Source: Sphaerotilus microaerophilus (GTDB lineage Bacteria > Pseudomonadota > Gammaproteobacteria > Burkholderiales > Burkholderiaceae_C). From it: a stretch of DNA of 64,000 bases. Under the pieces are notes generated by a model. That model was given only the letters and a program-made list of their open reading frames with translations. It searched no databases and was not told the DNA's origin. Shown here piece by piece: positions 1 through 64,000 of this stretch. Position numbers and translations under genes: made by a program. The stretch spans positions 2,728,001 through 2,792,000 of the forward strand of contig NZ_AP025730.1 in assembly GCF_023734135.1 (NCBI RefSeq). The letters run 5' to 3'. Numbering within the stretch: position 1 is the first letter of the stretch; each line of letters starts with the position of its first letter.

Positions 1-545
1 AGCTCGCCCAGCCAGATCCGCCGCCCGGCGGGCACCTCGCGGTTGACGGGGGTGTCGCCGTAGGGGATCAGGAAGCGCCGGTTCGAGGTCGGCTCGATCT
101 CGCCGGTGACGTCCACCCCGGTCAATTCGCGCAGGAAGCCGTGACCCATCCACTGCCCGCCGACATCGCGCGCGCCGGTGGACCAGGTGGTCAGCAGCTG
201 CCCGCCGATGTCGCGAAAGCGCAGCAGCGCTCCCCGCTCGGCCGCACTGAGCGCCACCGTCGAGGGCAGGACCAGCACGTCCTGCGGTTTTAGCGCGGCC
301 AGCTCCTCCGGGCTGTGCAGTTCCCGGAAGACATGCCCGCGCCCCTGCAGCAGGCGGCGCCAGGGGCCCAGCAGGGCGTCGTGGCTGCCGCCTACGCCGG
401 GCAGGTAGGCGCGCGTGCTGGGTGAGGCGTAGAGCGCCACCTGGCCCTCGGCGCGCGCCTGAACCGGCAACAGCAGTGCCAGCGCCGCGACCAACAGCGC
501 GCAGCCCCGCAGGGTGAGCGGCAGCAGGAAGGCCGCGAGCCTCAT
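1..545 (-). CDS. Exported protein of polysaccharide operon, 3' end outside window
   Basis: The reading frame starts at the ATG at 545, overlapping the stop of the upstream small membrane protein gene (ATGA), and runs off the left edge after about 181 codons. Residues 1-32 form a clear signal peptide: a short basic start, a leucine/alanine-rich core, and a probable cleavage after an ARA-type motif. The visible mature part alternates strands and helices (for example a VLVLPSTVALS strand followed by GALLRFRDIGGQLLTTW), resembling the glutamine-amidotransferase-like folds that precede polysaccharide deacetylase domains in some exported proteins. The catalytic part, if any, is not in the window. 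Position after a PgaC-type synthase suggests a periplasmic polysaccharide-modifying protein, such as a PgaB-like deacetylase. That is an inference from context. Confident that it is a real gene; function uncertain. Confidence 0.75.
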   Translation of the reverse strand, partial: MRLAAFLLPLTLRGCALLVAALALLLPVQARAEGQVALYASPSTRAYLPGVGGSHDALLGPWRRLLQGRGHVFRELHSPEELAALKPQDVLVLPSTVALSAAERGALLRFRDIGGQLLTTWSTGARDVGGQWMGHGFLRELTGVDVTGEIEPTSNRRFLIPYGDTPVNREVPAGRRIWLGE

Positions 546-805
546 CCGCGCAGGGCGCCGTCCGCCGGGCCGGGGGCCGCCAGCGCCGCGAAGGGCGTGC
601 CCGAGGCCGAGGGCAGGTAGGGGCGCAGGAAGACCGGCACGAAGGGCTCCGGCGTGGCCGCGGTGGCCGTGCCCTGGGCACGCCGGGCCCGCTGGCGCTC
701 GCGCCGGGCGCGGAAGATGCTGTAGGCCACCACCGCGGCGGCCAGCGTCAGCAGGTTGATGGCCACGCTCATGTAGGCGAGCAGCACGATCGGGTCGAGT
801 TCCAT
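542..805 (-). CDS. Small inner-membrane protein of polysaccharide operon
   Basis: An 87-residue protein with one convincing membrane helix at about residues 6-28 (LLAYMSVAINLLTLAAAVVAYSIF), then a strongly basic stretch (RARRERQRARRA) that should remain in the cytoplasm, then a proline/alanine-rich tail. Its ATG directly follows the TAG stop of the glycosyltransferase gene, and its own stop overlaps the next start (ATGA), so the three genes are translationally coupled. PgaD, the small partner of the poly-GlcNAc synthase PgaC, occupies the same operon position but has two membrane helices, so this is at most a functional analogue. No family recognised with confidence. Confidence 0.75.
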   Translation of the reverse strand: MELDPIVLLAYMSVAINLLTLAAAVVAYSIFRARRERQRARRAQGTATAATPEPFVPVFLRPYLPSASGTPFAALAAPGPADGALRG

Positions 806-2242
806 CTAGATCTTTCCTTCTCTGGTGAGCTTGCCCCAGGTCATGTCGAGGCGCAGCAGTTCTTCAAGGGTGGCGATGAGCTTGGTGATGTCCGAGAAGA
901 TGGCGTAGAAGCGGTAGAGCAGCACGCCGGGCAGCAGGCGGGGGTCCTCCTCGTCGAGCACGAGGCAGTAGGTGGTGACGGCCACGTCGAACAGCGCGGC
1001 GAGCAGCCACCACAGGAAGAGGTACTCGAAGCTGCCGAAGGCCAGCGTCGCGTGCGTGAAGAAGGCCAGCATGAACAGGCTGAGCACCGGCACCACCAGT
1101 GAATCGGCCGCCATGTACCAGAGCGACAGGCTCGCCACCGGGTGCTGGCGCAGCCGGGTGAGCAGGTGGCGGTGCTTGAGCACGCACTGCACGGTGCCGC
1201 GGGTCCAGCGGTAGCGCTGGTTGACCAGGTCCAGCCAGCGGCTGGGCGACTCGGCCCAGGCCTGGGCGGTGGGCTCGTAGGTCACGGCCCAGCCGGCGGC
1301 CAGCATCTTGAGGGTCAGGTCGCGGTCTTCGGCGAAGGTGTCGCTGTCGTAGCCACCGGCCTCGATCAGCGCCTCGCGACGGAAGACGCCCAGCGGCCCG
1401 CCGATCACGCTGACCGCCCGCACGGAACTCTGCGCACGCCGCTCCAGCGCCAGGCCCTGGATGTACTCGATGGCCTGCAGCCGGGTGGCGAGGTTCTCCC
1501 GGTTGGCCACCTTGACGTTGCCGGCCACGGCGCCCACCGTGGGGTCGTCGAAGTGCGGCACGCAGGCGCGCAGTGCGTTCGGGCTGATGCGGCTGTCGGC
1601 GTCCATGTTCAGCACCAGCGAGCCACGCGCCTGTGCCAGGCCCACGTTGAGCGCGGAGGACTTGCCGCCGTTGGGCTTGCGGATCACCCGCACCCGCGAA
1701 GACTCGCGTGCCGCCTCCTGGGCGCGCAGGTAGGTGTCGTCCGACGAACCGTCGTCGATCACCAGCACCTCGTAGCAAGGGTAGTCCAGCTCCAGCAGCG
1801 AACGCACCGACTGGCGGATCACCGGGCCCTCGTTGTAGGCGGGCACCACGATGGAGATGAAGGGCAGCGGCCGCCCGGCCTCGGCCATCGCGGCGGCGCG
1901 CGGCGCTTCGTCCTCCTCGCCGGGGCGCAGGGCGGTGTCGACGCCCGAGGCGGTCAGGAAGGCGACGTAGCGCAGCATCAGCAGCGCCACATAGAGGCTC
2001 AGCAACGTCAGCGCCGGGCCGCTGTGGCCGAACTCGACGCCGTCGAGCGTGCTCATCACGTGCCAGGTCAGCACCGCGCGCTCGTTGAGCAGCGGCAGCA
2101 GCAGCGTCAGCGGCAGCAGCACCAGCAGCAGGGTGAGCAGCACCACCACCTTGCCCTGGCCGGGCCGGCGCCGGCGCAGCCAGGCCAGCAGCGTGGCCAG
2201 ATGCGTCCTCAGGCTCATGCCCGCCGTTCTCCCCGCGTTCAT
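806..2242 (-). CDS. PgaC-type family-2 glycosyltransferase (exopolysaccharide synthase)
   Basis: A 478-residue processive beta-glycosyltransferase in the inner membrane. All hallmarks of the poly-N-acetylglucosamine/cellulose synthase group are visible: a DDG triad at residues 163-165, DAD at 214-216, the ED pair at 305-306 (TFAEDRD) and the QRYRW (QxxRW) motif at 342-346. Two membrane helices precede the catalytic domain (about 31-52 and 76-97), and three or four follow it (from about 370). It resembles PgaC/IcaA more than BcsA because there is no C-terminal PilZ domain. It starts 7 bp after the stop of the BcsE/porin fusion gene. An alternative start at the ATG at 2218 has a GGGGAG sequence upstream. 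The sugar polymerised cannot be read from sequence; GlcNAc or a related hexosamine is the best guess. Confidence 0.9.
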   Translation of the reverse strand: MNAGRTAGMSLRTHLATLLAWLRRRRPGQGKVVVLLTLLLVLLPLTLLLPLLNERAVLTWHVMSTLDGVEFGHSGPALTLLSLYVALLMLRYVAFLTASGVDTALRPGEEDEAPRAAAMAEAGRPLPFISIVVPAYNEGPVIRQSVRSLLELDYPCYEVLVIDDGSSDDTYLRAQEAARESSRVRVIRKPNGGKSSALNVGLAQARGSLVLNMDADSRISPNALRACVPHFDDPTVGAVAGNVKVANRENLATRLQAIEYIQGLALERRAQSSVRAVSVIGGPLGVFRREALIEAGGYDSDTFAEDRDLTLKMLAAGWAVTYEPTAQAWAESPSRWLDLVNQRYRWTRGTVQCVLKHRHLLTRLRQHPVASLSLWYMAADSLVVPVLSLFMLAFFTHATLAFGSFEYLFLWWLLAALFDVAVTTYCLVLDEEDPRLLPGVLLYRFYAIFSDITKLIATLEELLRLDMTWGKLTREGKI

Positions 2243-2249
2243 CCGCGGT

Positions 2250-5200
2250 TCACCAGAGCTTTTCGAGCGCGGCCAGCACGCTCGTCGCCCGGTAGCTGGA
2301 CTGGCCGCGCCGGGTGGTCTCGTGCGAGGCCTCGGCCCGCAGCGCCCAGTCCGCGCTCAGCCAGCGCTTGCCGCCCGCAGACAGGGCCCAGCCGTTGGCG
2401 CCCTCGCCACCCAGGCGCTGGCTGCGCTTGAGCTCGCCCTGCAGCTCCCACTGCGCCTCCCAGCGGCCCCAGGCCAGGCCGAGGTTGGCGGTGTAGTGGC
2501 CATCGGCCGGGGACCAGTAGCGCGCCTCGGCGCGCTCGGCCCGGCGGGCCGACAGGCCGGCGAAGGCCTTCAGGCCCAGGCTCGCGGGCAGGGGCTGCCA
2601 GGCCGGCGTCACGCGCAGGCTGGCATCGTCGATGCGATTGCCGTCCGAGACGGCGTAGCGGGTCCACTGGCCCTGCCACTGGCCGCTGCGGTGGTCGGCC
2701 TGGGCGCCGAGTTCGACCATGCGGGCGGTCAGACCGTCCTGCAGGGCGCGCGGGCTGAAGGCCAGCTGGCCCCAGTTCACCCGGCCGGCGCGCAGGCTGA
2801 GGCCGCCGTCGAGCAGGCGCACGCCGGCCTCGCCGAACAGCCGCGTCTGCGGCTGCTGCTGCGCGGTGAGCTGCAGCTGCGGCGCCCACGACAGGCCGCG
2901 GTGCTCGTAGCGCAGGCCGAGTTCGCGCGGGTTCAGGCTGACCTGCCCCGGCGCATCGGTTTCGTGCCGGCCCTCGGCCGTCAGCTCGAAGACCTGGGCC
3001 AGGTCCGGGTGCCACCAGCGGTGCGACAGCGTCAGGCTGCTGCGGCGTGCCTCGCTGGAGTCGCCGACGTGGCCAAGCTGCACTGTGCTGCGCGGTCGCA
3101 GGTGACGGCCGGCCGCAGCCAGGCCGGCACGGGCCTCCACATGGCCAGGCTCCTGCGCCAGCACGCTGCGAAACAGCGGATCCGCCAGCTCGGGACGGCC
3201 ACTCCACAGCCGCACGTGGGCGATGCCGAGCCGGCCCTCACGTGCCAGCGGCGTGCCAGCCAGCGCCCCATAGTGCTCGATCGCGCGGGGGTAGTCGCCC
3301 GTCCAGGCCAGGCTGTTGGCCAGGCGCAGGCGCAGGTCGTGGTCGCCGGGGCGCTGCTGGATCTCGGCCAGCCCCAGCCGGGCCGCCTCGGCGTAGCGGG
3401 CCTCTTCGTAGGCCTGGGTGGCGGAGTCCGCCGGTGCGGGGGGCGCCGGGGAAGCCGGTGCGGTCGTGGTGGCCGCAGCCGCCGGGACGGTGTCGCTGCT
3501 GGCCAGCTGTGCCCCAGCCTCGGGCAAGGACGTGCGGGCGGCGAGGGGCGTGCGCGCCTTCCGGCCGGCCTTGGCCGCCGTCGTCCCTGTTCCTGCCCCC
3601 GTCTGGGCCAGTGCGGGCGCCGGTGCGGGCAGCAGTGCCAGGGCCAGCAGGGAGGCCAGCAGCGGCCCGATCAGCACCCGCGAGTGCACCGACCGCTGGC
3701 TGCCCGGCATCGTCACGACGTTGTGCGCGTTGCCCGTCTGTGCGCTGGCGGGGACGTCACTCAGGTCCTGGCGCAGGTCGTCCAGGCGCTCGGCGATCGC
3801 CTCGTCGGCGAACAGGCTGGTGCGCTTGACGCCCTGCTGCAGACCCTGGTTGCTCAGCCAGCGGTTCACGACCTGCACCGCGTCGCGCTCCCGGCAGCCC
3901 TGCAGCAGGAAGACCAGCGTGTCCGCCGTGCGGGTGGCCAGGTCGCCCCGCCGGGCCGCGCAGGCCGCGGCGGCGTCCCAGTCCACGTCGCTCTCTCGTC
4001 GGACCTCGACTTCGGCCAGGGTCGAGGGCACCTCCAGCGCGCGGTTGCGCTGCAGCGCCGCATCGGCCTGCTGCAGGAACAGCCCGTTGGCCAGCCAGCC
4101 ACTGGCCGGCGGTTCCACGAGCATGGGCTGCCAGTCCTCCAGCGCCAGGCTGGCCGGCACGGTGATGACCTCGGGCGGTGCCACGCGCTCGCCTGTGAGC
4201 AGGGCGGCCCAGGTGCTCGGCGGCGCCACGGCCGCCAGCACGTTGTCCACGCCGGCGCGCAGCAGCAGCTTGCGCTGCAGGTGCTCGCGCACGCGGTAGC
4301 GCGACTCGCGCACCACGATGCGGGCGTGGGGCCCCAGCAGGGCGCGCAGGTCCTGCATCTGCTGCACGAACAGGCCGAAGTCGGTCGATTCGCCCAGCGC
4401 CACCAGCGCGTTGGCGCCCTTCTTCTGGCTGGCCACCCGGGTCAGCAACTCATTGATGCTGCGCGCACGCAGCCACTGGACCTGCGTGGCGAGCGCATCG
4501 AGCCCGGCCTCGGCCGGGCCGACGTACCACACCCGCTGCCGGCCCCGCGGTGCGCGCGGACTGCTGCGACCTTCGCGACCTTCCTCGGCGGTGGCTGGGG
4601 CCTGGCCTCGGGCCGGCAGATCGGCAGGGGTGGCGGGGCCGGCGGCCTGGGGGGGCAGGGCATGGGTGCTCGTATCGGCGCCGAACGACAGGCTGCGCCC
4701 GACTTGATCGCCGGCCGGCGTGTGCCAGAAATCCATCTGCATGAGCAGGCCGTTGGCCTCGGGCTGCACCCGGGCGACGCCGCAGAAGTGCTGCAGGGCG
4801 GCCTGGTTGCCGTCCAGGATCGGCCGGCTGGCGCTGCTGCGCAGGAACAGCAGCAGCATCGTGTGGCCGCGCTGCCGGGCCCATTCCCCGTAGATGCGGG
4901 CTTGCTGGACCACCGCCTGGTGGTCGTGCGGGGTGAACAGGTCGTCCGACTGGTCAATGACGATCAGCGCACCGTCCTCGATGCCGAAGTGATCGAGCTC
5001 CTGCACGTAGCCTGCCGCGCCGCGGCGGAAGAGGTGGGTGTCGTGGTCCGCGTTGGCCGTGAACAGCTTCAGGCGCTGCTGCTCGAAGGCCGCCGACAGC
5101 TCGGTTGGCGCACCACCCTGGCGCAGCACCGTGGCAAAGGTGCCCTGGTCCGGGCTGAGCGGCGTGATCAGCACGCAGGGCCGGCCTTCGGCCAGGGCCG

Positions 5201-5354
5201 CGCGGATCGGCGCGACCCAGAGCGCGCCCCGGGCGGCGGCGGTCTCCAGGCCGATGGCGTACAGCGCGCCGCGTTCCAGGCGCGATGGGAACACCGGACT
5301 GTCTTCCTTGCCTTGCGCTGGCGATCGGCTGGCGGCTCGGCCGGTTGAACTCAT
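2250..5354 (-). CDS. BcsE-like c-di-GMP receptor fused in frame to TPR/outer-membrane porin
   Basis: One uninterrupted frame of 1034 codons preceded by a good GGAGGGAG ribosome site. Residues 1 to about 500 look like the cytoplasmic cellulose-synthesis regulator BcsE (a degenerate NTPase-like part followed by a GIL-type region). An RxxD motif, RRGD at 468-471, is compatible with c-di-GMP binding. Residues 549-585 read as a complete signal peptide (Met549, basic stretch, leucine/alanine core, PALA cleavage region). After a Thr/Ala/Pro linker come TPR-like repeats (about 645-760) and a beta-rich segment with alternating hydrophobic residues to a C-terminal Trp (about 765-1034). That arrangement matches PgaA-type polysaccharide export porins. 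A cytoplasmic receptor joined to an outer-membrane barrel is topologically strange. Either Met549 (ATG at 3710) is an internal start giving two proteins, or this is a true fusion. First gene of the operon. Confidence 0.8.
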   Translation of the reverse strand: MSSTGRAASRSPAQGKEDSPVFPSRLERGALYAIGLETAAARGALWVAPIRAALAEGRPCVLITPLSPDQGTFATVLRQGGAPTELSAAFEQQRLKLFTANADHDTHLFRRGAAGYVQELDHFGIEDGALIVIDQSDDLFTPHDHQAVVQQARIYGEWARQRGHTMLLLFLRSSASRPILDGNQAALQHFCGVARVQPEANGLLMQMDFWHTPAGDQVGRSLSFGADTSTHALPPQAAGPATPADLPARGQAPATAEEGREGRSSPRAPRGRQRVWYVGPAEAGLDALATQVQWLRARSINELLTRVASQKKGANALVALGESTDFGLFVQQMQDLRALLGPHARIVVRESRYRVREHLQRKLLLRAGVDNVLAAVAPPSTWAALLTGERVAPPEVITVPASLALEDWQPMLVEPPASGWLANGLFLQQADAALQRNRALEVPSTLAEVEVRRESDVDWDAAAACAARRGDLATRTADTLVFLLQGCRERDAVQVVNRWLSNQGLQQGVKRTSLFADEAIAERLDDLRQDLSDVPASAQTGNAHNVVTMPGSQRSVHSRVLIGPLLASLLALALLPAPAPALAQTGAGTGTTAAKAGRKARTPLAARTSLPEAGAQLASSDTVPAAAATTTAPASPAPPAPADSATQAYEEARYAEAARLGLAEIQQRPGDHDLRLRLANSLAWTGDYPRAIEHYGALAGTPLAREGRLGIAHVRLWSGRPELADPLFRSVLAQEPGHVEARAGLAAAGRHLRPRSTVQLGHVGDSSEARRSSLTLSHRWWHPDLAQVFELTAEGRHETDAPGQVSLNPRELGLRYEHRGLSWAPQLQLTAQQQPQTRLFGEAGVRLLDGGLSLRAGRVNWGQLAFSPRALQDGLTARMVELGAQADHRSGQWQGQWTRYAVSDGNRIDDASLRVTPAWQPLPASLGLKAFAGLSARRAERAEARYWSPADGHYTANLGLAWGRWEAQWELQGELKRSQRLGGEGANGWALSAGGKRWLSADWALRAEASHETTRRGQSSYRATSVLAALEKLW

Positions 5355-5523
5355 CTGAACACTCCCTCCGGGACATGGATGGCGATGGCATCACGACAGG
5401 GCAACGCACATCAGGAAACAATTAGATGGGAAATCTTCACATTTATTGTATCGACTGAGATTTCCGTTTCGGACGTCGTCCTTTCGCTGCAAATGAAAAA
5501 CGCACGTAATTGGATGATACGCG

Positions 5524-5539
5524 CGTGATTTAAGTCACA
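5524..5539. promoter_or_regulatory. CRP/FNR-family type palindrome
   Basis: CGTGATTTAAGTCACA reads as GTGA-N6-TCAC, one base short of the CRP consensus TGTGA-N6-TCACA. It lies about 170 bp upstream of the polysaccharide operon start. CRP/FNR-family proteins, some of them c-di-GMP-responsive, control exopolysaccharide operons in several proteobacteria. The protein acting here is unknown. Confidence 0.5.
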
Positions 5540-5568
5540 TTTACGGCCATCGTGCGTTCGGCTACATG

Positions 5569-5612
5569 ATCCGATGTCGCGCAGATGTGACGCAGATGCG
5601 GTGCGGATGTGA
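5569..5612. repeat. Four 11-bp direct repeats upstream of polysaccharide operon
   Basis: Four consecutive 11-bp units share a GATG core at the same place: ATCCGATGTCG, CGCAGATGTGA, CGCAGATGCGG, TGCGGATGTGA (5569-5579, 5580-5590, 5591-5601, 5602-5612). An 11-bp period puts all cores on one face of the helix, as in sites bound head-to-tail by PhoB/OmpR-family regulators. The regulator is not known. Confidence 0.5.
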
Positions 5613-5754
5613 TGTGGCACTGCGCGCTGACCAGCGCGCCGGGCGCTGTGCCGGCGTGTGGATGCCTGCCGGTGCGGCGCAAGGCGGCTGCCATCCCGCC
5701 ATCGCGGGGTAGCAGCCGGTCACGTCGGCAGCAAGTTGTGTCGTTGGCGACAGT

Positions 5755-6909
5755 TCAGGGCTGGGCCCGGCGTGGGACGCAGGTGGCTGCCTGCACGCCT
5801 TCGGCAGCCAGCGCGGCCGGCAGCGGGTCGCCCATCAGCAGGGAGGCCGCCAGTTCGCTCGCCGCGGCCGCGCTCTGGATGCCGTAGCCGCCCTGGCCGG
5901 CGCACCAGAACAGGCCGGGGCAGGCGCTGTCCCAGCCAATCACCAGCTCGCCATCGGGGGCGAAGGTGCGCAGGCCGGCCCAGGTGGCGGCCGGGCGGCG
6001 GATCCGCAGGGTGGTGGCGCGCTCGATGGCGTCGATGCCCAGCGCGATGTCCAGCTCCTCGGGGCGCACGTCGTGGGCAGCGCAGTCGTCGGCATTGGCG
6101 GGCGAGCCCAGCAGCCGGCCGGCGTCGGGCTTGAGGTACCACCGCTCGTCCACATCCACCAGCAGCGGCCAGCGGCTCACGTCCACGCCCGGCGGCGCGT
6201 CGAAGGTGAAGGCGCTGCGCCGGCGTGGCTGCAGGCCCACGGACGGTGCCCCGCACAGCCGGGCCACGTCGTCGGCCCAGGCGCCGGCGGCGTTGACGAT
6301 GCAGCCGGCCTCCACCCGCTGGCCGTCGGCCAGCCGCAGGGTCCAGGCGCGTTCGGCATGGCGGGTCACCTCGATCAGCTCGGCCTGGCGCCGGAGCGCG
6401 CCGCCGGCCGCATGCAGGCCGCGCAGGAAGCCCTGGTGCAGCGCGTGCACGTCCAGATCCTGTGAGTCCGGGTCGAGCAGGCCGGCGGCGACGCGTTCGG
6501 GGCGCAGGCTGGGCACGCGCGCGAGGATCTCCGCGGCGCCCAGCTCGCGCAGGCCCGGGCAGGTCGCGGCCAGCTCGGCGCGCAGCGCCTGCAGCGCTGC
6601 GAGCTGCTCAGGCGCGGCGAGGTAGATCACGCCGCGCGGCGTCATCAACCGGCCCATGGCCAGCTCGGCGGGCGGCGCGGCGTAGAAGGCCTCGCTGGCG
6701 CGGGTCAGCGCCCGCACGCCGGGCGGGCCGTACGAGGCCATGAACATGGCTGCCGAGCGGCCGGTGCTGTGGTAGCCGGGCTGCTCCTCGCGCTCCAGCA
6801 GCAGCACGCGCGGGCGTCGCGGGTGGGCGGCGAGGCGCCAGGCCAGGCTCGCACCGGCGATGCCGGCACCGACAATCGCGATGTCGGCTCGAAGGGGTTC
6901 GGTGGGCAT
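5755..6909 (-). CDS. FAD-dependent oxidoreductase of the DAO (D-amino-acid oxidase-like) family
   Basis: A 384-residue soluble protein. The N-terminus carries the dinucleotide-binding fold (IAIVGAGIAGASLAWRL, GxGxxG at about 13-18) ending in the acidic residue of LLLEREEQPG, followed by HSTGRSAAMF, a pattern typical of DAO-family enzymes. A second FAD-contact region is VNAAGAWADDVARL near residue 210. The C-terminal GQGGYGIQSAAAASELAASLL closes the FAD domain. Such enzymes oxidise amines or 2-hydroxy acids (glycine, sarcosine, D-amino acids, 2-hydroxyglutarate), and the substrate cannot be told here. It is transcribed divergently from the histidine phosphatase at 7012. Length is normal for the family. 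Confidence 0.85.
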   Translation of the reverse strand: MPTEPLRADIAIVGAGIAGASLAWRLAAHPRRPRVLLLEREEQPGYHSTGRSAAMFMASYGPPGVRALTRASEAFYAAPPAELAMGRLMTPRGVIYLAAPEQLAALQALRAELAATCPGLRELGAAEILARVPSLRPERVAAGLLDPDSQDLDVHALHQGFLRGLHAAGGALRRQAELIEVTRHAERAWTLRLADGQRVEAGCIVNAAGAWADDVARLCGAPSVGLQPRRRSAFTFDAPPGVDVSRWPLLVDVDERWYLKPDAGRLLGSPANADDCAAHDVRPEELDIALGIDAIERATTLRIRRPAATWAGLRTFAPDGELVIGWDSACPGLFWCAGQGGYGIQSAAAASELAASLLMGDPLPAALAAEGVQAATCVPRRAQP

Positions 6910-7011
6910 GGGGCGATGGTACGCAGGCCCGGTGCCGGCGGCCGGACCCCGTCGAGCCCTGTCGAACTCCCTTGGCCCACGTCAACCGCGCCTCGTCGCC
7001 GGCGCCCGCCC

Positions 7012-7635
7012 ATGACCATCTTCCTGATCCGCCACGGCGAGACCGCCCTCAACGCAGCGCGTGTGCTGCAGCCGCCCGACACACCCCTGTCGCCGCGGGG
7101 CCTGGTCCAGGCCGAGGCGCTGGCACGCCGGCTGGCTGCGCTGCGGCCCGCCGCCGTGCTCAGCAGCGACCAGCCGCGCGCCGCGCGCACTGCCGAGGCG
7201 ATCGCGTCGGCCTGCAGGCTGACCGTCCAGCCCAGCGAGCTGCTGCGTGAGCGGCACTTTGGCGAGTGGCGCGGCCGCGCCTACGACGACCTGCCGGCCG
7301 ATGTGCTGCGCAGCGAGGCGCCGCCGCCGGGCGGTGAGTCTGGCGCGGCATTCCGCGCCCGGGTGGATGCGGGCTTCGTGCAGATCCTGCAAGGGCATGC
7401 CGCCCTGGCCGGGGCCGGGCCGCTGGTGGTCGTCAGCCACGGCCTGGTGATCTGGGACCTGCTGGCGCGCCACCTGGATCGCGCCGGTGCACCGATGCCG
7501 ACGCACCTGGGCAACACCAGCCTGACCGTGTTCGCCGCCCATGCGCCCCATGCCGTCCGGCTGCTGGCCTGCACGCGCCACCTGGAGGGCGAAACGGCGG
7601 TGGCGGACGACCCGCGCGCGCTCTGCGGCGGGTGA
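7012..7635 (+). CDS. Histidine phosphatase (phosphoglycerate-mutase-like) family protein
   Basis: A 207-residue protein with the family signature RHGE at residues 7-10 (LIRHGETALN), where the histidine is the phosphorylated nucleophile. The acid/base region is RERHFGEWRGRAYDDL at about 80, and the second catalytic histidine is in VVVSHGLVIWDLL at about 144. The frame is open further upstream, but the ATG at 7012 gives the canonical N-terminus that begins directly with the first strand. Members dephosphorylate small phosphorylated metabolites, and the specific substrate (for instance alpha-ribazole phosphate or a sugar phosphate) cannot be determined. It is convergent with mnmH, with a 19-bp gap between stop codons. 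Confidence 0.85.
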   Translation: MTIFLIRHGETALNAARVLQPPDTPLSPRGLVQAEALARRLAALRPAAVLSSDQPRAARTAEAIASACRLTVQPSELLRERHFGEWRGRAYDDLPADVLRSEAPPPGGESGAAFRARVDAGFVQILQGHAALAGAGPLVVVSHGLVIWDLLARHLDRAGAPMPTHLGNTSLTVFAAHAPHAVRLLACTRHLEGETAVADDPRALCGG

Positions 7636-7654
7636 GCGTCACCCCTGTCAGGGG

Positions 7655-8713
7655 TCAGTAGGCCAGCAGCGAGCGGGCGGCCGCCTGGAGGCTGGCAGGG
7701 GAGGCGTCCGGCAGCGCCAGCGTTCCGGCCTGGGCCAGGCCGCTGAAGTGCTGGTGCAGCGACCGCTCGTAGCCCGGGTCGTAGTGGCGCTGCATCAGTT
7801 CGGCGAAGACCTGTGCCACCGCGCCGGCACGGGCGGCGGCCTGCCACGCCTGCACCTGCTCACGCCCGCGCAGCTCGATCAGGTTCTCCAGCAGGGTGCA
7901 GAGCCGCTCGGGGTCGTCGCGCAGGAAGGCGTAGTCCTCCAGCAGCAGCTGCACGCGTGCGTCGTCGGGCAGTTGCAGCATCAGGCAGTGGCCGTGCTTG
8001 CGCATGCGCTCGATCAGCGCGGCGGGGACCCACAGGCGGCCGATGCGCAGGCTCTCGCTTTCCACGAAGACGGGCCGCGCGGGGTCCAAGCGGCGCAGCC
8101 GGTCCCAGATGCGCGTGTCCAGCGCCTTCTGGCTGGGCTGGGGCTGGTTGGGCAGCTCGCCGAGGACCGAGCCGCGGTGGGCGGCCAGCTCCTCCAGGTC
8201 GAGCACCTGGGCGCCCTCGGCGGCCAGGGCGTGCAGCAGGCGGGTCTTGCCGCAGCCGGTCTTGCCGCAGACGACGCGCCAGTCGAAGCGCGCGGGCCAC
8301 TGCAGCAGGTCCTCGCGCACCCCGGTGCGGAAGGCCTTGAAGCCGCCTTCGACCAGGTGGGTGCGAAAGCCGATGCGTTCGAGGAACCAGGCCAGCGTGC
8401 CGGAGCGGTCCCCACCGCGCCAGCAGTAGACCAGCGGGCGCCATTCGCGTGGCAGCGGGCGCACCCAGTCGTCGATGTGCCGGGCGACGTTGCGGGCCAC
8501 GAGGGCGGCGCCCACCTTGCGCGCCTCGAAGGCGTTGACCTGCTTGTAGAGCGTGCCGACGATGCGGCGCTCCTCATCGTCCAGCACCGGCCAGTTCACT
8601 GCGCCGGGCAGGTGATCCTCGGCGAACTCCCCGGGCGAGCGGGCGTCGATGATGGCGTCGAAGGCGGACAGGTCGGCCGCGGCCTGGGTGGCGGGAATGC
8701 GGTGCAGGGACAT
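7655..8713 (-). CDS. mnmH: tRNA 2-selenouridine/geranyl-2-thiouridine synthase
   Basis: MnmH (SelU, YbbB) converts the 2-thiouridine at wobble position 34 of certain tRNAs to 2-selenouridine through a geranylated intermediate. The 352-residue protein has the expected two parts. An N-terminal rhodanese domain carries the catalytic cysteine at residue 97 (YCWRGGDRSG), the same position as in E. coli. A C-terminal P-loop domain carries a Walker A motif (CGKTGCGKT, about 149-157). Length is close to the E. coli enzyme. No selD is visible in the window. There is no strong ribosome site, but the ATG at 8713 gives the usual N-terminus. Confidence 0.93.
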   Translation of the reverse strand: MSLHRIPATQAAADLSAFDAIIDARSPGEFAEDHLPGAVNWPVLDDEERRIVGTLYKQVNAFEARKVGAALVARNVARHIDDWVRPLPREWRPLVYCWRGGDRSGTLAWFLERIGFRTHLVEGGFKAFRTGVREDLLQWPARFDWRVVCGKTGCGKTRLLHALAAEGAQVLDLEELAAHRGSVLGELPNQPQPSQKALDTRIWDRLRRLDPARPVFVESESLRIGRLWVPAALIERMRKHGHCLMLQLPDDARVQLLLEDYAFLRDDPERLCTLLENLIELRGREQVQAWQAAARAGAVAQVFAELMQRHYDPGYERSLHQHFSGLAQAGTLALPDASPASLQAAARSLLAY

Positions 8714-8774
8714 GCCGCGATTGTCACCGTGCCGCAGCCTGGGCGCTGGCGGGACGGGGCGCAGGTGTCGGTGG

Positions 8775-9191
8775 TCAGGCCGCGGGCAGGCCGGCGGCCG
8801 GTGCGCGGCCCTGCAGGGCCTGGCGTGCGATCAGCAGGTCGAGCGCTTCGCAGACGTCGCTCATGCGCCCGCTGATCAGGGTGCGCTGGCCGTCGCAGGG
8901 ATCGACGGTGCAGCGTGCGCCGCCCTGCGGTGGCCGGCCATTGCGGCGCACGACGGCCGCGCTCACCGGTATCGGCCGCGCGGCCGCGGGACGCAGGAGC
9001 GCCGGACGGAGGGTGGCGGCCGCCCGTGCCGTGCCGGGCTCCGCCTCGGCCAATCGTGCCGACGACGCAGGCTGCGCTGGCGGTGCAGCACCCGGGCCCG
9101 CCGCGGCCTCGTCCACACCGAAGCGGCGCAGCCGATGGATCAGGCGCGTGCCCAGTTGGCGGGTCAGGCGGGTGGCCAGGGAGTCGGTCAT
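8775..9191 (-). CDS. Hypothetical protein
   Basis: A 138-residue protein not recognised as any family. The ATG at 9191 is preceded by GGAG at good spacing. The N-terminal part is basic and amphipathic (RLTRQLGTRLIHRLRRFGV), followed by an Ala/Pro/Arg-rich low-complexity middle (about 30-80). A short conserved-looking end contains two cysteines (GARCTVDPCDGQRTL) and a helix (SDVCEALDLLIARQAL). No membrane segment or signal peptide. It lies between mnmH and the helix-hairpin-helix gene on the same strand. Confidence 0.6.
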   Translation of the reverse strand: MTDSLATRLTRQLGTRLIHRLRRFGVDEAAAGPGAAPPAQPASSARLAEAEPGTARAAATLRPALLRPAAARPIPVSAAVVRRNGRPPQGGARCTVDPCDGQRTLISGRMSDVCEALDLLIARQALQGRAPAAGLPAA

Positions 9192-9238
9192 CGTGGTGCT
9201 CCATCCGTGAGTCGCTGAGCGTCAGCGGGATGACGGAT

Positions 9239-9586
9239 TCATCGGCCCGTCCGGCGCGGGCTGAACCACGCAAGTGCGGGGGGTGTCGCCGGGTGGGCTT
9301 TGCGCGCTTCGGTGTAGCGCCACCACGGGCGGGACTCGGCGCCCCGCAGGAAGTCGATCGCGGCCATGAAGGTGTCGAGCACGCAGGGGTCCTGGCGCTG
9401 CCCGGTGGCGTCGCACAGCCGCGTGTACAGCTGGTGGGCGTCCTGCTGGGCCAGTTCCTGTGGCAGCCCGATACCCAGGCGGCGCAGGTCGGCGGCCATG
9501 GCCGGGCCGATGTTGGGAATCTGCTCCAGCCGCGCGCAGTTGGCGGCACAGGCAGCCTTGCCCGAGGCCTTGCGCAGTACACGCAT
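9239..9586 (-). CDS. Cdd1-type helix-hairpin-helix protein
   Basis: A 115-residue protein with AGGAG upstream of its ATG. The core, IPNIGPAMAADLRRLGI, is a helix-hairpin-helix element, and the following LYTRLCDATGQRQDPCVLDTFMAAIDFL with PWWRYTEARKAH matches the small Cdd1 family ('pathogenicity locus' proteins). That family is expected to bind DNA non-specifically, and its function is unknown. Two cysteines near the N-terminus (AACAANCARL) may be structural. It lies next to lexA on the same strand with a 70-bp gap, but no SOS box is visible in front of it. Confidence 0.75.
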   Translation of the reverse strand: MRVLRKASGKAACAANCARLEQIPNIGPAMAADLRRLGIGLPQELAQQDAHQLYTRLCDATGQRQDPCVLDTFMAAIDFLRGAESRPWWRYTEARKAHPATPPALAWFSPRRTGR

Positions 9587-9656
9587 GCCTGTCTCCTCTT
9601 GTGTGGAAGCCTGGAACGGGTCCGCGGGCGGTTCGAATGCCGCGGCCCCCCGCCGG

Positions 9657-10358
9657 TCACATCAGCATGGTGTTGCGGATGAGCCCGACCGCAATGCCCT
9701 CGACCTGGAAGCCCACCGTCTCGGGGCCGACGTGGATGATCTCGAAGTCCGGGTTCTCGGGGATCAGCTCGATGCCGCCCTTGCCGCGGCGAAAGCGCTT
9801 GACTGTCACGTCATCGCCCAGGCGGGCCACGACGACCTGGCCGTTCTTGGCATCGCTGGCGCGCTGGACCGCCAGCAGGTCGCCGTCGAGGATGCCCGCA
9901 TCGCGCATGCTCATGCCGCGCACCTTCAGCAGGTAATCGGGCTTGCGCGGGAAGAGGTGCGCCTCGACGACATAGCTCCGGTCAACATGCTCCTGCGCCA
10001 GGATCGGGCTGCCGGCGGCCACCCGCCCGACCAGTGGCAGGGTGAGCTGGGCGAGCGAGGGCAGCGGCAGGCTGAACTGGTGGCCGTGGCCGGCGCGGCG
10101 CGAAGCGTCGATCGAGCGCAGCGTCTCGGCGCGCAGCCGGATGCCGCGCGAGATGCCGCCCACCAGCTCGATCACGCCCTTGCGTGCCAGCGCCTGCAGG
10201 TGCTCCTCGGCGGCGTTGGCGGAGCGAAAGCCCAGCTCGGCGGCGATCTCCGCCCGGGTGGGCGGCACGCCGGAGCGCTCGATGGTGCTCTCGATCAGTT
10301 CCAGGATCTGCTGCTGCCTGGCCGTGAGCTTGGGGCTGTTTTCCACGGAACCTCGCAT
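9657..10358 (-). CDS. lexA: LexA repressor (SOS response regulator)
   Basis: A 233-residue LexA. The N-terminal winged helix ([41 protein letters not shown]) recognises SOS boxes. The C-terminal S24-type domain holds the self-cleavage bond Ala115-Gly116, the catalytic Ser150 ([13 protein letters not shown]) and Lys187 (DVTVKRF). When RecA filaments form on damaged DNA, LexA cleaves itself and the SOS genes are derepressed. The frame remains open far upstream because it lies antisense to the asparaginase gene, but the ATG at 10358 is the natural start. Two SOS boxes overlap its promoter, so it should regulate itself. Confidence 0.95.
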
Positions 10359-10454
10359 GCGCCCGTTGCGCAATGGGTGAAAGCTTTGTCCGCGACACCG
10401 GTCGTGGCATGGCAGGATGACTGAACGGCGCAGCATCGCTGCTGTAGGGCCGGT

Positions 10455-10489
10455 CTGTGATTGCATCCAGTGACTGTATTTTTGTCCAG
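10455..10489 (-). promoter_or_regulatory. lexA promoter with two tandem SOS (LexA) boxes
   Basis: Two matches to the LexA core CTG-N10-CAG lie 3 bp apart: CTGTGATTGCATCCAG at 10455-10470 and CTGTATTTTTGTCCAG at 10474-10489. On the minus strand they cover a plausible sigma70 promoter for lexA: TGGACA (10488-10483), a 17-bp spacer, TGCAAT (10465-10460). The second box ends only about 10 bp before the asparaginase start on the other strand, so LexA may also affect that gene. Confidence 0.8.
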
Positions 10490-10499
10490 TTCCACAAGA

Positions 10500-11528
10500 A
10501 TGACAAGCATGACTTCCAGGACAGCGGCGTTGACCGGCGGTGACGCAAGCGCAAGCGGGTTGCCGCGGCGGGTGGTGGTGCTGGGCACCGGCGGCACCAT
10601 CGCCGGCACCTCGGCCCGGCCCGGGGACCACGTGGGCTACACCGCGGCCCAGCGCGGTATCGAGGAGCTGCTCGGCTCTCTGGGGCCGCCCCTGGGTGTC
10701 GAGCGATCGGCCAGCCTGGCGCTCGAAGCCGAGCAGGTGGCGCAGATCGACAGCAAGGACATGAGCCACGCGGTGTGGCGGCGCCTTGCCGAGCGTGCCG
10801 CGTGGCACCTGGCGCGCCCGGATGTGGTGGGGGTCGTCGTGACGCACGGCACCGACACCCTGGAGGAAACGGCCTACCTGCTGCACCGCGTGCTGGCACC
10901 GGACAAGCCGCTCGTGCTGACGGCGGCGATGCGCCCGGCCGATGCGCTGATGCCCGACGGGCCACAGAACCTGTTGGACGCCATCACCGTGGGAGTGCAG
11001 GGCGCCTCGGCCGGTCTGGGCGGCGTGCTCCTGGCGATGTCGGGGCGCGTCTGGGCCGCCGCCGAAGTTCGCAAGGTGCACCCGTACCGGCTGGATGCCT
11101 TCGACGCCGGGGATGCCGGGCCGCTGGCGCACATCGAGCAGGGCGCGCTGCGGCGGCTGCGGACCTGGCCGGCGGCCGGCGGACCGGCTGCGCTGGGCCT
11201 GCAGGTGCTGGCCGCCGACATCTGGCCCGAGGTTCAGATTGTCACCAGCCACGCCGGGGCCGACGGGCGCATCGTCGAGCTGCTGCTTGATGCCGGTGTG
11301 CAAGGGCTGGTGGTGGCCTGCACTGGCAACGGCAGCATCCACCAGGCGCTGCTGGCCGAGCTGCTGCGGGCCCAGCAACGGGGGGTGCTGGTCCTGCGTG
11401 CGCTGCGACAGGGCAGTGGCTGCATCGTGCCCGGCGGTGCCTCGGTGCTGGCCGATGCAGGCTCGCTCACGCCGTCGCAGGCCCGCGTCGAGCTGCTGCT
11501 GCGGCTGCTGGCCCACCAGCCAGGTTGA
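10500..11528 (+). CDS. L-asparaginase
   Basis: Hydrolyses L-asparagine to aspartate and ammonia. The two threonine signatures of the asparaginase/glutaminase family are present: [11 protein letters not shown] near residue 25 (nucleophile region) and [17 protein letters not shown] near residue 110 (second Thr-Asp pair). The C-terminal [17 protein letters not shown] also fits. The protein is about 342 residues. There are two close ATG starts, at 10500 and 10509. I use the first, and upstream TTG/other starts would run into the SOS boxes. No signal peptide is obvious, which favours the cytoplasmic form. It is divergent from lexA. Because one LexA box sits just in front of the start, SOS influence is possible but unproven. 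Confidence 0.88.
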
Positions 11529-11598
11529 TCCCCCTTCGGTCTGCCCGCAGCGGGATCGGCGGGCCTTCGGCCATCCCCTCGGCTATGATTTCTGGCTG

Positions 11599-11683
11599 GC
11601 TCCGATGGCGGAATCGGTATACGCAACGGACTTAAAATCCGTCGCCGCAAGGCTTGCGGGTTCAACTCCCGCTCGGAGCACCA
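11599..11683 (+). tRNA. tRNA-Leu (anticodon TAA)
   Basis: An 85-nt class II tRNA with acceptor stem GCTCCGA/TCGGAGC, an encoded CCA end (11681-11683), an anticodon loop CTTAAAA (11631-11637) giving anticodon TAA, a long variable arm and a GGTTCAACTCC T-arm. Reads UUA codons, which should be very rare in a genome of this composition. Confidence 0.95.
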
Positions 11684-11743
11684 GTCGTGTCGCAGTGACC
11701 CCACCACTGCACTGCCAACCCGTTGGGTTTTTCAGGAGGTCGC

Positions 11744-12265
11744 ATGCCGATCACGATGACCAGTGCCAGCCTGCCGATCTTCCGAACGGCGCTATCCAAC
11801 CTATACCACTGCCTGGTCAAGGCGAGCGACAACGCGCGCCGGCGGGGATTCGATCCCGACGTGTTTGTCGCGATGCGCCTGGCCCCTGACATGCTCCCGT
11901 TTGCCTCGCAGGTGCGCATCGCCTGCGATGCGGCCAAGTACGGCGCGGCCCGGCTGGGCGGGCTGCAGGCGCCGCGGCACGAGGACAACGAGACCACGCT
12001 GGACCAGCTCAAGGCGCGCATTGCCAGCACGCTGGACTGGCTGGCTTCGGTGCCCGACGGGGCGATCGATGGCAGCGAGGAGCGCGACATCACCTTTCCG
12101 GTGGGCCGCGACGGCACCACGCGCACGATGAAGGGCGAGGCCTACCTCAAGCACTGGGCGCTGCCCAACGTGTTCTTTCATGTCACCACGGCCTACGCGC
12201 TGCTGCGCCACGCCGGGGTGGACCTGGGCAAGGCCGACTACCTGGTGGGCGACGAGGCACCCTGA
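11744..12265 (+). CDS. DUF1993 family protein
   Basis: A 173-residue soluble protein of the DUF1993 family, a helical group distantly like DinB-type four-helix bundles, with unknown function. It starts at the ATG at 11744 behind a perfect AGGAGG (11734-11739). Typical segments are the N-terminal PIFRTALSNLYHCLVKASD, the middle LAPDMLPFASQVRIACDAAKYGAARL, and the C-terminal LPNVFFHVTTAYALLRHAGVDLGKADYL. No signal peptide or membrane helix. It begins 60 bp after the tRNA-Leu and may share its transcript. Confidence 0.85.
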   Translation: MPITMTSASLPIFRTALSNLYHCLVKASDNARRRGFDPDVFVAMRLAPDMLPFASQVRIACDAAKYGAARLGGLQAPRHEDNETTLDQLKARIASTLDWLASVPDGAIDGSEERDITFPVGRDGTTRTMKGEAYLKHWALPNVFFHVTTAYALLRHAGVDLGKADYLVGDEAP

Positions 12266-12427
12266 AGCGTTCTGTGGTGCCCTGAGTTGCCCCGAGAGGG
12301 CTTGGAGAAGTCTGTCAGCGGACTGTCTGCGGTGTCTGGCGCGCTTGGCAGGTGCCGGGGAGGGGAACCGGGTGCCGCCAGCCCTGACAATCGCAGTCCG
12401 CTCCGCTCTCGCCCAGGCGCCTTGCCG

Positions 12428-12931
12428 ATGACCACCCCTGCTGCTTCCTCTGCTTCCCCTGCCTCCTCCCGCCCGCCCCTGCCGATCCAGCGCCCGCAGG
12501 TGATCGTCTACACCGATGGCGCCTGCAAGGGCAACCCGGGTCCGGGCGGCTGGGGGGTGTGGCTGCGCAGCGGCGAGCACGCCAAGGAGCTCTGGGGCGG
12601 CGAGCGCCACACCACCAACAACCGCATGGAGATGACGGCCGTCATCGAGGCGCTGGCGAGCCTCAAGCGCAGCTGCGAGGTGGTGATCTACACCGACAGC
12701 TCTTACGTCAAGGACGGCATCACCAGCTGGATCCACGGCTGGAAGAAGCGCGGCTGGAAGACCGCCGATGGCAAGCCGGTCAAGAACGTCGAGCTCTGGC
12801 AGCGCATCGATGCGCTGGCGCAGCTGCACAAAATCGACTGGCGCTGGGTCAAGGGCCATGCCGGGGATCCCGGCAACGAAAAGGCCGACGAGCTGGCCAA
12901 CCGGGGCGTGTCCGAGGCGGGGGTTCGCTGA
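12428..12931 (+). CDS. rnhA: Ribonuclease HI
   Basis: Cleaves the RNA strand of RNA-DNA hybrids (R-loops, primer remnants). The 167-residue protein has all four metal-binding carboxylates: Asp30 (VYTDGAC), Glu68 (NNRMEMT), Asp90 (IYTDSSYV) and Asp154 (GNEKADELA). It also has the basic protrusion region [11 protein letters not shown], which binds the hybrid. A short Ala/Ser/Pro-rich extension of about 20 residues precedes the conserved core. The ATG at 12428 was chosen over a more upstream open frame because upstream residues resemble nothing in the family. Confidence 0.95.
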
Positions 12932-12932
12932 G

Positions 12933-12966
12933 TTCGCGCGGCTGATCTCGCGGTAGATCGCGCGAA
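12933..12966 (+). terminator. Hairpin directly after rnhA
   Basis: TTCGCGC and GATCT (12933-12939, 12944-12948) pair with AGATC and GCGCGAA (12955-12959, 12960-12966), giving a long interrupted stem right behind the rnhA stop. There is no U-run, so it may act as a Rho-linked or mRNA 3'-end structure rather than a classical terminator. Confidence 0.45.
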
Positions 12967-13063
12967 GTCTTGTTGCGGATCGAATCGGAATGCATGGCGG
13001 ATCGGACAAAATGTCACGACCGAATCATCTGCTTCCGCTAGGAAGAGGAAAGGACCGCGTTTC

Positions 13064-13840
13064 ATGATGCCCCTGAAGTCCCTCGTTCGTGGCCTGGTGG
13101 CCACCCTTGCACTGGTTGGCGTGGCCGCCGGTGTGCAGGCCCGGCCGTTTGATGCCATCAAGAAGAGCGGCAAGATCGTCATTGCCACCGAAGGCCAGTT
13201 CGCGCCCTTCAACCACTACGAAGGCGCCAAGCTGACCGGCTTCGAGGTCGAGGTGGCCGAGGCGGTGGCCGCCAAGCTGGGTGTGAAGCCCGAGTGGAAG
13301 GCGCTGAGCTTCGACGCGCTGCTGACCGGCCTGGGCCAGGACCGCTGGGACCTGGTGATCGCCTCGCACGGCATCACCGACGAGCGCGCCAAGGCGGTGA
13401 CTTTCACCGAGCCGCACTACTGCTCGGGCGGCGTGATCATCGCCAAGAACCCGGCCATCAAGACCGCCAAGGACCTGGGTGGCAAGGTGATCGCGGTGCA
13501 GACCGGCACCAGCTACCAGGAAAACGTCAAGAAGGTCTCCGCGGTCAAGGAGATCAAGAACTTCCCGCAGGACACCGATGCGCGCTCCGCCCTGGCCAGC
13601 GGGCGGGTGGACGCCTGGGTGACCGACAAGTTCGTTGCCCTGAAGGCGCTCAAGAGCGGCCCGGATGCCGGCATGAAGATGGGTGACTTCCTCTTCATCG
13701 AGCGCATCGCCGCCGCCGTCGCCAAGGGCAACAGCAGCCTGGCGGGCGAGTTCAACAAGGGCCTGGCCGCGATCATGGCCGACGGCACCTACGCCAAGAT
13801 CTCCACCAAGTGGTTCGGCGAGGACATCCGCTGCAAGTGA
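13064..13840 (+). CDS. Polar amino-acid ABC transporter, periplasmic binding protein
   Basis: A 258-residue family-3 solute-binding protein. A signal peptide (about residues 1-26, ending VQA) is followed by the typical start of the mature protein (KKSGKIVIATEGQFAPFNHYE, LTGFEVEVAEAVAAKLG). Further family marks are SFDALLTGLGQDRWDLVIASHGITDERAKAVTFTEPHY and GTSYQENVKKV. It binds a polar amino acid in the periplasm and delivers it to the permease/ATPase encoded downstream (13975, 14775). The specific amino acid cannot be assigned. AGGAAAGGA lies upstream of the start. A second ATG follows immediately, so the true start could be 13067. Confidence 0.9.
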   Translation: MMPLKSLVRGLVATLALVGVAAGVQARPFDAIKKSGKIVIATEGQFAPFNHYEGAKLTGFEVEVAEAVAAKLGVKPEWKALSFDALLTGLGQDRWDLVIASHGITDERAKAVTFTEPHYCSGGVIIAKNPAIKTAKDLGGKVIAVQTGTSYQENVKKVSAVKEIKNFPQDTDARSALASGRVDAWVTDKFVALKALKSGPDAGMKMGDFLFIERIAAAVAKGNSSLAGEFNKGLAAIMADGTYAKISTKWFGEDIRCK

Positions 13841-13974
13841 TGTCGAACTGACGGCAGCCGCGCGCTGCCGATCTGGCTGACCCGGGCCGCCCCGCTGTGA
13901 AGCGCAGGCGGCCTGATTCCGGGTACCGATCCTTTGCGCCCGCCCCCCGAAGGCAGGCTTCCCAGCCCAGACGA

Positions 13975-14774
13975 ATGAGGCCCTGCGCCGTGGACCGATT
14001 CCTCTCCCTGTGGCCTGCCGGCTGGTCGCGCCAGCGCAAGAGCAGCGCCACCATGTTCACCGCCACGGTGGGCCTGCTGCTCATCCTCTGGCTGATCGCG
14101 ATCCCGCTGTCCTGGGCGCCGGCGCCCATCGGCAACCATGCCGAGCTGTTTGCCCAGGGCACCCGCGTGACGGTGGAGCTCACCGTCGTGGCCGGGCTGG
14201 CCGGCGTGGTGCTGGGGCTGCTGGCCGCGCTGGGCAAGACCTCGCGCCTGCCGCCGCTGCGCTGGCTGGCCGGGCTGTACATCTGGGTGATGCGCGGCAC
14301 GCCCCTGCTGGTGCAGGTGCTGGCGGTGTACTTCGCGCTGCCGGAGATCCACCCTGCCCTCAGCCTGGGTGAGTTCAGCGCGGCCTGCGTGGCGCTGGCG
14401 CTCAACGTTGGCGCCTACAACGCCGAGGCGATCCGCTCCGGCCTGCTCGCGGTGCCCAAGGGGCAGATCGAGGCCGCCAAGGCGCTGGGTCTGTCGAAGT
14501 GGCACACCTTCATCGACATCACCTTTCCGCAGGCCTTCAAGATCTCGCTGCCGCCGCTGGTCAACAACATCGTCGCGCTGCTGAAGGACTCGTCGCTGGC
14601 CTTCACCATCGGCGTGGTGGAGCTGACCAACGCCGGCTCGCAGGTCAAGAGCAGCACCTTCCAGGCGGTGCCAGTGTTCATCGCCACCGCGGTGATCTAC
14701 CTGCTGCTGACGACGGTGATGACGCAGATTTCCGACGCGGTGGAACGCCGCTTCGACGTGGAGGGCAAGCTCGG

Positions 14775-14778
<4 letters not shown>
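13975..14778 (+). CDS. Polar amino-acid ABC transporter, permease
   Basis: An inner-membrane permease of the His/Glu/Gln/Arg type (about 267 residues from the ATG at 13975). Five hydrophobic segments are visible, as is the EAA loop that contacts the ATPase ([20 protein letters not shown]). The conserved N-terminal region ([24 protein letters not shown]) and [15 protein letters not shown] complete the family pattern. The frame is open upstream to 13897, but that extension is arginine-rich and unlike a permease. A GTG at 13990 is another candidate start. It overlaps the ATPase gene by 4 bp (ATGA). Confidence 0.88.
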
Positions 14779-15530
<752 letters not shown>

Positions 15531-15542
15531 GGCGGCAGCGGC

Positions 15543-16442
15543 TCAGGCCGCTGCGCGCCCCCGTTCGCGCCACATCGGCAGCAACTGCACCGCCAGGATG
15601 CAGGCCAGGATCAGCGTGCAGCCTGCCCAGCCGGCGCTCGTCAGCCGGTCGCCCATCAGCAGGTAGCCGAACAGCGCGGCGAACACCGTTTCGGACGACA
15701 GGATGATGGCCGCGTCCGCTGCCGCGGTGTTGCGCTGGCCGATCACCTGGGCCGTGAAGCCGATGCCCACCGACACGATGCCGGTGTAGGCGATGTCGCG
15801 CGCTGCGGCCCACAGCGCACCGGCCGCGAGCGGCTCGGCGGCGCCCGCCCAAGCTGCCGACACCCCGCCACAGACCAGGAACTGGCCGCAGGCGACCAGG
15901 AAGGGCGCCGCCATGCGGTCCGCCACCCGACCGACGAAGAGCACATGCACCGCCCAGGGCAGCGCCGAGGCGATCACCCACAGGTCGCCGGTCTGCAATT
16001 GGACCTGGCCGGCGCCGGAGAGCATCCAGGTGCCGACCAGGCAGCCGATCGACGCCGGCCAGACCGAAGCGTGTGGCTGCCGGCCCAGCCACCACCAGGC
16101 CAGCAGCGGCACCAGCGGCACGTACAGCGCGGTCAGGAAGCCAGCGTTGGTCACCGTGGTGCCGATGATGCCGATCTGCTGCATCGCCGCGCCCAGCCAG
16201 AGCAGGGCGCCCAGGCCGGCGATCTGCGCGGCATCGCCCCGGTTGGGCGCCAACTGCCGCGCGCGCAGAAAACGCCATTCGCGCCAGGCAAAGGGCGCGA
16301 TGATCAGCGCACCGATCAGGAACCGCGCGCCAGTGAAGGTCATCGGTCCGACGTGCGCCATTGCAGTGCTCTGCGCCACGAAGGCCGAGCCCCAGATCAG
16401 CGCGACGACGGTCAGCAGGAAGTTGGCTTGAAAACGGGTCAT
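15543..16442 (-). CDS. EamA/DMT family transporter
   Basis: A 299-residue inner-membrane protein with ten predicted helices in two similar halves, typical of EamA-type drug/metabolite exporters (first half opens with LLTVVALIWGSAFVAQSTAM, second with DLWVIASALPWAVHVLFVGRVAD). The substrate is unknown. Its ATG at 16442 overlaps the stop of the upstream rlhA-type gene (ATGA), so the two are co-translated. It is convergent with the ABC ATPase gene, 12 bp apart. Confidence 0.88.
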   Translation of the reverse strand: MTRFQANFLLTVVALIWGSAFVAQSTAMAHVGPMTFTGARFLIGALIIAPFAWREWRFLRARQLAPNRGDAAQIAGLGALLWLGAAMQQIGIIGTTVTNAGFLTALYVPLVPLLAWWWLGRQPHASVWPASIGCLVGTWMLSGAGQVQLQTGDLWVIASALPWAVHVLFVGRVADRMAAPFLVACGQFLVCGGVSAAWAGAAEPLAAGALWAAARDIAYTGIVSVGIGFTAQVIGQRNTAAADAAIILSSETVFAALFGYLLMGDRLTSAGWAGCTLILACILAVQLLPMWRERGRAAA

Positions 16443-18442
16443 GCGGCGCGCGGCACCGGCCGGGTGCGGTAGAACTGCATCGGCACCCCGGCGGCCAGCC
16501 GGGCCTGCTCCTCGCGCTGGCTCTGGTTCAGCACGGATTTCTTCATCCGGCCGACCACGTGCATCTCGCAGGGCTTGCAGTCGAAGCGCAGGGTGAGCTT
16601 TTCGCTGCCGTTCACCAGTGTCAGCGGCTCGGCCTTGACGGTGCCCTGCACGCCGGTCACGCCCTTGGCCTGCTTGGGGCACAGGCTGAGGCTGTAGCGC
16701 ACGCAGTGCTTGGTGATCATCAGGCTGACCTCGCCCAGCGCCTCATGGCTTTCGTAGGCGGCCGCGATCACCTTGACGCCGTGGCGGGCGTAGAAGTCGC
16801 GCGCCTTCTGGTTGTAGACGTTGGCGAGGTAGCTCAGGCTGTCATCGGGGTAGAGCACGGGCGGCTCGACCGGGGCGGCGCGGGCCGGACGCTCGTGGGC
16901 GGCCAGCCGGGCGGCGTCCAGCGCGTCGATGGCCCCGCGGCGCAGGGCGTTCAAGGTGCTCGCCGGCACGAACCAGGGCTGTGCGGTGGTGATCGACAGG
17001 TCCTCCAACGCGTAGACCGTGCCGCCGAGCTTGCCCAGGTGCTCGCGCAGGGTGGCCTCGGCGCGAGCACGGTCCTTGGGGGCTTCGTGGGCGCAGGGCA
17101 CCGTGGCGGTGACCTCGACGCCCGCCTCATCGGTGGCGGTGAGCGCCAGGCCGTCCGCGCTGTCGGCAGCATCGCTCAGCTGCAGCCAGAGGCCCACGCG
17201 CCGGTCGGCGCTCTTCTTGTCGAGCAGGCGGTCCCAGGCCATGTCGCGGTTGCGGTGCAGGTAGGTGTCGCGCCGCAGGTCCTTGTAGCTGGCCATCGCC
17301 TCCTTGGGCACGACGCGCCAGAGCCGCCGGCCGGCGTCGATGAGCGTGGCGGTGTTGATCGGCAGGCCCACCAGCTCCTTCTGCAGGTCGTAGTAGGTCA
17401 GCGCGTCGTTGTTGTTGAGCTCGGCCACGCCCTCGTCGAGCACCACCTCGAAGTGCTCGGGCGTCACCTTCGTCACCCAGCCCAGCGGCAGGCCGGCGTG
17501 TTTGGGGCTGTCGAAGGCGCCGATGTCGTCCAGTCGGCCGTTGACGAAGTAGTCGGTGCTGCCGCGGTTGAAGTTGCGGTCCGGGTCGGGCGTGAAGGTG
17601 TAGCTGCAGCGCCCCGCCGAGGCGCGCGCCAGCTCGGGGCGCTGCTCCAGCAGGTCATCGAGCAGCCCGCGGTAGTGGGCAGTCAGGTTTTTGACGTAGC
17701 CCATGTCCTTGTAGCGGCCTTCGATCTTGAAGCTGCGGATGCCCGCATCCACCAGCGCGGCCAGGTTGGCGCTCTGGTTGTTGTCCTTCAGCGAGAGCAC
17801 GTGCTGCTCGTGCGCGACGATGCGTCCGAGGCTGTCGCTCACCGTGTACGGCAGGCGGCAGGCCTGCGAGCAGTCGCCGCGGTTGGCGCTGCGCCCCGTG
17901 TGGGCATGGCTGATGTAGCACTGGCCCGAGTAGGCCACGCAGAGCGCGCCGTGCACGAAGAACTCCAGCGTCGCGCCCTGCACCTGGTCGGCGATGGCGC
18001 GGATCTGCGGCAGCGTGAGTTCGCGCGCCAGCACCATCTGCGAGAAGCCCACGTCCTGCAGGAAGCGCGCCTTTTCCGGCGTGCGGATGTCGGTCTGCGT
18101 GCTGGCGTGCAGTTGGATGGGCGGCAGGTCGAGCTCCAGCAGGCCCATGTCCTGCACGATCAGCGCATCCACGCCGGCATCGTAGAGCTGCCAGATCAGC
18201 TTGCGCGCCGGCTCCAGCTCGTCGTCGCGCAGGATGGTGTTGAGCGTGACGAAGATGCGGCTGTGGAAGCGGTGCGCATGCGCCACCAGCCGGGCGATGT
18301 CGGCCACCGCGTTGCCGGCGTTGGCGCGGGCGCCGAAGTCCGGCCCGCCGATGTAGACCGCGTCCGCACCGTGGTTGACCGCCTCGATGCCGATGTCGGC
18401 GCTGCGGGCGGGGGAGAGCAGTTCGAGTTGGTGGCGGAACAT
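16439..18442 (-). CDS. rlhA: U32 peptidase-family protein, probable 23S rRNA C2501 hydroxylase RlhA
   Basis: A 667-residue protein matching the length and layout of E. coli RlhA (YdcP), which installs 5-hydroxycytidine at position 2501 of 23S rRNA. It begins MFRHQLELLSPARSADIGIEAV, the usual (beta/alpha)8 start. The U32 signature is EFFVHGALCVAYSGQCYISHAHTGRSANRGDCSQACRLPY, with four cysteines suited to an iron-sulfur cluster. A further cysteine group near the C-terminus (KHCVRYSLSLCP, CKPCEMHV) is typical of this subgroup. The more upstream open frame would need a TTG. Assignment to RlhA rather than TrhP or UbiU/V rests on length and the C-terminal domain. Confidence 0.8.
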   Translation of the reverse strand: MFRHQLELLSPARSADIGIEAVNHGADAVYIGGPDFGARANAGNAVADIARLVAHAHRFHSRIFVTLNTILRDDELEPARKLIWQLYDAGVDALIVQDMGLLELDLPPIQLHASTQTDIRTPEKARFLQDVGFSQMVLARELTLPQIRAIADQVQGATLEFFVHGALCVAYSGQCYISHAHTGRSANRGDCSQACRLPYTVSDSLGRIVAHEQHVLSLKDNNQSANLAALVDAGIRSFKIEGRYKDMGYVKNLTAHYRGLLDDLLEQRPELARASAGRCSYTFTPDPDRNFNRGSTDYFVNGRLDDIGAFDSPKHAGLPLGWVTKVTPEHFEVVLDEGVAELNNNDALTYYDLQKELVGLPINTATLIDAGRRLWRVVPKEAMASYKDLRRDTYLHRNRDMAWDRLLDKKSADRRVGLWLQLSDAADSADGLALTATDEAGVEVTATVPCAHEAPKDRARAEATLREHLGKLGGTVYALEDLSITTAQPWFVPASTLNALRRGAIDALDAARLAAHERPARAAPVEPPVLYPDDSLSYLANVYNQKARDFYARHGVKVIAAAYESHEALGEVSLMITKHCVRYSLSLCPKQAKGVTGVQGTVKAEPLTLVNGSEKLTLRFDCKPCEMHVVGRMKKSVLNQSQREEQARLAAGVPMQFYRTRPVPRAA

Positions 18443-18515
18443 GGCGGCGGGGGCAGACGCGCGCGGGGTGCGCAACCCGCCAGTGTAGGCGGGGCGGGGC
18501 GGCTGCGCCGCCGCG

Positions 18516-19943
18516 TCAGAACTCGACCACTTCGACCGTCACGCCCTTGAGCGCCAGTGCCCAGCGCGCCTGGGTGGCGTCCTCGCGGCTGCGGAAGGGC
18601 CACCAGATGGCGCTCCAGCGCCCACCGTTCTCGACCAGCTCGGTGCGGGTGCCAGGCAGCTTGTCCGCCAGCGGCACGGCGGCCTGCTGCATCCGTTCGA
18701 GTGCCACCAGCGGCTCGGCGCGCGAGGCCGAACTGCGGCTGACCAGCGCGAAGACGGGGCCGGGCGTGGGCGGCAGCGCAGCATCGGCGGGGGCCTGCAA
18801 CGGTGGTTTGGTGCCGGCGTGGGCGGTGGGCCTGCCGCCCTGCACTGCAGAGGCGGGCGCGGCGCCCGCGACCTGATCTGTCAGGGGGGCCGCAAGGGCG
18901 GGTGCCGATGCGGCGTGGCCGTCGGGGGTATGGCCGGTGTGGGCTGCGGCCTGGGTGGCCGGCGCTTGGGCGTCGGACGCAGCGGTGGCGATGGCCGGGG
19001 CGGCGCCGGATGCTGCGGCCGATGCGGCTGCTGCCACAGCCTGCCCCGCGCCGTGCGCGCCGCTGGCGGCTCCGGTGGCCGGTCCGTTGGCCGCACCCGC
19101 AGCCGACCCCGCCGCGGATGCCGCTGCCGCATGGGCGGTGGCCCCCGCCGAGCCGCCCGGGTGGCGTGCCAGGCGCGGCAGCAGCAGGGCCGTTGCGCAC
19201 AGCCCCGTGAGCAGGACACTGAGCAGCGCGATGCGCATCGGGCTGAACGCGCGGCGGCCCAGCACGGCGGACTTGGGCGCGCTGTCCAGCAGCAGGCGGT
19301 GCCGGGCCCCGTCCACTTCCACGGCGGCGGTCAGGGCGTAGCGAAGCTCGGAAGGGGGGAGCTCCGCAGGTGAATCCGGGTGCGGATCCGCACCCGGACC
19401 CCGCCTCGGCTCGGCACGCGCCTCATCGGAGGTAGCCGCGTCGATGCGGTCCGACAGGTCGACGATCAGGTCGGCCAGGTCTGCCGTGACGGAGGCCGTC
19501 GCGGGGCTGGGGACCAGGTCCGCCCAGCGGGCGTCGACGGGCACGTCGCGCTGCGGCCAGTCGTCCTCGCCGGGGCGGTGGAGGCGCGCGTGCTGGTCGG
19601 CCCAGCGGCGCGCCTCGCCATCGGGCAGCGAGCCGATGAAATCCTCGTCGAACACGGCCCGCAGGCCATCGGCCGGCGTCTGGGCGGGGGCGGGGCGGCG
19701 CCGGAGCCACTTCAGCGCCGCGGGCAGGCGCGGCAGGCGTGCACGCAGCGCCGCCAGCCGGCCTGCGGGGGCAGCGTCCTGGCCGGGCGGGGGCGCCTCG
19801 GCGGCGTCGCTGCGGCGGGCGAAGGGCAGGGACACCACGCCGATGCTGCGCACCTGCGCCAGCGTGATGCGCCGCGCCAGCGGGTGTCGGTTGTGCCACG
19901 CCACCACACGGGCGGCGATCTGCGTCATCAAGGTGGTGTCCAT
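18516..19943 (-). CDS. SPOR-like single-pass membrane protein with alanine-rich linker
   Basis: About 475 residues, not recognised by name. An N-terminal cytoplasmic part of about 240 residues (ARVVAWHNRHPLARRITLAQV) is followed by one membrane helix (MRIALLSVLLTGLCATALLLPRL). Then comes a periplasmic linker of more than 120 residues, almost entirely Ala/Gly/Thr. The C-terminus (GPVFALVSRSSASRAEPLVALERMQQA ... GRWSAIWWPFRSREDATQARWALALKGVTVEVVEF) has the length and strand-helix pattern of a SPOR domain, which binds denuded peptidoglycan. No signal peptide. It is divergent from the PAS sensor gene. Starts at 19943 or 19928 are both possible, and neither has a strong ribosome site. Confidence 0.65.
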   Translation of the reverse strand: MDTTLMTQIAARVVAWHNRHPLARRITLAQVRSIGVVSLPFARRSDAAEAPPPGQDAAPAGRLAALRARLPRLPAALKWLRRRPAPAQTPADGLRAVFDEDFIGSLPDGEARRWADQHARLHRPGEDDWPQRDVPVDARWADLVPSPATASVTADLADLIVDLSDRIDAATSDEARAEPRRGPGADPHPDSPAELPPSELRYALTAAVEVDGARHRLLLDSAPKSAVLGRRAFSPMRIALLSVLLTGLCATALLLPRLARHPGGSAGATAHAAAASAAGSAAGAANGPATGAASGAHGAGQAVAAAASAAASGAAPAIATAASDAQAPATQAAAHTGHTPDGHAASAPALAAPLTDQVAGAAPASAVQGGRPTAHAGTKPPLQAPADAALPPTPGPVFALVSRSSASRAEPLVALERMQQAAVPLADKLPGTRTELVENGGRWSAIWWPFRSREDATQARWALALKGVTVEVVEF

Positions 19944-20118
19944 CGCGCGCGAATTCTTGAACGACGCCGGGCGGATCGATCGCTCGATGAGCCGGTACGA
20001 AGCCGCCCAGAAATGCCCTCGCTCCGGCGAGAGGCCCTCAGCCCGGGGCGGTTTGACGTCACCGGCGGTGGACAGGGCATGCAGAATCGCCAGATCCGAT
20101 CCCGAGATCCATCCGAGC

Positions 20119-21786
20119 ATGTGGCTGAGTTCCCGTCTGTTGCTGGCCCTCGCGTTGCCGCTGCTGGCCTGTGCGCTCCAGTGGCTGCTGTGGGATGCCT
20201 TCATCCAGCCCTACGCCTGGTTCCTGTTCTTTCCGGCGGCGCTGGGCAGCGCCTGGCTGGGGGGCTGGCGTGGCGGGGTGGTCGGGACCGGGGTGGGGGC
20301 GGTGTTGGCGTGGTCCGTGTTCATTGCGCCGGGCCTGTCGGGCCAGCGCCCCGCACTTTCTTCGGCGCTGTCGGTCGTCGTCTTCATCGCGACGGGGCTG
20401 CTGTTTGCCCGCCTGTTCGAACGGGCGCGGCGGGCTCAACACCATCGCGCGGCGCGCGCGGAGGCCATCTTCGAGCGCGCGCCGGTGGGCATTGCCGAGC
20501 TGGGGATGGATGGGCGTTGGCGCCAGGTCAACGACCGTTTCTGCGAGATCCTGGGCTATTCACGCGAGGAACTGCTCGCGCTGGGCCCGGGGGCCATCAC
20601 CCACCCGGATGAAGTGGCGCAGGACCAGGCGTTCCGGGAGCGCATGTTCAGCGGCAACGTGCCAACCCTCACGCGAGACCGGCGCTTCCTGCGCAAGGAC
20701 GGCAGCACCGGCTGGCTGCGCCTGACGATCAACCTCGTGTGCCAGCCCGACGGCGCACCGGACTACTTCATCAGCGTCATCGAGGACTTCAGCGCGCGCT
20801 GGCAGGCCGAGGTGGCGCAGGCCGACAGCGACCGGCGCTACCGCGAGCTGGTCCAGAGTGTGAACAGCGCGATCTTCCACTGGGCGCCCGACGGTCGCAT
20901 TCTCTTTGCCAACCAGTTTGCGCAGGGGCTGTTTGGTTGGAGCGCCGAGGAGTTTGTTGGCCAGCCCATCGGGATGATCGTGCCCGAGCGCGACTCCACC
21001 GGGGTCGACCTGAGCGGGCTGGTCGCGGACATTGCTGCGCATCCGGGTCGTTTCGAGAGCACCATCAACGAGAATATCCGCCGCGACGGCCGCCGTCTGT
21101 GGATGACCTGGACCAACCGGGCGCTGCTCGACGAGCAGGGCCGCGTGACGGGCATCCTCTCGGTGGGCAACGATGTCACCCAGGCCCGGCAGGCCGAGGC
21201 GGCGCTGCGCGAGCGCGAACAGCGGGTGCGGTTTGCCCTCGAGACCAGCCGGATCGGCACCTGGGAGGTCGATGTCCAGGCGCGCACGGCCCACCACTCG
21301 GCGCTGGTCGAGCGGATCTTCGGTTACGAGCAGCCCCTGCCGCAGTGGAACGGCGACGTGTTCCTGCAGCATGTCCATCCCGATGACCGCGCCCATGTGG
21401 CCGAGAGCTTCCAGGCCGCAGTCGCCCAGCGCAGCAACTGGGATTTCGAGTGCCGCATCCACCGTGCCGACGGGGCGCTGCGCTGGATCTTGGCGGCGGG
21501 CCGGTGCAGCGGGGGCGAGGACGGCGTGCCGCTGCGCCTGGCCGGCATCCTGCAGGACATCACGGAGCGCAAGAACGCCGAGATCGAAGTGCACCGCCAG
21601 ACCCTGGAGGTGCACCGGCGCAACGAGGAGCTGGAGCGCTTCAACCGCGCCTCGGTCGGACGGGAGTTGCAGATGGTCGAGCTCAAGCGCCGCATCAACC
21701 AGCTGAACAGTGAACTGGGCCGCGGGCCCGAATACAACCTGTCGTTCCTGGAGGATCAAGGCGCAGGTGGGGGCGTGCGGCCATGA
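20119..21786 (+). CDS. Membrane-bound multi-PAS sensor protein without output domain
   Basis: A 555-residue protein. Residues 5-100 form about four membrane helices resembling the DUF4118 (KdpD-type) sensor region. Three PAS domains follow (about 115-235, 240-365, 370-490), two with clear PAC ends (YFISVIEDFSARWQAE, LRLAGILQDITERKNAE). A charged coiled coil (VHRRNEELERFNRASVGRELQMVELKRRINQLNSELG) ends the protein. There is no histidine-kinase, GGDEF or other output domain. The stop overlaps the start of the histidine-kinase gene (ATGA). It probably passes a signal to the kinase, perhaps as a complex through coiled coils. Confidence 0.82.
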   Translation: MWLSSRLLLALALPLLACALQWLLWDAFIQPYAWFLFFPAALGSAWLGGWRGGVVGTGVGAVLAWSVFIAPGLSGQRPALSSALSVVVFIATGLLFARLFERARRAQHHRAARAEAIFERAPVGIAELGMDGRWRQVNDRFCEILGYSREELLALGPGAITHPDEVAQDQAFRERMFSGNVPTLTRDRRFLRKDGSTGWLRLTINLVCQPDGAPDYFISVIEDFSARWQAEVAQADSDRRYRELVQSVNSAIFHWAPDGRILFANQFAQGLFGWSAEEFVGQPIGMIVPERDSTGVDLSGLVADIAAHPGRFESTINENIRRDGRRLWMTWTNRALLDEQGRVTGILSVGNDVTQARQAEAALREREQRVRFALETSRIGTWEVDVQARTAHHSALVERIFGYEQPLPQWNGDVFLQHVHPDDRAHVAESFQAAVAQRSNWDFECRIHRADGALRWILAAGRCSGGEDGVPLRLAGILQDITERKNAEIEVHRQTLEVHRRNEELERFNRASVGRELQMVELKRRINQLNSELGRGPEYNLSFLEDQGAGGGVRP

Positions 21787-24431
21787 CGGCGCCCACCCGC
21801 CGCCCGCAGGGCGTGCGCCAGCGCTACATCGTGCGGGTCACGCTGGCTTACGCGGTGTTCGCGCTGGCATGGATCTTCCTTTCCGACCGGCTGCTGGGCC
21901 TGTTCGGCGATCTCGAATCGGTCGCCTGGGTGTCGACGGCGAAGGGGGTGTTCTTCGTCCTGGTGAGTGCGCTGGCGTTCCATGCCGCGCTGCAGGCCGT
22001 GCCGGCCGACCCCATCGACGCGGGCCAGGCGGACCTGGTGGCGGCCCGCGAACCGGCGCGCCTGCCGCGCTGGCTGGCCTACGGGGTCGCCCTGGCGTTG
22101 GTGGGGGCCATGTTGATGCTGCGGCTCGCGTTGGACAACGTGGTCGGCAACCAACCGATGCTCGTGCTGTTCACGCTGCCGATTGCGGTGGCCGCCCTGG
22201 TCGGCGGGCTCGGCCCGGGCCTGCTTGCCACCGTGGCGGCGGCGCTGTTGACCAACTACTACGTCCTCGAGCCGACCGGCAGCCTGCGGATCCCCGATGG
22301 CGTCGATCTGTTCCAGTGGAGTCTGCTGATCAGCAACGGCCTGCTGGTGAGCGTGCTCAGCGGCGTCCTGCACCGGCTGCGCGCCCGCGACCGGGCCCAC
22401 CTGCACCATACGGCGGCCGCCAACGAGGCGTTGCGGCGCAGCGAGGCCCGCGTGCAACAGCTCTTCGACGACGCGCCGCAGGCGATGGGGCTGATCAGCG
22501 ACGACGGGAGCGTGCTGGCGCTGAACCGGCGCTTCCTGGCGCTGTTCGGCTATCAGCCCGGTGAGCTGACGAGCCTGGCACAGTGGTGGCCGCAGGCCTA
22601 CCCGGATCCGGCCTACCGTGACGAGGTCTCCGCTGCATGGGTCGATAAGGTCGGCCGGGCGCGTGTCACCGGCACCCCGGTCGAGACGAGCGAGTACCGC
22701 GTCACCTGCCGGGATGGGCGTGAGCGCAACATCCAGTTTGACGGCACGGTCCTGGGCGGTTCGGTGCTTGTGACGCTGACGGATGTGACCGAACGCCGCG
22801 AGATCGAGGAGCGGCTGCGTCTGTGGGCCGAGTCCTTCGATCGCGCCCAGTTCGGCCTGGCCATCGGGGATGCCCGCAGCAACCGCTTCGTGGCGGTCAA
22901 TCCGGCATTTGCGCGGGATCGGGGCTGGCGTCCGGAGGATCTGGTCGGCGAGTCGGTGGCCACGGTCTTTCCGCCCGAATTGCTGCCCCAGGTGCTGGTG
23001 CAGCTGCGGGAGCTGGACCAGCAGGGTCACGGCGTGCTGGAGTCCGAGCACGTCACCCGCGATGGCCGGCGCTTTCCAGTGCTGCTGGATTTCACCGTGC
23101 TGCGCGACGAGCGCGGGGAGCCGACCCGGCGAGTGGTCTACGCACTGGACCTGAGCGAGCGCCGGCATGCCGAGCAGGCCCTGGCCATGGCCCAGGCGCA
23201 GGCGCTGGAGCAGCAGACCCGTGCCCGCATCGCCGCGCTCAACCAGATGCAGGATGCCAACCTGGCGCGCAACCGGGCGGAGTCGGCCCTGCGCGCGCTG
23301 CGCGAGAGCGAGGGCCGGCTGGCGCTGTTCGTCGAACATGCCCCGGCGGCGCTGGCCATGTTCGACCGCGAGATGCACTACGTGGCGGTCAGCCGGCGCT
23401 GGCTGGATGACTACAGCCTGGGTGCGCAGAACCTGGTCGGGCGCAGCCACTACGAGGTCTTTCCCGAGCTCACTGAAGAGGTGCGCGAGGTGCATCGCCG
23501 GGCGCTGGCCGGGGAGGTGGTGAGCAAGACCGAGGATCGCTTTGTGCGCTCCAACGGCACGGTGCACTGGTTGCGCTGGGAGGTGCACCCCTGGCGTTTC
23601 GATGATGGCCAGATCGGCGGCATCGTGCTGTTCACCGAGGACGTCTCGGCACGCAAGGCGGCCGAGGAGGGCCTGCAGCGCCTGAACGCCACGCTGGAGG
23701 CGCGGGTGGCCGAGCGCACGGCGCAGCTGGAGGCGCTGAACCAGTCGCTGGAGAGCTTCGTCTACTCGGTCTCGCATGACCTGAAGGCGCCACTGCGCGG
23801 CGTCGAGGGCTACAGCCGCTTCCTGCAGGAAGACCACGCGCAGCGGCTGGGCGAGGAGGGGCAGCTGTTCGTCGCCAACATCCGCTCCGGCGTGGCGCGC
23901 ATGGGCGAGTTGATCGATGACCTGCTGACCTACTCGCGCATGGAGCGCCGCAAGCTGCACAGCGACGTGCTGGACCTGGGCGCCCTGCTGCGCCGCCTGC
24001 TGGCCGAACGCGAGGCGGAGCTGGCTGCGCGCAACGTCCAGGTCGAGCTGGACCTCCCGGCCGCGTTGAGTGTGCAGGGCGATGCCGATGGGCTGGCCCT
24101 GGCGCTGCGCAACCTGCTGGAGAACGCGATCAAGTTCAGCGCCCGGGCGGCCGCGCCGCGCATTGCCATCACTGCCAGCGTGGCGCAGGGGCAGGTCACC
24201 CTCACCGTCCGCGACAATGGCATCGGCTTTGACATGAAGTACCACGACCGCATCTTCGAGATCTTCCAGCGGCTGCACCGCCTGGAGGACTACCCGGGCA
24301 CCGGCATCGGCCTGGCGCTGGTGAAGAAGGCCCTTGAGCGCATGGGTGGGCGGGTGTGGGCCGAGAGTGCACCGGGCCAGGGTGCCACCTTCCACCTGCA
24401 GGTGCCTGCCGAGGCCTCTGCGCCGACCTGA
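21783..24431 (+). CDS. Multi-PAS membrane histidine kinase
   Basis: An 882-residue sensor kinase. Two N-terminal helices and a DUF4118-type four-helix region (about 95-210) anchor it. Three PAS domains (about 230-345, 350-465, 510-630) and a coiled coil lead to the HisKA domain, with the phosphorylated His665 in SVSHDLKAPLRGVEGYSRFL. The ATPase domain has the N box (NLLENAIKFS), G1 (DNGIGFD), F box (IFEIFQRLH) and G2 (GTGIGLAL). The FQRLHRLEDYPGTGIGLALVKK ending is typical of phytochrome-like kinases that pair with small CheY-type regulators, which fits the next gene. No phytochrome chromophore domain is present. It starts at an ATG overlapping the preceding stop. Confidence 0.9.
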   Translation: MTAPTRRPQGVRQRYIVRVTLAYAVFALAWIFLSDRLLGLFGDLESVAWVSTAKGVFFVLVSALAFHAALQAVPADPIDAGQADLVAAREPARLPRWLAYGVALALVGAMLMLRLALDNVVGNQPMLVLFTLPIAVAALVGGLGPGLLATVAAALLTNYYVLEPTGSLRIPDGVDLFQWSLLISNGLLVSVLSGVLHRLRARDRAHLHHTAAANEALRRSEARVQQLFDDAPQAMGLISDDGSVLALNRRFLALFGYQPGELTSLAQWWPQAYPDPAYRDEVSAAWVDKVGRARVTGTPVETSEYRVTCRDGRERNIQFDGTVLGGSVLVTLTDVTERREIEERLRLWAESFDRAQFGLAIGDARSNRFVAVNPAFARDRGWRPEDLVGESVATVFPPELLPQVLVQLRELDQQGHGVLESEHVTRDGRRFPVLLDFTVLRDERGEPTRRVVYALDLSERRHAEQALAMAQAQALEQQTRARIAALNQMQDANLARNRAESALRALRESEGRLALFVEHAPAALAMFDREMHYVAVSRRWLDDYSLGAQNLVGRSHYEVFPELTEEVREVHRRALAGEVVSKTEDRFVRSNGTVHWLRWEVHPWRFDDGQIGGIVLFTEDVSARKAAEEGLQRLNATLEARVAERTAQLEALNQSLESFVYSVSHDLKAPLRGVEGYSRFLQEDHAQRLGEEGQLFVANIRSGVARMGELIDDLLTYSRMERRKLHSDVLDLGALLRRLLAEREAELAARNVQVELDLPAALSVQGDADGLALALRNLLENAIKFSARAAAPRIAITASVAQGQVTLTVRDNGIGFDMKYHDRIFEIFQRLHRLEDYPGTGIGLALVKKALERMGGRVWAESAPGQGATFHLQVPAEASAPT

Positions 24432-24448
24432 ACCTGCCAAGCCAGCCC

Positions 24449-24874
24449 ATGAGCAACGCCACCCCACCGATCCTGCTGGTCGAGGACAGCCCCGTTGATG
24501 TCGACCTGACGCTGCGCGCCTTCGCGCGCAACCGCCTGGCCAACCCGATGCTCGTGGCGCGCGACGGCGAGGAGGCCATGGCCTGGATCCCCCGCTGGGA
24601 GGCGGGTGAACCGCGGCCGGCGGTGATCCTGCTCGACTTGAACCTGCCGCGCGTGGACGGGCTGACCGTGCTGGGCGCACTCAAGGCCCACCCCGACCTC
24701 AACCGCATCCCGGTGGTGGTGCTGACCACCTCGCGCGAGGACCGTGACATCAACACCGCCTACGACCTCGGCGCCAACTCCTACATCGTCAAGCCGGTGG
24801 ATTTCGACAGCTTCATGAACGTGGCGCAGCAGATCAAGCTCTACTGGTGCGTGACCAACGAGAGGCCCCGGTGA
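24449..24874 (+). CDS. Single-domain response regulator (Rcp1-like)
   Basis: A 141-residue protein consisting only of a receiver domain: acidic pocket VEDSPVD (about 11-17), phosphorylated Asp63 (ILLDLNLPRVDG), Thr in VVVLTTSREDRD and Lys in SYIVKPVDFDSF. The extended loop before the active-site strand (WIPRWEAGEPRPAVILLDL) is typical of the Rcp1 group that serves phytochrome-like kinases. It lies 17 bp after the kinase gene and should receive its phosphate. It has no DNA-binding domain, so output must be through protein contact or phosphotransfer to the receiver domains of the next gene product. Confidence 0.9.
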   Translation: MSNATPPILLVEDSPVDVDLTLRAFARNRLANPMLVARDGEEAMAWIPRWEAGEPRPAVILLDLNLPRVDGLTVLGALKAHPDLNRIPVVVLTTSREDRDINTAYDLGANSYIVKPVDFDSFMNVAQQIKLYWCVTNERPR

Positions 24875-27800
24875 CGTCGATACAGATGCAGATGCCTGGG
24901 CCGATGCGCGTGCTCTACATCGAGGACTCGACCGTCGATGCCGATCTGGCGCGGCGCATGTTGGCGCGCTCGGCGCCCGATGTCGAACTGGACCTCGCCA
25001 CCTGCCTGGCCGACGGCCTGCTGCGCCTGGACGAACCTGGCCGCTATGACCTGCTGCTGACCGACCTCGCGCTGCCCGACGGCAGCGGCCTGGAGCTGCT
25101 GGCGCGGGTGCGCGACCGCCGGCTGCCCATTGCGGTGGTGATCCTGACCGGCTCGGGTGACCAGGAGGCGGCGATCACGGCCCTCAAGGCCGGCGCCGAC
25201 GACTACCTGGTCAAACGGGGCGACTACCTGGAGCGCCTGCCGCGGGCGCTGGAGGCCGCGCTGGTGCGCTTTCGCGCCGGGGTCGAGCGGGGCAGCCGCA
25301 TGCTGCGGGTGCTGCAGGTGGACCACAACACCTTCGACACCGACCTGGTGTGCCGCCACCTGGCCCAGCACGCGCCGCACATCCGGGTGGACACCGTGCC
25401 CAGCGCCGACGACGCCCTGGCCTGCCTGCCCCGGCAGGCCGGCGAGCCCTGTGCCTACGACCTGCTGCTGGTGGACTATCGCCTGCCCGGCATGGATGGC
25501 CTGGAACTGGCCAAGGCCCTGCGCGAGGACCGTGGCCTGGACCTGCCCATCGTGCTCGTGACCGGCCACGGTGGCGAGGAGGTGGCGGCCTCCGCCCTGC
25601 GCCTGGGGGTGGACGACTACCTGACCAAGCACGAAGGCTGGCTGTTCGAGATCGCACCTACGTTGGACCGCGTGCAGCAGCGCATGGAACTGGCCCGCGA
25701 GCGCACCCGCCTGGAGGCCACCAGCCGGCGCCTGTCGCACCTGCTGCTGGCGAGCCCGACCATCCTGTACCACCTGAGCTTCGAGGGACGACAGCCCCGG
25801 CCGGTCTGGGTGAGCGACAACATCCACCGCCTGCTGGCTTTCACGCCCGAAGAGGTCATGCAGCCCGACTGGTGGGCGCGGCACCTGCACCCGGACGACC
25901 GCAACGCTGCCTTTGGCAACCTGGACCGGTTGCTGGCCGACGGGCGGCTGACGCACGAGTACCGGTTCATCGATGGCACCGGGCGCACGCTCTGGATCCG
26001 CGATGAACTGCACCTGACCCGCGATGCACAGGGCCTGCCGCAGGAGGTGGTGGGCGCCTGGCTGGACATCAGCGCCGAGCGGCGCGGCCTGGAGGTGCGC
26101 CGGGCGCGCCATGCGGTGCTGGACCAGATCGTGGCGAATCGTCCGCTGGCGGGGATCCTCGACGACGTGGCCCGCCGCCTCGAGGCGCTGCATGCCGACC
26201 TGCGCGTGTCCATCCTGCTGCTCGACGAGCGGGCTGGCTGCTTGCGGGTGGGAGCGGCGCCGAGTCTGCCGCCCTTCTACAACGCCGCCGTCGAGGGCCT
26301 GAAGGTGGCCGAGGGGCAGGGCTCATGTGGCACGGCGGCATTCCGCGGCGAGCCGTTCCTCGTCACCGATGTCGAGCAGCACCCCTACTGGACCCCGTAC
26401 GTGGCGGTATGCCAGCGCGCCGGTGTGCGGGCCTGCTGGTCCGTGCCCTTCAAGGACGAGGCGGGCCGGGTGCTGGGTACCTTCGGCGTCTACCACGGCT
26501 CGCCGCGCGAGCCGCGCCCGGACGAGCTGGAAGCCGTCACCGAGTTCAGCCGATTTGCGGCCCTGGCCGTGCAGAAGCTGCGTGCGGCCGAGGCCCTGCA
26601 GCAGGCGGCCGCCTTCTTCGAGGCGACCCGCGACGGCGTGGTGATCACCGACCTGACGCCGCGCATCGTGGCCGTCAACCGCGCCTTCAGCGAGATCACC
26701 GGCTACCCGGAGGAAGAGGCCATCGGTCGCAACCCGAGCCTGCTGAGATCCGGCCGCCACGACGAGGCCTTCTACCAGGCGATGTGGGCGAGCGTGGCCG
26801 AAACCGGCCACTGGCAGGGCGAGGTCTGGAACCGCCGCAAGAGTGGCGAGATCTACCCCGAGTGGCTGTCCATCGGCGCGGTGCCCGACGAGAACGGCCT
26901 GCCGCGCAACTACGTGGGCGTGTTCACCGACATCAGCCAGATCCGCCGCTCCGAGGAGCAGCTGGAGCACTTGGCGCACCACGACCCGCTCACTTCGCTG
27001 CCCAACCGGCTGCTGATGCAGTCGCGCCTGCAGCATGTGCTTGACCGTGCCGATCGCCACGGCCACCAGGTGGCGGTGCTCTACCTGGACCTGGACCGCT
27101 TCAAGAACATCAATGACAGCCTTGGTCACCCGGTTGGCGACGAGCTGCTGGCCATGCTGGCCCAGCGCTTGTCGACGCGGGTGCGCGAGGAGGACACCCT
27201 GGCCCGGCTGGGCGGCGACGAGTTCCTGCTGGTGCTCGACGAAGTGCCCTCGCCGGACCGGGCCGCGGCCGTGGCCCAGGCGCTCATCGACGAGCTGGCC
27301 ACCGCCTTCGTCCTGCCCAGCGGGCACGAGCTGTTCATGGGCGTGAGCATCGGCATCAGCCTGTACCCGGCCGATGCGCACAGCGTGACCGAGCTCATCC
27401 AGCACTCCGACATGGCGATGTACCTGGCCAAGCAGAGCGGGCGCAATACCTATCGATTCCACAACCACACCCTCAGTGCTGCTGCGAGTGAGCGCCTGGC
27501 GCTGGAGACCCGCCTGCGCCGAGCTCTGGTGGCCGGAGAGTTCCTGCTGCACTACCAGCCGCTCATCGATGCCTACAGCGGCGAGCCCGCCGGCGTCGAG
27601 GCCCTGGTGCGCTGGCAGCCACCGGGCGAGGCGCTGGTGCTGCCCGGGCGCTTCATCCCCATCGCCGAGGACACCGGGCTGATCGTGCCACTGGGCGAGT
27701 GGGTGCTGCGCACCGCCTGTGCGCAGGGGCGAGCCTGGCTGGACGCGGGCATGCCCAAGCGCGTGATGGCGGTGAACCTGTCGGTGCGCCAGTTCCAGAG

Positions 27801-28269
27801 CGGCAACCTGGTCGAGCTGGTGGGTCAGGTGCTGGCCGACACCGGGCTGCCGCCCGAGTGCCTGGAGCTGGAGCTCACCGAGAGCATGTTCATGGACCAC
27901 GCCGAGCAGGCCATTGCCACGCTGCACGCGCTCAAGGCGCTGGGCGTGCGCCTGGCGATCGACGACTTCGGCACCGGTTACTCCTCGCTGGCCTACCTGA
28001 AGCGCTTCCCGATCGACAAGCTGAAGATCGACCAGAGCTTCGTGCGCGGGCTGGCCGACGACGCCAACGACCGCGAGATCGCCGCCACCGTCATTGCGAT
28101 GGCGCGTGTGTTCAAGCTGGAGGTGCTGGCCGAGGGCGTCGAGACGGCGGAGCAGCTGGCCATCCTGCGCCAGCACGGCTGCGACTTCTACCAGGGCTAC
28201 TACTTCCACCGGCCCGCGCCGATGCCGCAGATCGAGGCCTGGCTAGCCGGGCCGCACGCCCCGGTCTGA
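24871..28269 (+). CDS. REC-REC-PAS-GAF-PAS-GGDEF-EAL cyclic-di-GMP turnover protein
   Basis: A soluble protein of about 1132 residues. I place the start at the GTG at 24871, which overlaps the preceding stop (GTGA) and has GAGAGG upstream. A GTG at 24847 is the alternative. Two receiver domains come first (phosphorylated Asp65 in LLTDLALPDGSG, Asp202 in LLVDYRLPGMDG), then PAS (about 290-420), GAF (about 430-590), PAS (about 595-710), GGDEF and EAL. The cyclase motif GGDEF is intact at 781-785, with an RxxD inhibitory site (REED) just before it. The phosphodiesterase motif EAL is intact at 910-912, with NLSVRQ, ELTES, DDFGTG and EGVET all present. Both activities look functional. Receiver domains make it the likely end of the cascade. 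It overlaps hpnE by 27 bp at the 3' end, convergently. Confidence 0.92.
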   Translation: MTSIQMQMPGPMRVLYIEDSTVDADLARRMLARSAPDVELDLATCLADGLLRLDEPGRYDLLLTDLALPDGSGLELLARVRDRRLPIAVVILTGSGDQEAAITALKAGADDYLVKRGDYLERLPRALEAALVRFRAGVERGSRMLRVLQVDHNTFDTDLVCRHLAQHAPHIRVDTVPSADDALACLPRQAGEPCAYDLLLVDYRLPGMDGLELAKALREDRGLDLPIVLVTGHGGEEVAASALRLGVDDYLTKHEGWLFEIAPTLDRVQQRMELARERTRLEATSRRLSHLLLASPTILYHLSFEGRQPRPVWVSDNIHRLLAFTPEEVMQPDWWARHLHPDDRNAAFGNLDRLLADGRLTHEYRFIDGTGRTLWIRDELHLTRDAQGLPQEVVGAWLDISAERRGLEVRRARHAVLDQIVANRPLAGILDDVARRLEALHADLRVSILLLDERAGCLRVGAAPSLPPFYNAAVEGLKVAEGQGSCGTAAFRGEPFLVTDVEQHPYWTPYVAVCQRAGVRACWSVPFKDEAGRVLGTFGVYHGSPREPRPDELEAVTEFSRFAALAVQKLRAAEALQQAAAFFEATRDGVVITDLTPRIVAVNRAFSEITGYPEEEAIGRNPSLLRSGRHDEAFYQAMWASVAETGHWQGEVWNRRKSGEIYPEWLSIGAVPDENGLPRNYVGVFTDISQIRRSEEQLEHLAHHDPLTSLPNRLLMQSRLQHVLDRADRHGHQVAVLYLDLDRFKNINDSLGHPVGDELLAMLAQRLSTRVREEDTLARLGGDEFLLVLDEVPSPDRAAAVAQALIDELATAFVLPSGHELFMGVSIGISLYPADAHSVTELIQHSDMAMYLAKQSGRNTYRFHNHTLSAAASERLALETRLRRALVAGEFLLHYQPLIDAYSGEPAGVEALVRWQPPGEALVLPGRFIPIAEDTGLIVPLGEWVLRTACAQGRAWLDAGMPKRVMAVNLSVRQFQSGNLVELVGQVLADTGLPPECLELELTESMFMDHAEQAIATLHALKALGVRLAIDDFGTGYSSLAYLKRFPIDKLKIDQSFVRGLADDANDREIAATVIAMARVFKLEVLAEGVETAEQLAILRQHGCDFYQGYYFHRPAPMPQIEAWLAGPHAPV

Positions 28270-29598
28270 CAGGGCGGCGGCCTGGGTGGTCACGGCCGAG
28301 GCGGCGGCCAGGCCGGCCCGTACCGCGCCCTCGATCGTGGCCGGGTAGGGCCCGTCGACATAGTCGCCCGCCGCCACCAGCCCCGGTTCGATCCCTGCCG
28401 GCGGGCGCTGCAGCCCCGGTACGCAGCGGAAGGTGGCGCGCTTCTCGGTGATCACCTGCTCCAGTGTCACGTCCAGGGCCGGGTCGCCGGGCCGGTGCAG
28501 GGTCGCGCGGGCCTGGGTGAGCAGCGCGGCGGCGGTGGCCCCTCCACCGCGGGCCACCCAGGGCGCGGCTCCGCTGACCACGAAGGCGAAGCGCCCCGGC
28601 AGCCCGCCGAGCTGGCCATGGTCGAAGGCGAACTGGGCTGGCGCCGCGGGGCCCTCGGCCAGCGCCACCATCGGCGCGGCGAGGCGGGCCCCCGGGGCCT
28701 GGACGTAGCCGGTCAGGATCGGCTCATAGCCAAAGCCGCCAGCCTGGCGTGACCAGCCCGGCGCGATGCCGGTGGTGAGCCGCGCCGCCTCGGTGGCGCT
28801 GCAGGCCAGCACGACGGCATCGAAGGCATCGCGGACGTCACCGTTCACGGCCCAGCGGCCGGGGCCGCCGTTGGCGAGCCGATCCAGCGCCTGCACGCGC
28901 TGGCCGATGCGCAGCCGCGCACCCCGGCCGGCGAGCCAGGCCAGCGCCGGCTCGGGCAGCAGCTCGGCCAGCGGGCGGCGCGGGATCAGCAGGTCGCTGG
29001 AACCCGGGCCGGCGAACAGCGCGTCATGCAGCACGCGCAGGAAGACGCGCGCGCTGGCCGCGTCGGCCGGAGTGTTCAGCGCGGCCACGCAGAGCGGGTC
29101 GATCAGCTCGGCACGCACCCGCGCTGGCAGCGCAGCGGTCAACTCCGCGACGGTCGGTGTATCGGCGCAGCGAAAGCGCTGCAGCATCCAGCCGAGTGCG
29201 GCACGGCTCAGCGCCAGCCGTTCGGCCAGCCGCCAGTGGCGCAGGGCCCAGACGGCGCGGGCGAAGGCGGGGATGGGCGCGCCCGCTGGCATGCGCAGGC
29301 CGCGGCCGTCGGCATCGACCAGGGTCAGCGGCAGGCGCAGCAGCAGCGCGTCCGGGTCGGCGCCAACCTGACGCATCAGCGCCAGCGTGGCGGTGTAGGC
29401 GCCGATCAGGAGGTGCTGGCCGTTGTCCAGCCGGCTGCCATCGGGGCCGCCTTCCCGGGCGGCCAGGCTGCGGGCCCGCCCGCCGGCCTGCGTGGCCATC
29501 TCGAAGAGGGTGACGGCGTGCCCCGCGGCGCTGGCTTGCACCGCGGCGGCCAGGCCGGCCCAGCCGGCGCCGACGACGGCGATGCGGCGCGGGTTCAT
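28243..29598 (-). CDS. hpnE: Hydroxysqualene dehydroxylase HpnE
   Basis: A 451-residue FAD enzyme that reduces hydroxysqualene to squalene, the last of three steps replacing eukaryotic squalene synthase. It opens with the dinucleotide-binding fold IAVVGAGWAGLAAAVQASAAGHAVTLFE and AGGRARS. The long central region contains RLDNGQHLLIGAY, typical of the squalene-associated desaturase family, and the C-terminal LVAAGDYVDGPYPATIEGAVRAGL contacts FAD. It is third in the hpnC-hpnD-hpnE operon, 52 bp after hpnD. Its 3' end overlaps the GGDEF-EAL gene on the opposite strand. Confidence 0.92.
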   Translation of the reverse strand: MNPRRIAVVGAGWAGLAAAVQASAAGHAVTLFEMATQAGGRARSLAAREGGPDGSRLDNGQHLLIGAYTATLALMRQVGADPDALLLRLPLTLVDADGRGLRMPAGAPIPAFARAVWALRHWRLAERLALSRAALGWMLQRFRCADTPTVAELTAALPARVRAELIDPLCVAALNTPADAASARVFLRVLHDALFAGPGSSDLLIPRRPLAELLPEPALAWLAGRGARLRIGQRVQALDRLANGGPGRWAVNGDVRDAFDAVVLACSATEAARLTTGIAPGWSRQAGGFGYEPILTGYVQAPGARLAAPMVALAEGPAAPAQFAFDHGQLGGLPGRFAFVVSGAAPWVARGGGATAAALLTQARATLHRPGDPALDVTLEQVITEKRATFRCVPGLQRPPAGIEPGLVAAGDYVDGPYPATIEGAVRAGLAAASAVTTQAAALSDRGVRPG

Positions 29599-29650
29599 GG
29601 GCAGCAGGTCATCGGCAGCGGCTCATGGGGAGCCGACCGCAGGCCGCCGC

Positions 29651-30487
29651 TCACCGGCCGCGCCAGTTCGTCATCATCGCGATCCAGAGCTTGCGCAGCG
29701 GCGTCAGCGAGATGCGCTGGTGCAGCACCTGGCAGCCGCCGGCCTCGATCTCGCGCAGCAGGGTGCGGTAGATGTTGGCCATCATCAGGCCGGGCTTCTG
29801 GGCGCGCCGGTCGGCCTCGGGCAGCAGGGCCAGGGCCTCGTCGTAGGTCTGGTGGGCGCGCTCGATCTGGAAGCGCATCAGCGCGGTGAAGCGCTCGCTG
29901 TAGACGCGGTTGAGGATCTCGTGCGCCTTGACGTCAAAGCGCTGCAGCTCGCTGATCGGCAGGTAGATGCGAGCGCGCCGGGCGTCGTCGCCGACGTCGC
30001 GGATGATGTTGGTGAGCTGGAAGGCCAGGCCCATGCGGTGCGCGTATTGCACGGTGGCGTCCTGCGTGCGGCCGAAGATGTTGGCCGCCACCTCGCCGAC
30101 CACGCCGGCCACCAGGTGGCAGTAGCGCTGCAGGCCGATGTAGTCGAGGTAGCGGCTTTGCTGCAGGTCCATCTCGCAGCCCTCGATCACCGCGAGCAGG
30201 TGGGCCGCGGTGATGCCGTAGTCCGCGGTGTGCGGCATCAGCGCCTGCATGGCCGGGTGCTGGGGCGAGCCGGCAAAGGCGCGCTGCACCTCGGCGCGCC
30301 ACCAGGCGAGCTTGTTGGCGGCCACGCTGGGGTCGCTGACCTCGTCGACCACGTCATCCACCTCGCGGCAGAAGGCGTAGAAGGCCGTGATCGCGGCGCG
30401 CCGGGGCGGCGGCAGGAAGAGAAAGGCGTAGTAGAAGCTGGAGCCGCTCTTTGCCGCCTTGTCCTGGACGTATTGCTGCGGGGTCAT
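29651..30487 (-). CDS. hpnD: Presqualene diphosphate synthase HpnD
   Basis: Joins two farnesyl diphosphates to presqualene diphosphate. The 278-residue protein has the two aspartate-rich metal-binding motifs of the squalene/phytoene synthase family (FYAFCREVDDVVDEV at about 40 and LTNIIRDVGDDARRARIYLP at about 165) and the RYCHLVAGVVGE signature. The ATG at 30487 gives the canonical N-terminus (MTPQQYVQDKAAKSGSSFYYAF); the frame is open far upstream only because it runs antisense-like through the hpnC gene. It is the middle gene of hpnCDE. Confidence 0.93.
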   Translation of the reverse strand: MTPQQYVQDKAAKSGSSFYYAFLFLPPPRRAAITAFYAFCREVDDVVDEVSDPSVAANKLAWWRAEVQRAFAGSPQHPAMQALMPHTADYGITAAHLLAVIEGCEMDLQQSRYLDYIGLQRYCHLVAGVVGEVAANIFGRTQDATVQYAHRMGLAFQLTNIIRDVGDDARRARIYLPISELQRFDVKAHEILNRVYSERFTALMRFQIERAHQTYDEALALLPEADRRAQKPGLMMANIYRTLLREIEAGGCQVLHQRISLTPLRKLWIAMMTNWRGR

Positions 30488-30546
30488 GTGGCGCGCATTG
30501 TCGCAGCGGATCGGGCACCTGCCGCCTGCCGCCGGCCTTCGGGCGC

Positions 30547-31365
30547 TCACATGCGCAGCGCGCGCCAGAGCATCACCGGCACGTCCCAGGCGCGCAGGCG
30601 GGGGCGCTGGCGCAGCGTGGCGTGGTCCATCGCCTCGATCTTGTCGAGGATGCGCAAGCCCCCTTGCACCACCAGGCGCAGCTCCCAGCCGGCCCGGCCG
30701 GGCAGCTGGTGCACCAGCGGGGCGCCTTCGCCCATCAGCTGGCGGGCCCAGGCCACCTGTTCGGCAATCAGGGCGCGGGTGGCGCCGGTGTCCTGGCGGT
30801 TCATGAGCTGGTCGACGCCCAGGCCGTAGCGGGCGCAGTCCTCCAGCGGGAGGTAGAGGCGGTCGCGCGGCAGGTCGACGCTGAGGTCCTGCCAGAAGTT
30901 GATCAGCTGCAGCGCGCTGCAGATGGCGTCCGAGCGCTCCAGCGCCAGGCTGTCGCGCACGCCGTACAGGTGCAGCAGCAGCCGGCCGATCGGGTTGGCA
31001 GAGCGACGGCAGTAGCCCAGCAGGGTGGCGCGGTCGTGGTAGCGGTGCTGGCGCAGGTCCTGCTCGAAGGCGTCGAGCAGGTCCTCCATCAGCGGCAGCG
31101 GCAGGTGGTGGCGGCGGAAGACCCCCGTCAGCGGCTCGAACACGCCCTGCCAGCGTGGCGACGGCGCGTGGCCGCGCGCCACCGACTGCAGGTCGTAGCG
31201 GTAGGCCTCCAGCGCGGCGATGCGCTCCAGGGCGCTCGCGTGGCCCTCGTCGGCCAGGTCGTCGGCGGTGCGGGCGAACCAGTAAATCGCCTTCACCGCC
31301 GGACGCAGGGCCGGCGGGCACAGCCAGGAGGCGACCGGGAAATTCTCGTAGTGTTGGACGCTCAT
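30547..31365 (-). CDS. hpnC: Hydroxysqualene synthase HpnC
   Basis: Converts presqualene diphosphate to hydroxysqualene. The 272-residue protein starts MSVQHYENFPVASWLCPPALRP, the usual HpnC beginning. It has the first aspartate motif (FARTADDLADE, about 33-43) and a second, altered one (QLINFWQDLSVDLPRDRLYLP), as expected for HpnC compared with HpnD. It is first in the operon. No squalene-hopene cyclase or other hopanoid gene is in the window, so the fate of the squalene is not shown. It is divergent from the efflux operon, with 189 bp shared between the two starts. Confidence 0.92.
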   Translation of the reverse strand: MSVQHYENFPVASWLCPPALRPAVKAIYWFARTADDLADEGHASALERIAALEAYRYDLQSVARGHAPSPRWQGVFEPLTGVFRRHHLPLPLMEDLLDAFEQDLRQHRYHDRATLLGYCRRSANPIGRLLLHLYGVRDSLALERSDAICSALQLINFWQDLSVDLPRDRLYLPLEDCARYGLGVDQLMNRQDTGATRALIAEQVAWARQLMGEGAPLVHQLPGRAGWELRLVVQGGLRILDKIEAMDHATLRQRPRLRAWDVPVMLWRALRM

Positions 31366-31415
31366 GATGTCGGCGGGCGCGATTATGCGGGCGGTTGGTG
31401 GGCACCTGACCTGCG

Positions 31416-31464
31416 TTGACAAGGGCAAAGGCCGACCCGTACATTACTGACCAGTCAGTCAGTA
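31416..31464 (+). promoter_or_regulatory. RND efflux operon promoter with TetR-type operator
   Basis: A perfect inverted repeat, TACTGAC-N6-GTCAGTA (31445-31464), has the size and sequence style of TetR-family operators for efflux pumps. It overlaps the -10 region of a good promoter: TTGACA (31416-31421), an 18-bp spacer, TACATT (31440-31445). A bound repressor would block transcription of the pump. No tetR gene lies next to it; the neighbour is hpnC. Confidence 0.75.
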
Positions 31465-31554
31465 GCGGATGACGCTGCCAATTGCAGCGGCCGACCCCAG
31501 TCGCGGGCATCCATCCCCCCGTTTGATTTTTTCCCAGCCAAGGCGCCACGCACC

Positions 31555-32724
31555 ATGCGCATTCCCGTCCTGTTCCTGCCGACCCTGCTGGTCGCCGCTG
31601 TCCTCACGGCCTGCAGCCGCAGCGAGGCACCGGCCGAGCCGGTGCGCGCGGTGCGCACGATGACGATCGGCACCGGTTCCGCCACCGCGTTGAACGAGTA
31701 CGCAGCCGAGGTGCGCGCACGCACCGAGTCGCGCCTGGGCTTCCGGGTCGGCGGCAAGCTGGTGAAGCGGCCGGTCGAGCTGGGCGAGGTGGTCAAGCCC
31801 GGCCAGCTGCTGGCCCAGCTGGATGGGGCCGACCTGCAGCTGGCGCAGGACGCCGCCCAGGCTGCGCTGCGCGCGGCCCAGGCGAACCTGGACCAGGCGG
31901 CGGTGGACCTGAAGCGCGCCCGCGAGCTGCAGGCGCAGCAGTTCGTCGGCGTGGCGGAGGTCGATCGGCGCGAGACGGCGCTCAAGGCCGCCCAGGCCAC
32001 GCTGGAGCAGGCGCGCGCGCAGTCCTCGGCGCAGGGCAACCAGGCGGCGTACACCCGGCTGCTGGCCGATGCGGCCGGTGTCATCACCTCGGTGGAGGCC
32101 GAGCCGGGCGCCGTGCTGGCCGCCGGCACGCCGGTGCTGCGGCTGGCGCAAGACGGGCCGCGTGACGTGGTGTTCAGCGTGCCGGAGGACCGCCTGCCGG
32201 CGCTGCGTGCGCTGCGCGGCAAGGCCGGGGCGCTGCAGGTGCAGCTCTGGGGCGGTGACGCGGGGGCAGCGACGCCGCTGGCGGCCACGGTGCGCGAGGT
32301 GGCCGCCGCCGCCGATCCGACGACCCGGACCTTCCTGGTGAAGGCCGATCTGGTGAAAGCCGATGCGGCGAAGGTCGATGGGGGCCACGGCGAGGTCCGC
32401 CTCGGGCAGACCGCCACGGTGCGCGTGCCCGGTGCGGCCCGCGAAGGCGTGGTGCGCCTGCCGCTGGCGGCGGTGCTGGAGCAGGGCGGGCGCAGCGTGG
32501 TCTGGGTGCTGGACCCGCAGGCCATGACGGTGGACACCCGAGCCGTGCAGGTCGCCGGGGCCGATGCGCGCCAGGTGATCGTGAGCGCCGGGCTGGCGGC
32601 CGGGGCCGAGGTGGTCACCGCCGGGGCGCATGCGCTCACGCAGGGGCAGAAGGTGCGCCGCTACGTCGAGCCGAAGGCCGCGGCGCCGGTGGCCCTGCCG
32701 GCCAGCCTGGCCGCATCGCGCTGA
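31555..32724 (+). CDS. RND efflux periplasmic adaptor lipoprotein
   Basis: A 389-residue membrane-fusion protein linking the RND pump to an outer-membrane channel. A lipoprotein signal ends in LTAC, with the lipidated Cys at residue 20. A barrel-sandwich (lipoyl) domain follows (RLGFRVGGKLVKRPVELGEVVKPGQLLAQLD). Next come a helical hairpin of heptad-like Ala/Gln-rich sequence (about 95-160), the second half of the lipoyl domain (AAGVITSVEAEPGAVLAAGTPVLRLA), a beta-barrel and a C-terminal proximal domain. It is the first gene behind the TetR-type operator, with the pump gene 33 bp downstream. No outer-membrane factor gene is adjacent, so one must be supplied from elsewhere. Confidence 0.9.
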   Translation: MRIPVLFLPTLLVAAVLTACSRSEAPAEPVRAVRTMTIGTGSATALNEYAAEVRARTESRLGFRVGGKLVKRPVELGEVVKPGQLLAQLDGADLQLAQDAAQAALRAAQANLDQAAVDLKRARELQAQQFVGVAEVDRRETALKAAQATLEQARAQSSAQGNQAAYTRLLADAAGVITSVEAEPGAVLAAGTPVLRLAQDGPRDVVFSVPEDRLPALRALRGKAGALQVQLWGGDAGAATPLAATVREVAAAADPTTRTFLVKADLVKADAAKVDGGHGEVRLGQTATVRVPGAAREGVVRLPLAAVLEQGGRSVVWVLDPQAMTVDTRAVQVAGADARQVIVSAGLAAGAEVVTAGAHALTQGQKVRRYVEPKAAAPVALPASLAASR

Positions 32725-32757
32725 GCGCGCGGTGACAGTGGACACGGGACCGGCGGC

Positions 32758-35700
32758 ATGAAACTGCACACCCACGACCGGCCGCACCGCAGCGGCTTCA
32801 ACATCTCCCGCTGGGCGCTGGAGCACCCGGCGCTGACGCGCTACCTGATGATCGTGCTGATGGTGCTCGGCATCGCCGCGTACTTCCAGCTCGGGCAGGA
32901 CGAGGACCCGCCCTTCACTTTCCGCGCCATGGTGGTACAGGCCGCCTGGCCGGGCGCGACGGCACAGCAGATGGCCGAGCAGGTCACCGACAAGATCGAG
33001 AAGACGCTGCAGGACGTGCCCTACACCGACGTCATCCGCAGCTACACCAAGCCGGGCGAGTCGGTGACGATCTTCCAGATCAAGGACAGTTCGCCGCCCA
33101 AGGAGGTGTCGCAGGTCTGGTACCAGGTGCGCAAGAAGATCGGCGACATCCGCCCGACGCTGCCGCAGGGCGTGCTGGGCCCCTTCTTCAACGACGAGTT
33201 CGGCGACGTCTACGGCTCGATCTACGCGCTCTCGGCCGACGGCTTCAGCCAGGAGGAGCTGCGCGAGTTCGGCGACCAGGTACGCACGCGCCTGCTGCGG
33301 GTCAAGGACGTGGCCAAGGTGGAGATCTTCGGTGCGCAGGCCGAGAAGATCTTCATCGAGATCCCCGGCAAGCGGCTGGCGCAGCTCGGCCTGGACCTGA
33401 ACCAGGTGGTGGCGCAGCTGGGTGCGCAGAACGCGGTCGAAGGCGCTGGCGCATTGGATGCGGGCTCGCAGAACCTGCAGCTGCGCGTGGGCGGCCAGTT
33501 CAACTCGGTCGACGAGCTGGGTCGCATGCCGATCCGCGCGGTCAACCCGGCCACCGGCGTGGCCAGCCAGCTGCGCCTGGCCGACATCGCGCAGATCCGG
33601 CGTGGCACCATCGATCCGCCCACCGTCAAGGTGCGCCACCAGGGCCGCCAGGTGCTGGCGCTGGGGGTGTCGATGGCCAAGGGGGGCGACATCATCGAGA
33701 TGGGCAAGGCCCTGCGCCAGGAGGTGGGGGCGCTGCGCGCGGACCTGCCGGTGGGCATCGAGCTGCAGCAGATCCAGGATCAACCGACCTCGGTGTCGAC
33801 CTCGGTGAACGAGTTCATCCAGGTGCTGATCGAGGCGGTGGTGGTGGTGCTGGGCGTGAGCTTCATCAGCCTGGGCCTGCACACCCGCCCGCTGCGCATC
33901 GACGTGTGGCCCGGCGTGGTGGTGGGCATCACCATCCCGCTGGTGCTGGCGATCACCTTCGTGACGATGTACTACTGGGGCGTCGGGCTGCACAAGATCT
34001 CGCTGGGCTCGCTGATCATCGCGCTGGGCCTGCTGGTGGACGACGCGATCATTGCCGTCGAGATGATGGTGCGCAAGCTGGAGGAGGGGCACGACAAGCT
34101 CTACGCCGCTACCTACGCCTACGACGCCACCTCGATGCCGATGCTCACCGGCACGCTGATCACCGCGGCCGGCTTCCTGCCCATCGGCATGGCCAAGTCG
34201 TCGGTGGGCGAGTACACCTTTGCGATCTTCGCGGTGACCACCGCGGCGCTGGTGATCTCGTGGCTGGTCTCGGTCTACTTCGTGCCGGCGCTGGGCGCGC
34301 GCTTCCTGCGGGTGAAGCCCCATGCCGACGGCGGTCACCCGCACGAGCTGTTCGACACGCCGTTCTACGCGCGCTTTCGCCGTCTGGTGAACTGGTGCGT
34401 GCAGCACCGCTGGATCACCATCGGGCTGACGATCGCCACCTTCGTCCTCGGCCTGGCGGGCATGGGGAAGGTACAGCAGCAGTTCTTCCCGGACTCGAAC
34501 CGGCCCGAGCTGCTGGTCGAGCTGTGGCTGGCGGAGGGCTCGACCCTGGCGGAGAGCGAGGCGGTCGCGACGCGCCTGGAGGCCACGCTGATGCGCGAGC
34601 CGGCCGTGACCTCGGCCACCGCCTGGGTGGGCAGCGGCGTGCCACGCTTCTACCTGCCGCTGGACCAGGTCTTCGCCCAGTCGAACGTCAGCCAGTTCAT
34701 CGTGATGACCAAGAGCCTCAAGGACCGCGATGCACTGCGCCAGCGCCTGCCGCACGTGCTGGCCGAACAGTTCCCCGAGGTGCGCGCGCGCGTCAAGCTG
34801 CTGGCCAGCGGGCCGCCGGTGGCCTACCCGGTGCAGTTCCGCGTCATGGGGCCGGATGCGGCGCAGGTGCGTCACTGGGCCGACCTGGCCAAGGAGCTGC
34901 TGCGGCGCAACCCGAACATGCGGGGGGTGAACGACAACTGGAACGAATCGGTCAAGGCGCTCAAGCTGGAGATCGACCAGGACAAGGCGCGTTCGCTGGG
35001 CGTGACCAGCCAGGGCATCGCCCAGGCCACGCGCATGCTGCTGACGGGCACCACCATCGGCCAGTACCGCGAAGGCGACAAGCTGGTGGACATCGTGCTG
35101 CGCCAGCCGCCCAGCGACCGCGCGGCGATCACCGACCTCGGCTCGGCCTACGTGCCCACCGCCAGCGGCCGGCCCGTGCCGCTCACGCAGATCGCCCGCA
35201 TCAGCCACGGCTGGGAGCCGGGCGTGCTGTGGCGCGAGAGCCGCCAGTTCGCCGTCACGGTGCAGGGCGACGTGGCCGAGGGCATGCAGGGCGCCACGGT
35301 GAGCGCACAGTCCTGGCCGGCGATGCAGGAGCTGATCAAGCGCATGCCGCCGGGCTACACCATCACCGTGGCCGGCGCGGTGGCCGAGAGCAGCAAGGGC
35401 CAGGGCTCGATCGCCGCGGGCGTGCCGATCATGCTGTTCCTCATCTTCACGCTGCTGATGCTGCAGCTGCAGAGCTTTTCGCGCGCCATGTTGGTCTTCC
35501 TGACCGGCCCGATGGGCATCGCCGGGGTCGCCGCCGCGCTGCTGCTGCTGAACCGGCCGTTTGGTTTCGTCGCGCTGCTCGGGGTGATCGCGCTGATGGG
35601 CATGATCATGCGCAATTCGGTGATCCTGATCGACCAGATCGAGCAGGACCGCATGGCCGGCGTGCCCACCTGGGAGGCGATCGTCGAGTCGGCGGTGCGG

Positions 35701-35913
35701 CGCTTCCGCCCCATCGTGCTGACGGCCGCGGCCGCCGTGCTGGCGATGATCCCGCTGTCGCGCAGCGTGTTCTGGGGGCCGATGGCGGTGGCCATCATGG
35801 GTGGGCTGATCGTCGCCACGGCGCTCACCTTGCTGGCGCTGCCGGCGATGTATGCCGCCTGGTTCCGGGTGCGGCGCGAGCCGGGTGCGGGCGGCCGGCT
35901 CGCCGCGGGCTAG
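32758..35913 (+). CDS. RND efflux pump inner-membrane transporter
   Basis: A 1051-residue proton-driven exporter of the HAE-1-like/heavy-duty RND superfamily. It has the twelve-helix layout: one N-terminal helix (LMIVLMVLGIAAYF), a large periplasmic loop, a block of five helices including GLLVDDAIIAVEMM (the proton-relay aspartate pair of helix 4), and a symmetrical second half ending in VATALTLLALPAMYAAWF. The N-terminus with QDEDPPFTFRAMVVQAAWPGATAQQMAEQVTDKIE resembles the MexK/VmeI-type group more than AcrB. The substrate is unknown. It is the last gene of the operon and is followed by a terminator. Confidence 0.92.
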   Translation: MKLHTHDRPHRSGFNISRWALEHPALTRYLMIVLMVLGIAAYFQLGQDEDPPFTFRAMVVQAAWPGATAQQMAEQVTDKIEKTLQDVPYTDVIRSYTKPGESVTIFQIKDSSPPKEVSQVWYQVRKKIGDIRPTLPQGVLGPFFNDEFGDVYGSIYALSADGFSQEELREFGDQVRTRLLRVKDVAKVEIFGAQAEKIFIEIPGKRLAQLGLDLNQVVAQLGAQNAVEGAGALDAGSQNLQLRVGGQFNSVDELGRMPIRAVNPATGVASQLRLADIAQIRRGTIDPPTVKVRHQGRQVLALGVSMAKGGDIIEMGKALRQEVGALRADLPVGIELQQIQDQPTSVSTSVNEFIQVLIEAVVVVLGVSFISLGLHTRPLRIDVWPGVVVGITIPLVLAITFVTMYYWGVGLHKISLGSLIIALGLLVDDAIIAVEMMVRKLEEGHDKLYAATYAYDATSMPMLTGTLITAAGFLPIGMAKSSVGEYTFAIFAVTTAALVISWLVSVYFVPALGARFLRVKPHADGGHPHELFDTPFYARFRRLVNWCVQHRWITIGLTIATFVLGLAGMGKVQQQFFPDSNRPELLVELWLAEGSTLAESEAVATRLEATLMREPAVTSATAWVGSGVPRFYLPLDQVFAQSNVSQFIVMTKSLKDRDALRQRLPHVLAEQFPEVRARVKLLASGPPVAYPVQFRVMGPDAAQVRHWADLAKELLRRNPNMRGVNDNWNESVKALKLEIDQDKARSLGVTSQGIAQATRMLLTGTTIGQYREGDKLVDIVLRQPPSDRAAITDLGSAYVPTASGRPVPLTQIARISHGWEPGVLWRESRQFAVTVQGDVAEGMQGATVSAQSWPAMQELIKRMPPGYTITVAGAVAESSKGQGSIAAGVPIMLFLIFTLLMLQLQSFSRAMLVFLTGPMGIAGVAAALLLLNRPFGFVALLGVIALMGMIMRNSVILIDQIEQDRMAGVPTWEAIVESAVRRFRPIVLTAAAAVLAMIPLSRSVFWGPMAVAIMGGLIVATALTLLALPAMYAAWFRVRREPGAGGRLAAG

Positions 35914-35935
35914 AATCGCAGATTCAAGGATCGCC

Positions 35936-35970
35936 CGAGGGGAGTTCTCGCTGACTCCCCTCGCCGTTTT
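35936..35970 (+). terminator. Terminator after RND operon
   Basis: CGAGGGGAGT (35936-35945) pairs with ACTCCCCTCG (35954-35963) around an 8-nt loop, followed by CCGTTTT. A strong 10-bp stem right after the pump gene and before tRNA-Leu. Confidence 0.8.
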
Positions 35971-36005
35971 GCAGCCGGCTTGCGCCGCCGGCATTGCAGA
36001 TCACC

Positions 36006-36092
36006 GCGCGGGTGGCGAAATTGGTAGACGCACCAGGTTTAGGTCCTGACGCCTTCACGGGCGTGCCGGTTCGAGTCCGGCCCCGCGCACCA
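36006..36092 (+). tRNA. tRNA-Leu (anticodon TAG)
   Basis: An 87-nt class II tRNA: acceptor GCGCGGG/CCCGCGC, anticodon loop TTTAGGT giving TAG, a long variable arm (TGACGCCTTCACGGGCGT), a GGTTCGAGTCC T-arm and an encoded CCA (36090-36092). Reads CUA. It lies just upstream of tig. Confidence 0.95.
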
Positions 36093-36124
36093 GGCAACCA
36101 GCAAACACGAAAGAGTCTGAGCAA

Positions 36125-37432
36125 ATGGCTGTTACTGTGGAGACCCTCGAGAAACTCGAGCGCCGCATCACGCTGACCCTGTCGGCCGAAGACATCCGCA
36201 AGGAGGTCGAAAACCGCCTCAAGCGCCTCGCCCGCACGGTCAAGGCCGACGGCTTCCGTCCCGGCAAGGTGCCGATGGGCGTGGTCACGCAGCGATACGG
36301 CTACTCGGTGCAGTACGAGGTCGTCAACGACAAGGTCGGCCAGGCCTTCACCCAGGCGGCCAACGAGGCCGAGCTGCGCGTGGCCGGCATGCCGCGCATC
36401 AGCGAGAAGGAAGGCGCAGCCGAGGGCGAGGTGGCCTTTGACGCGGTGTTCGAGGTCTACCCCGAGGTGGTGGTTGGTGACCTGGCCGAGGTCGAGGTCG
36501 AGCGCGTCACCAGCGAGGTGACCGACGCTGCGATCGACCGCACCCTGGACATCCTGCGCAAGCAGCGCCGCAGCTTTGCCGACCGTGCCGCTGATGAAGT
36601 GGCCACCGACGACGACCGCGTGACGATCGACTTCGAAGGCAAGATCGACGGCGAGCCCTTCGCGGGCGGCAAGGCCGAAGGTTTCCAGTTCATCCTGGGC
36701 GAAGGCCGGATGCTGGAGCAGTTCGAGAAGGCCGTGCGCGGCATGAAGGCGGGCGAGTCCAAGACCTTCCCGCTGGCCTTCCCCGAGGACTACCACGGCA
36801 AGGACGTGGCGGGCAAGGAAGCCGACTTCCTGGTCACGCTGACGAAGATCGAGGCGCAGCAGCTGCCGGCGGTCGATGCCGAGTTCGCGCAGTCCCTGGG
36901 CATTGCCGATGCGACGGTCGAGGGCCTGCGTGCCGACATCAAGAAGAATCTGGAGCGCGAGGTCAAGTTCCGCGTGGCCGCTCGTAACAAGCAGGCCGTG
37001 ATGGCCGCGCTGGAGAAGGCCACCAGCTTCGACCTGCCCAAGGCGCTGGTCGATAACGAGCTGGAGCGCTTGGTCGCCGGTGCGCGCGAGGACCTGAAGC
37101 AGCGTGGCATCAAGGACGCCGACAAGGCCCCGATCCCCACCGAGGTCTTCCAGCCCCAGGCCGAGCGCCGCGTGCGCCTGGGCCTGACGGTGGCCGAGGT
37201 GGTGCGTGCCAACAACCTGAGCGCCACGGTCGAGCAGATCAAGGCGCATGTCGACGAGCTGGCCCAGAGCTACGAGAAGCCCGAGGACGTGGTGCGCTGG
37301 TACTTCGGCGACCAGCAGCGCCTGGCCGAGGTCGAGGCGGTGGTGATCGAGGCCAATGTGGCCGAATTCGTGCTCGGCCGCGCCAAGGTCGTGGACAAGG
37401 CGCTGGCTTTCGACGAGCTGATGGGGGCCTGA
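36125..37432 (+). CDS. tig: Trigger factor (ribosome-associated chaperone/prolyl isomerase)
   Basis: A 435-residue trigger factor, which binds at the ribosome exit tunnel and helps nascent chains fold. Its three domains are all present. The N-terminal ribosome-binding part (1-145) includes the signature [11 protein letters not shown] (FRKGKxP type, with G-F-R-P-G-K). The FKBP-like isomerase domain is at about 160-245 ([52 protein letters not shown]). The rest is a long helical C-terminal cradle. It starts 32 bp after the tRNA-Leu and heads the tig-clpP-clpX-lon protein-quality-control cluster. Confidence 0.97.
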
Positions 37433-37475
37433 TTCCTCCCATCCGGCCCATCCTGGAGGGTGGGCAGTTTGCACG

Positions 37476-37499
37476 GGGGCGCTTTCGAGCGCCCCTTGT
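37476..37499 (+). terminator. Terminator-like hairpin after tig
   Basis: GGGGCGC (37476-37482) and GCGCCCC (37489-37495) enclose a TTTCGA loop and are followed by TTGT. A strong stem with a weak U-tract, 43 bp after tig. It probably attenuates readthrough into clpP. Confidence 0.65.
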
Positions 37500-37636
37500 C
37501 ACATTCGGGTCGTCTCCCACTGCCCGCATGGGGTGCTGGCAAGGCACATAATCGGGCCCGAATTTCGGACCGGCCGGCATGGTGCGCTGCACCTGCAGCC
37601 GTTGGTTGAGCGGCTGCGGCCGTCGCAAGGGAATCC

Positions 37637-38245
37637 ATGAGCGCACTCGACACCAACAACCTGGGCATGGTGCCCATCGTCATCGAACAATCGGGCCGCG
37701 GTGAGCGCGCCTACGACATCTACTCGCGCCTGCTGCGCGAGCGGGTGATTTTCCTGGTCGGTCCGGTGAATGACCAGTCGGCCAACCTCGTGGTGGCGCA
37801 ACTGCTGTTCCTGGAGAGCGAGAACCCCGACAAGGACATCTCGCTGTACATCAACTCGCCGGGCGGCAGCGTGAGCGCCGGGATGTCGATCTACGACACC
37901 ATGCAGTTCATCAAGCCGCAGGTCTCGACGCTGTGCATGGGTCTGGCTGCCTCCATGGGCGCCTTCCTGCTGGCGGCGGGCGCCAAGGGCAAGCGCTTCT
38001 CGCTGCCGAACTCCAAGATCATGATCCACCAGCCGTTGGGTGGAGCACAGGGTCAGGCGACCGACATCGAGATCCACGCCCGCGAGATCCTCAAGACCCG
38101 CGAGCAGTTGAACCGGATCCTGGCCGAGCGCACCGGGCAGTCCCTGGAAAAGATCCAGAACGACACCGAACGTGACTACTTCATGTCGGCCGATGAGTCG
38201 CAGACTTACGGACTGATCGATCAGGTGCTGGCCAAGCGAGGCTGA
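37637..38245 (+). CDS. clpP: ATP-dependent Clp protease proteolytic subunit ClpP
   Basis: A 202-residue serine peptidase that forms the barrel-shaped chamber used with ClpX (and ClpA). The catalytic triad is visible: Ser106 ([11 protein letters not shown]), His131 ([13 protein letters not shown]) and Asp180 ([10 protein letters not shown]). Length and sequence are standard. It is followed by a clear terminator, so clpX downstream should also have its own promoter. Confidence 0.97.
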
Positions 38246-38248
38246 CAC

Positions 38249-38283
38249 CGGGTCGCTGGCCGGCGTGGCGGCCCGTTTTTTTT
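38249..38283 (+). terminator. Rho-independent terminator between clpP and clpX
   Basis: CGGGTCGC (38249-38256) pairs with GCGGCCCG (38268-38275; one G-U pair) around an 11-nt loop, followed directly by eight T residues. It lies 3 bp after the clpP stop. Confidence 0.85.
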
Positions 38284-38321
38284 GACTTATCATCTTTTTC
38301 GATTCCTCAAGGCCGCATCCC

Positions 38322-39596
38322 ATGCCCGAGAAAAAAGGTTCCTCCGGCGAGAAGATTCTGTACTGCTCGTTTTGCGGCAAGAGCCAGCACGAGGTCAAGA
38401 AGCTGATCGCCGGGCCGTCGGTGTTCATCTGCGATGAGTGCATCGAGCTGTGCAACGACATCATCCGCGACGAGGTGCCTGCCACCGAAACTGGCGTCAA
38501 GGGCGGGCGGGCCGACCTGCCGGTGCCCAGTGAGATCAAGGGCATTCTTGACCAGTACGTGATCGGGCAGGACCCTGCCAAGCGCACGCTGGCGGTGGCG
38601 GTGTACAACCACTACAAGCGGCTCAAGCACATGGGCGACAAGCCCAAGGGCGATGACGTCGAGCTGTCCAAGAGCAACATCCTGCTGATCGGGCCAACCG
38701 GCTCGGGCAAGACGCTGCTCGCCCAGACATTGGCGCGTCTGCTGAACGTGCCCTTCGTGATCGCCGATGCCACCACGCTGACCGAAGCTGGCTACGTGGG
38801 CGAGGACGTCGAGAACATCATCCAGAAGCTGCTGCAGAACTGCAACTACGAGGTCGAGCGGGCGCAGCGGGGCATCGTCTACATCGACGAGATCGACAAG
38901 ATCTCGCGCAAGGCCGACAACCCGTCGATCACCCGCGACGTTTCCGGCGAAGGTGTGCAGCAGGCGCTGCTCAAGCTCGTCGAGGGCACCTTGGCCAGCG
39001 TGCCGCCCCAGGGCGGGCGCAAGCACCCGAACCAGGATTTCCTGCAGATCGACACGACCAACATCCTGTTCATCTGCGGTGGTGCTTTCGATGGACTGGA
39101 GAAGGTGATTGCCAACCGTTCCGAGAAGTCTGGCATCGGCTTTGGCGCCAGCGTCAAGAGCAAGCAGGAGCGCAGCATCTCCGAGGTGTTCAAGCAGATC
39201 GAGCCCGAGGACCTGATCAAGTTCGGCCTGATCCCGGAGCTGGTCGGTCGCCTGCCGGTCATTGCGACCCTGGGCGAGTTGACCGAGGACGCGCTGGTGC
39301 AGATCCTCACCGAGCCCAAGAATGCGCTGGTCAAGCAGTACCAGCGGCTGTTCTCGATGGACGGTGTGGACCTGGAGATCCGCCAGTCCGCCCTGCGTGC
39401 GATTGCCGAGAAGGCGCTCAAGCGCAAGACGGGCGCGCGCGGCCTGCGCTCGATCGTGGAGCAGGCCTTGATGGACACGATGTTCGATCTGCCGACGCTG
39501 GACGGCGTGGCCAAGGTCGTGATCGACGAGCACACCATCGAAGAGAACCACAAGCCGCTGCTGGTCTACCGCGAGCAGGCCAAGGCCAGCGCCTGA
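38322..39596 (+). CDS. clpX: ATP-dependent Clp protease ATP-binding subunit ClpX
   Basis: A 424-residue AAA+ unfoldase that feeds tagged proteins into ClpP. It has the N-terminal four-cysteine zinc domain ([24 protein letters not shown]), Walker A (GPTGSGKT), the GYVGEDVEN pore-1 loop, Walker B ([11 protein letters not shown]) and the [13 protein letters not shown] region. The ClpP-binding loop (KSGIGFGAS, the IGF motif) and sensor-2 ([14 protein letters not shown]) follow. Standard length. Confidence 0.98.
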
Positions 39597-39739
39597 TCCC
39601 TACACCGGCGGCCACCCTGCCTTGGTACTGTGGCCGCCTTCCCGGCGGAGCCCGTCCGCTGGGCACGTCGTGTGCCCCATGACGTGCCCTTGCAATCCGG
39701 CGCTGCGCTCCCAGATGGAGCGCTGAAAGAGAGGTTCTG

Positions 39740-42163
39740 ATGTCCGGTCATCCCATTCTTCCCCCTGAGCCCATCACGCTGCCGTTGCTCCCGCTGCGCG
39801 ACGTGGTGGTGTTCCCCCACATGGTCATCCCGCTCTTTGTCGGCCGGCCCAAGTCCATCAAGGCGCTCGAGGCCGCGATGGAGGCGGGGCGCCAGATCAT
39901 GCTGGTGGCCCAGAAGGCGGCCGGCAAGGACGAGCCCATGCCGGACGACATGTTCGAGACCGGTTGTGTCTCGTCGATCCTGCAGATGCTCAAGCTTCCC
40001 GACGGCACCGTGAAGGTACTGGTCGAGGGCCTGCAACGCGCCAATACGCAGAGCATCGATGACAGTGGCGAGTACTTCACCACCGTCGTGGTGCCGGTGC
40101 CGGTGCCAGACCAGGGCTCGCCCGAGATCGAGGCCCTGCGCCGCGCGGTGACCCAGCAGTTCGACCAGTACGTCAAGCTCAACAAGAAGATCCCGCCCGA
40201 GATCCTGACCTCGATCGGCGGCATTGATGACGCCGGCCGACTGGCTGACACGATCGCGGCGCATCTGCCGCTCAAGCTCGAAGCCAAGCAGGCCATCCTT
40301 GATTTGGTGCCGGTGTCGGGGCGCCTGGAGAAGCTGCTGGAGCTGCTGGAGCACGAGGTCGACATCCTGCAGGTGGAGAAGCGCATCCGTGGCCGCGTCA
40401 AGCGCCAGATGGAGAAGAGCCAGCGCGAGTACTACCTGAACGAGCAGGTCAAGGCGATCCAGAAGGAGCTGGGCGAGGGCGAAGAAGGTGCCGACCTCGA
40501 AGAGCTCGAGAAGAAGATCGTCGCCGCCAAGATGTCGAAAGAGGCGCGCAAGAAGGCCGAGGCCGAGCTGAAGAAGCTCAAGCTGATGTCGCCGATGTCC
40601 GCCGAAGCAACGGTGGTGCGCAACTACATCGACACCCTGATCAACCTGCCCTGGGCCAAGAAGAGCAAGGTCAAGCACGACCTGCCGCTGGCCGAGGACG
40701 TGCTCAACGAGGACCACTACGGCCTGGAGAAGGTCAAGGAACGCATCCTCGAATACCTCGCGGTGCAGCAGCGCGTGGACAAGGTCAAGGCACCGATCCT
40801 CTGCCTGGTCGGTCCTCCGGGCGTGGGCAAAACCTCGCTGGGCCAGAGCGTGGCGCGCGCGACCGGACGCAAGTTCGTACGCATGGCGCTGGGCGGCGTG
40901 CGTGACGAGGCCGAGATCCGCGGGCACCGCCGCACCTACATCGGCTCAATGCCAGGCAAGGTGCTGCAGAGCCTGAGCAAGGTCGGTGTGCGCAACCCGC
41001 TGTTCCTGCTCGACGAGATCGACAAGCTGGGCATGGACTTCCGTGGCGATCCGTCTTCGGCGCTGCTGGAGGTGCTTGACCCCGAGCAGAACCACACCTT
41101 TTCGGACCACTACGTCGAGGTCGACTTCGACCTGTCGGATGTGATGTTCATCGCGACCTCCAACTCGCTGAACATCCCGCCGGCGCTGCTGGACCGCATG
41201 GAGGTGATCCGTCTTTCTGGCTACACAGAGGACGAAAAGGTCTCGATCGCCCAGCGTTACCTGCTGCCGAAGCAGCGCAAGAACAACGGCGTCAGTGACG
41301 ACGAACTGGATGTGGCGGAAGACGCTATCCGCGGAATCATCCGCTACTACACCCGCGAGGCGGGGGTTCGTTCGCTGGAGCGTGAGATCTCCAAGATCTG
41401 CCGCAAGGTGGTCAAGGGCCTGTCGCTGAAGAAGTACGACGCGAAGGTGGTCGTGACGGCCGAGAACCTCAACGACTATCTCGGCGTGCGCAAGTACAGC
41501 TATGGCGAGGCCGAGAAGCAGGACCAGGTCGGTCAGATCAACGGGCTGGCCTGGACTGAAGTGGGCGGTGACCTGCTGACGATCGAGGCGGCGGTGATGC
41601 CTGGCAAGGGCCACATCATCCGCACCGGCTCGCTGGGCGACGTGATGAAGGAGTCGGTCGAGGCTGCGCGCACCGTGGTACGCAGCCGTGCAGCGCGCCT
41701 GGGCATCAAGGACGAGCTGTTCGAGAAACGCGACATCCACATCCACGTGCCGGACGGTGCAACGCCGAAGGATGGTCCGAGTGCCGGTGCGGCAATGACA
41801 ACGGCCCTCGTATCAGCACTGACTGGCATCCCGGTGCGTGCCGATGTGGCGATGACCGGCGAGATCACGCTTCGCGGTGAAGTGACGGAGATCGGTGGCC
41901 TGAAAGAGAAGCTGTTGGCCGCCCACCGGGGTGGCATCAAGACAGTGCTGATCCCGGAGGAGAACGCCAAGGATCTGCAGGACATCCCCGAAAACGTCAA
42001 GAATCACCTCGAGATCGTGCCTGTGCGCTGGATCGACAAGGTGCTGGAGATCGCGCTGGCCGGCAAGCCGACGCCGCTGCCCGAGGAAGAGGCGAAGGTG
42101 GTAGTCGAGCCGATCGCTGCGGATGCGGTGCCCGCTCCGGCCACGGATGCCACGAAGCATTGA
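39740..42163 (+). CDS. lon: ATP-dependent protease La (Lon)
   Basis: An 807-residue Lon of the LonA type, degrading misfolded and short-lived regulatory proteins. It comprises an N-terminal substrate-binding domain ([23 protein letters not shown]), a helical neck, and an AAA+ module with Walker A ([13 protein letters not shown]) and Walker B ([11 protein letters not shown]). The C-terminal protease has the Ser681 ([10 protein letters not shown])-Lys724 catalytic dyad. The start follows GAGAGG. It is the last gene of the tig-clpP-clpX-lon group, with a 143-bp gap from clpX that holds no recognised gene. Confidence 0.98.
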
Positions 42164-42216
42164 TGCTGTGAAGGTGAGTTGAGGATTCGCCATCCCCAAA
42201 AATTCTGCAAAGGGGC

Positions 42217-42246
42217 TTGCGGTCTTCAAAGAATTTGTTCTATAAT
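42217..42246 (+). promoter_or_regulatory. tRNA cluster promoter
   Basis: TTGCGG (42217-42222), an 18-bp spacer and a perfect TATAAT (42241-42246) lie 54 bp ahead of the first tRNA-Gly. The surrounding DNA is AT-rich. No other strong promoter is visible between lon and the tRNAs. Confidence 0.75.
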
Positions 42247-42299
42247 CTCTTTCTCGACGCGCAAGACACTGAATCAAGTGAAAACGCATCGAATCCCAA

Positions 42300-42375
42300 G
42301 CGGGAGTAGCTCAGTTGGTAGAGCGCAACCTTGCCAAGGTTGAGGTCGCGAGTTCGAGACTCGTCTCCCGCTCCA
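42300..42375 (+). tRNA. tRNA-Gly (anticodon GCC), copy 1
   Basis: 76 nt; acceptor GCGGGAG/CTCCCGC, anticodon loop TTGCCAA giving GCC, encoded CCA (42373-42375). Identical in sequence to the copy at 42570. Confidence 0.96.
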
Positions 42376-42438
42376 GGTTGACCTGGGAATGAGGTTGGTG
42401 AAGCTTCTTTCTCGTCGGCTTGCAGTCTGGTATTTCGC

Positions 42439-42512
42439 GGCGCGATAGCAAAGCGGTTATGCAGCGGATTGCAAATCCGCCCAGGGCGGTTCGACTCCGC
42501 CTCGCGCCTCCA
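42439..42512 (+). tRNA. tRNA-Cys (anticodon GCA)
   Basis: 74 nt; acceptor GGCGCGA/TCGCGCC, anticodon loop TTGCAAA giving GCA, encoded CCA (42510-42512). It lies between the two tRNA-Gly copies. Confidence 0.95.
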
Positions 42513-42569
42513 GGTCTGATGGGGTTTCGGTTGTGTTGATGGATTTGGTGTTGTTGTGATTCGTTGAAT

Positions 42570-42645
42570 GCGGGAGTAGCTCAGTTGGTAGAGCGCAACC
42601 TTGCCAAGGTTGAGGTCGCGAGTTCGAGACTCGTCTCCCGCTCCA
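42570..42645 (+). tRNA. tRNA-Gly (anticodon GCC), copy 2
   Basis: 76 nt, same as the tRNA-Gly at 42300-42375 along its whole length, with an encoded CCA. It is the last gene of the Gly-Cys-Gly cluster and is followed 8 bp later by a terminator. Confidence 0.96.
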
Positions 42646-42653
42646 AATTTAAG

Positions 42654-42681
42654 AAGCCGCCTGACTAAGGCGGCTTTTTTT
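42654..42681 (+). terminator. Rho-independent terminator of tRNA cluster
   Basis: AAGCCGCC (42654-42661), a TGACTAA loop and GGCGGCTT (42669-42676), running into a T-tract. A textbook terminator. Confidence 0.92.
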
Positions 42682-42771
42682 CGTTCGTTGATCCGAACGG
42701 TAAACGGTGAGGATGTGGGGGGCCTGCGATCGATTGCGTCGATACAGCGCCCTCCAGGTCCGCTTGCCGTT

Positions 42772-42807
42772 TGAAGGCCGTTGCTGCCAATGCGACGACG
42801 GCCTTCA
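42772..42807. repeat. Inverted repeat downstream of bamC
   Basis: TGAAGGCCGT (42772-42781) and ACGGCCTTCA (42798-42807) form a 10-bp stem with a 16-nt loop, 18 bp beyond the bamC stop. There is no U-run on either strand. It may protect or end the bamC message. Confidence 0.5.
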
Positions 42808-42824
42808 GGGTTTGCCAGCGGCAG

Positions 42825-44009
42825 TCAGCGCAGTTCGGGCAGCAGCAATTGCACGATGGAGCGCGCGCTGTCGTCGGCCAGCGGTTGGCCGTCCGCGTTC
42901 AGGACTTCCAGCAGACTGGTGCCACCGGTCGTGCTGATCTTCAGCCGATAGCGCTTGCCACCGAGGTCTTCCTTCTTGGCGCCGAACAGGCGTTGGAAGA
43001 CGTTCGGCTCTTCTTTGCCGGCGAGCTTCGGGTCCACGTAGCGCACGAAGTACAGGCCCTGGTTGCGGTCACGGTCTTCCAGCGTGAAGCCGCCTCGGTC
43101 CAGCGCCATGCCCACGCGCCGCCAGGTGCGTTCGAAGCCATCGTCGATCTGCAGGGTCGCCGCACTGCGGCCGTCCAGCACGCGGGCGCGAGGCGCCGCG
43201 GCCGGCACGTTGGCCACGGCCTGAGCCGTGCTGGCCGCCACCTGGGCAGTCGGCCGGGCTTCTTCACGCGGGCCAAGCTTGAGCATCAGGCGCGCCAGCA
43301 TCTCGGCTTCCAGGTCCGGCTCGCTCGGGCGCATGACCCAGCGTGAGCGGTCTTTCTGGTCGCCGACGATCTCCTCGGTAGCGCCGCGGTGGCTGACATA
43401 GACCTCGCTGCCACCTCCTGGGGCGCGCTCGATGCGCGTGCGGTAGCGATCACGCTCCCCCGTGTCGAAGGCGTTCTCGAAGACCCGGCCCACGGTGCGG
43501 GTGACAAAGTTCTGCGGCAGCTTGGCGCGGTTCTCTGCCCAGTCGGTCTCCATCACACCCAGTTCGGGCCGATCGGTGACGAGGACGAAACCGTTTTGCT
43601 GCCAGAACTCACGCAGCAGCGGCCACAGCTGTTCCGGTGTCTGGCGGGTCACCAGCCAGCGGGCGTTTCCACTGCGCTCGATGCGCAACTCGCCAGCGAC
43701 GGGAGCCGCGGGCGCCACCGCTGGGGCCAGTCCGGGCGGTGCCGCCTGCATGGCCGTGGCACTGACCGGGGCGCCCGACGGCGGGGCATAGCGCGGGTCG
43801 CTGGCCAGCTGGGTCAGGTCAGGCGGGACGTCCAGCGTGGGCGCCTTGACGGTGGCGGTGCTGCGGTAATCGACCTTGGCGGGGGAGAGCCCGTCCGACA
43901 CGGAGGAGCAGGCCAGCAATGCACTGCCCGCGAGACTCAAGGCCGACCAGCGGCAGGCGGTGGCACAGGCCAGGGAAATACGGCCACGGGCGTGGGAGCG
44001 ACGCGTCAC
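42825..44009 (-). CDS. bamC: Outer-membrane assembly lipoprotein BamC
   Basis: BamC is the lipoprotein subunit of the BAM complex that inserts outer-membrane barrels. I start it at the GTG at 44009, which gives 394 residues with a basic N-terminus, a hydrophobic stretch and a lipobox ending LLAC-SSVSDG. The open frame further upstream is Pro/Arg-rich and runs into dapA. A short unstructured lasso with Pro-rich segments is followed by two helix-grip domains (about 110-240, WLVTRQTPEQLWPLLREFWQQNGFVL; and about 285-390, LQIDDGFERTWRRVGMALDRGGFTLEDRDRNQGLYFVRYVDP). The gene order dapA-bamC is the same as in E. coli. Confidence 0.88.
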   Translation of the reverse strand: MTRRSHARGRISLACATACRWSALSLAGSALLACSSVSDGLSPAKVDYRSTATVKAPTLDVPPDLTQLASDPRYAPPSGAPVSATAMQAAPPGLAPAVAPAAPVAGELRIERSGNARWLVTRQTPEQLWPLLREFWQQNGFVLVTDRPELGVMETDWAENRAKLPQNFVTRTVGRVFENAFDTGERDRYRTRIERAPGGGSEVYVSHRGATEEIVGDQKDRSRWVMRPSEPDLEAEMLARLMLKLGPREEARPTAQVAASTAQAVANVPAAAPRARVLDGRSAATLQIDDGFERTWRRVGMALDRGGFTLEDRDRNQGLYFVRYVDPKLAGKEEPNVFQRLFGAKKEDLGGKRYRLKISTTGGTSLLEVLNADGQPLADDSARSIVQLLLPELR

Positions 44010-44127
44010 GTTGATGGGGACTCCGGTGCGATGCCCGCCGCGTGGGCGGCTGCGGTGCGTGGAGCGGGACGACACGGTATCGCCCGCAGGGTGAGGGGGC
44101 CGGCGCCACGGCGCCGGCGGGTGTGGG

Positions 44128-45009
44128 TCAGAGCAGGCCGGCCTCGCGCATCGCGGCTTCAAGGCCGGGCACGAGGGCGTCGGTCATCGGCACCATGGGC
44201 AGGCGCAGCGCCCCGCCGCACAGGCCCAGGCGCTGCATCGCCCACTTGACGGGTACGGGGTTCGGCTCGGCAAACAGCAGCTTGTTCAGTGAAGCGAGCT
44301 TGAAGTGGATCTCGCGCGCCGTCTTCGCGTCACCGGCCACGGCGGCGCGGCAGAGATCGGCCATGGCGCGCGGGGCGATGTTGGCGGTGACGCTCACGTT
44401 GCCCTGGCCACCCAGCAGCATCAGGGCGATGGCGGTGCCGTCGTCACCCGAGTAGACCGAGAAGCCCTTGGGCGCGTGCTTGATCAGCCAGGCGGCGCGC
44501 TCGATGTTGCCCGTCGCCTCCTTGATGCCGATCACGCCCGGCACCTGGGCCAGGCGCAGCGAGGTCTCGGGCAGCATGTCCGCCACAGTGCGGCCGGGCA
44601 CGTTGTAGAGCATCACCGGGATGTCAACGGCTTCGGCGATGGCCTTGAAGTGCTGGTACATGCCTTCCTGGGAAGGCTTGTTGTAGTAAGGCACCACGCT
44701 GAGCGTGCAGTCGGCGCCGACTTCCTTGGCGTACTTCGACAGCTCGATCGCCTCGCGGGTGGAGTTGCCACCGGCACCGGCCATCACCGGTACACGTCCG
44801 GCAACCTGCTCGACCGCCGCGCGGATGATCTCGCAGTGCTCCTCGACCGACACGGTAGGCGATTCGCCTGTGGTGCCGACCACGCCGATGCAGGCGGTGC
44901 CTTCGGCGATGTGCCAGTCGATCAGTCGGCGCAGGGCCGGGTAATCGACGCTGCCGTCCTCGTTCATCGGCGTGACGAGCGCGACGATGCTGCCAACAAT
45001 GGGATTCAT
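44128..45009 (-). CDS. dapA: 4-Hydroxy-tetrahydrodipicolinate synthase
   Basis: Condenses pyruvate with aspartate semialdehyde, the first step specific to diaminopimelate and lysine. The 293-residue protein has the Schiff-base Lys163 ([11 protein letters not shown]) and Tyr135 ([10 protein letters not shown]), plus the GTTGES motif near residue 45. Length matches E. coli DapA. It follows the methyltransferase gene by 27 bp on the same strand and precedes bamC by 118 bp. Confidence 0.97.
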
Positions 45010-45036
45010 GGATGCTGTCCTTGTAATCGTTCAATT

Positions 45037-45690
45037 CTAACTGTGGCTCCCGGCCCCTTCGGCCGGGCCCACGTGACCCGGGTGCTGGGGGCTGGGGGCG
45101 GTGTCGGCGGCGCCCAGCGGTGGGGCCAGTGCAGGGACTGCTCCGGCGTTTCGCAATGCGGCCACGCGTTGCACGTGTCGGCGTGGTGCGTCGAGCCAGC
45201 CGTCCTCGTAGGCCACGACGCGCCAGTTGGACGCTGGTAGCGCTGCCAGCAGCTCGCCGGGCTGGAGCAGGAACTCGGCGCGCGATGGCCGCCCGACCTC
45301 GCCCTGTTGGGCGCCAAAGGTTTCGTACAGCAGCAGCCCACCCGGGGCGACTGCGTCCATTGCGTCGGCCAGGCGAGGGCGCCAGAGGTAGTTCGTCACC
45401 ACGACGGCGTCGAAGCGGCGTCCGGCCAGCGGCCAGTCGGCGCCCTCCAGGTCGGCGATGACGATTTCTGCCAGTTCGTGCAGCGGCGCGATGGCCACTG
45501 CATCGCGGTCCACGCCCGTCACCCGGCAGCCCTGCGCGGCCAGCCAGCGCAGGTGCCGGCCGCTGCCGCAGGCCAGGTCGAGCACGGTTGCGCCGGGCGT
45601 CAGCAGGTGCGTGAATCGGGTGATCCAGTCGGAAGGGGGGGAAGGGGGCGCGGCCGTGGCAGGGGCTTGAGCCGGGATGGGCGAGGTCAG
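45037..45690 (-). CDS. Class I SAM-dependent methyltransferase, apparent CTG start
   Basis: About 217 residues. The methyltransferase core is clear: motif I VLDLACGSGRHLRWLAAQG, the acidic end of strand 2 in VTGVDRD, and later motifs DAVVVTNYLWRPRL and APGGLLLYETFG. The substrate is unknown. In this frame there is no ATG, GTG or TTG between the end of a foreign-looking upstream stretch and the conserved core. A CTG at 45690 overlaps the TGA of the small gene upstream (CTGA) and has GGAG six bases before it, so I take it as the start. It probably depends on coupling to that small gene. It is followed by dapA. Confidence 0.78.
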   Translation of the reverse strand: MTSPIPAQAPATAAPPSPPSDWITRFTHLLTPGATVLDLACGSGRHLRWLAAQGCRVTGVDRDAVAIAPLHELAEIVIADLEGADWPLAGRRFDAVVVTNYLWRPRLADAMDAVAPGGLLLYETFGAQQGEVGRPSRAEFLLQPGELLAALPASNWRVVAYEDGWLDAPRRHVQRVAALRNAGAVPALAPPLGAADTAPSPQHPGHVGPAEGAGSHS

Positions 45691-45836
45691 AAGCAGCTCC
45701 AGAGGCGATTGCCGAGGTCCACCACCATCTCGGGCAGCAGGTAGGCGAGGAACACCAGCAACAGCACCGCGACCACCAGCAGTCGCAAGATCCAGAGTCG
45801 CCAGGGCAGGCGCGAGCGGGGCGCCGTTTCGGCCAT
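45687..45836 (-). CDS. 49-residue single-pass membrane peptide
   Basis: A short gene between the MFS and methyltransferase genes. The ATG at 45836 opens MAETAPRSRLPWRLW, followed by a single strongly hydrophobic helix (ILRLLVVAVLLLVFLAYLLP) and a short end with one cysteine. It lies 6 bp after the MFS stop and its own stop overlaps the methyltransferase CTG. Function unknown. Support comes from its tight fit in the operon and its clean membrane-helix composition. Confidence 0.7.
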   Translation of the reverse strand: MAETAPRSRLPWRLWILRLLVVAVLLLVFLAYLLPEMVVDLGNRLWSCF

Positions 45837-45842
45837 GGCGGG

Positions 45843-47087
45843 TCAGGCCGGTTGGCCCAGCGCGGGCGGTCGGGCGATGGCCCCCTCGCGCACCGGCAGG
45901 TTCACCAGGGCGGCGAAGACGCCCAGCGCGATCGAGATCCACCAGACGATGTCGTAGCTGCCGCTGCGGTCGTAGAGCACGCCACCCAGCCAGACGCCGA
46001 GGAAGGAGCCGATCTGGTGGCTCAGGAAGACGAAGCCGCCCAGCATCGAGAGGTGGCGCACGCCGAAGATCTGCGCGATCACCGCATTGGTCGGTGGCAC
46101 GGTGGACAGCCAGAGCAGGCCCATCACCGCCGAGAAGAGGTAGACCGACCAGGGCGTCAGCGGCGCGGCCAGGAAGACGATGATCACCACCGAGCGCAGC
46201 AGGTAGATCGCCGCGAGCAGGTGGCGCTTGGCGATGCGCTGGCCCAGCACGCCGGCGGCATAGGTGCCGAAGACATTGAACAGGCCGATCAGCGCCAGCG
46301 CCGCAGTGGCCACTTCGGGCGCCTGGCCGTGGTCCTTCAGGTAGCTGGGCATGTGCACGCCGATGAACACCACCTGGAAGCCGCAGACAAAGTAGCCGGC
46401 GGTGATGAGCAGGAAGCTGCGGTAGCCGAAGGCCTCGCGCAGCGCCGCTCCGATGCCCTGCGCGTGCATGCCGCCGTGCGCAGCGGCCGTCTTCGGCTCA
46501 CGCAGCCACAGCGACAGCGGCAGGATCGCCAGTGCCAGGAGGGCCAGCGCGAACAGCGAGGGCTGCCAGCCGAGGTGGCCGATCAGCCAGTTCTCCACCG
46601 GCACCATCAGGAACTGGCCAAAGGAGCCGGCCGCCGCGGCCACGCCCATCGCCCAGGAGCGTCGCTCGGCCGGTGCGTTGCGGCCAATCACGCCATAGAC
46701 CACCGCGTAGGTGCAGCCGGCCTGGGCGACGCCGATCAGCACCCCCGCGCTGGCGGCAAAGCCCAATCCGGTGGCTGCGGTGGCCATCCACGCCAGGCCC
46801 GCCGCGTAGAGCAGCCCTCCGGCCTGCAGCACCCGGGTGGCGCCCCAGCGGTCGGCCAGCATGCCGGCGAAGGGGCCAGCCAGGCCCCAGGCCAGGTTCT
46901 GAAGCGCCATCGCGAAGGCAAAGGTCTCGCGTGTCCAGCCGCGTTCCATCGTCACCGGCTGCAGCCACAGGCCGAAGCCATGGCGGATGCCCATCGAGAC
47001 GGTGACGATCAGGGCGCTGCACAGCAGCACCTGGCGCAGGGACAGGGGGGCCGGCGACGCCGTCGCGGGGAGTGCGGAAGAAGACAT
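45843..47087 (-). CDS. MFS transporter
   Basis: A 414-residue inner-membrane carrier with about twelve helices in two halves. The loop-2 motif is present (FAGMLADRWGATRVLQAGG). TM1 includes VSMGIRHGFGLWLQPVTMERGW, typical of the oxalate/formate-antiporter-like group of monocarboxylate carriers. The substrate cannot be assigned. The ATG at 47087 gives the natural start. It is the first gene of the MFS, small peptide, methyltransferase, dapA, bamC run. Confidence 0.88.
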   Translation of the reverse strand: MSSSALPATASPAPLSLRQVLLCSALIVTVSMGIRHGFGLWLQPVTMERGWTRETFAFAMALQNLAWGLAGPFAGMLADRWGATRVLQAGGLLYAAGLAWMATAATGLGFAASAGVLIGVAQAGCTYAVVYGVIGRNAPAERRSWAMGVAAAAGSFGQFLMVPVENWLIGHLGWQPSLFALALLALAILPLSLWLREPKTAAAHGGMHAQGIGAALREAFGYRSFLLITAGYFVCGFQVVFIGVHMPSYLKDHGQAPEVATAALALIGLFNVFGTYAAGVLGQRIAKRHLLAAIYLLRSVVIIVFLAAPLTPWSVYLFSAVMGLLWLSTVPPTNAVIAQIFGVRHLSMLGGFVFLSHQIGSFLGVWLGGVLYDRSGSYDIVWWISIALGVFAALVNLPVREGAIARPPALGQPA

Positions 47088-47141
47088 GGGCCGGCACTTT
47101 AGAGCATTGCGCCAGGGCGCACCCGGTTCCGGAAATGACAA

Positions 47142-47160
47142 GGGCCGGCAAGGCCGGCCC
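47142..47160 (-). terminator. Terminator-like hairpin after barrel protein gene
   Basis: GGGCCGGC (47142-47149) and GCCGGCCC (47153-47160) form a perfect 8-bp stem with a 3-nt loop, 34 bp beyond the stop at 47195. On the minus strand it is followed by TTGTCATTT, only a weak U-tract. Confidence 0.55.
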
Positions 47161-47194
47161 TTCGGGATGCTCGGGCGCAGGCCCTGCGGTCAGG

Positions 47195-47944
47195 TCAGAA
47201 GCGGAAGCCGAGCTTCAGCCCGTAGCTGGACGCGTCACCGGTCTTGTCGCCCTCGACGGCGATGTTGACCAGGCCGAGGTTCAGGTTCACGCCAGCGAAG
47301 ACCTTGCTCTCGTCGAAGCTTTCCTTCTGGGTGGCGGTCGGCACCTGACCGTCCACCGTCTTGGCCTGCGAGGCGACCTTCACGATGCCCACGCCGGCGT
47401 ACGGGGTGAACATCAGGAAGCCCTTGGAGATCGACAGGTCCAGGCTGGTGGTGCGCAGCTTGAGCTGGTCGACGCCGCTGGCGTAGCTGACGCCGCCGCG
47501 CAGGGCGATGGCCGGCATCAGGGTGCTGCCGGGCAGGATGGCCCAGCGCAGCTCGGCGCCCGAGACGCGCAGGTCGGTGCCCGGCACGGTGCCGACGGCG
47601 GCGCCAATGTCGATGTTGAAGGGCAGGCCCTTGACGACGCGCACGGTGGTCACCGGCAGCGTCTTCGGCACGGTCGAGCCGTTGGCCGCCTTGGCCAGGA
47701 TGTCGCGGTGCTGCAGCGAGGTGCCGGTGGCGGCGACACCGATGTCGAAGCCGGTGATGCCCAGCGACTCGGCCGGCACCAGGCCCTTGTAGGACAGCGC
47801 TGCGCCCAGGTCTTCACTGAGCAGACGGAAGTCGGTCTGAGTCAGCGTATTGATCTTGTTGAGATCGGCCGCCTGGGCGGTCAGGACGGGGACGAGCAGG
47901 GCGGCGGCGCCGAGCAGGCGCAGGGAGGGGGCGGTGGTCTTCAT
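47195..47944 (-). CDS. Putative outer-membrane beta-barrel protein
   Basis: A 249-residue exported protein with a signal peptide (about 1-25, ending AQA) and a body of alternating strands, closing with a C-terminal Phe (SYGLKLGFRF). Both features are typical of outer-membrane barrels. It starts at the ATG at 47944 behind GGAAG. The family resembles uncharacterised DUF6588-type proteins (LRVSGAELRWAILPG, GFLMFTPYAGVGIVKV), but I could not name it with certainty. It is divergent from parE, with about 256 bp between the starts. Confidence 0.7.
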   Translation of the reverse strand: MKTTAPSLRLLGAAALLVPVLTAQAADLNKINTLTQTDFRLLSEDLGAALSYKGLVPAESLGITGFDIGVAATGTSLQHRDILAKAANGSTVPKTLPVTTVRVVKGLPFNIDIGAAVGTVPGTDLRVSGAELRWAILPGSTLMPAIALRGGVSYASGVDQLKLRTTSLDLSISKGFLMFTPYAGVGIVKVASQAKTVDGQVPTATQKESFDESKVFAGVNLNLGLVNIAVEGDKTGDASSYGLKLGFRF

Positions 47945-48200
47945 GGCAACTTCCTTGCACGAGGCAGACAGAACGGCGCGAAGGCTAGCACCGGCCTGTG
48001 TCGGTGCCTGGCGTTCCCGCGCGCCATGTGTGTCCTTCGGTGACACATCTCGCACCGCGTGCGGCTCTGGCAAGCGCCTGCTTGCAGGGTGACCGGTCAT
48101 TGGTTGTGAAATTGCAACGGTTTGACCGGTGCGGTAGCCCGCCAGGCGTCCGCGACGCCCTCGCGAAGCGGCCGCGGCAGGCTGCCTAGAATCCGCCGCC

Positions 48201-50216
48201 ATGTCGACCTCCCTGCCCCATCCGTCCCCTTCGCTTTCGTCAGCCTCTTCGTCCGCGGCATCCAACTACGCCGAGGGCTCGATCCGCGTGCTCAAGGGCC
48301 TGGAGCCCGTCAAGCAGCGCCCGGGCATGTACACCCGCACCGACAACCCGCTGCACATCGTGCAGGAGGTGATCGACAACGCCGCCGACGAGGCGCTGGC
48401 GGGTTTTTGCCGGCGCATCCAGGTCACGCTGTACGCCGATGGCTCGGTGGGCGTGGAAGACGATGGCCGCGGCATCCCCTTCGGCCTGCACCCCGAGGAG
48501 CAGGTGCCGGTGGTGGAGATCGTGTTCACCCGGCTGCATGCCGGCGGCAAGTTCGACAAGGGCTCGGGCGGCGCCTACAGCTTCTCGGGCGGCCTGCACG
48601 GCGTCGGCGTAAGCGTGACCAACGCGCTGGCCACCCGGCTGCAGGTGCAGGTCTGGCGCGAGAAGCAGTCCGCCGTCCTGGCCTTCTCCGGCGGCGACGT
48701 GATCGAGCCGCTGGTGGTGCGCCCCGCCACGCCGGGCGAGCGCCGCCAGGGCACGGCGGTGCGGGTCTGGCCGGACGCGAAGTACTTCGACAGCAACGAG
48801 CTGCCGCGCCACGAGCTGGTGCATCTGCTGCGCAGCAAGGCGGTGCTGATGCCGGGCGTGACCGTCACGCTCAAGACCGAGAAGACCGGCGAGGTGATGA
48901 CCTGGGCCTACAAGGGCGGCCTGCGCGACTACCTGAGCCAGAGCCTGAACGGCGAGCCGCTGATCCCGCTCTTCGAGGGCGAGCAGTACGCCGGCAGCGG
49001 CGAGACCGAGAACTTTGCCGAGGGCGAGGGCGCGAGCTGGTGCGTGGCCTTCACCGAGGACGGCGCGCCGCTGCGCGAGAGCTACGTCAACCTGATTCCC
49101 ACCGTGGCCGGCGGTACGCACGAGGCCGGTCTGAAGGACGGCCTGTTCGCCGCGGTCAAGGGCTTCATCGAGCTGCATGCGCTGCTGCCCAAGGGTGTCA
49201 AGCTGATGCCCGAGGACGTGTTCTCGCGCGCCAGCTTCGTGCTCTCGGCCAAGGTGCTGGACCCGCAGTTCCAGGGCCAGACCAAGGAGCGCCTGAACAG
49301 CCGTGACGCGCTGCGGCTCGTCACCGCCTATGTGCGCCCCGCCCTGGAGCTGTGGCTGAACCAGCACGTGGAGTACGGCCGCAAGCTTGCCGAGCTGGTG
49401 ATCCGCCAGGCGCAGAGCCGCCAGCGCGCCAGCCAGAAGGTCGAGAAGAAGCGCGGCTCGGGCGTGGCGGTGCTGCCGGGCAAGCTGACCGACTGCGAGA
49501 GCCGTGATCTCGCGCTGAATGAAGTCTTCCTGGTCGAGGGCGACTCGGCCGGTGGCAGCGCCAAGATGGGCCGCAACAAGGAGACCCAGGCGGTGCTGCC
49601 GCTGCGCGGCAAGGTGCTCAACGCCTGGGAGGTGGAGCGCGACCGGCTGTTCGCCAACGCCGAGATCCACGACATCTCGGTGGCGGTCGGCGTCGACCCG
49701 CACGGGCCGGAGGACGCGGCGGACCTGTCCGGTGTGCGCTATGGCAAGGTCTGCATCCTGTCCGACGCCGACGTGGACGGCTCGCACATCCAGGTGCTGC
49801 TGCTGACGCTGTTCTTCCGCCATTTCCCACGCCTGATCGAGGCCGGGCATGTGTACGTCGCCAAACCGCCGCTGTTCCGCGTCGATGCGCCAGCCCGCGG
49901 CAAGAAGCCGGCGGCCAAGTTCTATGCGCTGGACGACGGCGAACTGCAGGCCATCCTCGACAAGCTGCGCAAGGAAGGCGCGCGTGAAGGCAGCTGGAGC
50001 ATCAGCCGCTTCAAGGGCCTGGGCGAGATGAGCGCCGAGCAGCTCTGGGACACCACGCTCAACCCCGACACCCGCCGCCTGCTGCGGGTGGACTACGGCG
50101 CACTCGACCTGGCGGCCACCGCGCTGTCGATGGGCAAGCTGATGGGCAAGGGCGAGGCCGCCGCGCGCCGCGAGCTGATGGAGCTGCACGGCGACAGCGT
50201 CGAAGTGGACGTCTGA
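48201..50216 (+). CDS. parE: DNA topoisomerase IV subunit B
   Basis: The ATPase subunit of topoisomerase IV, which unlinks daughter chromosomes. The 671-residue protein has the GHKL ATP site (VIDNAADEALAGF, DDGRGIPFG, GLHGVGVSVTNAL) and the TOPRIM motif EGDSAGGSAKMGRNKETQAVLPLRGKVLN. The acidic pair DADVDGSHI and the C-terminal RFKGLGEMSAEQLW follow. Length and lack of a long insert fit ParE rather than GyrB, and parC is nearby (52016). Confidence 0.95.
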   Translation: MSTSLPHPSPSLSSASSSAASNYAEGSIRVLKGLEPVKQRPGMYTRTDNPLHIVQEVIDNAADEALAGFCRRIQVTLYADGSVGVEDDGRGIPFGLHPEEQVPVVEIVFTRLHAGGKFDKGSGGAYSFSGGLHGVGVSVTNALATRLQVQVWREKQSAVLAFSGGDVIEPLVVRPATPGERRQGTAVRVWPDAKYFDSNELPRHELVHLLRSKAVLMPGVTVTLKTEKTGEVMTWAYKGGLRDYLSQSLNGEPLIPLFEGEQYAGSGETENFAEGEGASWCVAFTEDGAPLRESYVNLIPTVAGGTHEAGLKDGLFAAVKGFIELHALLPKGVKLMPEDVFSRASFVLSAKVLDPQFQGQTKERLNSRDALRLVTAYVRPALELWLNQHVEYGRKLAELVIRQAQSRQRASQKVEKKRGSGVAVLPGKLTDCESRDLALNEVFLVEGDSAGGSAKMGRNKETQAVLPLRGKVLNAWEVERDRLFANAEIHDISVAVGVDPHGPEDAADLSGVRYGKVCILSDADVDGSHIQVLLLTLFFRHFPRLIEAGHVYVAKPPLFRVDAPARGKKPAAKFYALDDGELQAILDKLRKEGAREGSWSISRFKGLGEMSAEQLWDTTLNPDTRRLLRVDYGALDLAATALSMGKLMGKGEAAARRELMELHGDSVEVDV

Positions 50217-50226
50217 CCCGCGTCCC

Positions 50227-50247
50227 GGCGGGGCCTGCCCCGCCTTT
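50227..50247 (+). terminator. Putative terminator after parE
   Basis: GGCGGGG (50227-50233), CCTG loop, CCCCGCC (50238-50244), followed by TTT, 10 bp after the stop. The stem is strong and the U-tract weak. Confidence 0.55.
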
Positions 50248-50472
50248 GCGCCCCCCGGGGACGTGGGGCGCCGGACCGACGGCCCCATCGGGTCGCGGGG
50301 GCTGCCCTGCGGTGCCGACTTCGGCTGCGGCCCGACAATGCGAGAACTCCTGCGCATCCGGACTGAATTGCCGGATCGGGCGATGGACAGATCTGCCGGA
50401 TTGAGTACATTCTTTTACATATTGGTGCATCCGGCACTGTTTTCGCGGGTTTGGCAGGAGGAAGGTCGGCAT

Positions 50473-51282
50473 ATGGGCCCGTTGGTGCGGGTAGGGGTTT
50501 GGGGCGCGTTGCTGTCAGCGGCGGCGTGGTTGGCGTTGGGCTGGTATGCAGCGAGCTTCGGTGCGGCCCGACCGGCCGAACTGCGTGCGCGGGCGCAGGT
50601 GGGGGCCACGCAGGCCCTGGCCGATGCCGGGTTCCCCTGGGCGCGGCTGAAGATCAGCGAGAGCGTCGGCGTGCTGCACGGTGATGCACCCGATGAACCC
50701 GCCCGGGCGGCGCTGGAGCGCCGGGCGCGCGAGTTGCTCGCGCCGTACATGGGCCTGCCGGGTGTCTTCCTGGGGATGGACAACCGGGTGCGGGTGCGCG
50801 CCCGCCAGGCGCATGCGCAGACCTACGCGGACCTGCCGCCCACCAGTGCGGGTCTGCCGCAGGCCGCTTCGGTTGCGTCGGCCGATCCTTTGGCGGGCCG
50901 GGGCCTGGGCGCCGCCTGCTCTGCGGCCTTCGACGCGGCGCTGGGTGGCGAGGCCATTCATTTCCGCGCCGCATCCAGCCAGCTCGAAGCGCCAGCCCGG
51001 CCGCTGCTCAAGCGCCTGGGCTCGGTGGCGGTGCGCTGCCCGGCCTGGCGTGTCGTCGTGGAAGGCCATGCCGACGGCCGGGGCGACACCGCCGTCAACG
51101 AGCGGCTTGCCCGCCGGCGCGCTGCGAGCGTGGCCGCCGAGTTGCTGCTGCAGGGCGTGCCCATCGGCCAGCTGGAGACAGTCGGTCAGGTCACGCCCGC
51201 GACAGCCGGCGCGGGTGATGCGCTGGCGGCGGCGGCCGGCCGGCGCGTGGCCTTCCGCTTCGTGCAGGCCGAGGCCGATTGA
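50473..51282 (+). CDS. OmpA-family (peptidoglycan-binding) membrane protein
   Basis: A 269-residue protein with AGGAGGAAGG upstream of its ATG at 50473. One N-terminal membrane helix (VGVWGALLSAAAWLALGWYA) is followed by an amphipathic middle part rich in Ala and Arg. The C-terminal OmpA domain (IHFRAASSQLEAPARPLLKRLGSVAV, VVVEGHADGRGDTAVNERLARRRAASVAAELL) contains the Asp/Arg residues that contact diaminopimelate. It is likely anchored in the inner membrane and reaches the cell wall. It lies between parE and parC with the coiled-coil protein, possibly a cell-division or envelope factor, by inference. Confidence 0.8.
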   Translation: MGPLVRVGVWGALLSAAAWLALGWYAASFGAARPAELRARAQVGATQALADAGFPWARLKISESVGVLHGDAPDEPARAALERRARELLAPYMGLPGVFLGMDNRVRVRARQAHAQTYADLPPTSAGLPQAASVASADPLAGRGLGAACSAAFDAALGGEAIHFRAASSQLEAPARPLLKRLGSVAVRCPAWRVVVEGHADGRGDTAVNERLARRRAASVAAELLLQGVPIGQLETVGQVTPATAGAGDALAAAAGRRVAFRFVQAEAD

Positions 51283-51355
51283 CGCGCCGGGCGACCACCC
51301 CAGCTGGCTGACGACCACCCACCCCGACCTGACCAGACCTCGAACGGAGTCCCGC

Positions 51356-51901
51356 GTGTTCCTGCTCGCTCAACTGTGGATCTACCTGCTGGCCGCCTTT
51401 GGTCTGGGCATCGTCGCCGGGCTGGCGGTCGGGCTGTGGCGCTGGGCCCGGCACGCCGAGCGCTCGATGCAGGAGGCGGAGTTCCGTCACACCGAGCAGA
51501 TGTATTCGGTGAGCGCCGAGCACGAAGAGACCATCGCCGCGCTGGAGGCGGCCCGCCTGGAGGCCAACCGCGCCCTGGAAGCGCAGGAGGCCGACACCGA
51601 CGGCCTGCGTGCGCGCATCGAGGAGCGCGACAAGCAGATCAAGGACCTGAGCGCGATGCTGGTGCGCGTCAACCACGACCTGGCGAAGGCCGAGGGGGCG
51701 CGGCGCAAGCTGGTCGAGGACGGCAAGGGCGACCGTGACGAGGTGGAGGCGCTGCGCAAGCAGGTGGTCGCCAGCCGGGCCGAACTGGCACAGGCGCTGG
51801 GCGCCTCCGAGCGCGAGATCCTCACCCTGCGCGAGCAGCTGCTGGCCGAGCGGACGGCGCGCGGCGGCGCCGCCAGCGGGCCCGAGGCGGCAGCAGCCTG
51901 A
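51356..51901 (+). CDS. Membrane-anchored coiled-coil protein
   Basis: About 181 residues from the GTG at 51356, which has GGAG eight bases upstream. An N-terminal membrane helix (LWIYLLAAFGLGIVAGLAVGLW) is followed by a nearly continuous heptad-rich coiled coil (about 35-170, for example DGLRARIEERDKQIKDLSAMLVRVNHDLAKAEG). No known domain. It is 73 bp after the OmpA-like gene and 114 bp before parC, all on the same strand. The frame stays open upstream through the OmpA-like gene, but that part is out of character. Confidence 0.7.
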   Translation: MFLLAQLWIYLLAAFGLGIVAGLAVGLWRWARHAERSMQEAEFRHTEQMYSVSAEHEETIAALEAARLEANRALEAQEADTDGLRARIEERDKQIKDLSAMLVRVNHDLAKAEGARRKLVEDGKGDRDEVEALRKQVVASRAELAQALGASEREILTLREQLLAERTARGGAASGPEAAAA

Positions 51902-52015
51902 TCGTCGAGCTGGATCGGCGGCCTGCCAGACCACGTCAGATAACATCGCGCGCCTTGCAAGCGCCGCAGGGCGGTGGCGCCATCCCGGCACGCTGCCCAG
52001 GCGGCCCAGGTGCCG

Positions 52016-54376
52016 ATGGATCCACAATCCCCCCTCGATTTCTCCCCGTCCGCCCCCCAGGGCGGTGACCAGCTCACACTCGCCCACTACGCCGAGCGGG
52101 CCTACCTCGAATACGCCCTGAGCGTCGTCAAGGGCCGCGCCCTGCCCGATGTGTGCGACGGGCAGAAGCCGGTGCAGCGCCGCATCCTCTACGCGATGCA
52201 GCGCATGGGGCTGGGCTTCACCAACAGCACCGGCGCGGCCGGGGCCAAGCCGGTCAAGAGCGCCCGCGTGGTGGGCGACGTGCTCGGCCGCTACCACCCG
52301 CACGGCGATACCGCTGCCTACGACGCCCTGGTGCGCATGGCGCAGGACTTCAGCCAGCGCTACCCTCTGGTGGACGGCCACGGCAACTTCGGCAGCCGCG
52401 ATGGCGACGGCGCCGCGGCGATGCGCTACACCGAGGCGCGCCTGGCACCGATCGCCCGCCTGCTGCTCGACGAGATCGACGAGGGCACGGTCGAGTTCGT
52501 GCCCAACTACGACGGCTCCACCGAGGAGCCGCGCCAGCTGCCCGCGCGCCTGCCCTTCGTGCTGCTCAACGGCGCTTCGGGCATCGCGGTGGGCCTGGCC
52601 ACCGAGATCCCCAGCCACAACCTGCGCGAGGTGGCCGCCGCCGCGGTGGCGCTGATCCGCGACGAGCAGCTCAGCGACGAAGCGCTCTACCAGCTCGTGC
52701 CTGGCCCGGACTACCCGGGCGGCGGCCAGCTCATCAGCAGCGCCGAGGACATCCGCGACGCCTACCGCACCGGCCGCGGCTCGCTGAAGGTGCGCGCGCG
52801 CTGGAAGATCGAGGAACTGGCGCGCGGCCAGTGGCAGCTGGTGGTCACCGAGCTGCCGCCGGGCACCTCGGCGCAGAAGGTGCTCGAAGAGATCGAGGAG
52901 CTGACCAACCCGAAGGTCAAGACAGGCAAGAAGGCGCTCACCGCCGACCAGACCCAGCTGAAGGCGGCCGTGCTGGCGGTGCTGGACGGCGTGCGCGACG
53001 AGTCCAGCAAGGACGCCGCGGTGCGCCTGGTGTTCGAGCCCAAGAGCCGCACTGTCAGCCAGAGCGAGCTGATCACCAGCCTGCTGGCGCACACCAGCCT
53101 GGAGAGCTCGGCGCCGGTCAACCTGACGATGGTCGGCGCCGATGGCCGCCCGACGCAGAAGAGCCTGCGCCAGATGCTCACCGAGTGGGTGGGCTTCCGC
53201 CTGGAGACGGTGCAGCGGCGCACCCGCCACCGCCTGGGCAAGGTGCTGGAGCGCATCCACATCCTCGAAGGCCGGCAGCTGGTGCTGCTCAACATCGACG
53301 AGGTGATCCGCATCATCCGCGAAGCCGAGGAGCCCAAGGCGGCGCTGATCGAGCGCTTCCGCCTGAGCGATCGCCAGGCCGAGGACATCCTGGAGATCCG
53401 GCTGCGCCAGCTCGCGCGGCTGGAGGCCATCAAGATCGAGCAGGAGCTGGCGCAGCTGCGCAGCGAGCAGGAGAAGCTGCAGGACATCCTGGACCACCCG
53501 GCCAGCCTGAAGCGGGTGACGATCCGTGAGATCGAGGCCGACACCAAGGCCCATGGCGACGAGCGCCGCACGCTGATCCAGGCCGAGAAGAAGGCCGTGG
53601 CCGAGGTCAAGGTGGTCGACGAGCCGGTGACCGTGGTGGTCAGCGCCAAGGGCTGGGTGCGTGCGCGCACCGGCCACGGCCACGACCCGGCGGGCTTTGC
53701 CTTCAAGGCCGGCGACGGGCTGTACGGCACCTTCGAGTGCCGCACGGTGGACGCGCTGATCGTCTTCGGCAGCAACGGCCGGGTCTACTCGGTGCCGGTG
53801 AGCGGCCTGCCCGGCGCGCGCGGGGACGGCGTGCCGATCACCACGCTGGTCGACCTGGAGGCCGGCACCCGCGTGGTGCACTACCTGGCCGGTGCTGCCG
53901 AGCAGCTGCTGCTGCTGGCCCACAGCGGCGCCACCGGCCTGCTGGCCAAGCTGGGTGACCTGGTGGCGCGCAACAAGGGCGGCAAGGCCTTCCTGAGCCT
54001 GGAGGCGGGCGAGCTGCCCTTTGCGCCGGTGCGCATCGAGCCCGGCCACAGCCAGGTCGCCTGCGCCACCGCGCTCGGGCGGCTGCTGGTCTACGGGCTG
54101 GATGAGCTCAAGCAGCAGCCCAACGGCGGGCGCGGCCTGATGCTGATGGACGTGGAGGCGGACGACCCGCTGGTGGCAGTGACCAGCTTTGCGCAGAACC
54201 TGCGCGTGCTGGGCAGCGGGCGCGGCGGCAAGGCCAAGGACGAGGAGCTGCGTCCGAATGCGGTGGCGCAGCACACCGGCAAGCGCGGCCGCAAGGGCAA
54301 GCCGCTGAACTTCTCGATCAAGGTGCAGGCGCTGCAGGCGGTGGCCCCGCCGCAGCCGGCCGCCACCGCGGGCTGA
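52016..54376 (+). CDS. parC: DNA topoisomerase IV subunit A
   Basis: The DNA-cleaving subunit of topoisomerase IV, 786 residues. The catalytic tyrosine lies in [14 protein letters not shown]. The quinolone-determining region is near [31 protein letters not shown]; the ParC-typical Ser/Asp positions are replaced by the [13 protein letters not shown] form. The C-terminal domain is a degenerate beta-pinwheel ([30 protein letters not shown]), as in ParC rather than GyrA with its GyrA-box. It starts at the ATG at 52016. Same strand as parE, 1.8 kb downstream. Confidence 0.95.
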
Positions 54377-54457
54377 TCGAGTCCATCCGCACCGCCAAGG
54401 GGGCGGGCACCCGAGGTGCCACGCCCGCCCGCGCAGCGCGGTCGGAGGCGACGCCGG

Positions 54458-55795
54458 TCAGCGCGGTGCCGACGGGCGGCCCGGCAAGGCCGGCAGCGCC
54501 GACAGCAGCTTGCGCAGGTCCGGCAGCCAGCCCGGGCGCTGGCCGGTGAGCTGGCGGGTGATGGCGTCCTTGACCGGCGGCAGGTGGTCGGATACCGCCA
54601 GCACCGCCTGGCGCACCAGCTTGGCGGGCGGCCGGTCGTCGGTGAACAGGCCCACGACCAGGTTCGTGCCCAGGTAGATCGGCAGCGTCACACGGCGGTG
54701 TTCCAGCTCGAAGGGCGCCAGCGTCGCCGTCACGCCCAGGTCGCGGCCGGCGCGGCGGGCGCGGTCGAGCTGCTGGGCCAGCACCTCGATGCCGTAGAGG
54801 CCGAAGTTGTAGCCATGCGCCGTCACAGGGTGCATGCCCACGGCGGCGTCCCCGATCAGCGCCACGCGGTGGGTGGCGAAGCGGTGCGCGTACACCGCCA
54901 CCAGCGGGTAGGCGTGGCGCTCGCCCACCATCTGCATGGTGCCCAGCTGGTAGCCGAACTGCTCGGCCACGCGCCCGGCAAATTCTTCGGGCGAGAGCGC
55001 CATCCAGGCTTCCGCCTCGCTGGACTTCACGGTGACCACGGCCGACACCTGGCGGTGATTCATCGGCAGGATGGCCAGCGTGTTGCCCAGCCGGAAGCAC
55101 TCGTGCGCCGTGCCGTCATGCTCGCGCTCGTGCGAGAAGCGCGCGACGATGACGGTGCGGCCGAAGTCGCGCGAGTTCGCGCCAATGCCCAGGCGGCGGC
55201 GCGTGGTGGAGAAGCGGCTGTCCGCGGCCACCAGCAGCGGCGCGTGCAGGGTCAGCTCGCTGCGGCCACCTTCGGCTGCGGGCAGGTCCAGGACCACCTC
55301 GGCGCGCTCGGCAGCGGTGCTGGCTTGGCGGATCGTGGCGCCGCAGAGCAGCCGCACCGCGGCACCGCGGGCCTTGGCGCCTTCGTAAGCGACCTTGCGC
55401 AGCCAGTGGTTGGGCACCAGGAAGCCCAGCGCTTCGCAGTTCGCCTGCTCGGCATCGAAGCGCAGGAAGCGCGGCGAGTTGGCGTTGCTCACGTGGGCCG
55501 CGCGGATGGGGGCGATCTCGCCTTCCGGCAGCCGCTGCCACAGGCCCAGGCCCTGCATTACGCTGCGGGCGCGGTGGGTGAGGGCGATGTCGCGGCCGTC
55601 GGGCTGCGGGGCGGCGATGCGGGCCTCGTCCTGCTGCTCCAGCACGGTGACGCTCAGGCCGATGTCGGCCAGCGCGCAGGCCAGCGCCAGGCCGGCGGGT
55701 CCGGCGCCGACGATCAGCACGTCCTGTTCTGGCGTGGGCGTGGGCGCGGCCTGAGAGAGGGCGGCTGCAGGCTGCGAGGCGGCGGGAACGGACAT
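54458..55795 (-). CDS. ubiM: UbiH/UbiM-family FAD monooxygenase (ubiquinone hydroxylase)
   Basis: A 445-residue flavin hydroxylase of the ubiquinone pathway. It has the FAD-binding start VLIVGAGPAGLALACALADIGLSVTVLEQ, the arginine region PDGRDIALTHRARSVMQGLGLW, and the second FAD motif VALIGDAAVGMHPVTAHGYNFGLYG. UbiH, UbiF and UbiI usually read GNAAHTLHPIAGQGFNLGL there. The DAAVGMHPVTAHG version points to UbiM, the broad-specificity hydroxylase found in some alpha-, beta- and gammaproteobacteria. That choice rests on my recollection of the motif, so the family is certain and the exact member less so. Its N-terminal 20 residues are Ala/Pro-rich. Convergent with parC, 81 bp apart. Confidence 0.75.
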   Translation of the reverse strand: MSVPAASQPAAALSQAAPTPTPEQDVLIVGAGPAGLALACALADIGLSVTVLEQQDEARIAAPQPDGRDIALTHRARSVMQGLGLWQRLPEGEIAPIRAAHVSNANSPRFLRFDAEQANCEALGFLVPNHWLRKVAYEGAKARGAAVRLLCGATIRQASTAAERAEVVLDLPAAEGGRSELTLHAPLLVAADSRFSTTRRRLGIGANSRDFGRTVIVARFSHEREHDGTAHECFRLGNTLAILPMNHRQVSAVVTVKSSEAEAWMALSPEEFAGRVAEQFGYQLGTMQMVGERHAYPLVAVYAHRFATHRVALIGDAAVGMHPVTAHGYNFGLYGIEVLAQQLDRARRAGRDLGVTATLAPFELEHRRVTLPIYLGTNLVVGLFTDDRPPAKLVRQAVLAVSDHLPPVKDAITRQLTGQRPGWLPDLRKLLSALPALPGRPSAPR

Positions 55796-56289
55796 GGTGG
55801 TGAGCAGATGAAGTCAGGTGGGCGCGATTGTGGCAACCCGCGTGGTACCCGGAGGGGGGGCGATTCAGGCAGAACCGGCAGAACGTCTGCAAGCCTAGCG
55901 AGCCTGGTCAGGCCTGGGCTTGACTGGGGTCAGTCCGTGGCGGCTGTGACGACCGATGGATCCGGCGAAAGAGGACCGCATTGCCCGTTGTATGTTGTTG
56001 TTATGCAACTTTATGGTGTGCTTCGGAGTGCCTGGATCTTCCTCTGCTCGGTGTGCAGAAGGAGAGTCGGTTGGGTTCAATTGGTCATTGAAGGCTGATG
56101 ATCGTGCAACTTGGACTGGGTTTTCTGAGAAATACGGCGTGAACCGGAGCGGTTGAGTACGGCACTGCGACGGTCATTTGTTGCCAGGTAGCCGCCTAAA
56201 CATGGGAAAGTCACCCATCAATTCCTTGGGTCCATGGGAAATCGTGAAGTAATTCATGGATACTACATCCTGTAACGAATGTTGCAGAT
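55796..56289. other. Non-coding stretch of atypical base composition
   Basis: No convincing gene between the ubiM-like start and the structured-RNA candidate. Bases 55980-56280 are notably less GC-rich than the rest of the window. Two short open frames here, 55956-56156 on plus and 56174-56440 on minus, lack ribosome sites and the usual GC-rich third positions. No inverted-repeat ends or transposase remnant were seen. Confidence 0.5.
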
Positions 56290-56430
56290 CCGGGAGCAGA
56301 TGGTGCGCCCTGAGCCTGTGGCGTTTGTGGCTGTGTGTTGCCCCTGGGAGGGCACCGCCGTCAGTCCCCCGCACCGAGTCATCCTCGTGATGACTTGGGC
56401 CTTTGCCCGGCTTCGGCCGGGCATTTTTTT
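56290..56430 (+). ncRNA. Candidate structured small RNA, unclassified
   Basis: The plus strand can fold into nested stems. GGTGCG near 56302 pairs with CGCACC near 56370. Inside it is an apical stem TGCCC-CTGGGA-GGGCA (about 56339-56354). A second hairpin, AGTCATC-CTCGT-GATGACT, follows at 56377-56395, and then a perfect Rho-independent terminator (56405-56430). No plus-strand gene precedes or follows, so a terminator here implies a plus-strand transcript of its own. Bounds of the 5' end are a guess. It does not clearly match 6S, 4.5S, tmRNA or RNase P RNA by eye. Confidence 0.45.
56405..56430 (+). terminator. Orphan plus-strand Rho-independent terminator
   Basis: GCCCGGC (56405-56411), a TTCG tetraloop, GCCGGGC (56416-56422), then A and seven T residues. 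A UUCG-capped stem with a U-tract is about as strong as such sites get. Both neighbouring genes are on the minus strand. Confidence 0.88.
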
Positions 56431-56461
56431 GCCCGCGCACAGGCCGATCCGGCGAACGCGC

Positions 56462-56959
56462 TCAGGGTGCGGTGCCGGGCTGGCGGAAGGTCAGTTGCAG
56501 GCTGGCGTCAAGGTCGCCTCGCGCGGTCGATGCCGTGCGGTCCAGCGACAGCAGCTCGATGCGGGTGCCGGGAAGCGCTGCCGGAAGTTCGGCCATGAAG
56601 GCTTCGAGGTGTTCGGGGCGTCCCTGCAGGGTGAGCTGGAGCCGACCCGGCCGAGCAGGTGCTGCCGGCAGCTGTTTGCTGCGCAGCCAGCGCACCTGGT
56701 GGCGCTGTGCAAGCGCGAGCAGGCGCGCCAGTTCCTGCCCCTGTCCTGGCCCCTGTTCCGGGTGCTGCTCCTGTCCTGCCGGTTCGACGGCCACCCGGCC
56801 AGCGGGCGGGCCCATCAGCGTCACCGCCAGGCTGCCCGCCAGGCAAAGCAGGCCCAACCAACCGGGCCAGCCCAGGTGTTCACGCCCGGACTGCAGGCAG
56901 CGCCGCAGCGCAGCGGGGACCCGTCGGGCGGGGGGCGGGGGTGAGGGAATCAGCGGCAC
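56462..56959 (-). CDS. PilO/GspM-like protein, last gene of secretion/pilus-like module
   Basis: About 165 residues from a GTG at 56959. A Pro/Arg-rich start is followed by one membrane helix (LGWPGWLGLLCLAGSLAVTLM), a linker, and a strand-helix-strand region (LARLLALAQRHQVRWL, GRLQLTLQGRPEHLEAFMAELPAALPGTRIELLSLDR) like the ferredoxin-like periplasmic domain of PilO/GspM. The start is uncertain. An ATG at about 56978, with GGGAAG well placed before it, lies in another frame and would join this one only through an indel in the C-rich tract near 56932-56942. A frameshift, real or from sequencing, is therefore possible. Confidence 0.6.
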   Translation of the reverse strand: MPLIPSPPPPARRVPAALRRCLQSGREHLGWPGWLGLLCLAGSLAVTLMGPPAGRVAVEPAGQEQHPEQGPGQGQELARLLALAQRHQVRWLRSKQLPAAPARPGRLQLTLQGRPEHLEAFMAELPAALPGTRIELLSLDRTASTARGDLDASLQLTFRQPGTAP

Positions 56960-57053
56960 GGCCGGGGTTGTACTGCATTGGCGGCTTCCCGGTCTGCTGT
57001 CCCGCAGGCCGGGCGCGCCAAGCGACCCGTCCTGGCTGGCTTGCAGGCCGTTG

Positions 57054-57569
57054 TCAGCCCGGGCTGCTGCCCGTGCGCCAGAGCGCCTGGACCTCGAAGT
57101 GCACCTGGGGGGTGGTGCCCGCGGCGCCGGGGGTGCCCGGCGCAGCTGGCATGGCTGGACGCCACTCATGGTGCAGCAGGGTGACCTGTGCCAGCCGCGG
57201 GTCGGCCTCCAGCTGGCGCAGCCAGGCCAGCATCCCCGCGAGGTCAGCGGCCTGTGCCTGCAGTCGCAGCCGGGGCGGATCGCCCAGCGGCTGCAGCGCC
57301 AGCAGGATCACCGCGCCGTGGCCGTGGTCGGCTTCGAGGGCGAAGAGCCGTTCCCAGGGCGGTCCCGCCGGGGGGGCGGGGCCCGCCGGCGGCGGGGCCT
57401 CGCCCGCAGCCTGACCTGAGGTTTGACCTGGAGCCGCCGGGCCCACCCGTGGCGCCTTGAGCGCCAATGCCATGCCCAGCGCGAGTGCACCCAGCCCCAG
57501 CAGGCACCAGCCGGCCCTGCGGCGCGGCGGGACCCGCGCCAGAAAGTCGAGGCGCGGCAGGCGCTTCAT
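57054..57569 (-). CDS. PilN/GspL-like protein of secretion/pilus-like module
   Basis: A 171-residue bitopic protein: a basic N-terminus (MKRLPRLDFLARVPPRRR), one membrane helix (GWCLLGLGALALGMALAL), a Pro/Gly/Ala linker, and a periplasmic domain (PWERLFALEADHGHGAVILLALQPLGDPPRLRLQAQAADLAGMLAWLRQLEADPRLAQVTLLHHEW). That domain follows the PilN/GspL-C ferredoxin-like pattern. Its ATG overlaps the stop of the PilM-like gene (ATGA). Low sequence identity makes this a structural call from order and pattern rather than a family match. Confidence 0.65.
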   Translation of the reverse strand: MKRLPRLDFLARVPPRRRAGWCLLGLGALALGMALALKAPRVGPAAPGQTSGQAAGEAPPPAGPAPPAGPPWERLFALEADHGHGAVILLALQPLGDPPRLRLQAQAADLAGMLAWLRQLEADPRLAQVTLLHHEWRPAMPAAPGTPGAAGTTPQVHFEVQALWRTGSSPG

Positions 57570-58561
57570 GGTCCTCGGTGTGAACCCGCCTCGGCCGCGG
57601 TGTGCCAGGGCGTGCCATGCCATGCGTCCATTCCGGCGCCGTCCAATCCCTCGCCCATGCCCTCGACCACCTCCGGCAGCGGCAGGGGGGTGGCCACCGG
57701 GCTGTCGGCTCCCGCCTGGCTGCGCAACGCGGCGGTGGAGAAGGCGAGGGTGGCGGGCAGCTGCACCGTGTCCGCCCAGGCCCGCTGGGCGCCGGACGGC
57801 GGGTGGGCCATGGCCCGGGTGCCGATGCCGCCCAGGGGCGGGCGGAACAGGCCGGGCAGGTCGCGGCCATCCCAGACGTAGCGGCACAGCGCCTTGCTCT
57901 CGGGCAGCAGGTAGATGACGCACTGGTGGCCCACGCTGGCCTCGGCGGCTGCCGCGCGGATGAAGGCGCGCAGGCGTTGCTCCAGCGAATCGGGCAGGTC
58001 GGCGTCGAAGCGCTCCCAGGCCAGCGCGATCGGCAGGCCCTCGCGCAGGCGCACCAGCGAGACGCCCTCGTCGCGCAGCAGGGCGATCACCGCGTCGTCC
58101 TCGCGGATCTGGCCGGCGAGCTGGCGCAGGTCCTCGATCAACGCGGCGTGCAGGTGCGTCAGCCGCACGCCGACCTGCGCCATCGCGGCGCTCCAGGCCT
58201 GCAGGTCGTGCTCGGCCACCGCCGCGGCCAGCCAGCGCCGGCTGGCGCTCGATCCACCCAGGGGCATGACCTGCACCCGCAGGTCGCTGCGCTCCAGCAC
58301 GTCGGTGAAACGCAGCTGGGCCTGCTCGCGGGCGGCCTGCGGCGAGAGGCCTTCGTCCAGCAGGGCGTAGTAGACGTATTCGTCGGCCACCGTCAGGCGC
58401 GCCACCGTGGGCAGGGACTCGATCTCGGTCAGGCGCAGGGCCTGCAGGGCGGCGCTGAGGGCGGCGGCGCCAGCGCCGGTGCCATCGGCCACCGCGGCGG
58501 GGCGAGGGCGCCAGCCGCGCCCGCTCATCTCGACGTGGCAGCTGCCCATGCGCAGCTCCAT
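57566..58561 (-). CDS. PilM/GspL-cytoplasmic-domain-like protein
   Basis: About 331 residues from the ATG at 58561 (a GTG at 58591 is also possible and would overlap the ATPase gene). No membrane helix. The segments RLTVADEYVYYALLDEG, GSSASRRWLAAAVAEHDLQAWSAAMAQVGVRLTHLHAAL and DDAVIALLRDEGVSLVRLREGLPIALAWERF have the spacing of the actin-like PilM/GspL cytoplasmic fold that links the ATPase to the membrane proteins. No clear nucleotide-binding motif could be recognised. Seven bp after the ATPase gene and overlapping the next gene, so it is co-translated with both. Confidence 0.65.
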   Translation of the reverse strand: MELRMGSCHVEMSGRGWRPRPAAVADGTGAGAAALSAALQALRLTEIESLPTVARLTVADEYVYYALLDEGLSPQAAREQAQLRFTDVLERSDLRVQVMPLGGSSASRRWLAAAVAEHDLQAWSAAMAQVGVRLTHLHAALIEDLRQLAGQIREDDAVIALLRDEGVSLVRLREGLPIALAWERFDADLPDSLEQRLRAFIRAAAAEASVGHQCVIYLLPESKALCRYVWDGRDLPGLFRPPLGGIGTRAMAHPPSGAQRAWADTVQLPATLAFSTAALRSQAGADSPVATPLPLPEVVEGMGEGLDGAGMDAWHGTPWHTAAEAGSHRGP

Positions 58562-58568
58562 GCGCAAC

Positions 58569-60401
58569 TCATTCCTGAACCGCAGTGACACGATTCGCTT
58601 CCTCCAGGGTGGTGAGGCCGCTGCTGACCAGCTCCAGTGCCGCCTCGCGCAGGGTGGTCAGGCCGTGGCGTTCGGCGGCTTCGCGCTGGGCGGCGGGCGA
58701 GGCCCGCTGCGCGATCAGGCCCTTGAGCTCCAGGTCCAGCGTCAGCACCTGGGCGATGGCCTGGCGGCCCAGGTAGCCGGTGCCGCGGCAGGCCGGGCAG
58801 CCCAGGCCGCGATGAAAGCTCCAGCCCTCTTCCAGCACCGCGCGCGGCAGGCCGCTGGCAGCCAACAGGGCCGGGTCGGGCTCGAACGGCTCGGCGCAGT
58901 GCGGGCAGACCTTGCGCAGCAGCCGCTGGGCGATCACGCCGTTGAGCGCTGCCGTCAGGTCGTAGGGGTCCACGCCCAGGGTGGTCAGCCGGCCGATGGC
59001 CTCGAAGGCCTGGCTGGCGCGCACCCCGGCGAACAGGCGCTGCCCGCCCAGGGCGGCCTGCACCGCCAGGCGGGCGGTTTCCACGTCGCGCAACTCGCCG
59101 AGCATGATGCGGTCCGCGTCGTGGCGCAGCGCGGCGCGCAGGGCGTGGGTCCAGCCCAGGCCGTGGGCGTCGTCCACCGCGATCTGCAGGGCGTCGGGCA
59201 GCGGGGCCTCGATCGGGTCCTCGATGGTGATGAGCCGGTCGCTGCCCGGCGGTTGCTCGCCCAGCAGGCCGTAGAGCGTGCTGGTCTTGCCGCTGCCAGG
59301 CGGGCCGGTGACGATCAGCAGGCCGTGCGGGATGCGCGCCATGCGGCGCATCGCCCCCGCCACCAGCGGGTCGAAGCCCAGGCTGGCCACGTCCAGGCAG
59401 CCGCCCTGGGCGAGCGAATGGCGGTCCAGGATGCGCAGGACGGCGTCCTCGCCATGGCGGCTGGGCAGGATGGACAGGCGCGCCTCGACCTCGCGGTCCT
59501 CGTGGGCCAGCTGCACCCGGCCGTCCTGGGCGCCACGCTGCGGGGCGAGGTCCAGGTCGGCCAGCAGCTTCAGGCGGCGCATGACCCGCGCGGCAAAGTC
59601 GCGCCCGTCGGCGCCATTGACCACCTGCAGCACGCCGTCGATGCGGTAGCGCACCAGCAGGCCGTCGGGCGTACTGGCCAGGTGCACGTCGCTGGCCGAG
59701 GCCGCCAGCGCCTCGTCCAGGACCTGGGAGACGAAGCGCCGCGCGGGGGCGTCATCGGTCGGCACCGTCTCGATACGCGGCGGCGCGGCGACCGGCGGGG
59801 GCGGTGCCATGGCCGAAGGCCGGTCCGCGGACCGGTCGACGGGTGCCAGCGCCAAGGTGGGTGGGGTTGCAGGCATACCCGGGGGCTTGAGCGACGCCGC
59901 CGCCACGTCTGGCACCGGCTCCGGCGCAGAGCCGGGGGCCGGGGTGGCCGATGCGAGGCGGTCGTAGAAGTCCAGCACCTCGTCGGCGGGTGCCACGTAC
60001 CAGCGCGTTCTGGGCCGGCCGGCCGCGCGCAGGCGGGCTTCCAGCCAGAGCCGGGTGGTCCGGTCGAAGGGGTCGGCCAGCACCAGGCCGACCAGCGGCT
60101 CGTCGCCCCGCAGGGCGATGCACAGGCGCTGGCGCCCCTCGGCCAGCGGCACGAGGCCGAGGTCGGCCAGCTCGGGGCGCACCCAGGCCAGCTTGCCGGG
60201 CAGCATGCCGCTGGCGCTGCCGAGCCATTGGTGGAAGGCGGCGTCACGCACGGGTGCGTGGGCGTCGGGGCTCAGGCGCGTCTCGGCGCGAAAACGCTGC
60301 AGCAGCCGCTGCACCACGGCGACGGCCTGCTCTCGGGCATGGTCGACCACGGCGGCCGGTCCGGGCGGCGCAGGGGTCGGTACGGCAGGGGCAGCGGACA
60401 T
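58569..60401 (-). CDS. Divergent GspE/PilB-family ATPase
   Basis: A 610-residue secretion/pilus assembly ATPase. An N-terminal regulatory part (about 1-200) and a Pro/Ala-rich linker (about 150-200) precede the ATPase core. That core has the start VSQVLDEALAASASDVHLASTPDGLLVRYRIDG, Walker A (GPPGSGKTSTLYGLL, about 366), Asp box (ITIEDPIEAPLPDALQIAVDD) and Walker B (RIMLGELRDVETARLAVQAALGG). The metal-binding cysteines CPHC and CPAC are kept (about 497 and 537). The usual His box (STLHTN) after Walker B is replaced by FAGVRASQA, so one hallmark of active PilB/GspE is missing. It heads a four-gene operon. Confidence 0.85.
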   Translation of the reverse strand: MSAAPAVPTPAPPGPAAVVDHAREQAVAVVQRLLQRFRAETRLSPDAHAPVRDAAFHQWLGSASGMLPGKLAWVRPELADLGLVPLAEGRQRLCIALRGDEPLVGLVLADPFDRTTRLWLEARLRAAGRPRTRWYVAPADEVLDFYDRLASATPAPGSAPEPVPDVAAASLKPPGMPATPPTLALAPVDRSADRPSAMAPPPPVAAPPRIETVPTDDAPARRFVSQVLDEALAASASDVHLASTPDGLLVRYRIDGVLQVVNGADGRDFAARVMRRLKLLADLDLAPQRGAQDGRVQLAHEDREVEARLSILPSRHGEDAVLRILDRHSLAQGGCLDVASLGFDPLVAGAMRRMARIPHGLLIVTGPPGSGKTSTLYGLLGEQPPGSDRLITIEDPIEAPLPDALQIAVDDAHGLGWTHALRAALRHDADRIMLGELRDVETARLAVQAALGGQRLFAGVRASQAFEAIGRLTTLGVDPYDLTAALNGVIAQRLLRKVCPHCAEPFEPDPALLAASGLPRAVLEEGWSFHRGLGCPACRGTGYLGRQAIAQVLTLDLELKGLIAQRASPAAQREAAERHGLTTLREAALELVSSGLTTLEEANRVTAVQE

Positions 60402-60733
60402 GGGTGGGAGGTGGGTTCGGCTCGTCGGTCGGACCCGGCGGTGCGTGCGCGCTGGCTCATGGCGCCAACCCGCTGCCACGGCCGGCCGGGACTGGCTCCG
60501 ATTAGGCCGCAGGCGCATCGCGGCGGCCTTCCCGCGGCCACGGGCTGCCCGGCCCTCCAACGTGGGTCGGCGTTCCTGCGAATGAAGGGTCGGTGGCGCG
60601 GCATCCAGGCATGATCCGTGAAGTATTTCACAGTCAATGCAGGACGCCGTGGCTGCCGTGTTGCGGGCGTAACCAGCGGTCAGGCGCTCGCTTCGGCGCG
60701 ACGCCGCGCCTGGCGGAGCCGCTGCGGCCCGGT
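60402..60733. other. Intergenic control region upstream of the ATPase operon
   Basis: 332 bp between the thioesterase stop and the ATPase start, both genes on the minus strand. Apart from the promoter/palindrome at 60618-60637, no gene or repeat was recognised. Confidence 0.4.
60618..60637 (-). promoter_or_regulatory. Promoter element with palindromic operator
   Basis: On the minus strand TTGACT (60637-60632) is followed at once by the perfect palindrome GTGAA-N4-TTCAC (60631-60618), which would fill the promoter spacer. No good -10 follows at 17 bp (TCATGC). It could be a repressor or activator site for the secretion/pilus-like operon that starts at 60401. Confidence 0.4.
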
Positions 60734-61222
60734 TCAGCTGACGATGTAGGCGCCGCTGCCGGTGGCCACGAGGGTGCCGGTGTCGTTGACCAGCCGCATG
60801 TGGATCGTTGCCACGCGGCCCCCGAGGCGCACGATCTCGGCGCTGGCGATGAAGTGGCTGCCCAGCCCGGGGCGCAGGTAGTCGATGCGCAGGTCGATGG
60901 TGCCGATGCGGGCGAAGCGGTGCATCACCTGCTCGGCCGTCTCGTGGGCGTGCTTCTCGGCCAGGGCGAGCATCACCGCATTGCCGCCGGTGGCGTCCAG
61001 CGCCGCGGAGATCACCCCGCCGTGCAGGCGCCCGTAGAGGTAGTGGCCCACCAGCTCGGGCCGCATCGAGAAGCGCATGCGGAAGTCGTGCGGATCCATC
61101 GACTCGATGCTCAGCCCGAGCACTTCATTGAAGCAGATGCGCCGCTCGAAGAGGTCGGACAGTTCGGCGTGCACGCGCTCCTGTTCTTCGGCGCTGCGAC
61201 GGGGCAGGTGGGCAGTGGTCAT
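60734..61222 (-). CDS. PaaI/YiiD-type thioesterase family protein
   Basis: A 162-residue single hotdog-fold protein. Typical hotdog sequence runs through the middle: LVGHYLYGRLHGGVISAALDATGGNAVML (the HGG motif with catalytic region) and IGTIDLRIDYLRPG, followed by the strand HFIASAEIVRLGGRVATIHMRLVNDTGTLVATGSGAYIV. Members hydrolyse acyl-CoA thioesters. The acyl group is unknown. No signal peptide. It is divergent from the DUF1624 gene. Confidence 0.85.
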   Translation of the reverse strand: MTTAHLPRRSAEEQERVHAELSDLFERRICFNEVLGLSIESMDPHDFRMRFSMRPELVGHYLYGRLHGGVISAALDATGGNAVMLALAEKHAHETAEQVMHRFARIGTIDLRIDYLRPGLGSHFIASAEIVRLGGRVATIHMRLVNDTGTLVATGSGAYIVS

Positions 61223-61316
61223 GGGCAGGCGGCTTGGATGCAGCAGGGGGGGGTGACAGATGTTACGTTGCGCTGCCCCGACCGGGCCGGCCGATCGCGT
61301 CGGTTATCTTTGCGCG

Positions 61317-62102
61317 ATGCCTGAACGAGCGCGCAAAGTCGATCTGCCGATTGCCCCTCCTGAACGACTCACACCGAGCCGCGGGGCTCGCTTCGACCGG
61401 CTCGACGCGCTGCGCGGTGCGGCGATGCTGTGGATGACGGGGTTCCACGCCTGCTTCGACCTGAATCTGCAGGGCCTGATCGGGCGGCAGAACTTCTACC
61501 AGGACCCGTTCTGGACGGTGCAGCGCATGCTGATCCTGTCGCTCTTCCTGGCCTGCGCTGGGGCCGGGCAGGCGGTGGCGCAGCGCCAGGGTGTGCCGTG
61601 GCCGCGTTTCTGGCGGCGCTGGTCGCAGGTGGCGCTATGCGCGCTGGCGGTGTCGCTTGGGTCCTGGTGGATGTTCGGACCGCGTTGGATCAGCTTCGGC
61701 GTGCTGCACGCACTGGCACTGATGACGCTGCTGGCGCGCCTGCTGGCTGTGCGGGGTGCGCCCTGGCTGATCGCGCTGGCGCTGGCGCTGGCCTGCCTGC
61801 TGCTGCCGCTGGGGTGGTCGCACGAAGTATTTGACAGCCGCTGGACCGACTGGATCGGCCTGGTGACCCACAAGCCACCCACCGAGGACTACGTGCCGCT
61901 GCTGCCGTGGTTCGGTGTGCTGCTTGGCGGGCTGCTCGCCATGCACCAGGCGCTGCGCCGCTGGCCGGCGGTGGTCAGCGGGGCGCTGCCACGTCCTCTT
62001 CAGCCGCTGGCGCTGCTGGGGCGCTGGTCGCTGACCTACTACATGCTGCACCAGCCGGTGCTGCTGGGGCTGATCGGCGCCTGGGTGGCGTTGCGCAGCT
62101 GA
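61317..62102 (+). CDS. DUF1624 (heparan-alpha-glucosaminide N-acetyltransferase-like) membrane protein
   Basis: A 261-residue inner-membrane protein with about seven helices. The opening RFDRLDALRGAAMLWMTGFHACFDLN is the family signature (RxDxLRGxA, with the histidine thought to take part in acyl transfer). The end ALLGRWSLTYYMLHQPVLLGLIGAWV is the typical last helix pair. Relatives transfer acetyl groups from cytoplasmic acetyl-CoA to sugars across the membrane. The acceptor here is unknown. Start at the ATG at 61317; no clear ribosome site. Confidence 0.8.
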   Translation: MPERARKVDLPIAPPERLTPSRGARFDRLDALRGAAMLWMTGFHACFDLNLQGLIGRQNFYQDPFWTVQRMLILSLFLACAGAGQAVAQRQGVPWPRFWRRWSQVALCALAVSLGSWWMFGPRWISFGVLHALALMTLLARLLAVRGAPWLIALALALACLLLPLGWSHEVFDSRWTDWIGLVTHKPPTEDYVPLLPWFGVLLGGLLAMHQALRRWPAVVSGALPRPLQPLALLGRWSLTYYMLHQPVLLGLIGAWVALRS

Positions 62103-62160
62103 ACGCCACGAGGCGCCGCGGCAGGCTCACCTGGATCTGGCCGATTCACGCCTGATCCGG

Positions 62161-62187
62161 CCATGAAAAAGGGCGCCGGAGGCGCCC
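62161..62187 (-). terminator. Rho-independent terminator of the parvulin gene
   Basis: On the minus strand GGGCGCC, TCC loop, GGCGCCC (62187-62171), followed by five T residues. Lies 46 bp past the stop at 62234. Confidence 0.88.
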
Positions 62188-62233
62188 TGGTCGCTGCCAC
62201 GGACCGCACCTGCTGGCGCGATCCCGGTCTGGC

Positions 62234-63037
62234 TCACTGGCCGAACTTGTAGTCGGTCTTGGCTTTGGCCTTCAGCTCTTCCTGGAACTTGGCCATCTTC
62301 TGCTGCTCCAGGCGCTGGCGCAGCTGGGCCTTGATGTCTTCCAGCGGCGGGAACTGGGCTTCACGCACGTCTTCGAGCTGGATGATGTGGTAGCCGAACT
62401 GGCTCTTCACCGGCTCTTCGGTGAACTTGCCCTTTTCCAGCTTGGTCATGGCCTGGGAGAACTCGGGCACGTAGTTGCCCGGTGCGGCCCAGTCCAGGTC
62501 GCCGCCGTTCTGGGCCGAGCCCGGGTCCTTGGAGGAGGCCTTGGCCAGGTCCTCGAACTTGGCGCCGCCCTTGATCTTGGCGACCAGGGCCTTGGCCTCG
62601 TCTTCCTTCTCGACCAGGATGTGGCGGGCGCGGTATTCCTTGCCGCTGTTCTGGCCCTTGAGCTTGTCGTACTCGGCCTTGAGCTGCTCGTCGGTGACCG
62701 GGTTCTTCTTCTGGTAGCTGGTGAACAGCTCGCGGATCAGCAGGCTCTGGCGGGCCAGGTCCATCTGCTGCTTGTACTCGTCGCTTCGCTGCACGCCAGC
62801 GCGCTCGGCTTCCTGCACGAAGATCTCGCGCAGCACCAGCTCATCCTTCACTTGGCGCTCCAGATCCGGCGTGCGCGGCTGGTTGCCCTGCTTGGTGATC
62901 TGCGTCATCAGGGTATCGAAGCGAGCCTTGGGCACTGCCTTGCCATTGACGATGGCAATGTTCTGCGCGGCCGCCAGGCTCGGCAGCAGCGCGGCCGACA
63001 GGGCAACGGCAGACACGGCAATCTGAAGCTTCTTCAT
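62234..63037 (-). CDS. Periplasmic parvulin-type peptidyl-prolyl isomerase (PpiC/PrsA-like)
   Basis: A 267-residue exported folding factor. A signal peptide (1-24, ending AAA) is followed by an N-terminal helical chaperone region (about 30-125). The rotamase domain (about 130-230: YRARHILVEKEDEAKALVAKIKGGAKFEDLAKASSKDPGSAQNGGDLDWAAPGNYVPEFSQAM ... SQFGYHIIQLEDVRE) keeps the ARHIL and FGYHII catalytic-site motifs. A charged helical tail follows. It isomerises proline peptide bonds in the periplasm. It follows bolA on the same strand after a 158-bp gap, which leaves room for its own promoter. Confidence 0.93.
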   Translation of the reverse strand: MKKLQIAVSAVALSAALLPSLAAAQNIAIVNGKAVPKARFDTLMTQITKQGNQPRTPDLERQVKDELVLREIFVQEAERAGVQRSDEYKQQMDLARQSLLIRELFTSYQKKNPVTDEQLKAEYDKLKGQNSGKEYRARHILVEKEDEAKALVAKIKGGAKFEDLAKASSKDPGSAQNGGDLDWAAPGNYVPEFSQAMTKLEKGKFTEEPVKSQFGYHIIQLEDVREAQFPPLEDIKAQLRQRLEQQKMAKFQEELKAKAKTDYKFGQ

Positions 63038-63195
63038 GGAGGGGGAAACCTTTCAGCAGGGCGGTCCGGCTGGCATGCACCGCGAGGGGGCCGGGCCGGG
63101 ATCAGGTTGATTCGGCCGAGGCAGCGCTGGCTGTCGGCCGACTGGGGAAACAGCTGCAGGTCGCTCCGGGGAATCCAGCGAGGGGCGGTAGCGCC

Positions 63196-63489
63196 TCAGG
63201 GAACTTCGGCGATGATCGCCAAAGCGTGGATTCCTCTACGGATCTGAGCTGAAAGGGCATCATACACGAGGCGATGTCGGGCCACCCGGCTCAGTCCGGC
63301 GAAGGCCGTGGAGCAGATTTCGACCCGCATGTGGCTGCCTTCGGCCGCTCCGGCGTGGCCGGCATGCTGCTGGCTTTCGTCGATCACGGCGAGCCGGACC
63401 GGCTCGAAGCGCGCTTGCAGGAGGGCCTCGATCTGCGTCGCGCTGGGTCGTTCGGCGAGCGGAACCTGGCGGGAGGTGGTCGCGCTCAT
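63196..63489 (-). CDS. bolA: BolA family protein
   Basis: A 97-residue BolA-type protein. The core is the class II KH-like fold: EALLQARFEPVRLAVIDESQQHAGHAG (with the histidines used for shared iron-sulfur binding with glutaredoxins), SHMRVEICSTAFAGLSRVARHRLVYDAL and the C-terminal RRGIHALAIIAEVP. Its ATG overlaps the yciB stop (ATGA). The yciB-bolA-ppiC order is common in betaproteobacteria, as far as I know. Confidence 0.9.
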   Translation of the reverse strand: MSATTSRQVPLAERPSATQIEALLQARFEPVRLAVIDESQQHAGHAGAAEGSHMRVEICSTAFAGLSRVARHRLVYDALSAQIRRGIHALAIIAEVP

Positions 63490-64000
63490 TGGTCCTCGAC
63501 CTTCAGGTGGCGGGTCAGGTAGAAGCCCTGCGCGAGCATGAAGACGAACATCAGCCCCATGCCACCAAAGAGCTTGAAGTTGACCCAGGTGGCGGTCTCG
63601 AAGTTGAAGGCCACCCAGAGGTTGAGCACGCCCATGAAGGCGAAGAACAGCACCCAGGCCCAGTTCAGGCGCTTCCAGGCGAACTCGGGCAGTTCGACCT
63701 GTTCGCCCAGCAGGATCCGCAGCAGGTTCTTGCCGGCCAGCAGCGGGCTGAGCAGGAAGGCCGCCGACATCACCCAGTAGAGCACCGTGGGCTTCCACTT
63801 GATGAAGGCCTCGCTGTGGAAATAGATGGTGGCGCCGCCCAGCACCGTCACCAGCGCCAGGCTGACCCAGAGCATGGTGTCCACCTTCTGGCGCCGCGCC
63901 TTGAGGTACAGCACCTGCGCCAGCGTGGCGGCGATGACCACGACCGTGGCCAGCAGCACCGGGGCCTCCTTGGGGCCGACCACGCCGCCCGAGACCATGA
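63486..64000 (-). CDS. yciB: Septation protein A / YciB, 5' end outside window
   Basis: An inner-membrane protein needed for normal cell division and envelope integrity. At least 170 codons are in the window, with five hydrophobic segments. Family marks are HSEAFIKWKPTVLYWVMSAAFLLSPLL, RLNWAWVLFFAFMGVLNLWVAFNFETATWVNFKLFGGMGLMFVFMLAQGFYLTRHL. The N-terminal helix normally starting MKFLFDLFP is missing, so the gene continues beyond 64000; the internal ATG at 63998 is unlikely to be the true start. Confidence 0.9.
   Translation of the reverse strand, partial: MVSGGVVGPKEAPVLLATVVVIAATLAQVLYLKARRQKVDTMLWVSLALVTVLGGATIYFHSEAFIKWKPTVLYWVMSAAFLLSPLLAGKNLLRILLGEQVELPEFAWKRLNWAWVLFFAFMGVLNLWVAFNFETATWVNFKLFGGMGLMFVFMLAQGFYLTRHLKVEDQ

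Follow-up and report, generated by a model that had tools for sequence, protein, structure and literature searches.

The window analysed here is a 64,000-nucleotide stretch of Sphaerotilus microaerophilus DNA (contig NZ_AP025730.1). It carries on its minus strand a gene in which a BcsE-like region, a signal-peptide-like segment, TPR repeats and a probable outer-membrane barrel are joined in one reading frame, followed by genes for a family 2 glycosyltransferase (GT2) and a polysaccharide deacetylase (Table 1). The deacetylase gene comprises 605 codons (G000:C1:2726728-2728545), with the remainder lying to the left of the window. The GT2 has all three motifs QRYRW, DADS and AEDRD, and its best NCBIfam match is TIGR03937 at 195.6 bits, below the cut-off of 422.3.

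Table 1. Features of the fused gene and its neighbours (positions in the window)
Feature	Position	Strand	Remarks
Fused gene, 1034 codons: BcsE-like half, signal segment, TPR and probable barrel	2250..5354	-	Start ATG at 5354, stop codon 2250-2252 (ORF reading of the window)
Shine-Dalgarno-like GGAGGGAG	5362..5369	-	7 nt upstream of the fused-frame start; read in sequence
BcsE region, residues 25-543 (PF10995)	3726..5282	-	98.9 bits, cut-off 25
RRGD, I-site-like c-di-GMP motif, residues 468-471	3942..3953	-	RxxD in 17/17 fused proteins; aligns with RTGD of the solved BcsE
Met549 codon	3708..3710	-	No Shine-Dalgarno-like sequence upstream, here or in L018
Internal signal-peptide-like segment, residues 554-583	3606..3695	-	Basic, then hydrophobic; end ALA↓Q (arrow, predicted cut)
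TPR repeats, residues 649-747	3114..3410	-	TPR_19 above cut-off, TPR_14 below
Probable outer-membrane beta-barrel, residues 751-1034	2253..3104	-	Period-2 hydrophobicity; last residue Trp
GT2 polysaccharide synthase (PgaC/NodC-like)	806..2242	-	PF00535, PF13641; starts 7 nt past the fused stop
Polysaccharide deacetylase gene, 5' part	1..545	-	PF01522, 38.2 bits, cut-off 23.1

In the whole genome the fused frame is a single open frame without an internal stop. The opposite strand holds a frame of 1099 codons over nearly the same bases, so that the length of the fused frame alone proves little and its conservation provides the proof. The BcsE-porin fusion is found in 16 non-self protein clusters at identities down to 40 %, three of which hold 28, 21 and 10 member sequences, and the fused frame is thus a real coding frame. 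One of these clusters (P0016) corresponds to locus L018, confirmed on a named contig and seen as DNA; the other clusters were seen as proteins.

The first-pass annotation had proposed a BcsE-like N-terminal half, and the profile search bears this out with a PF10995 match well above the Pfam cut-off. The BcsE equivalog TIGR03369 gave 61.7 bits, short of its cut-off of 244.65. The RxxD motif that had been read at residues 468-471 is also there, at the GIL position: in a 17-row alignment of the fused proteins R468 and D471 are the same in every row and G470 in almost all (RxGD in 16 of 17), and when the solved BcsE is aligned with this half its RTGD falls under RxGD. The BcsE half may therefore bind c-di-GMP, as the RxxD motif is reported to be absolutely necessary for binding by BcsE (PMC11470070). 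The second I-site of E. coli BcsE, R-A-T-D (REC*), is absent from the fused protein, which keeps the Arg and not the Asp; the affinity for c-di-GMP may consequently be low. It is conceivable, at a low probability, that the N-terminal half has lost c-di-GMP binding and serves as a scaffold only. The missing R-A-T-D would fit such a loss, and loss does occur in the family, since RxGD is gone from L030 and L036, two of the 16 rows of separate BcsE, but the retention of a motif reported as necessary for binding (PMC11470070) in every fused protein argues against it.

The C-terminal half had been described as TPR repeats and a probable barrel of a PgaA-type porin. The repeats are confirmed by TPR_19, which passes its cut-off at residues 649-697 (30.1 bits, cut-off 25), with TPR_14 at residues 707-747 remaining below (15.5 bits versus 23.5). 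Period-2 hydrophobicity over residues 760-1034 (z = 4.0 against shuffles, by a coarse method in which the TPR stretch, as control, gave no helical periodicity, z = -0.9) and a Trp as last residue in 17/17 fused proteins suggest a C-terminal outer-membrane beta-barrel; these two signs agree with the earlier description, and the barrel itself stays a prediction. A PgaA-type identity was not supported. The window protein was not among the matches to the PgaA model TIGR03939 (cut-off 366.65 bits), weak matches to this model occur in 20 of 48 rows of relatives (best E 8.2e-07), and the best score among the eight relatives tabled, 26.3 bits, covers the TPR part only. In an hhalign comparison of low sensitivity with single E. 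coli PgaA and BcsC sequences, 59 and 54 columns were aligned, all within the TPRs. With only TPR stretches matching PgaA or BcsC, the sequence gives no assignment and we rejected the identification of the porin as PgaA.

Between the two halves, the internal signal-peptide-like segment noted in the first-pass annotation is recovered as the most hydrophobic 17-mer of the window protein, starting at residue 560 and followed by ALA↓QT with the break after residue 583. The corresponding segment is the top 17-mer in 16/17 fused proteins, it is preceded by basic residues in all 17, and it aligns with the own N-termini of stand-alone porins. A small-x-Ala-Gln pattern follows it in 16/17 fused proteins, compared to an average of 4.1 and at most 10 over 2000 shuffles; the count is 15/17 if P0002, whose pattern match lies downstream of a likelier site, is removed. 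The site reads SHA↓G in P0009 and probably GRA↓M in P0002, neither with Gln after the cut. Sites were called by eye and with a regular expression. The conservation of a small-x-Ala site after the hydrophobic segment suggests that the chain is probably cut there by signal peptidase I.

We favour, with some confidence, a model in which an old fusion of operon neighbours is resolved by internal cleavage after Ala583, leaving BcsE anchored in the membrane and freeing the porin for the outer membrane. The whole chain would be translated from one start and the BcsE half would fold in the cytoplasm, while the former signal peptide of the porin, now in mid-chain, would enter the Sec machinery in an N-in/C-out orientation. 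Signal peptidase I would then cut past the small-x-Ala sequence. The spent signal segment would stay on BcsE as a C-terminal inner-membrane anchor near the GT2 synthase, and would thereby take the role that BcsF has in E. coli, where it is reported to bring BcsE to the membrane (PMC7439463; PMC11470070). The released TPR-barrel protein would proceed to the outer membrane and serve as the export channel, and binding of c-di-GMP at RxGD would activate the synthase or make it more stable.

Alternatively the chain may stay uncut. A cytoplasmic BcsE part would then be followed by a single inner-membrane helix, a linker and the TPRs in the periplasm, and finally the outer-membrane barrel, so that cytoplasmic c-di-GMP would act on the outer-membrane channel through one polypeptide bridging the envelope. 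We consider both this topology and this mode of control improbable. The missing stop and the retention of the fusion by one clade would be expected, and the linkers between site and TPRs in the group of eight to which the window protein belongs (52-94 residues, or 62-94 if GRA↓M is the P0002 site) could bridge much of the periplasm. In P0010-P0017, however, the linker has only 21-27 residues (23 in P0009), which together with about three TPRs is too short by an estimate based on a general value for the width of the periplasm. The uncut chain is also at odds with the conservation of a signal-peptidase-like site across the fused clade, and its barrel would need delivery to the outer membrane with the chain held in the inner one. 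The first-pass annotation had reasoned that a single chain must span both membranes; given cleavage at the conserved site, such spanning is not required.

Another route to a separate porin, also raised at first, is an internal start at Met549, yielding the 1034-residue chain plus a nested 486-residue porin precursor. Met is kept at this position in 16/17 fused proteins, directly before the signal segment, and residues 549-1034 would make a normal porin precursor. Codon 1 is preceded by a ribosome site, but none of Shine-Dalgarno type is seen before Met549 in the window, as had been remarked at the outset, or in L018. Moreover, the N/K-V/I-V-T/A block before the Met is conserved as protein (15/17) while its codons differ: between the window and L018, a small sample of two sequences, identical residues use different codons at 8 of 10 positions in 531-560, 8 of 12 in 561-640 and 139 of 364 in the other segments. 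The long chain would still be made, and an internal start alone cannot free BcsE. We therefore regard initiation at Met549 as unlikely.

Survey of the relatives points to the origin of the fusion. All 17 fused proteins group together as a single clade, both in a tree of BcsE sequences (35 rows, 100/100) and in one of the porins (36 rows, 97/99). Both trees are midpoint-rooted only and, unrooted, reduce to a three-way split between the fused proteins, L030 plus L036, and the rest; a sister relationship of L030 and L036 (4-nt overlap) to the fused clade was accordingly dropped. A pattern scan of species genomes gave 19 loci, with bcsE and porin separate and adjacent in 17, fused in one, and the porin alone at a contig end in one. 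The GT2 gene follows in 19/19 and the deacetylase in 18/19, the order at separate loci being bcsE, porin, glycosyltransferase and usually deacetylase next. A scan of genome contigs with a single protein returned 7 stretches, 0 confirmed. The join is thus conserved among relatives, and separate genes occur only outside the fused clade, a distribution that argues for an old fusion; an artefact of sequencing, assembly or recent mutation, for which one could cite the two genes of relatives outside the clade, is refuted by the 16 clusters and the single clade in both trees and is highly improbable. The fusion appears to be a single, old event in a small group of betaproteobacteria.

The separate neighbours in 17/19 loci indicate that the fusion apparently merged adjacent genes of one operon in which a BcsE-type receptor was already present. 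The first-pass annotation had seen an unexpected union of the cellulose and poly-GlcNAc systems, which these loci and the gene content of the genome rule out. BcsB had 0 matches in this genome (its control search matched E. coli and also B. subtilis), BcsA none above cut-off (best 44.6 of 699.1 bits) and PgaB none above cut-off; neither a cellulose (Bcs) system, defined by BcsA plus BcsB, nor a Pga system, defined by the PgaC and PgaB equivalogs, was found. An Rfam search at gathering thresholds over 20 kb of L002 gave 0 matches. The gene content points to an operon of neither the bcs nor the pga type that has a BcsE-type receptor. Its product is probably an amino-sugar polymer with partial deacetylation. 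Control by c-di-GMP through such a receptor outside bcs and pga operons would widen BcsE beyond cellulose. Sensor and channel would also be supplied at a fixed 1:1 ratio, and their fusion hints at a shared trans-envelope machine. With a signal peptide between receptor and porin, the fusion is a naturally occurring case in which to ask whether bacteria process signal peptides inside a chain, and whether the spent segment can go on to anchor a regulator in the membrane.

E. coli BcsE, the GIL protein of the type II cellulose system, shares with the fused protein the Pfam family, the domain span and the RxGD motif, but it is unfused and has the R-A-T-D second site. In E. coli bcsE is followed by bcsF. 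The Sphaerotilus genome has no BcsB match and no BcsA above cut-off. PgaA and BcsC porins have in common with the porin half a signal peptide, TPRs and a C-terminal barrel, the first and last predicted here; alignment is confined to the TPR stretches, and the fused porin has far fewer TPRs than the 19 reported for BcsC (PMC11379886). The Pga (poly-GlcNAc) operon shares a PgaC-like GT2, a deacetylase and a TPR porin, but here the GT2 is below the PgaC cut-off, no PgaB is above cut-off and BcsE is present. FbcH, the cytochrome b-c1 precursor of Bradyrhizobium, resembles our model as a single chain presumably processed at a signal peptide within it; it differs in belonging to a respiratory complex and having no outer-membrane product. 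Among the matches listed in a literature search no title or abstract dealt with a BcsE-porin fusion, which is not proof of absence. We considered and set aside as precedent the stalk genes of iron oxidisers, reported as a different cluster of BcsB-like and EpsE-GT genes (PMC8250860). BcsZ-BcsC and BcsA-BcsB fusions are reported from Zymomonas (PMC7112194), and in these neighbours of an exopolysaccharide operon have likewise merged. Those fusions, as described, join envelope parts, whereas here a signal peptide lies between a cytoplasmic receptor and the probable outer-membrane porin to which it is joined.

The fused gene is a single open frame of 1034 codons, stop-free inside in the whole genome (G000). 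The Shine-Dalgarno-like sequence GGAGGGAG lies 7 nt upstream of its ATG, and 7 nt downstream of its stop starts a gene for a PgaC/NodC-like polysaccharide synthase (GT2), with a polysaccharide deacetylase gene next. Frame length alone is no proof of a gene, because a 1099-codon frame covers nearly the same bases on the opposite strand; this frame is probably an effect of base composition. About 5 kb past the deacetylase we observed a PAS-GGDEF-EAL protein that could supply or remove local c-di-GMP.

Features at and near the fused gene; positions are those of the window (G000:C1:2728001-2792000) unless another handle is given, L002 being the locus stretch that extends to its left
Feature	Position	Strand	Remark
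Fused gene	5354 (ATG) to 2250-2252 (stop)	minus	1034 codons
Conserved block before Met549	3708-3725	minus	residues 544-549
Opposite-strand frame	2049-5348	plus	1099 codons
GH18 (chitinase-like) gene	L002:9563-10741 = G000:C1:2725563-2726741	plus	left of window; 79.6 bits
PAS-GGDEF-EAL protein	L002:1690-5496 = G000:C1:2717690-2721496	minus	

The N-terminal half is BcsE-like, as the first-pass annotation had proposed: PF10995 (BcsE) covers residues 25-543 with 98.9 bits against a cut-off of 25, while the stricter NCBI equivalog TIGR03369 stays under its cut-off (61.7 bits vs 244.65). A profile of the 17 fused proteins (P0001-P0017) retrieved by protein search matched solved BcsE in three different sequences, with E values of about 4e-10 to 6e-10, and the RTGD of solved BcsE aligns under the RxGD of the fused proteins. 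The RxxD motif claimed for this half is kept in 17/17 fused proteins and reads RxGD in all except P0016 (RKSD). Among 16 separate BcsE rows, RxGD is missing only from loci L030 and L036, possibly a c-di-GMP-blind branch judging by the motif. Twelve of 18 separate BcsE (L019, L021-L026, L028, L031-L034) carry a long Pro-rich tail with FGKxxxPRAxRS; the same pattern is found in 0/17 fused proteins.

The TPR repeats reported for the C-terminal half are supported by a TPR match above cut-off. We found period-2 hydrophobicity in the last 275 residues (z = 4.0 vs 300 shuffles, 137-row alignment), with the TPR stretch as control at z = -1.3; the same method missed the TPR helices, since this stretch reached only -0.9 at the helical period. 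The C-terminal residue is Trp in every one of the 17 fused proteins, and Trp falls within the last three residues in 120/120 stand-alone relatives (the best 120 of 307 matches). The proposal of a PgaA-type porin is not supported by sequence. On these alignments the porin half cannot be called PgaA or BcsC, because hhalign against a single E. coli PgaA and BcsC, a comparison of low sensitivity, aligned 59 and 54 columns, TPR only, and TIGR03939 (PgaA) matched weakly in 20/48 rows, the best of the eight tabled at 26.3 bits against a cut-off of 366.65.

An internal signal-peptide-like segment, also predicted earlier, is well conserved at the junction. The top hydrophobic 17-mer lies there in 16/17 fused proteins (second-ranked in P0011), and the 15 residues upstream hold one to three basic residues in all 17, with acidic residues as well in P0003, P0004, P0010 and P0012 (three acidic vs two basic in P0010). 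Downstream of the segment, the stretch tested holds small-x-Ala-Gln in 16/17 (2000 shuffles: mean 4.1, maximum 10), a count by pattern that is weakened by P0002, where the match lies downstream of a likelier site, GRA|M, and by P0009 (SHA|G). In the window this segment aligns with the N-termini of stand-alone porins, ALAQTG against TLAQTT. Signal peptidase I probably cuts the chain after Ala583, freeing the porin; FbcH is a probable precedent for one chain cut at an internal signal peptide. Alternatively, the uncut chain would span both membranes. The linker from site to TPR measures 52-94 residues in the window's group of eight and 21-27 in P0010-P0017, which disfavours an uncut chain crossing the periplasm in the latter group. 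A second alternative is an internal start at Met549, which is retained in 16/17 fused proteins, within an N/K-V/I-V-T/A-M block kept in 15/17. However, a Shine-Dalgarno-like sequence is absent before it in both the window and L018, a fused Burkholderiales MAG locus, in agreement with the earlier remark on the lack of a strong ribosome site, and such a start would yield extra porin only, with no release of BcsE. Nothing in this small window-L018 sample points to an RNA signal being conserved around Met549, because the protein block is kept while codons differ: identical residues use different codons at 8/10 positions in 531-560 and 8/12 in 561-640, compared with 45/112 (1-300), 29/71 (301-530) and 65/181 (641-1034).

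Beyond the window's own protein (P0001, 99 %), the other 16 fused clusters include identities as low as 40 %. Searching by profile recovered 16/17 fused proteins (P0009 was not matched) plus two stand-alone Burkholderia BcsE; stand-alone genes are not fairly counted, because both protein searches scored only the ~8000 candidates sharing most words and were limited to 0.55 to 1.75 times the query length. L018 is the one fused relative seen as DNA, and its frame equals P0016. The 17 fused rows fall on one side of a branch in the BcsE-half tree (35 rows, support 100/100) and again in the porin-half tree (36 rows, support 97/99); both trees omit L018 as a copy of P0016, drew a long-branch warning from the program and rest on modest sampling, with fused rows recruited by a fused query, and L027 has no BcsE row. 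Sixteen non-self clusters and the grouping in two trees argue against an artefact, a reading we reject.

Genomes with the fusion were rare in our searches: it occurs in its own genome only among 149 relatives (any match at 1e-20 in 3/149) and among 150 genomes of the order (match at 1e-15 in 3/150), two overlapping samples whose counts are not summed. BcsE-like frames with no porin half in the listed match were seen at L016 (G024:C18), L037 (G074), L038 (G183) and L039 (G163). No title or abstract on a BcsE-porin fusion appeared among the literature matches listed.

A scan with two peptide patterns, one genome per species, matched 60 stretches, 19 of which encode a relative: one fused (L018), 17 with adjacent separate bcsE and porin genes, and one porin alone at a contig end (L027). 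The two genes are also separate in G024, of the same family. Across 17 porin genes with a picked start (16 scan loci, without L027 and L033, plus G024), the bcsE-porin gap is -4 to 269 nt and the N-termini are more or less hydrophobic (best 17-mer 1.19-2.26, with the smallest values in L035 and L028). L030 and L036 show a 4-nt overlap of the two genes and a BcsE without the long tail; the fusion may plausibly have arisen by way of such an overlap. These two loci are candidates for the branch nearest to the fusion: both trees, rooted at midpoint only, give a three-way split into the fused clade, L030 with L036, and the rest.

GT2 is the next gene in 19/19 loci and the deacetylase is present in 18 (exception L020). 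A divergent second deacetylase-like gene lies upstream of bcsE in nine (L021, L022, L024, L025, L028, L031-L034), with PF01522 weak in both examples examined. In our genome BcsB gave 0 matches (the control matched in E. coli and B. subtilis), BcsA gave none above cut-off, and neither did PgaB, whose one match elsewhere scored 84.5 bits vs a cut-off of 321.9. GT2 is nearest PgaC (195.6 bits vs a cut-off of 422.3), then MftF and NodC, and contains DADS, AEDRD and QRYRW; the deacetylase matches PF01522 above cut-off. The GH18 gene is convergent with the operon just past the deacetylase. GH18 adjoins the operon in 4/19 loci (L018, L020, L031 and L036, there as two frames), some loci stopping short of where it would be, and lies at greater distance in L021 and L035. 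The combination of GT2, a NodB-type deacetylase and GH18 suggests, from gene content, an N-acetylated amino-sugar polymer.

According to PMC11470070, a second motif of E. coli BcsE, REC* R306-A-T-D, lifts affinity into the nanomolar range, whereas the fused proteins retain its Arg and have lost its Asp. E. coli BcsE moves to membranes upon BcsF co-expression, as described in PMC7439463 and PMC11470070; in the fused protein the leftover signal segment could itself serve as the membrane anchor of BcsE.
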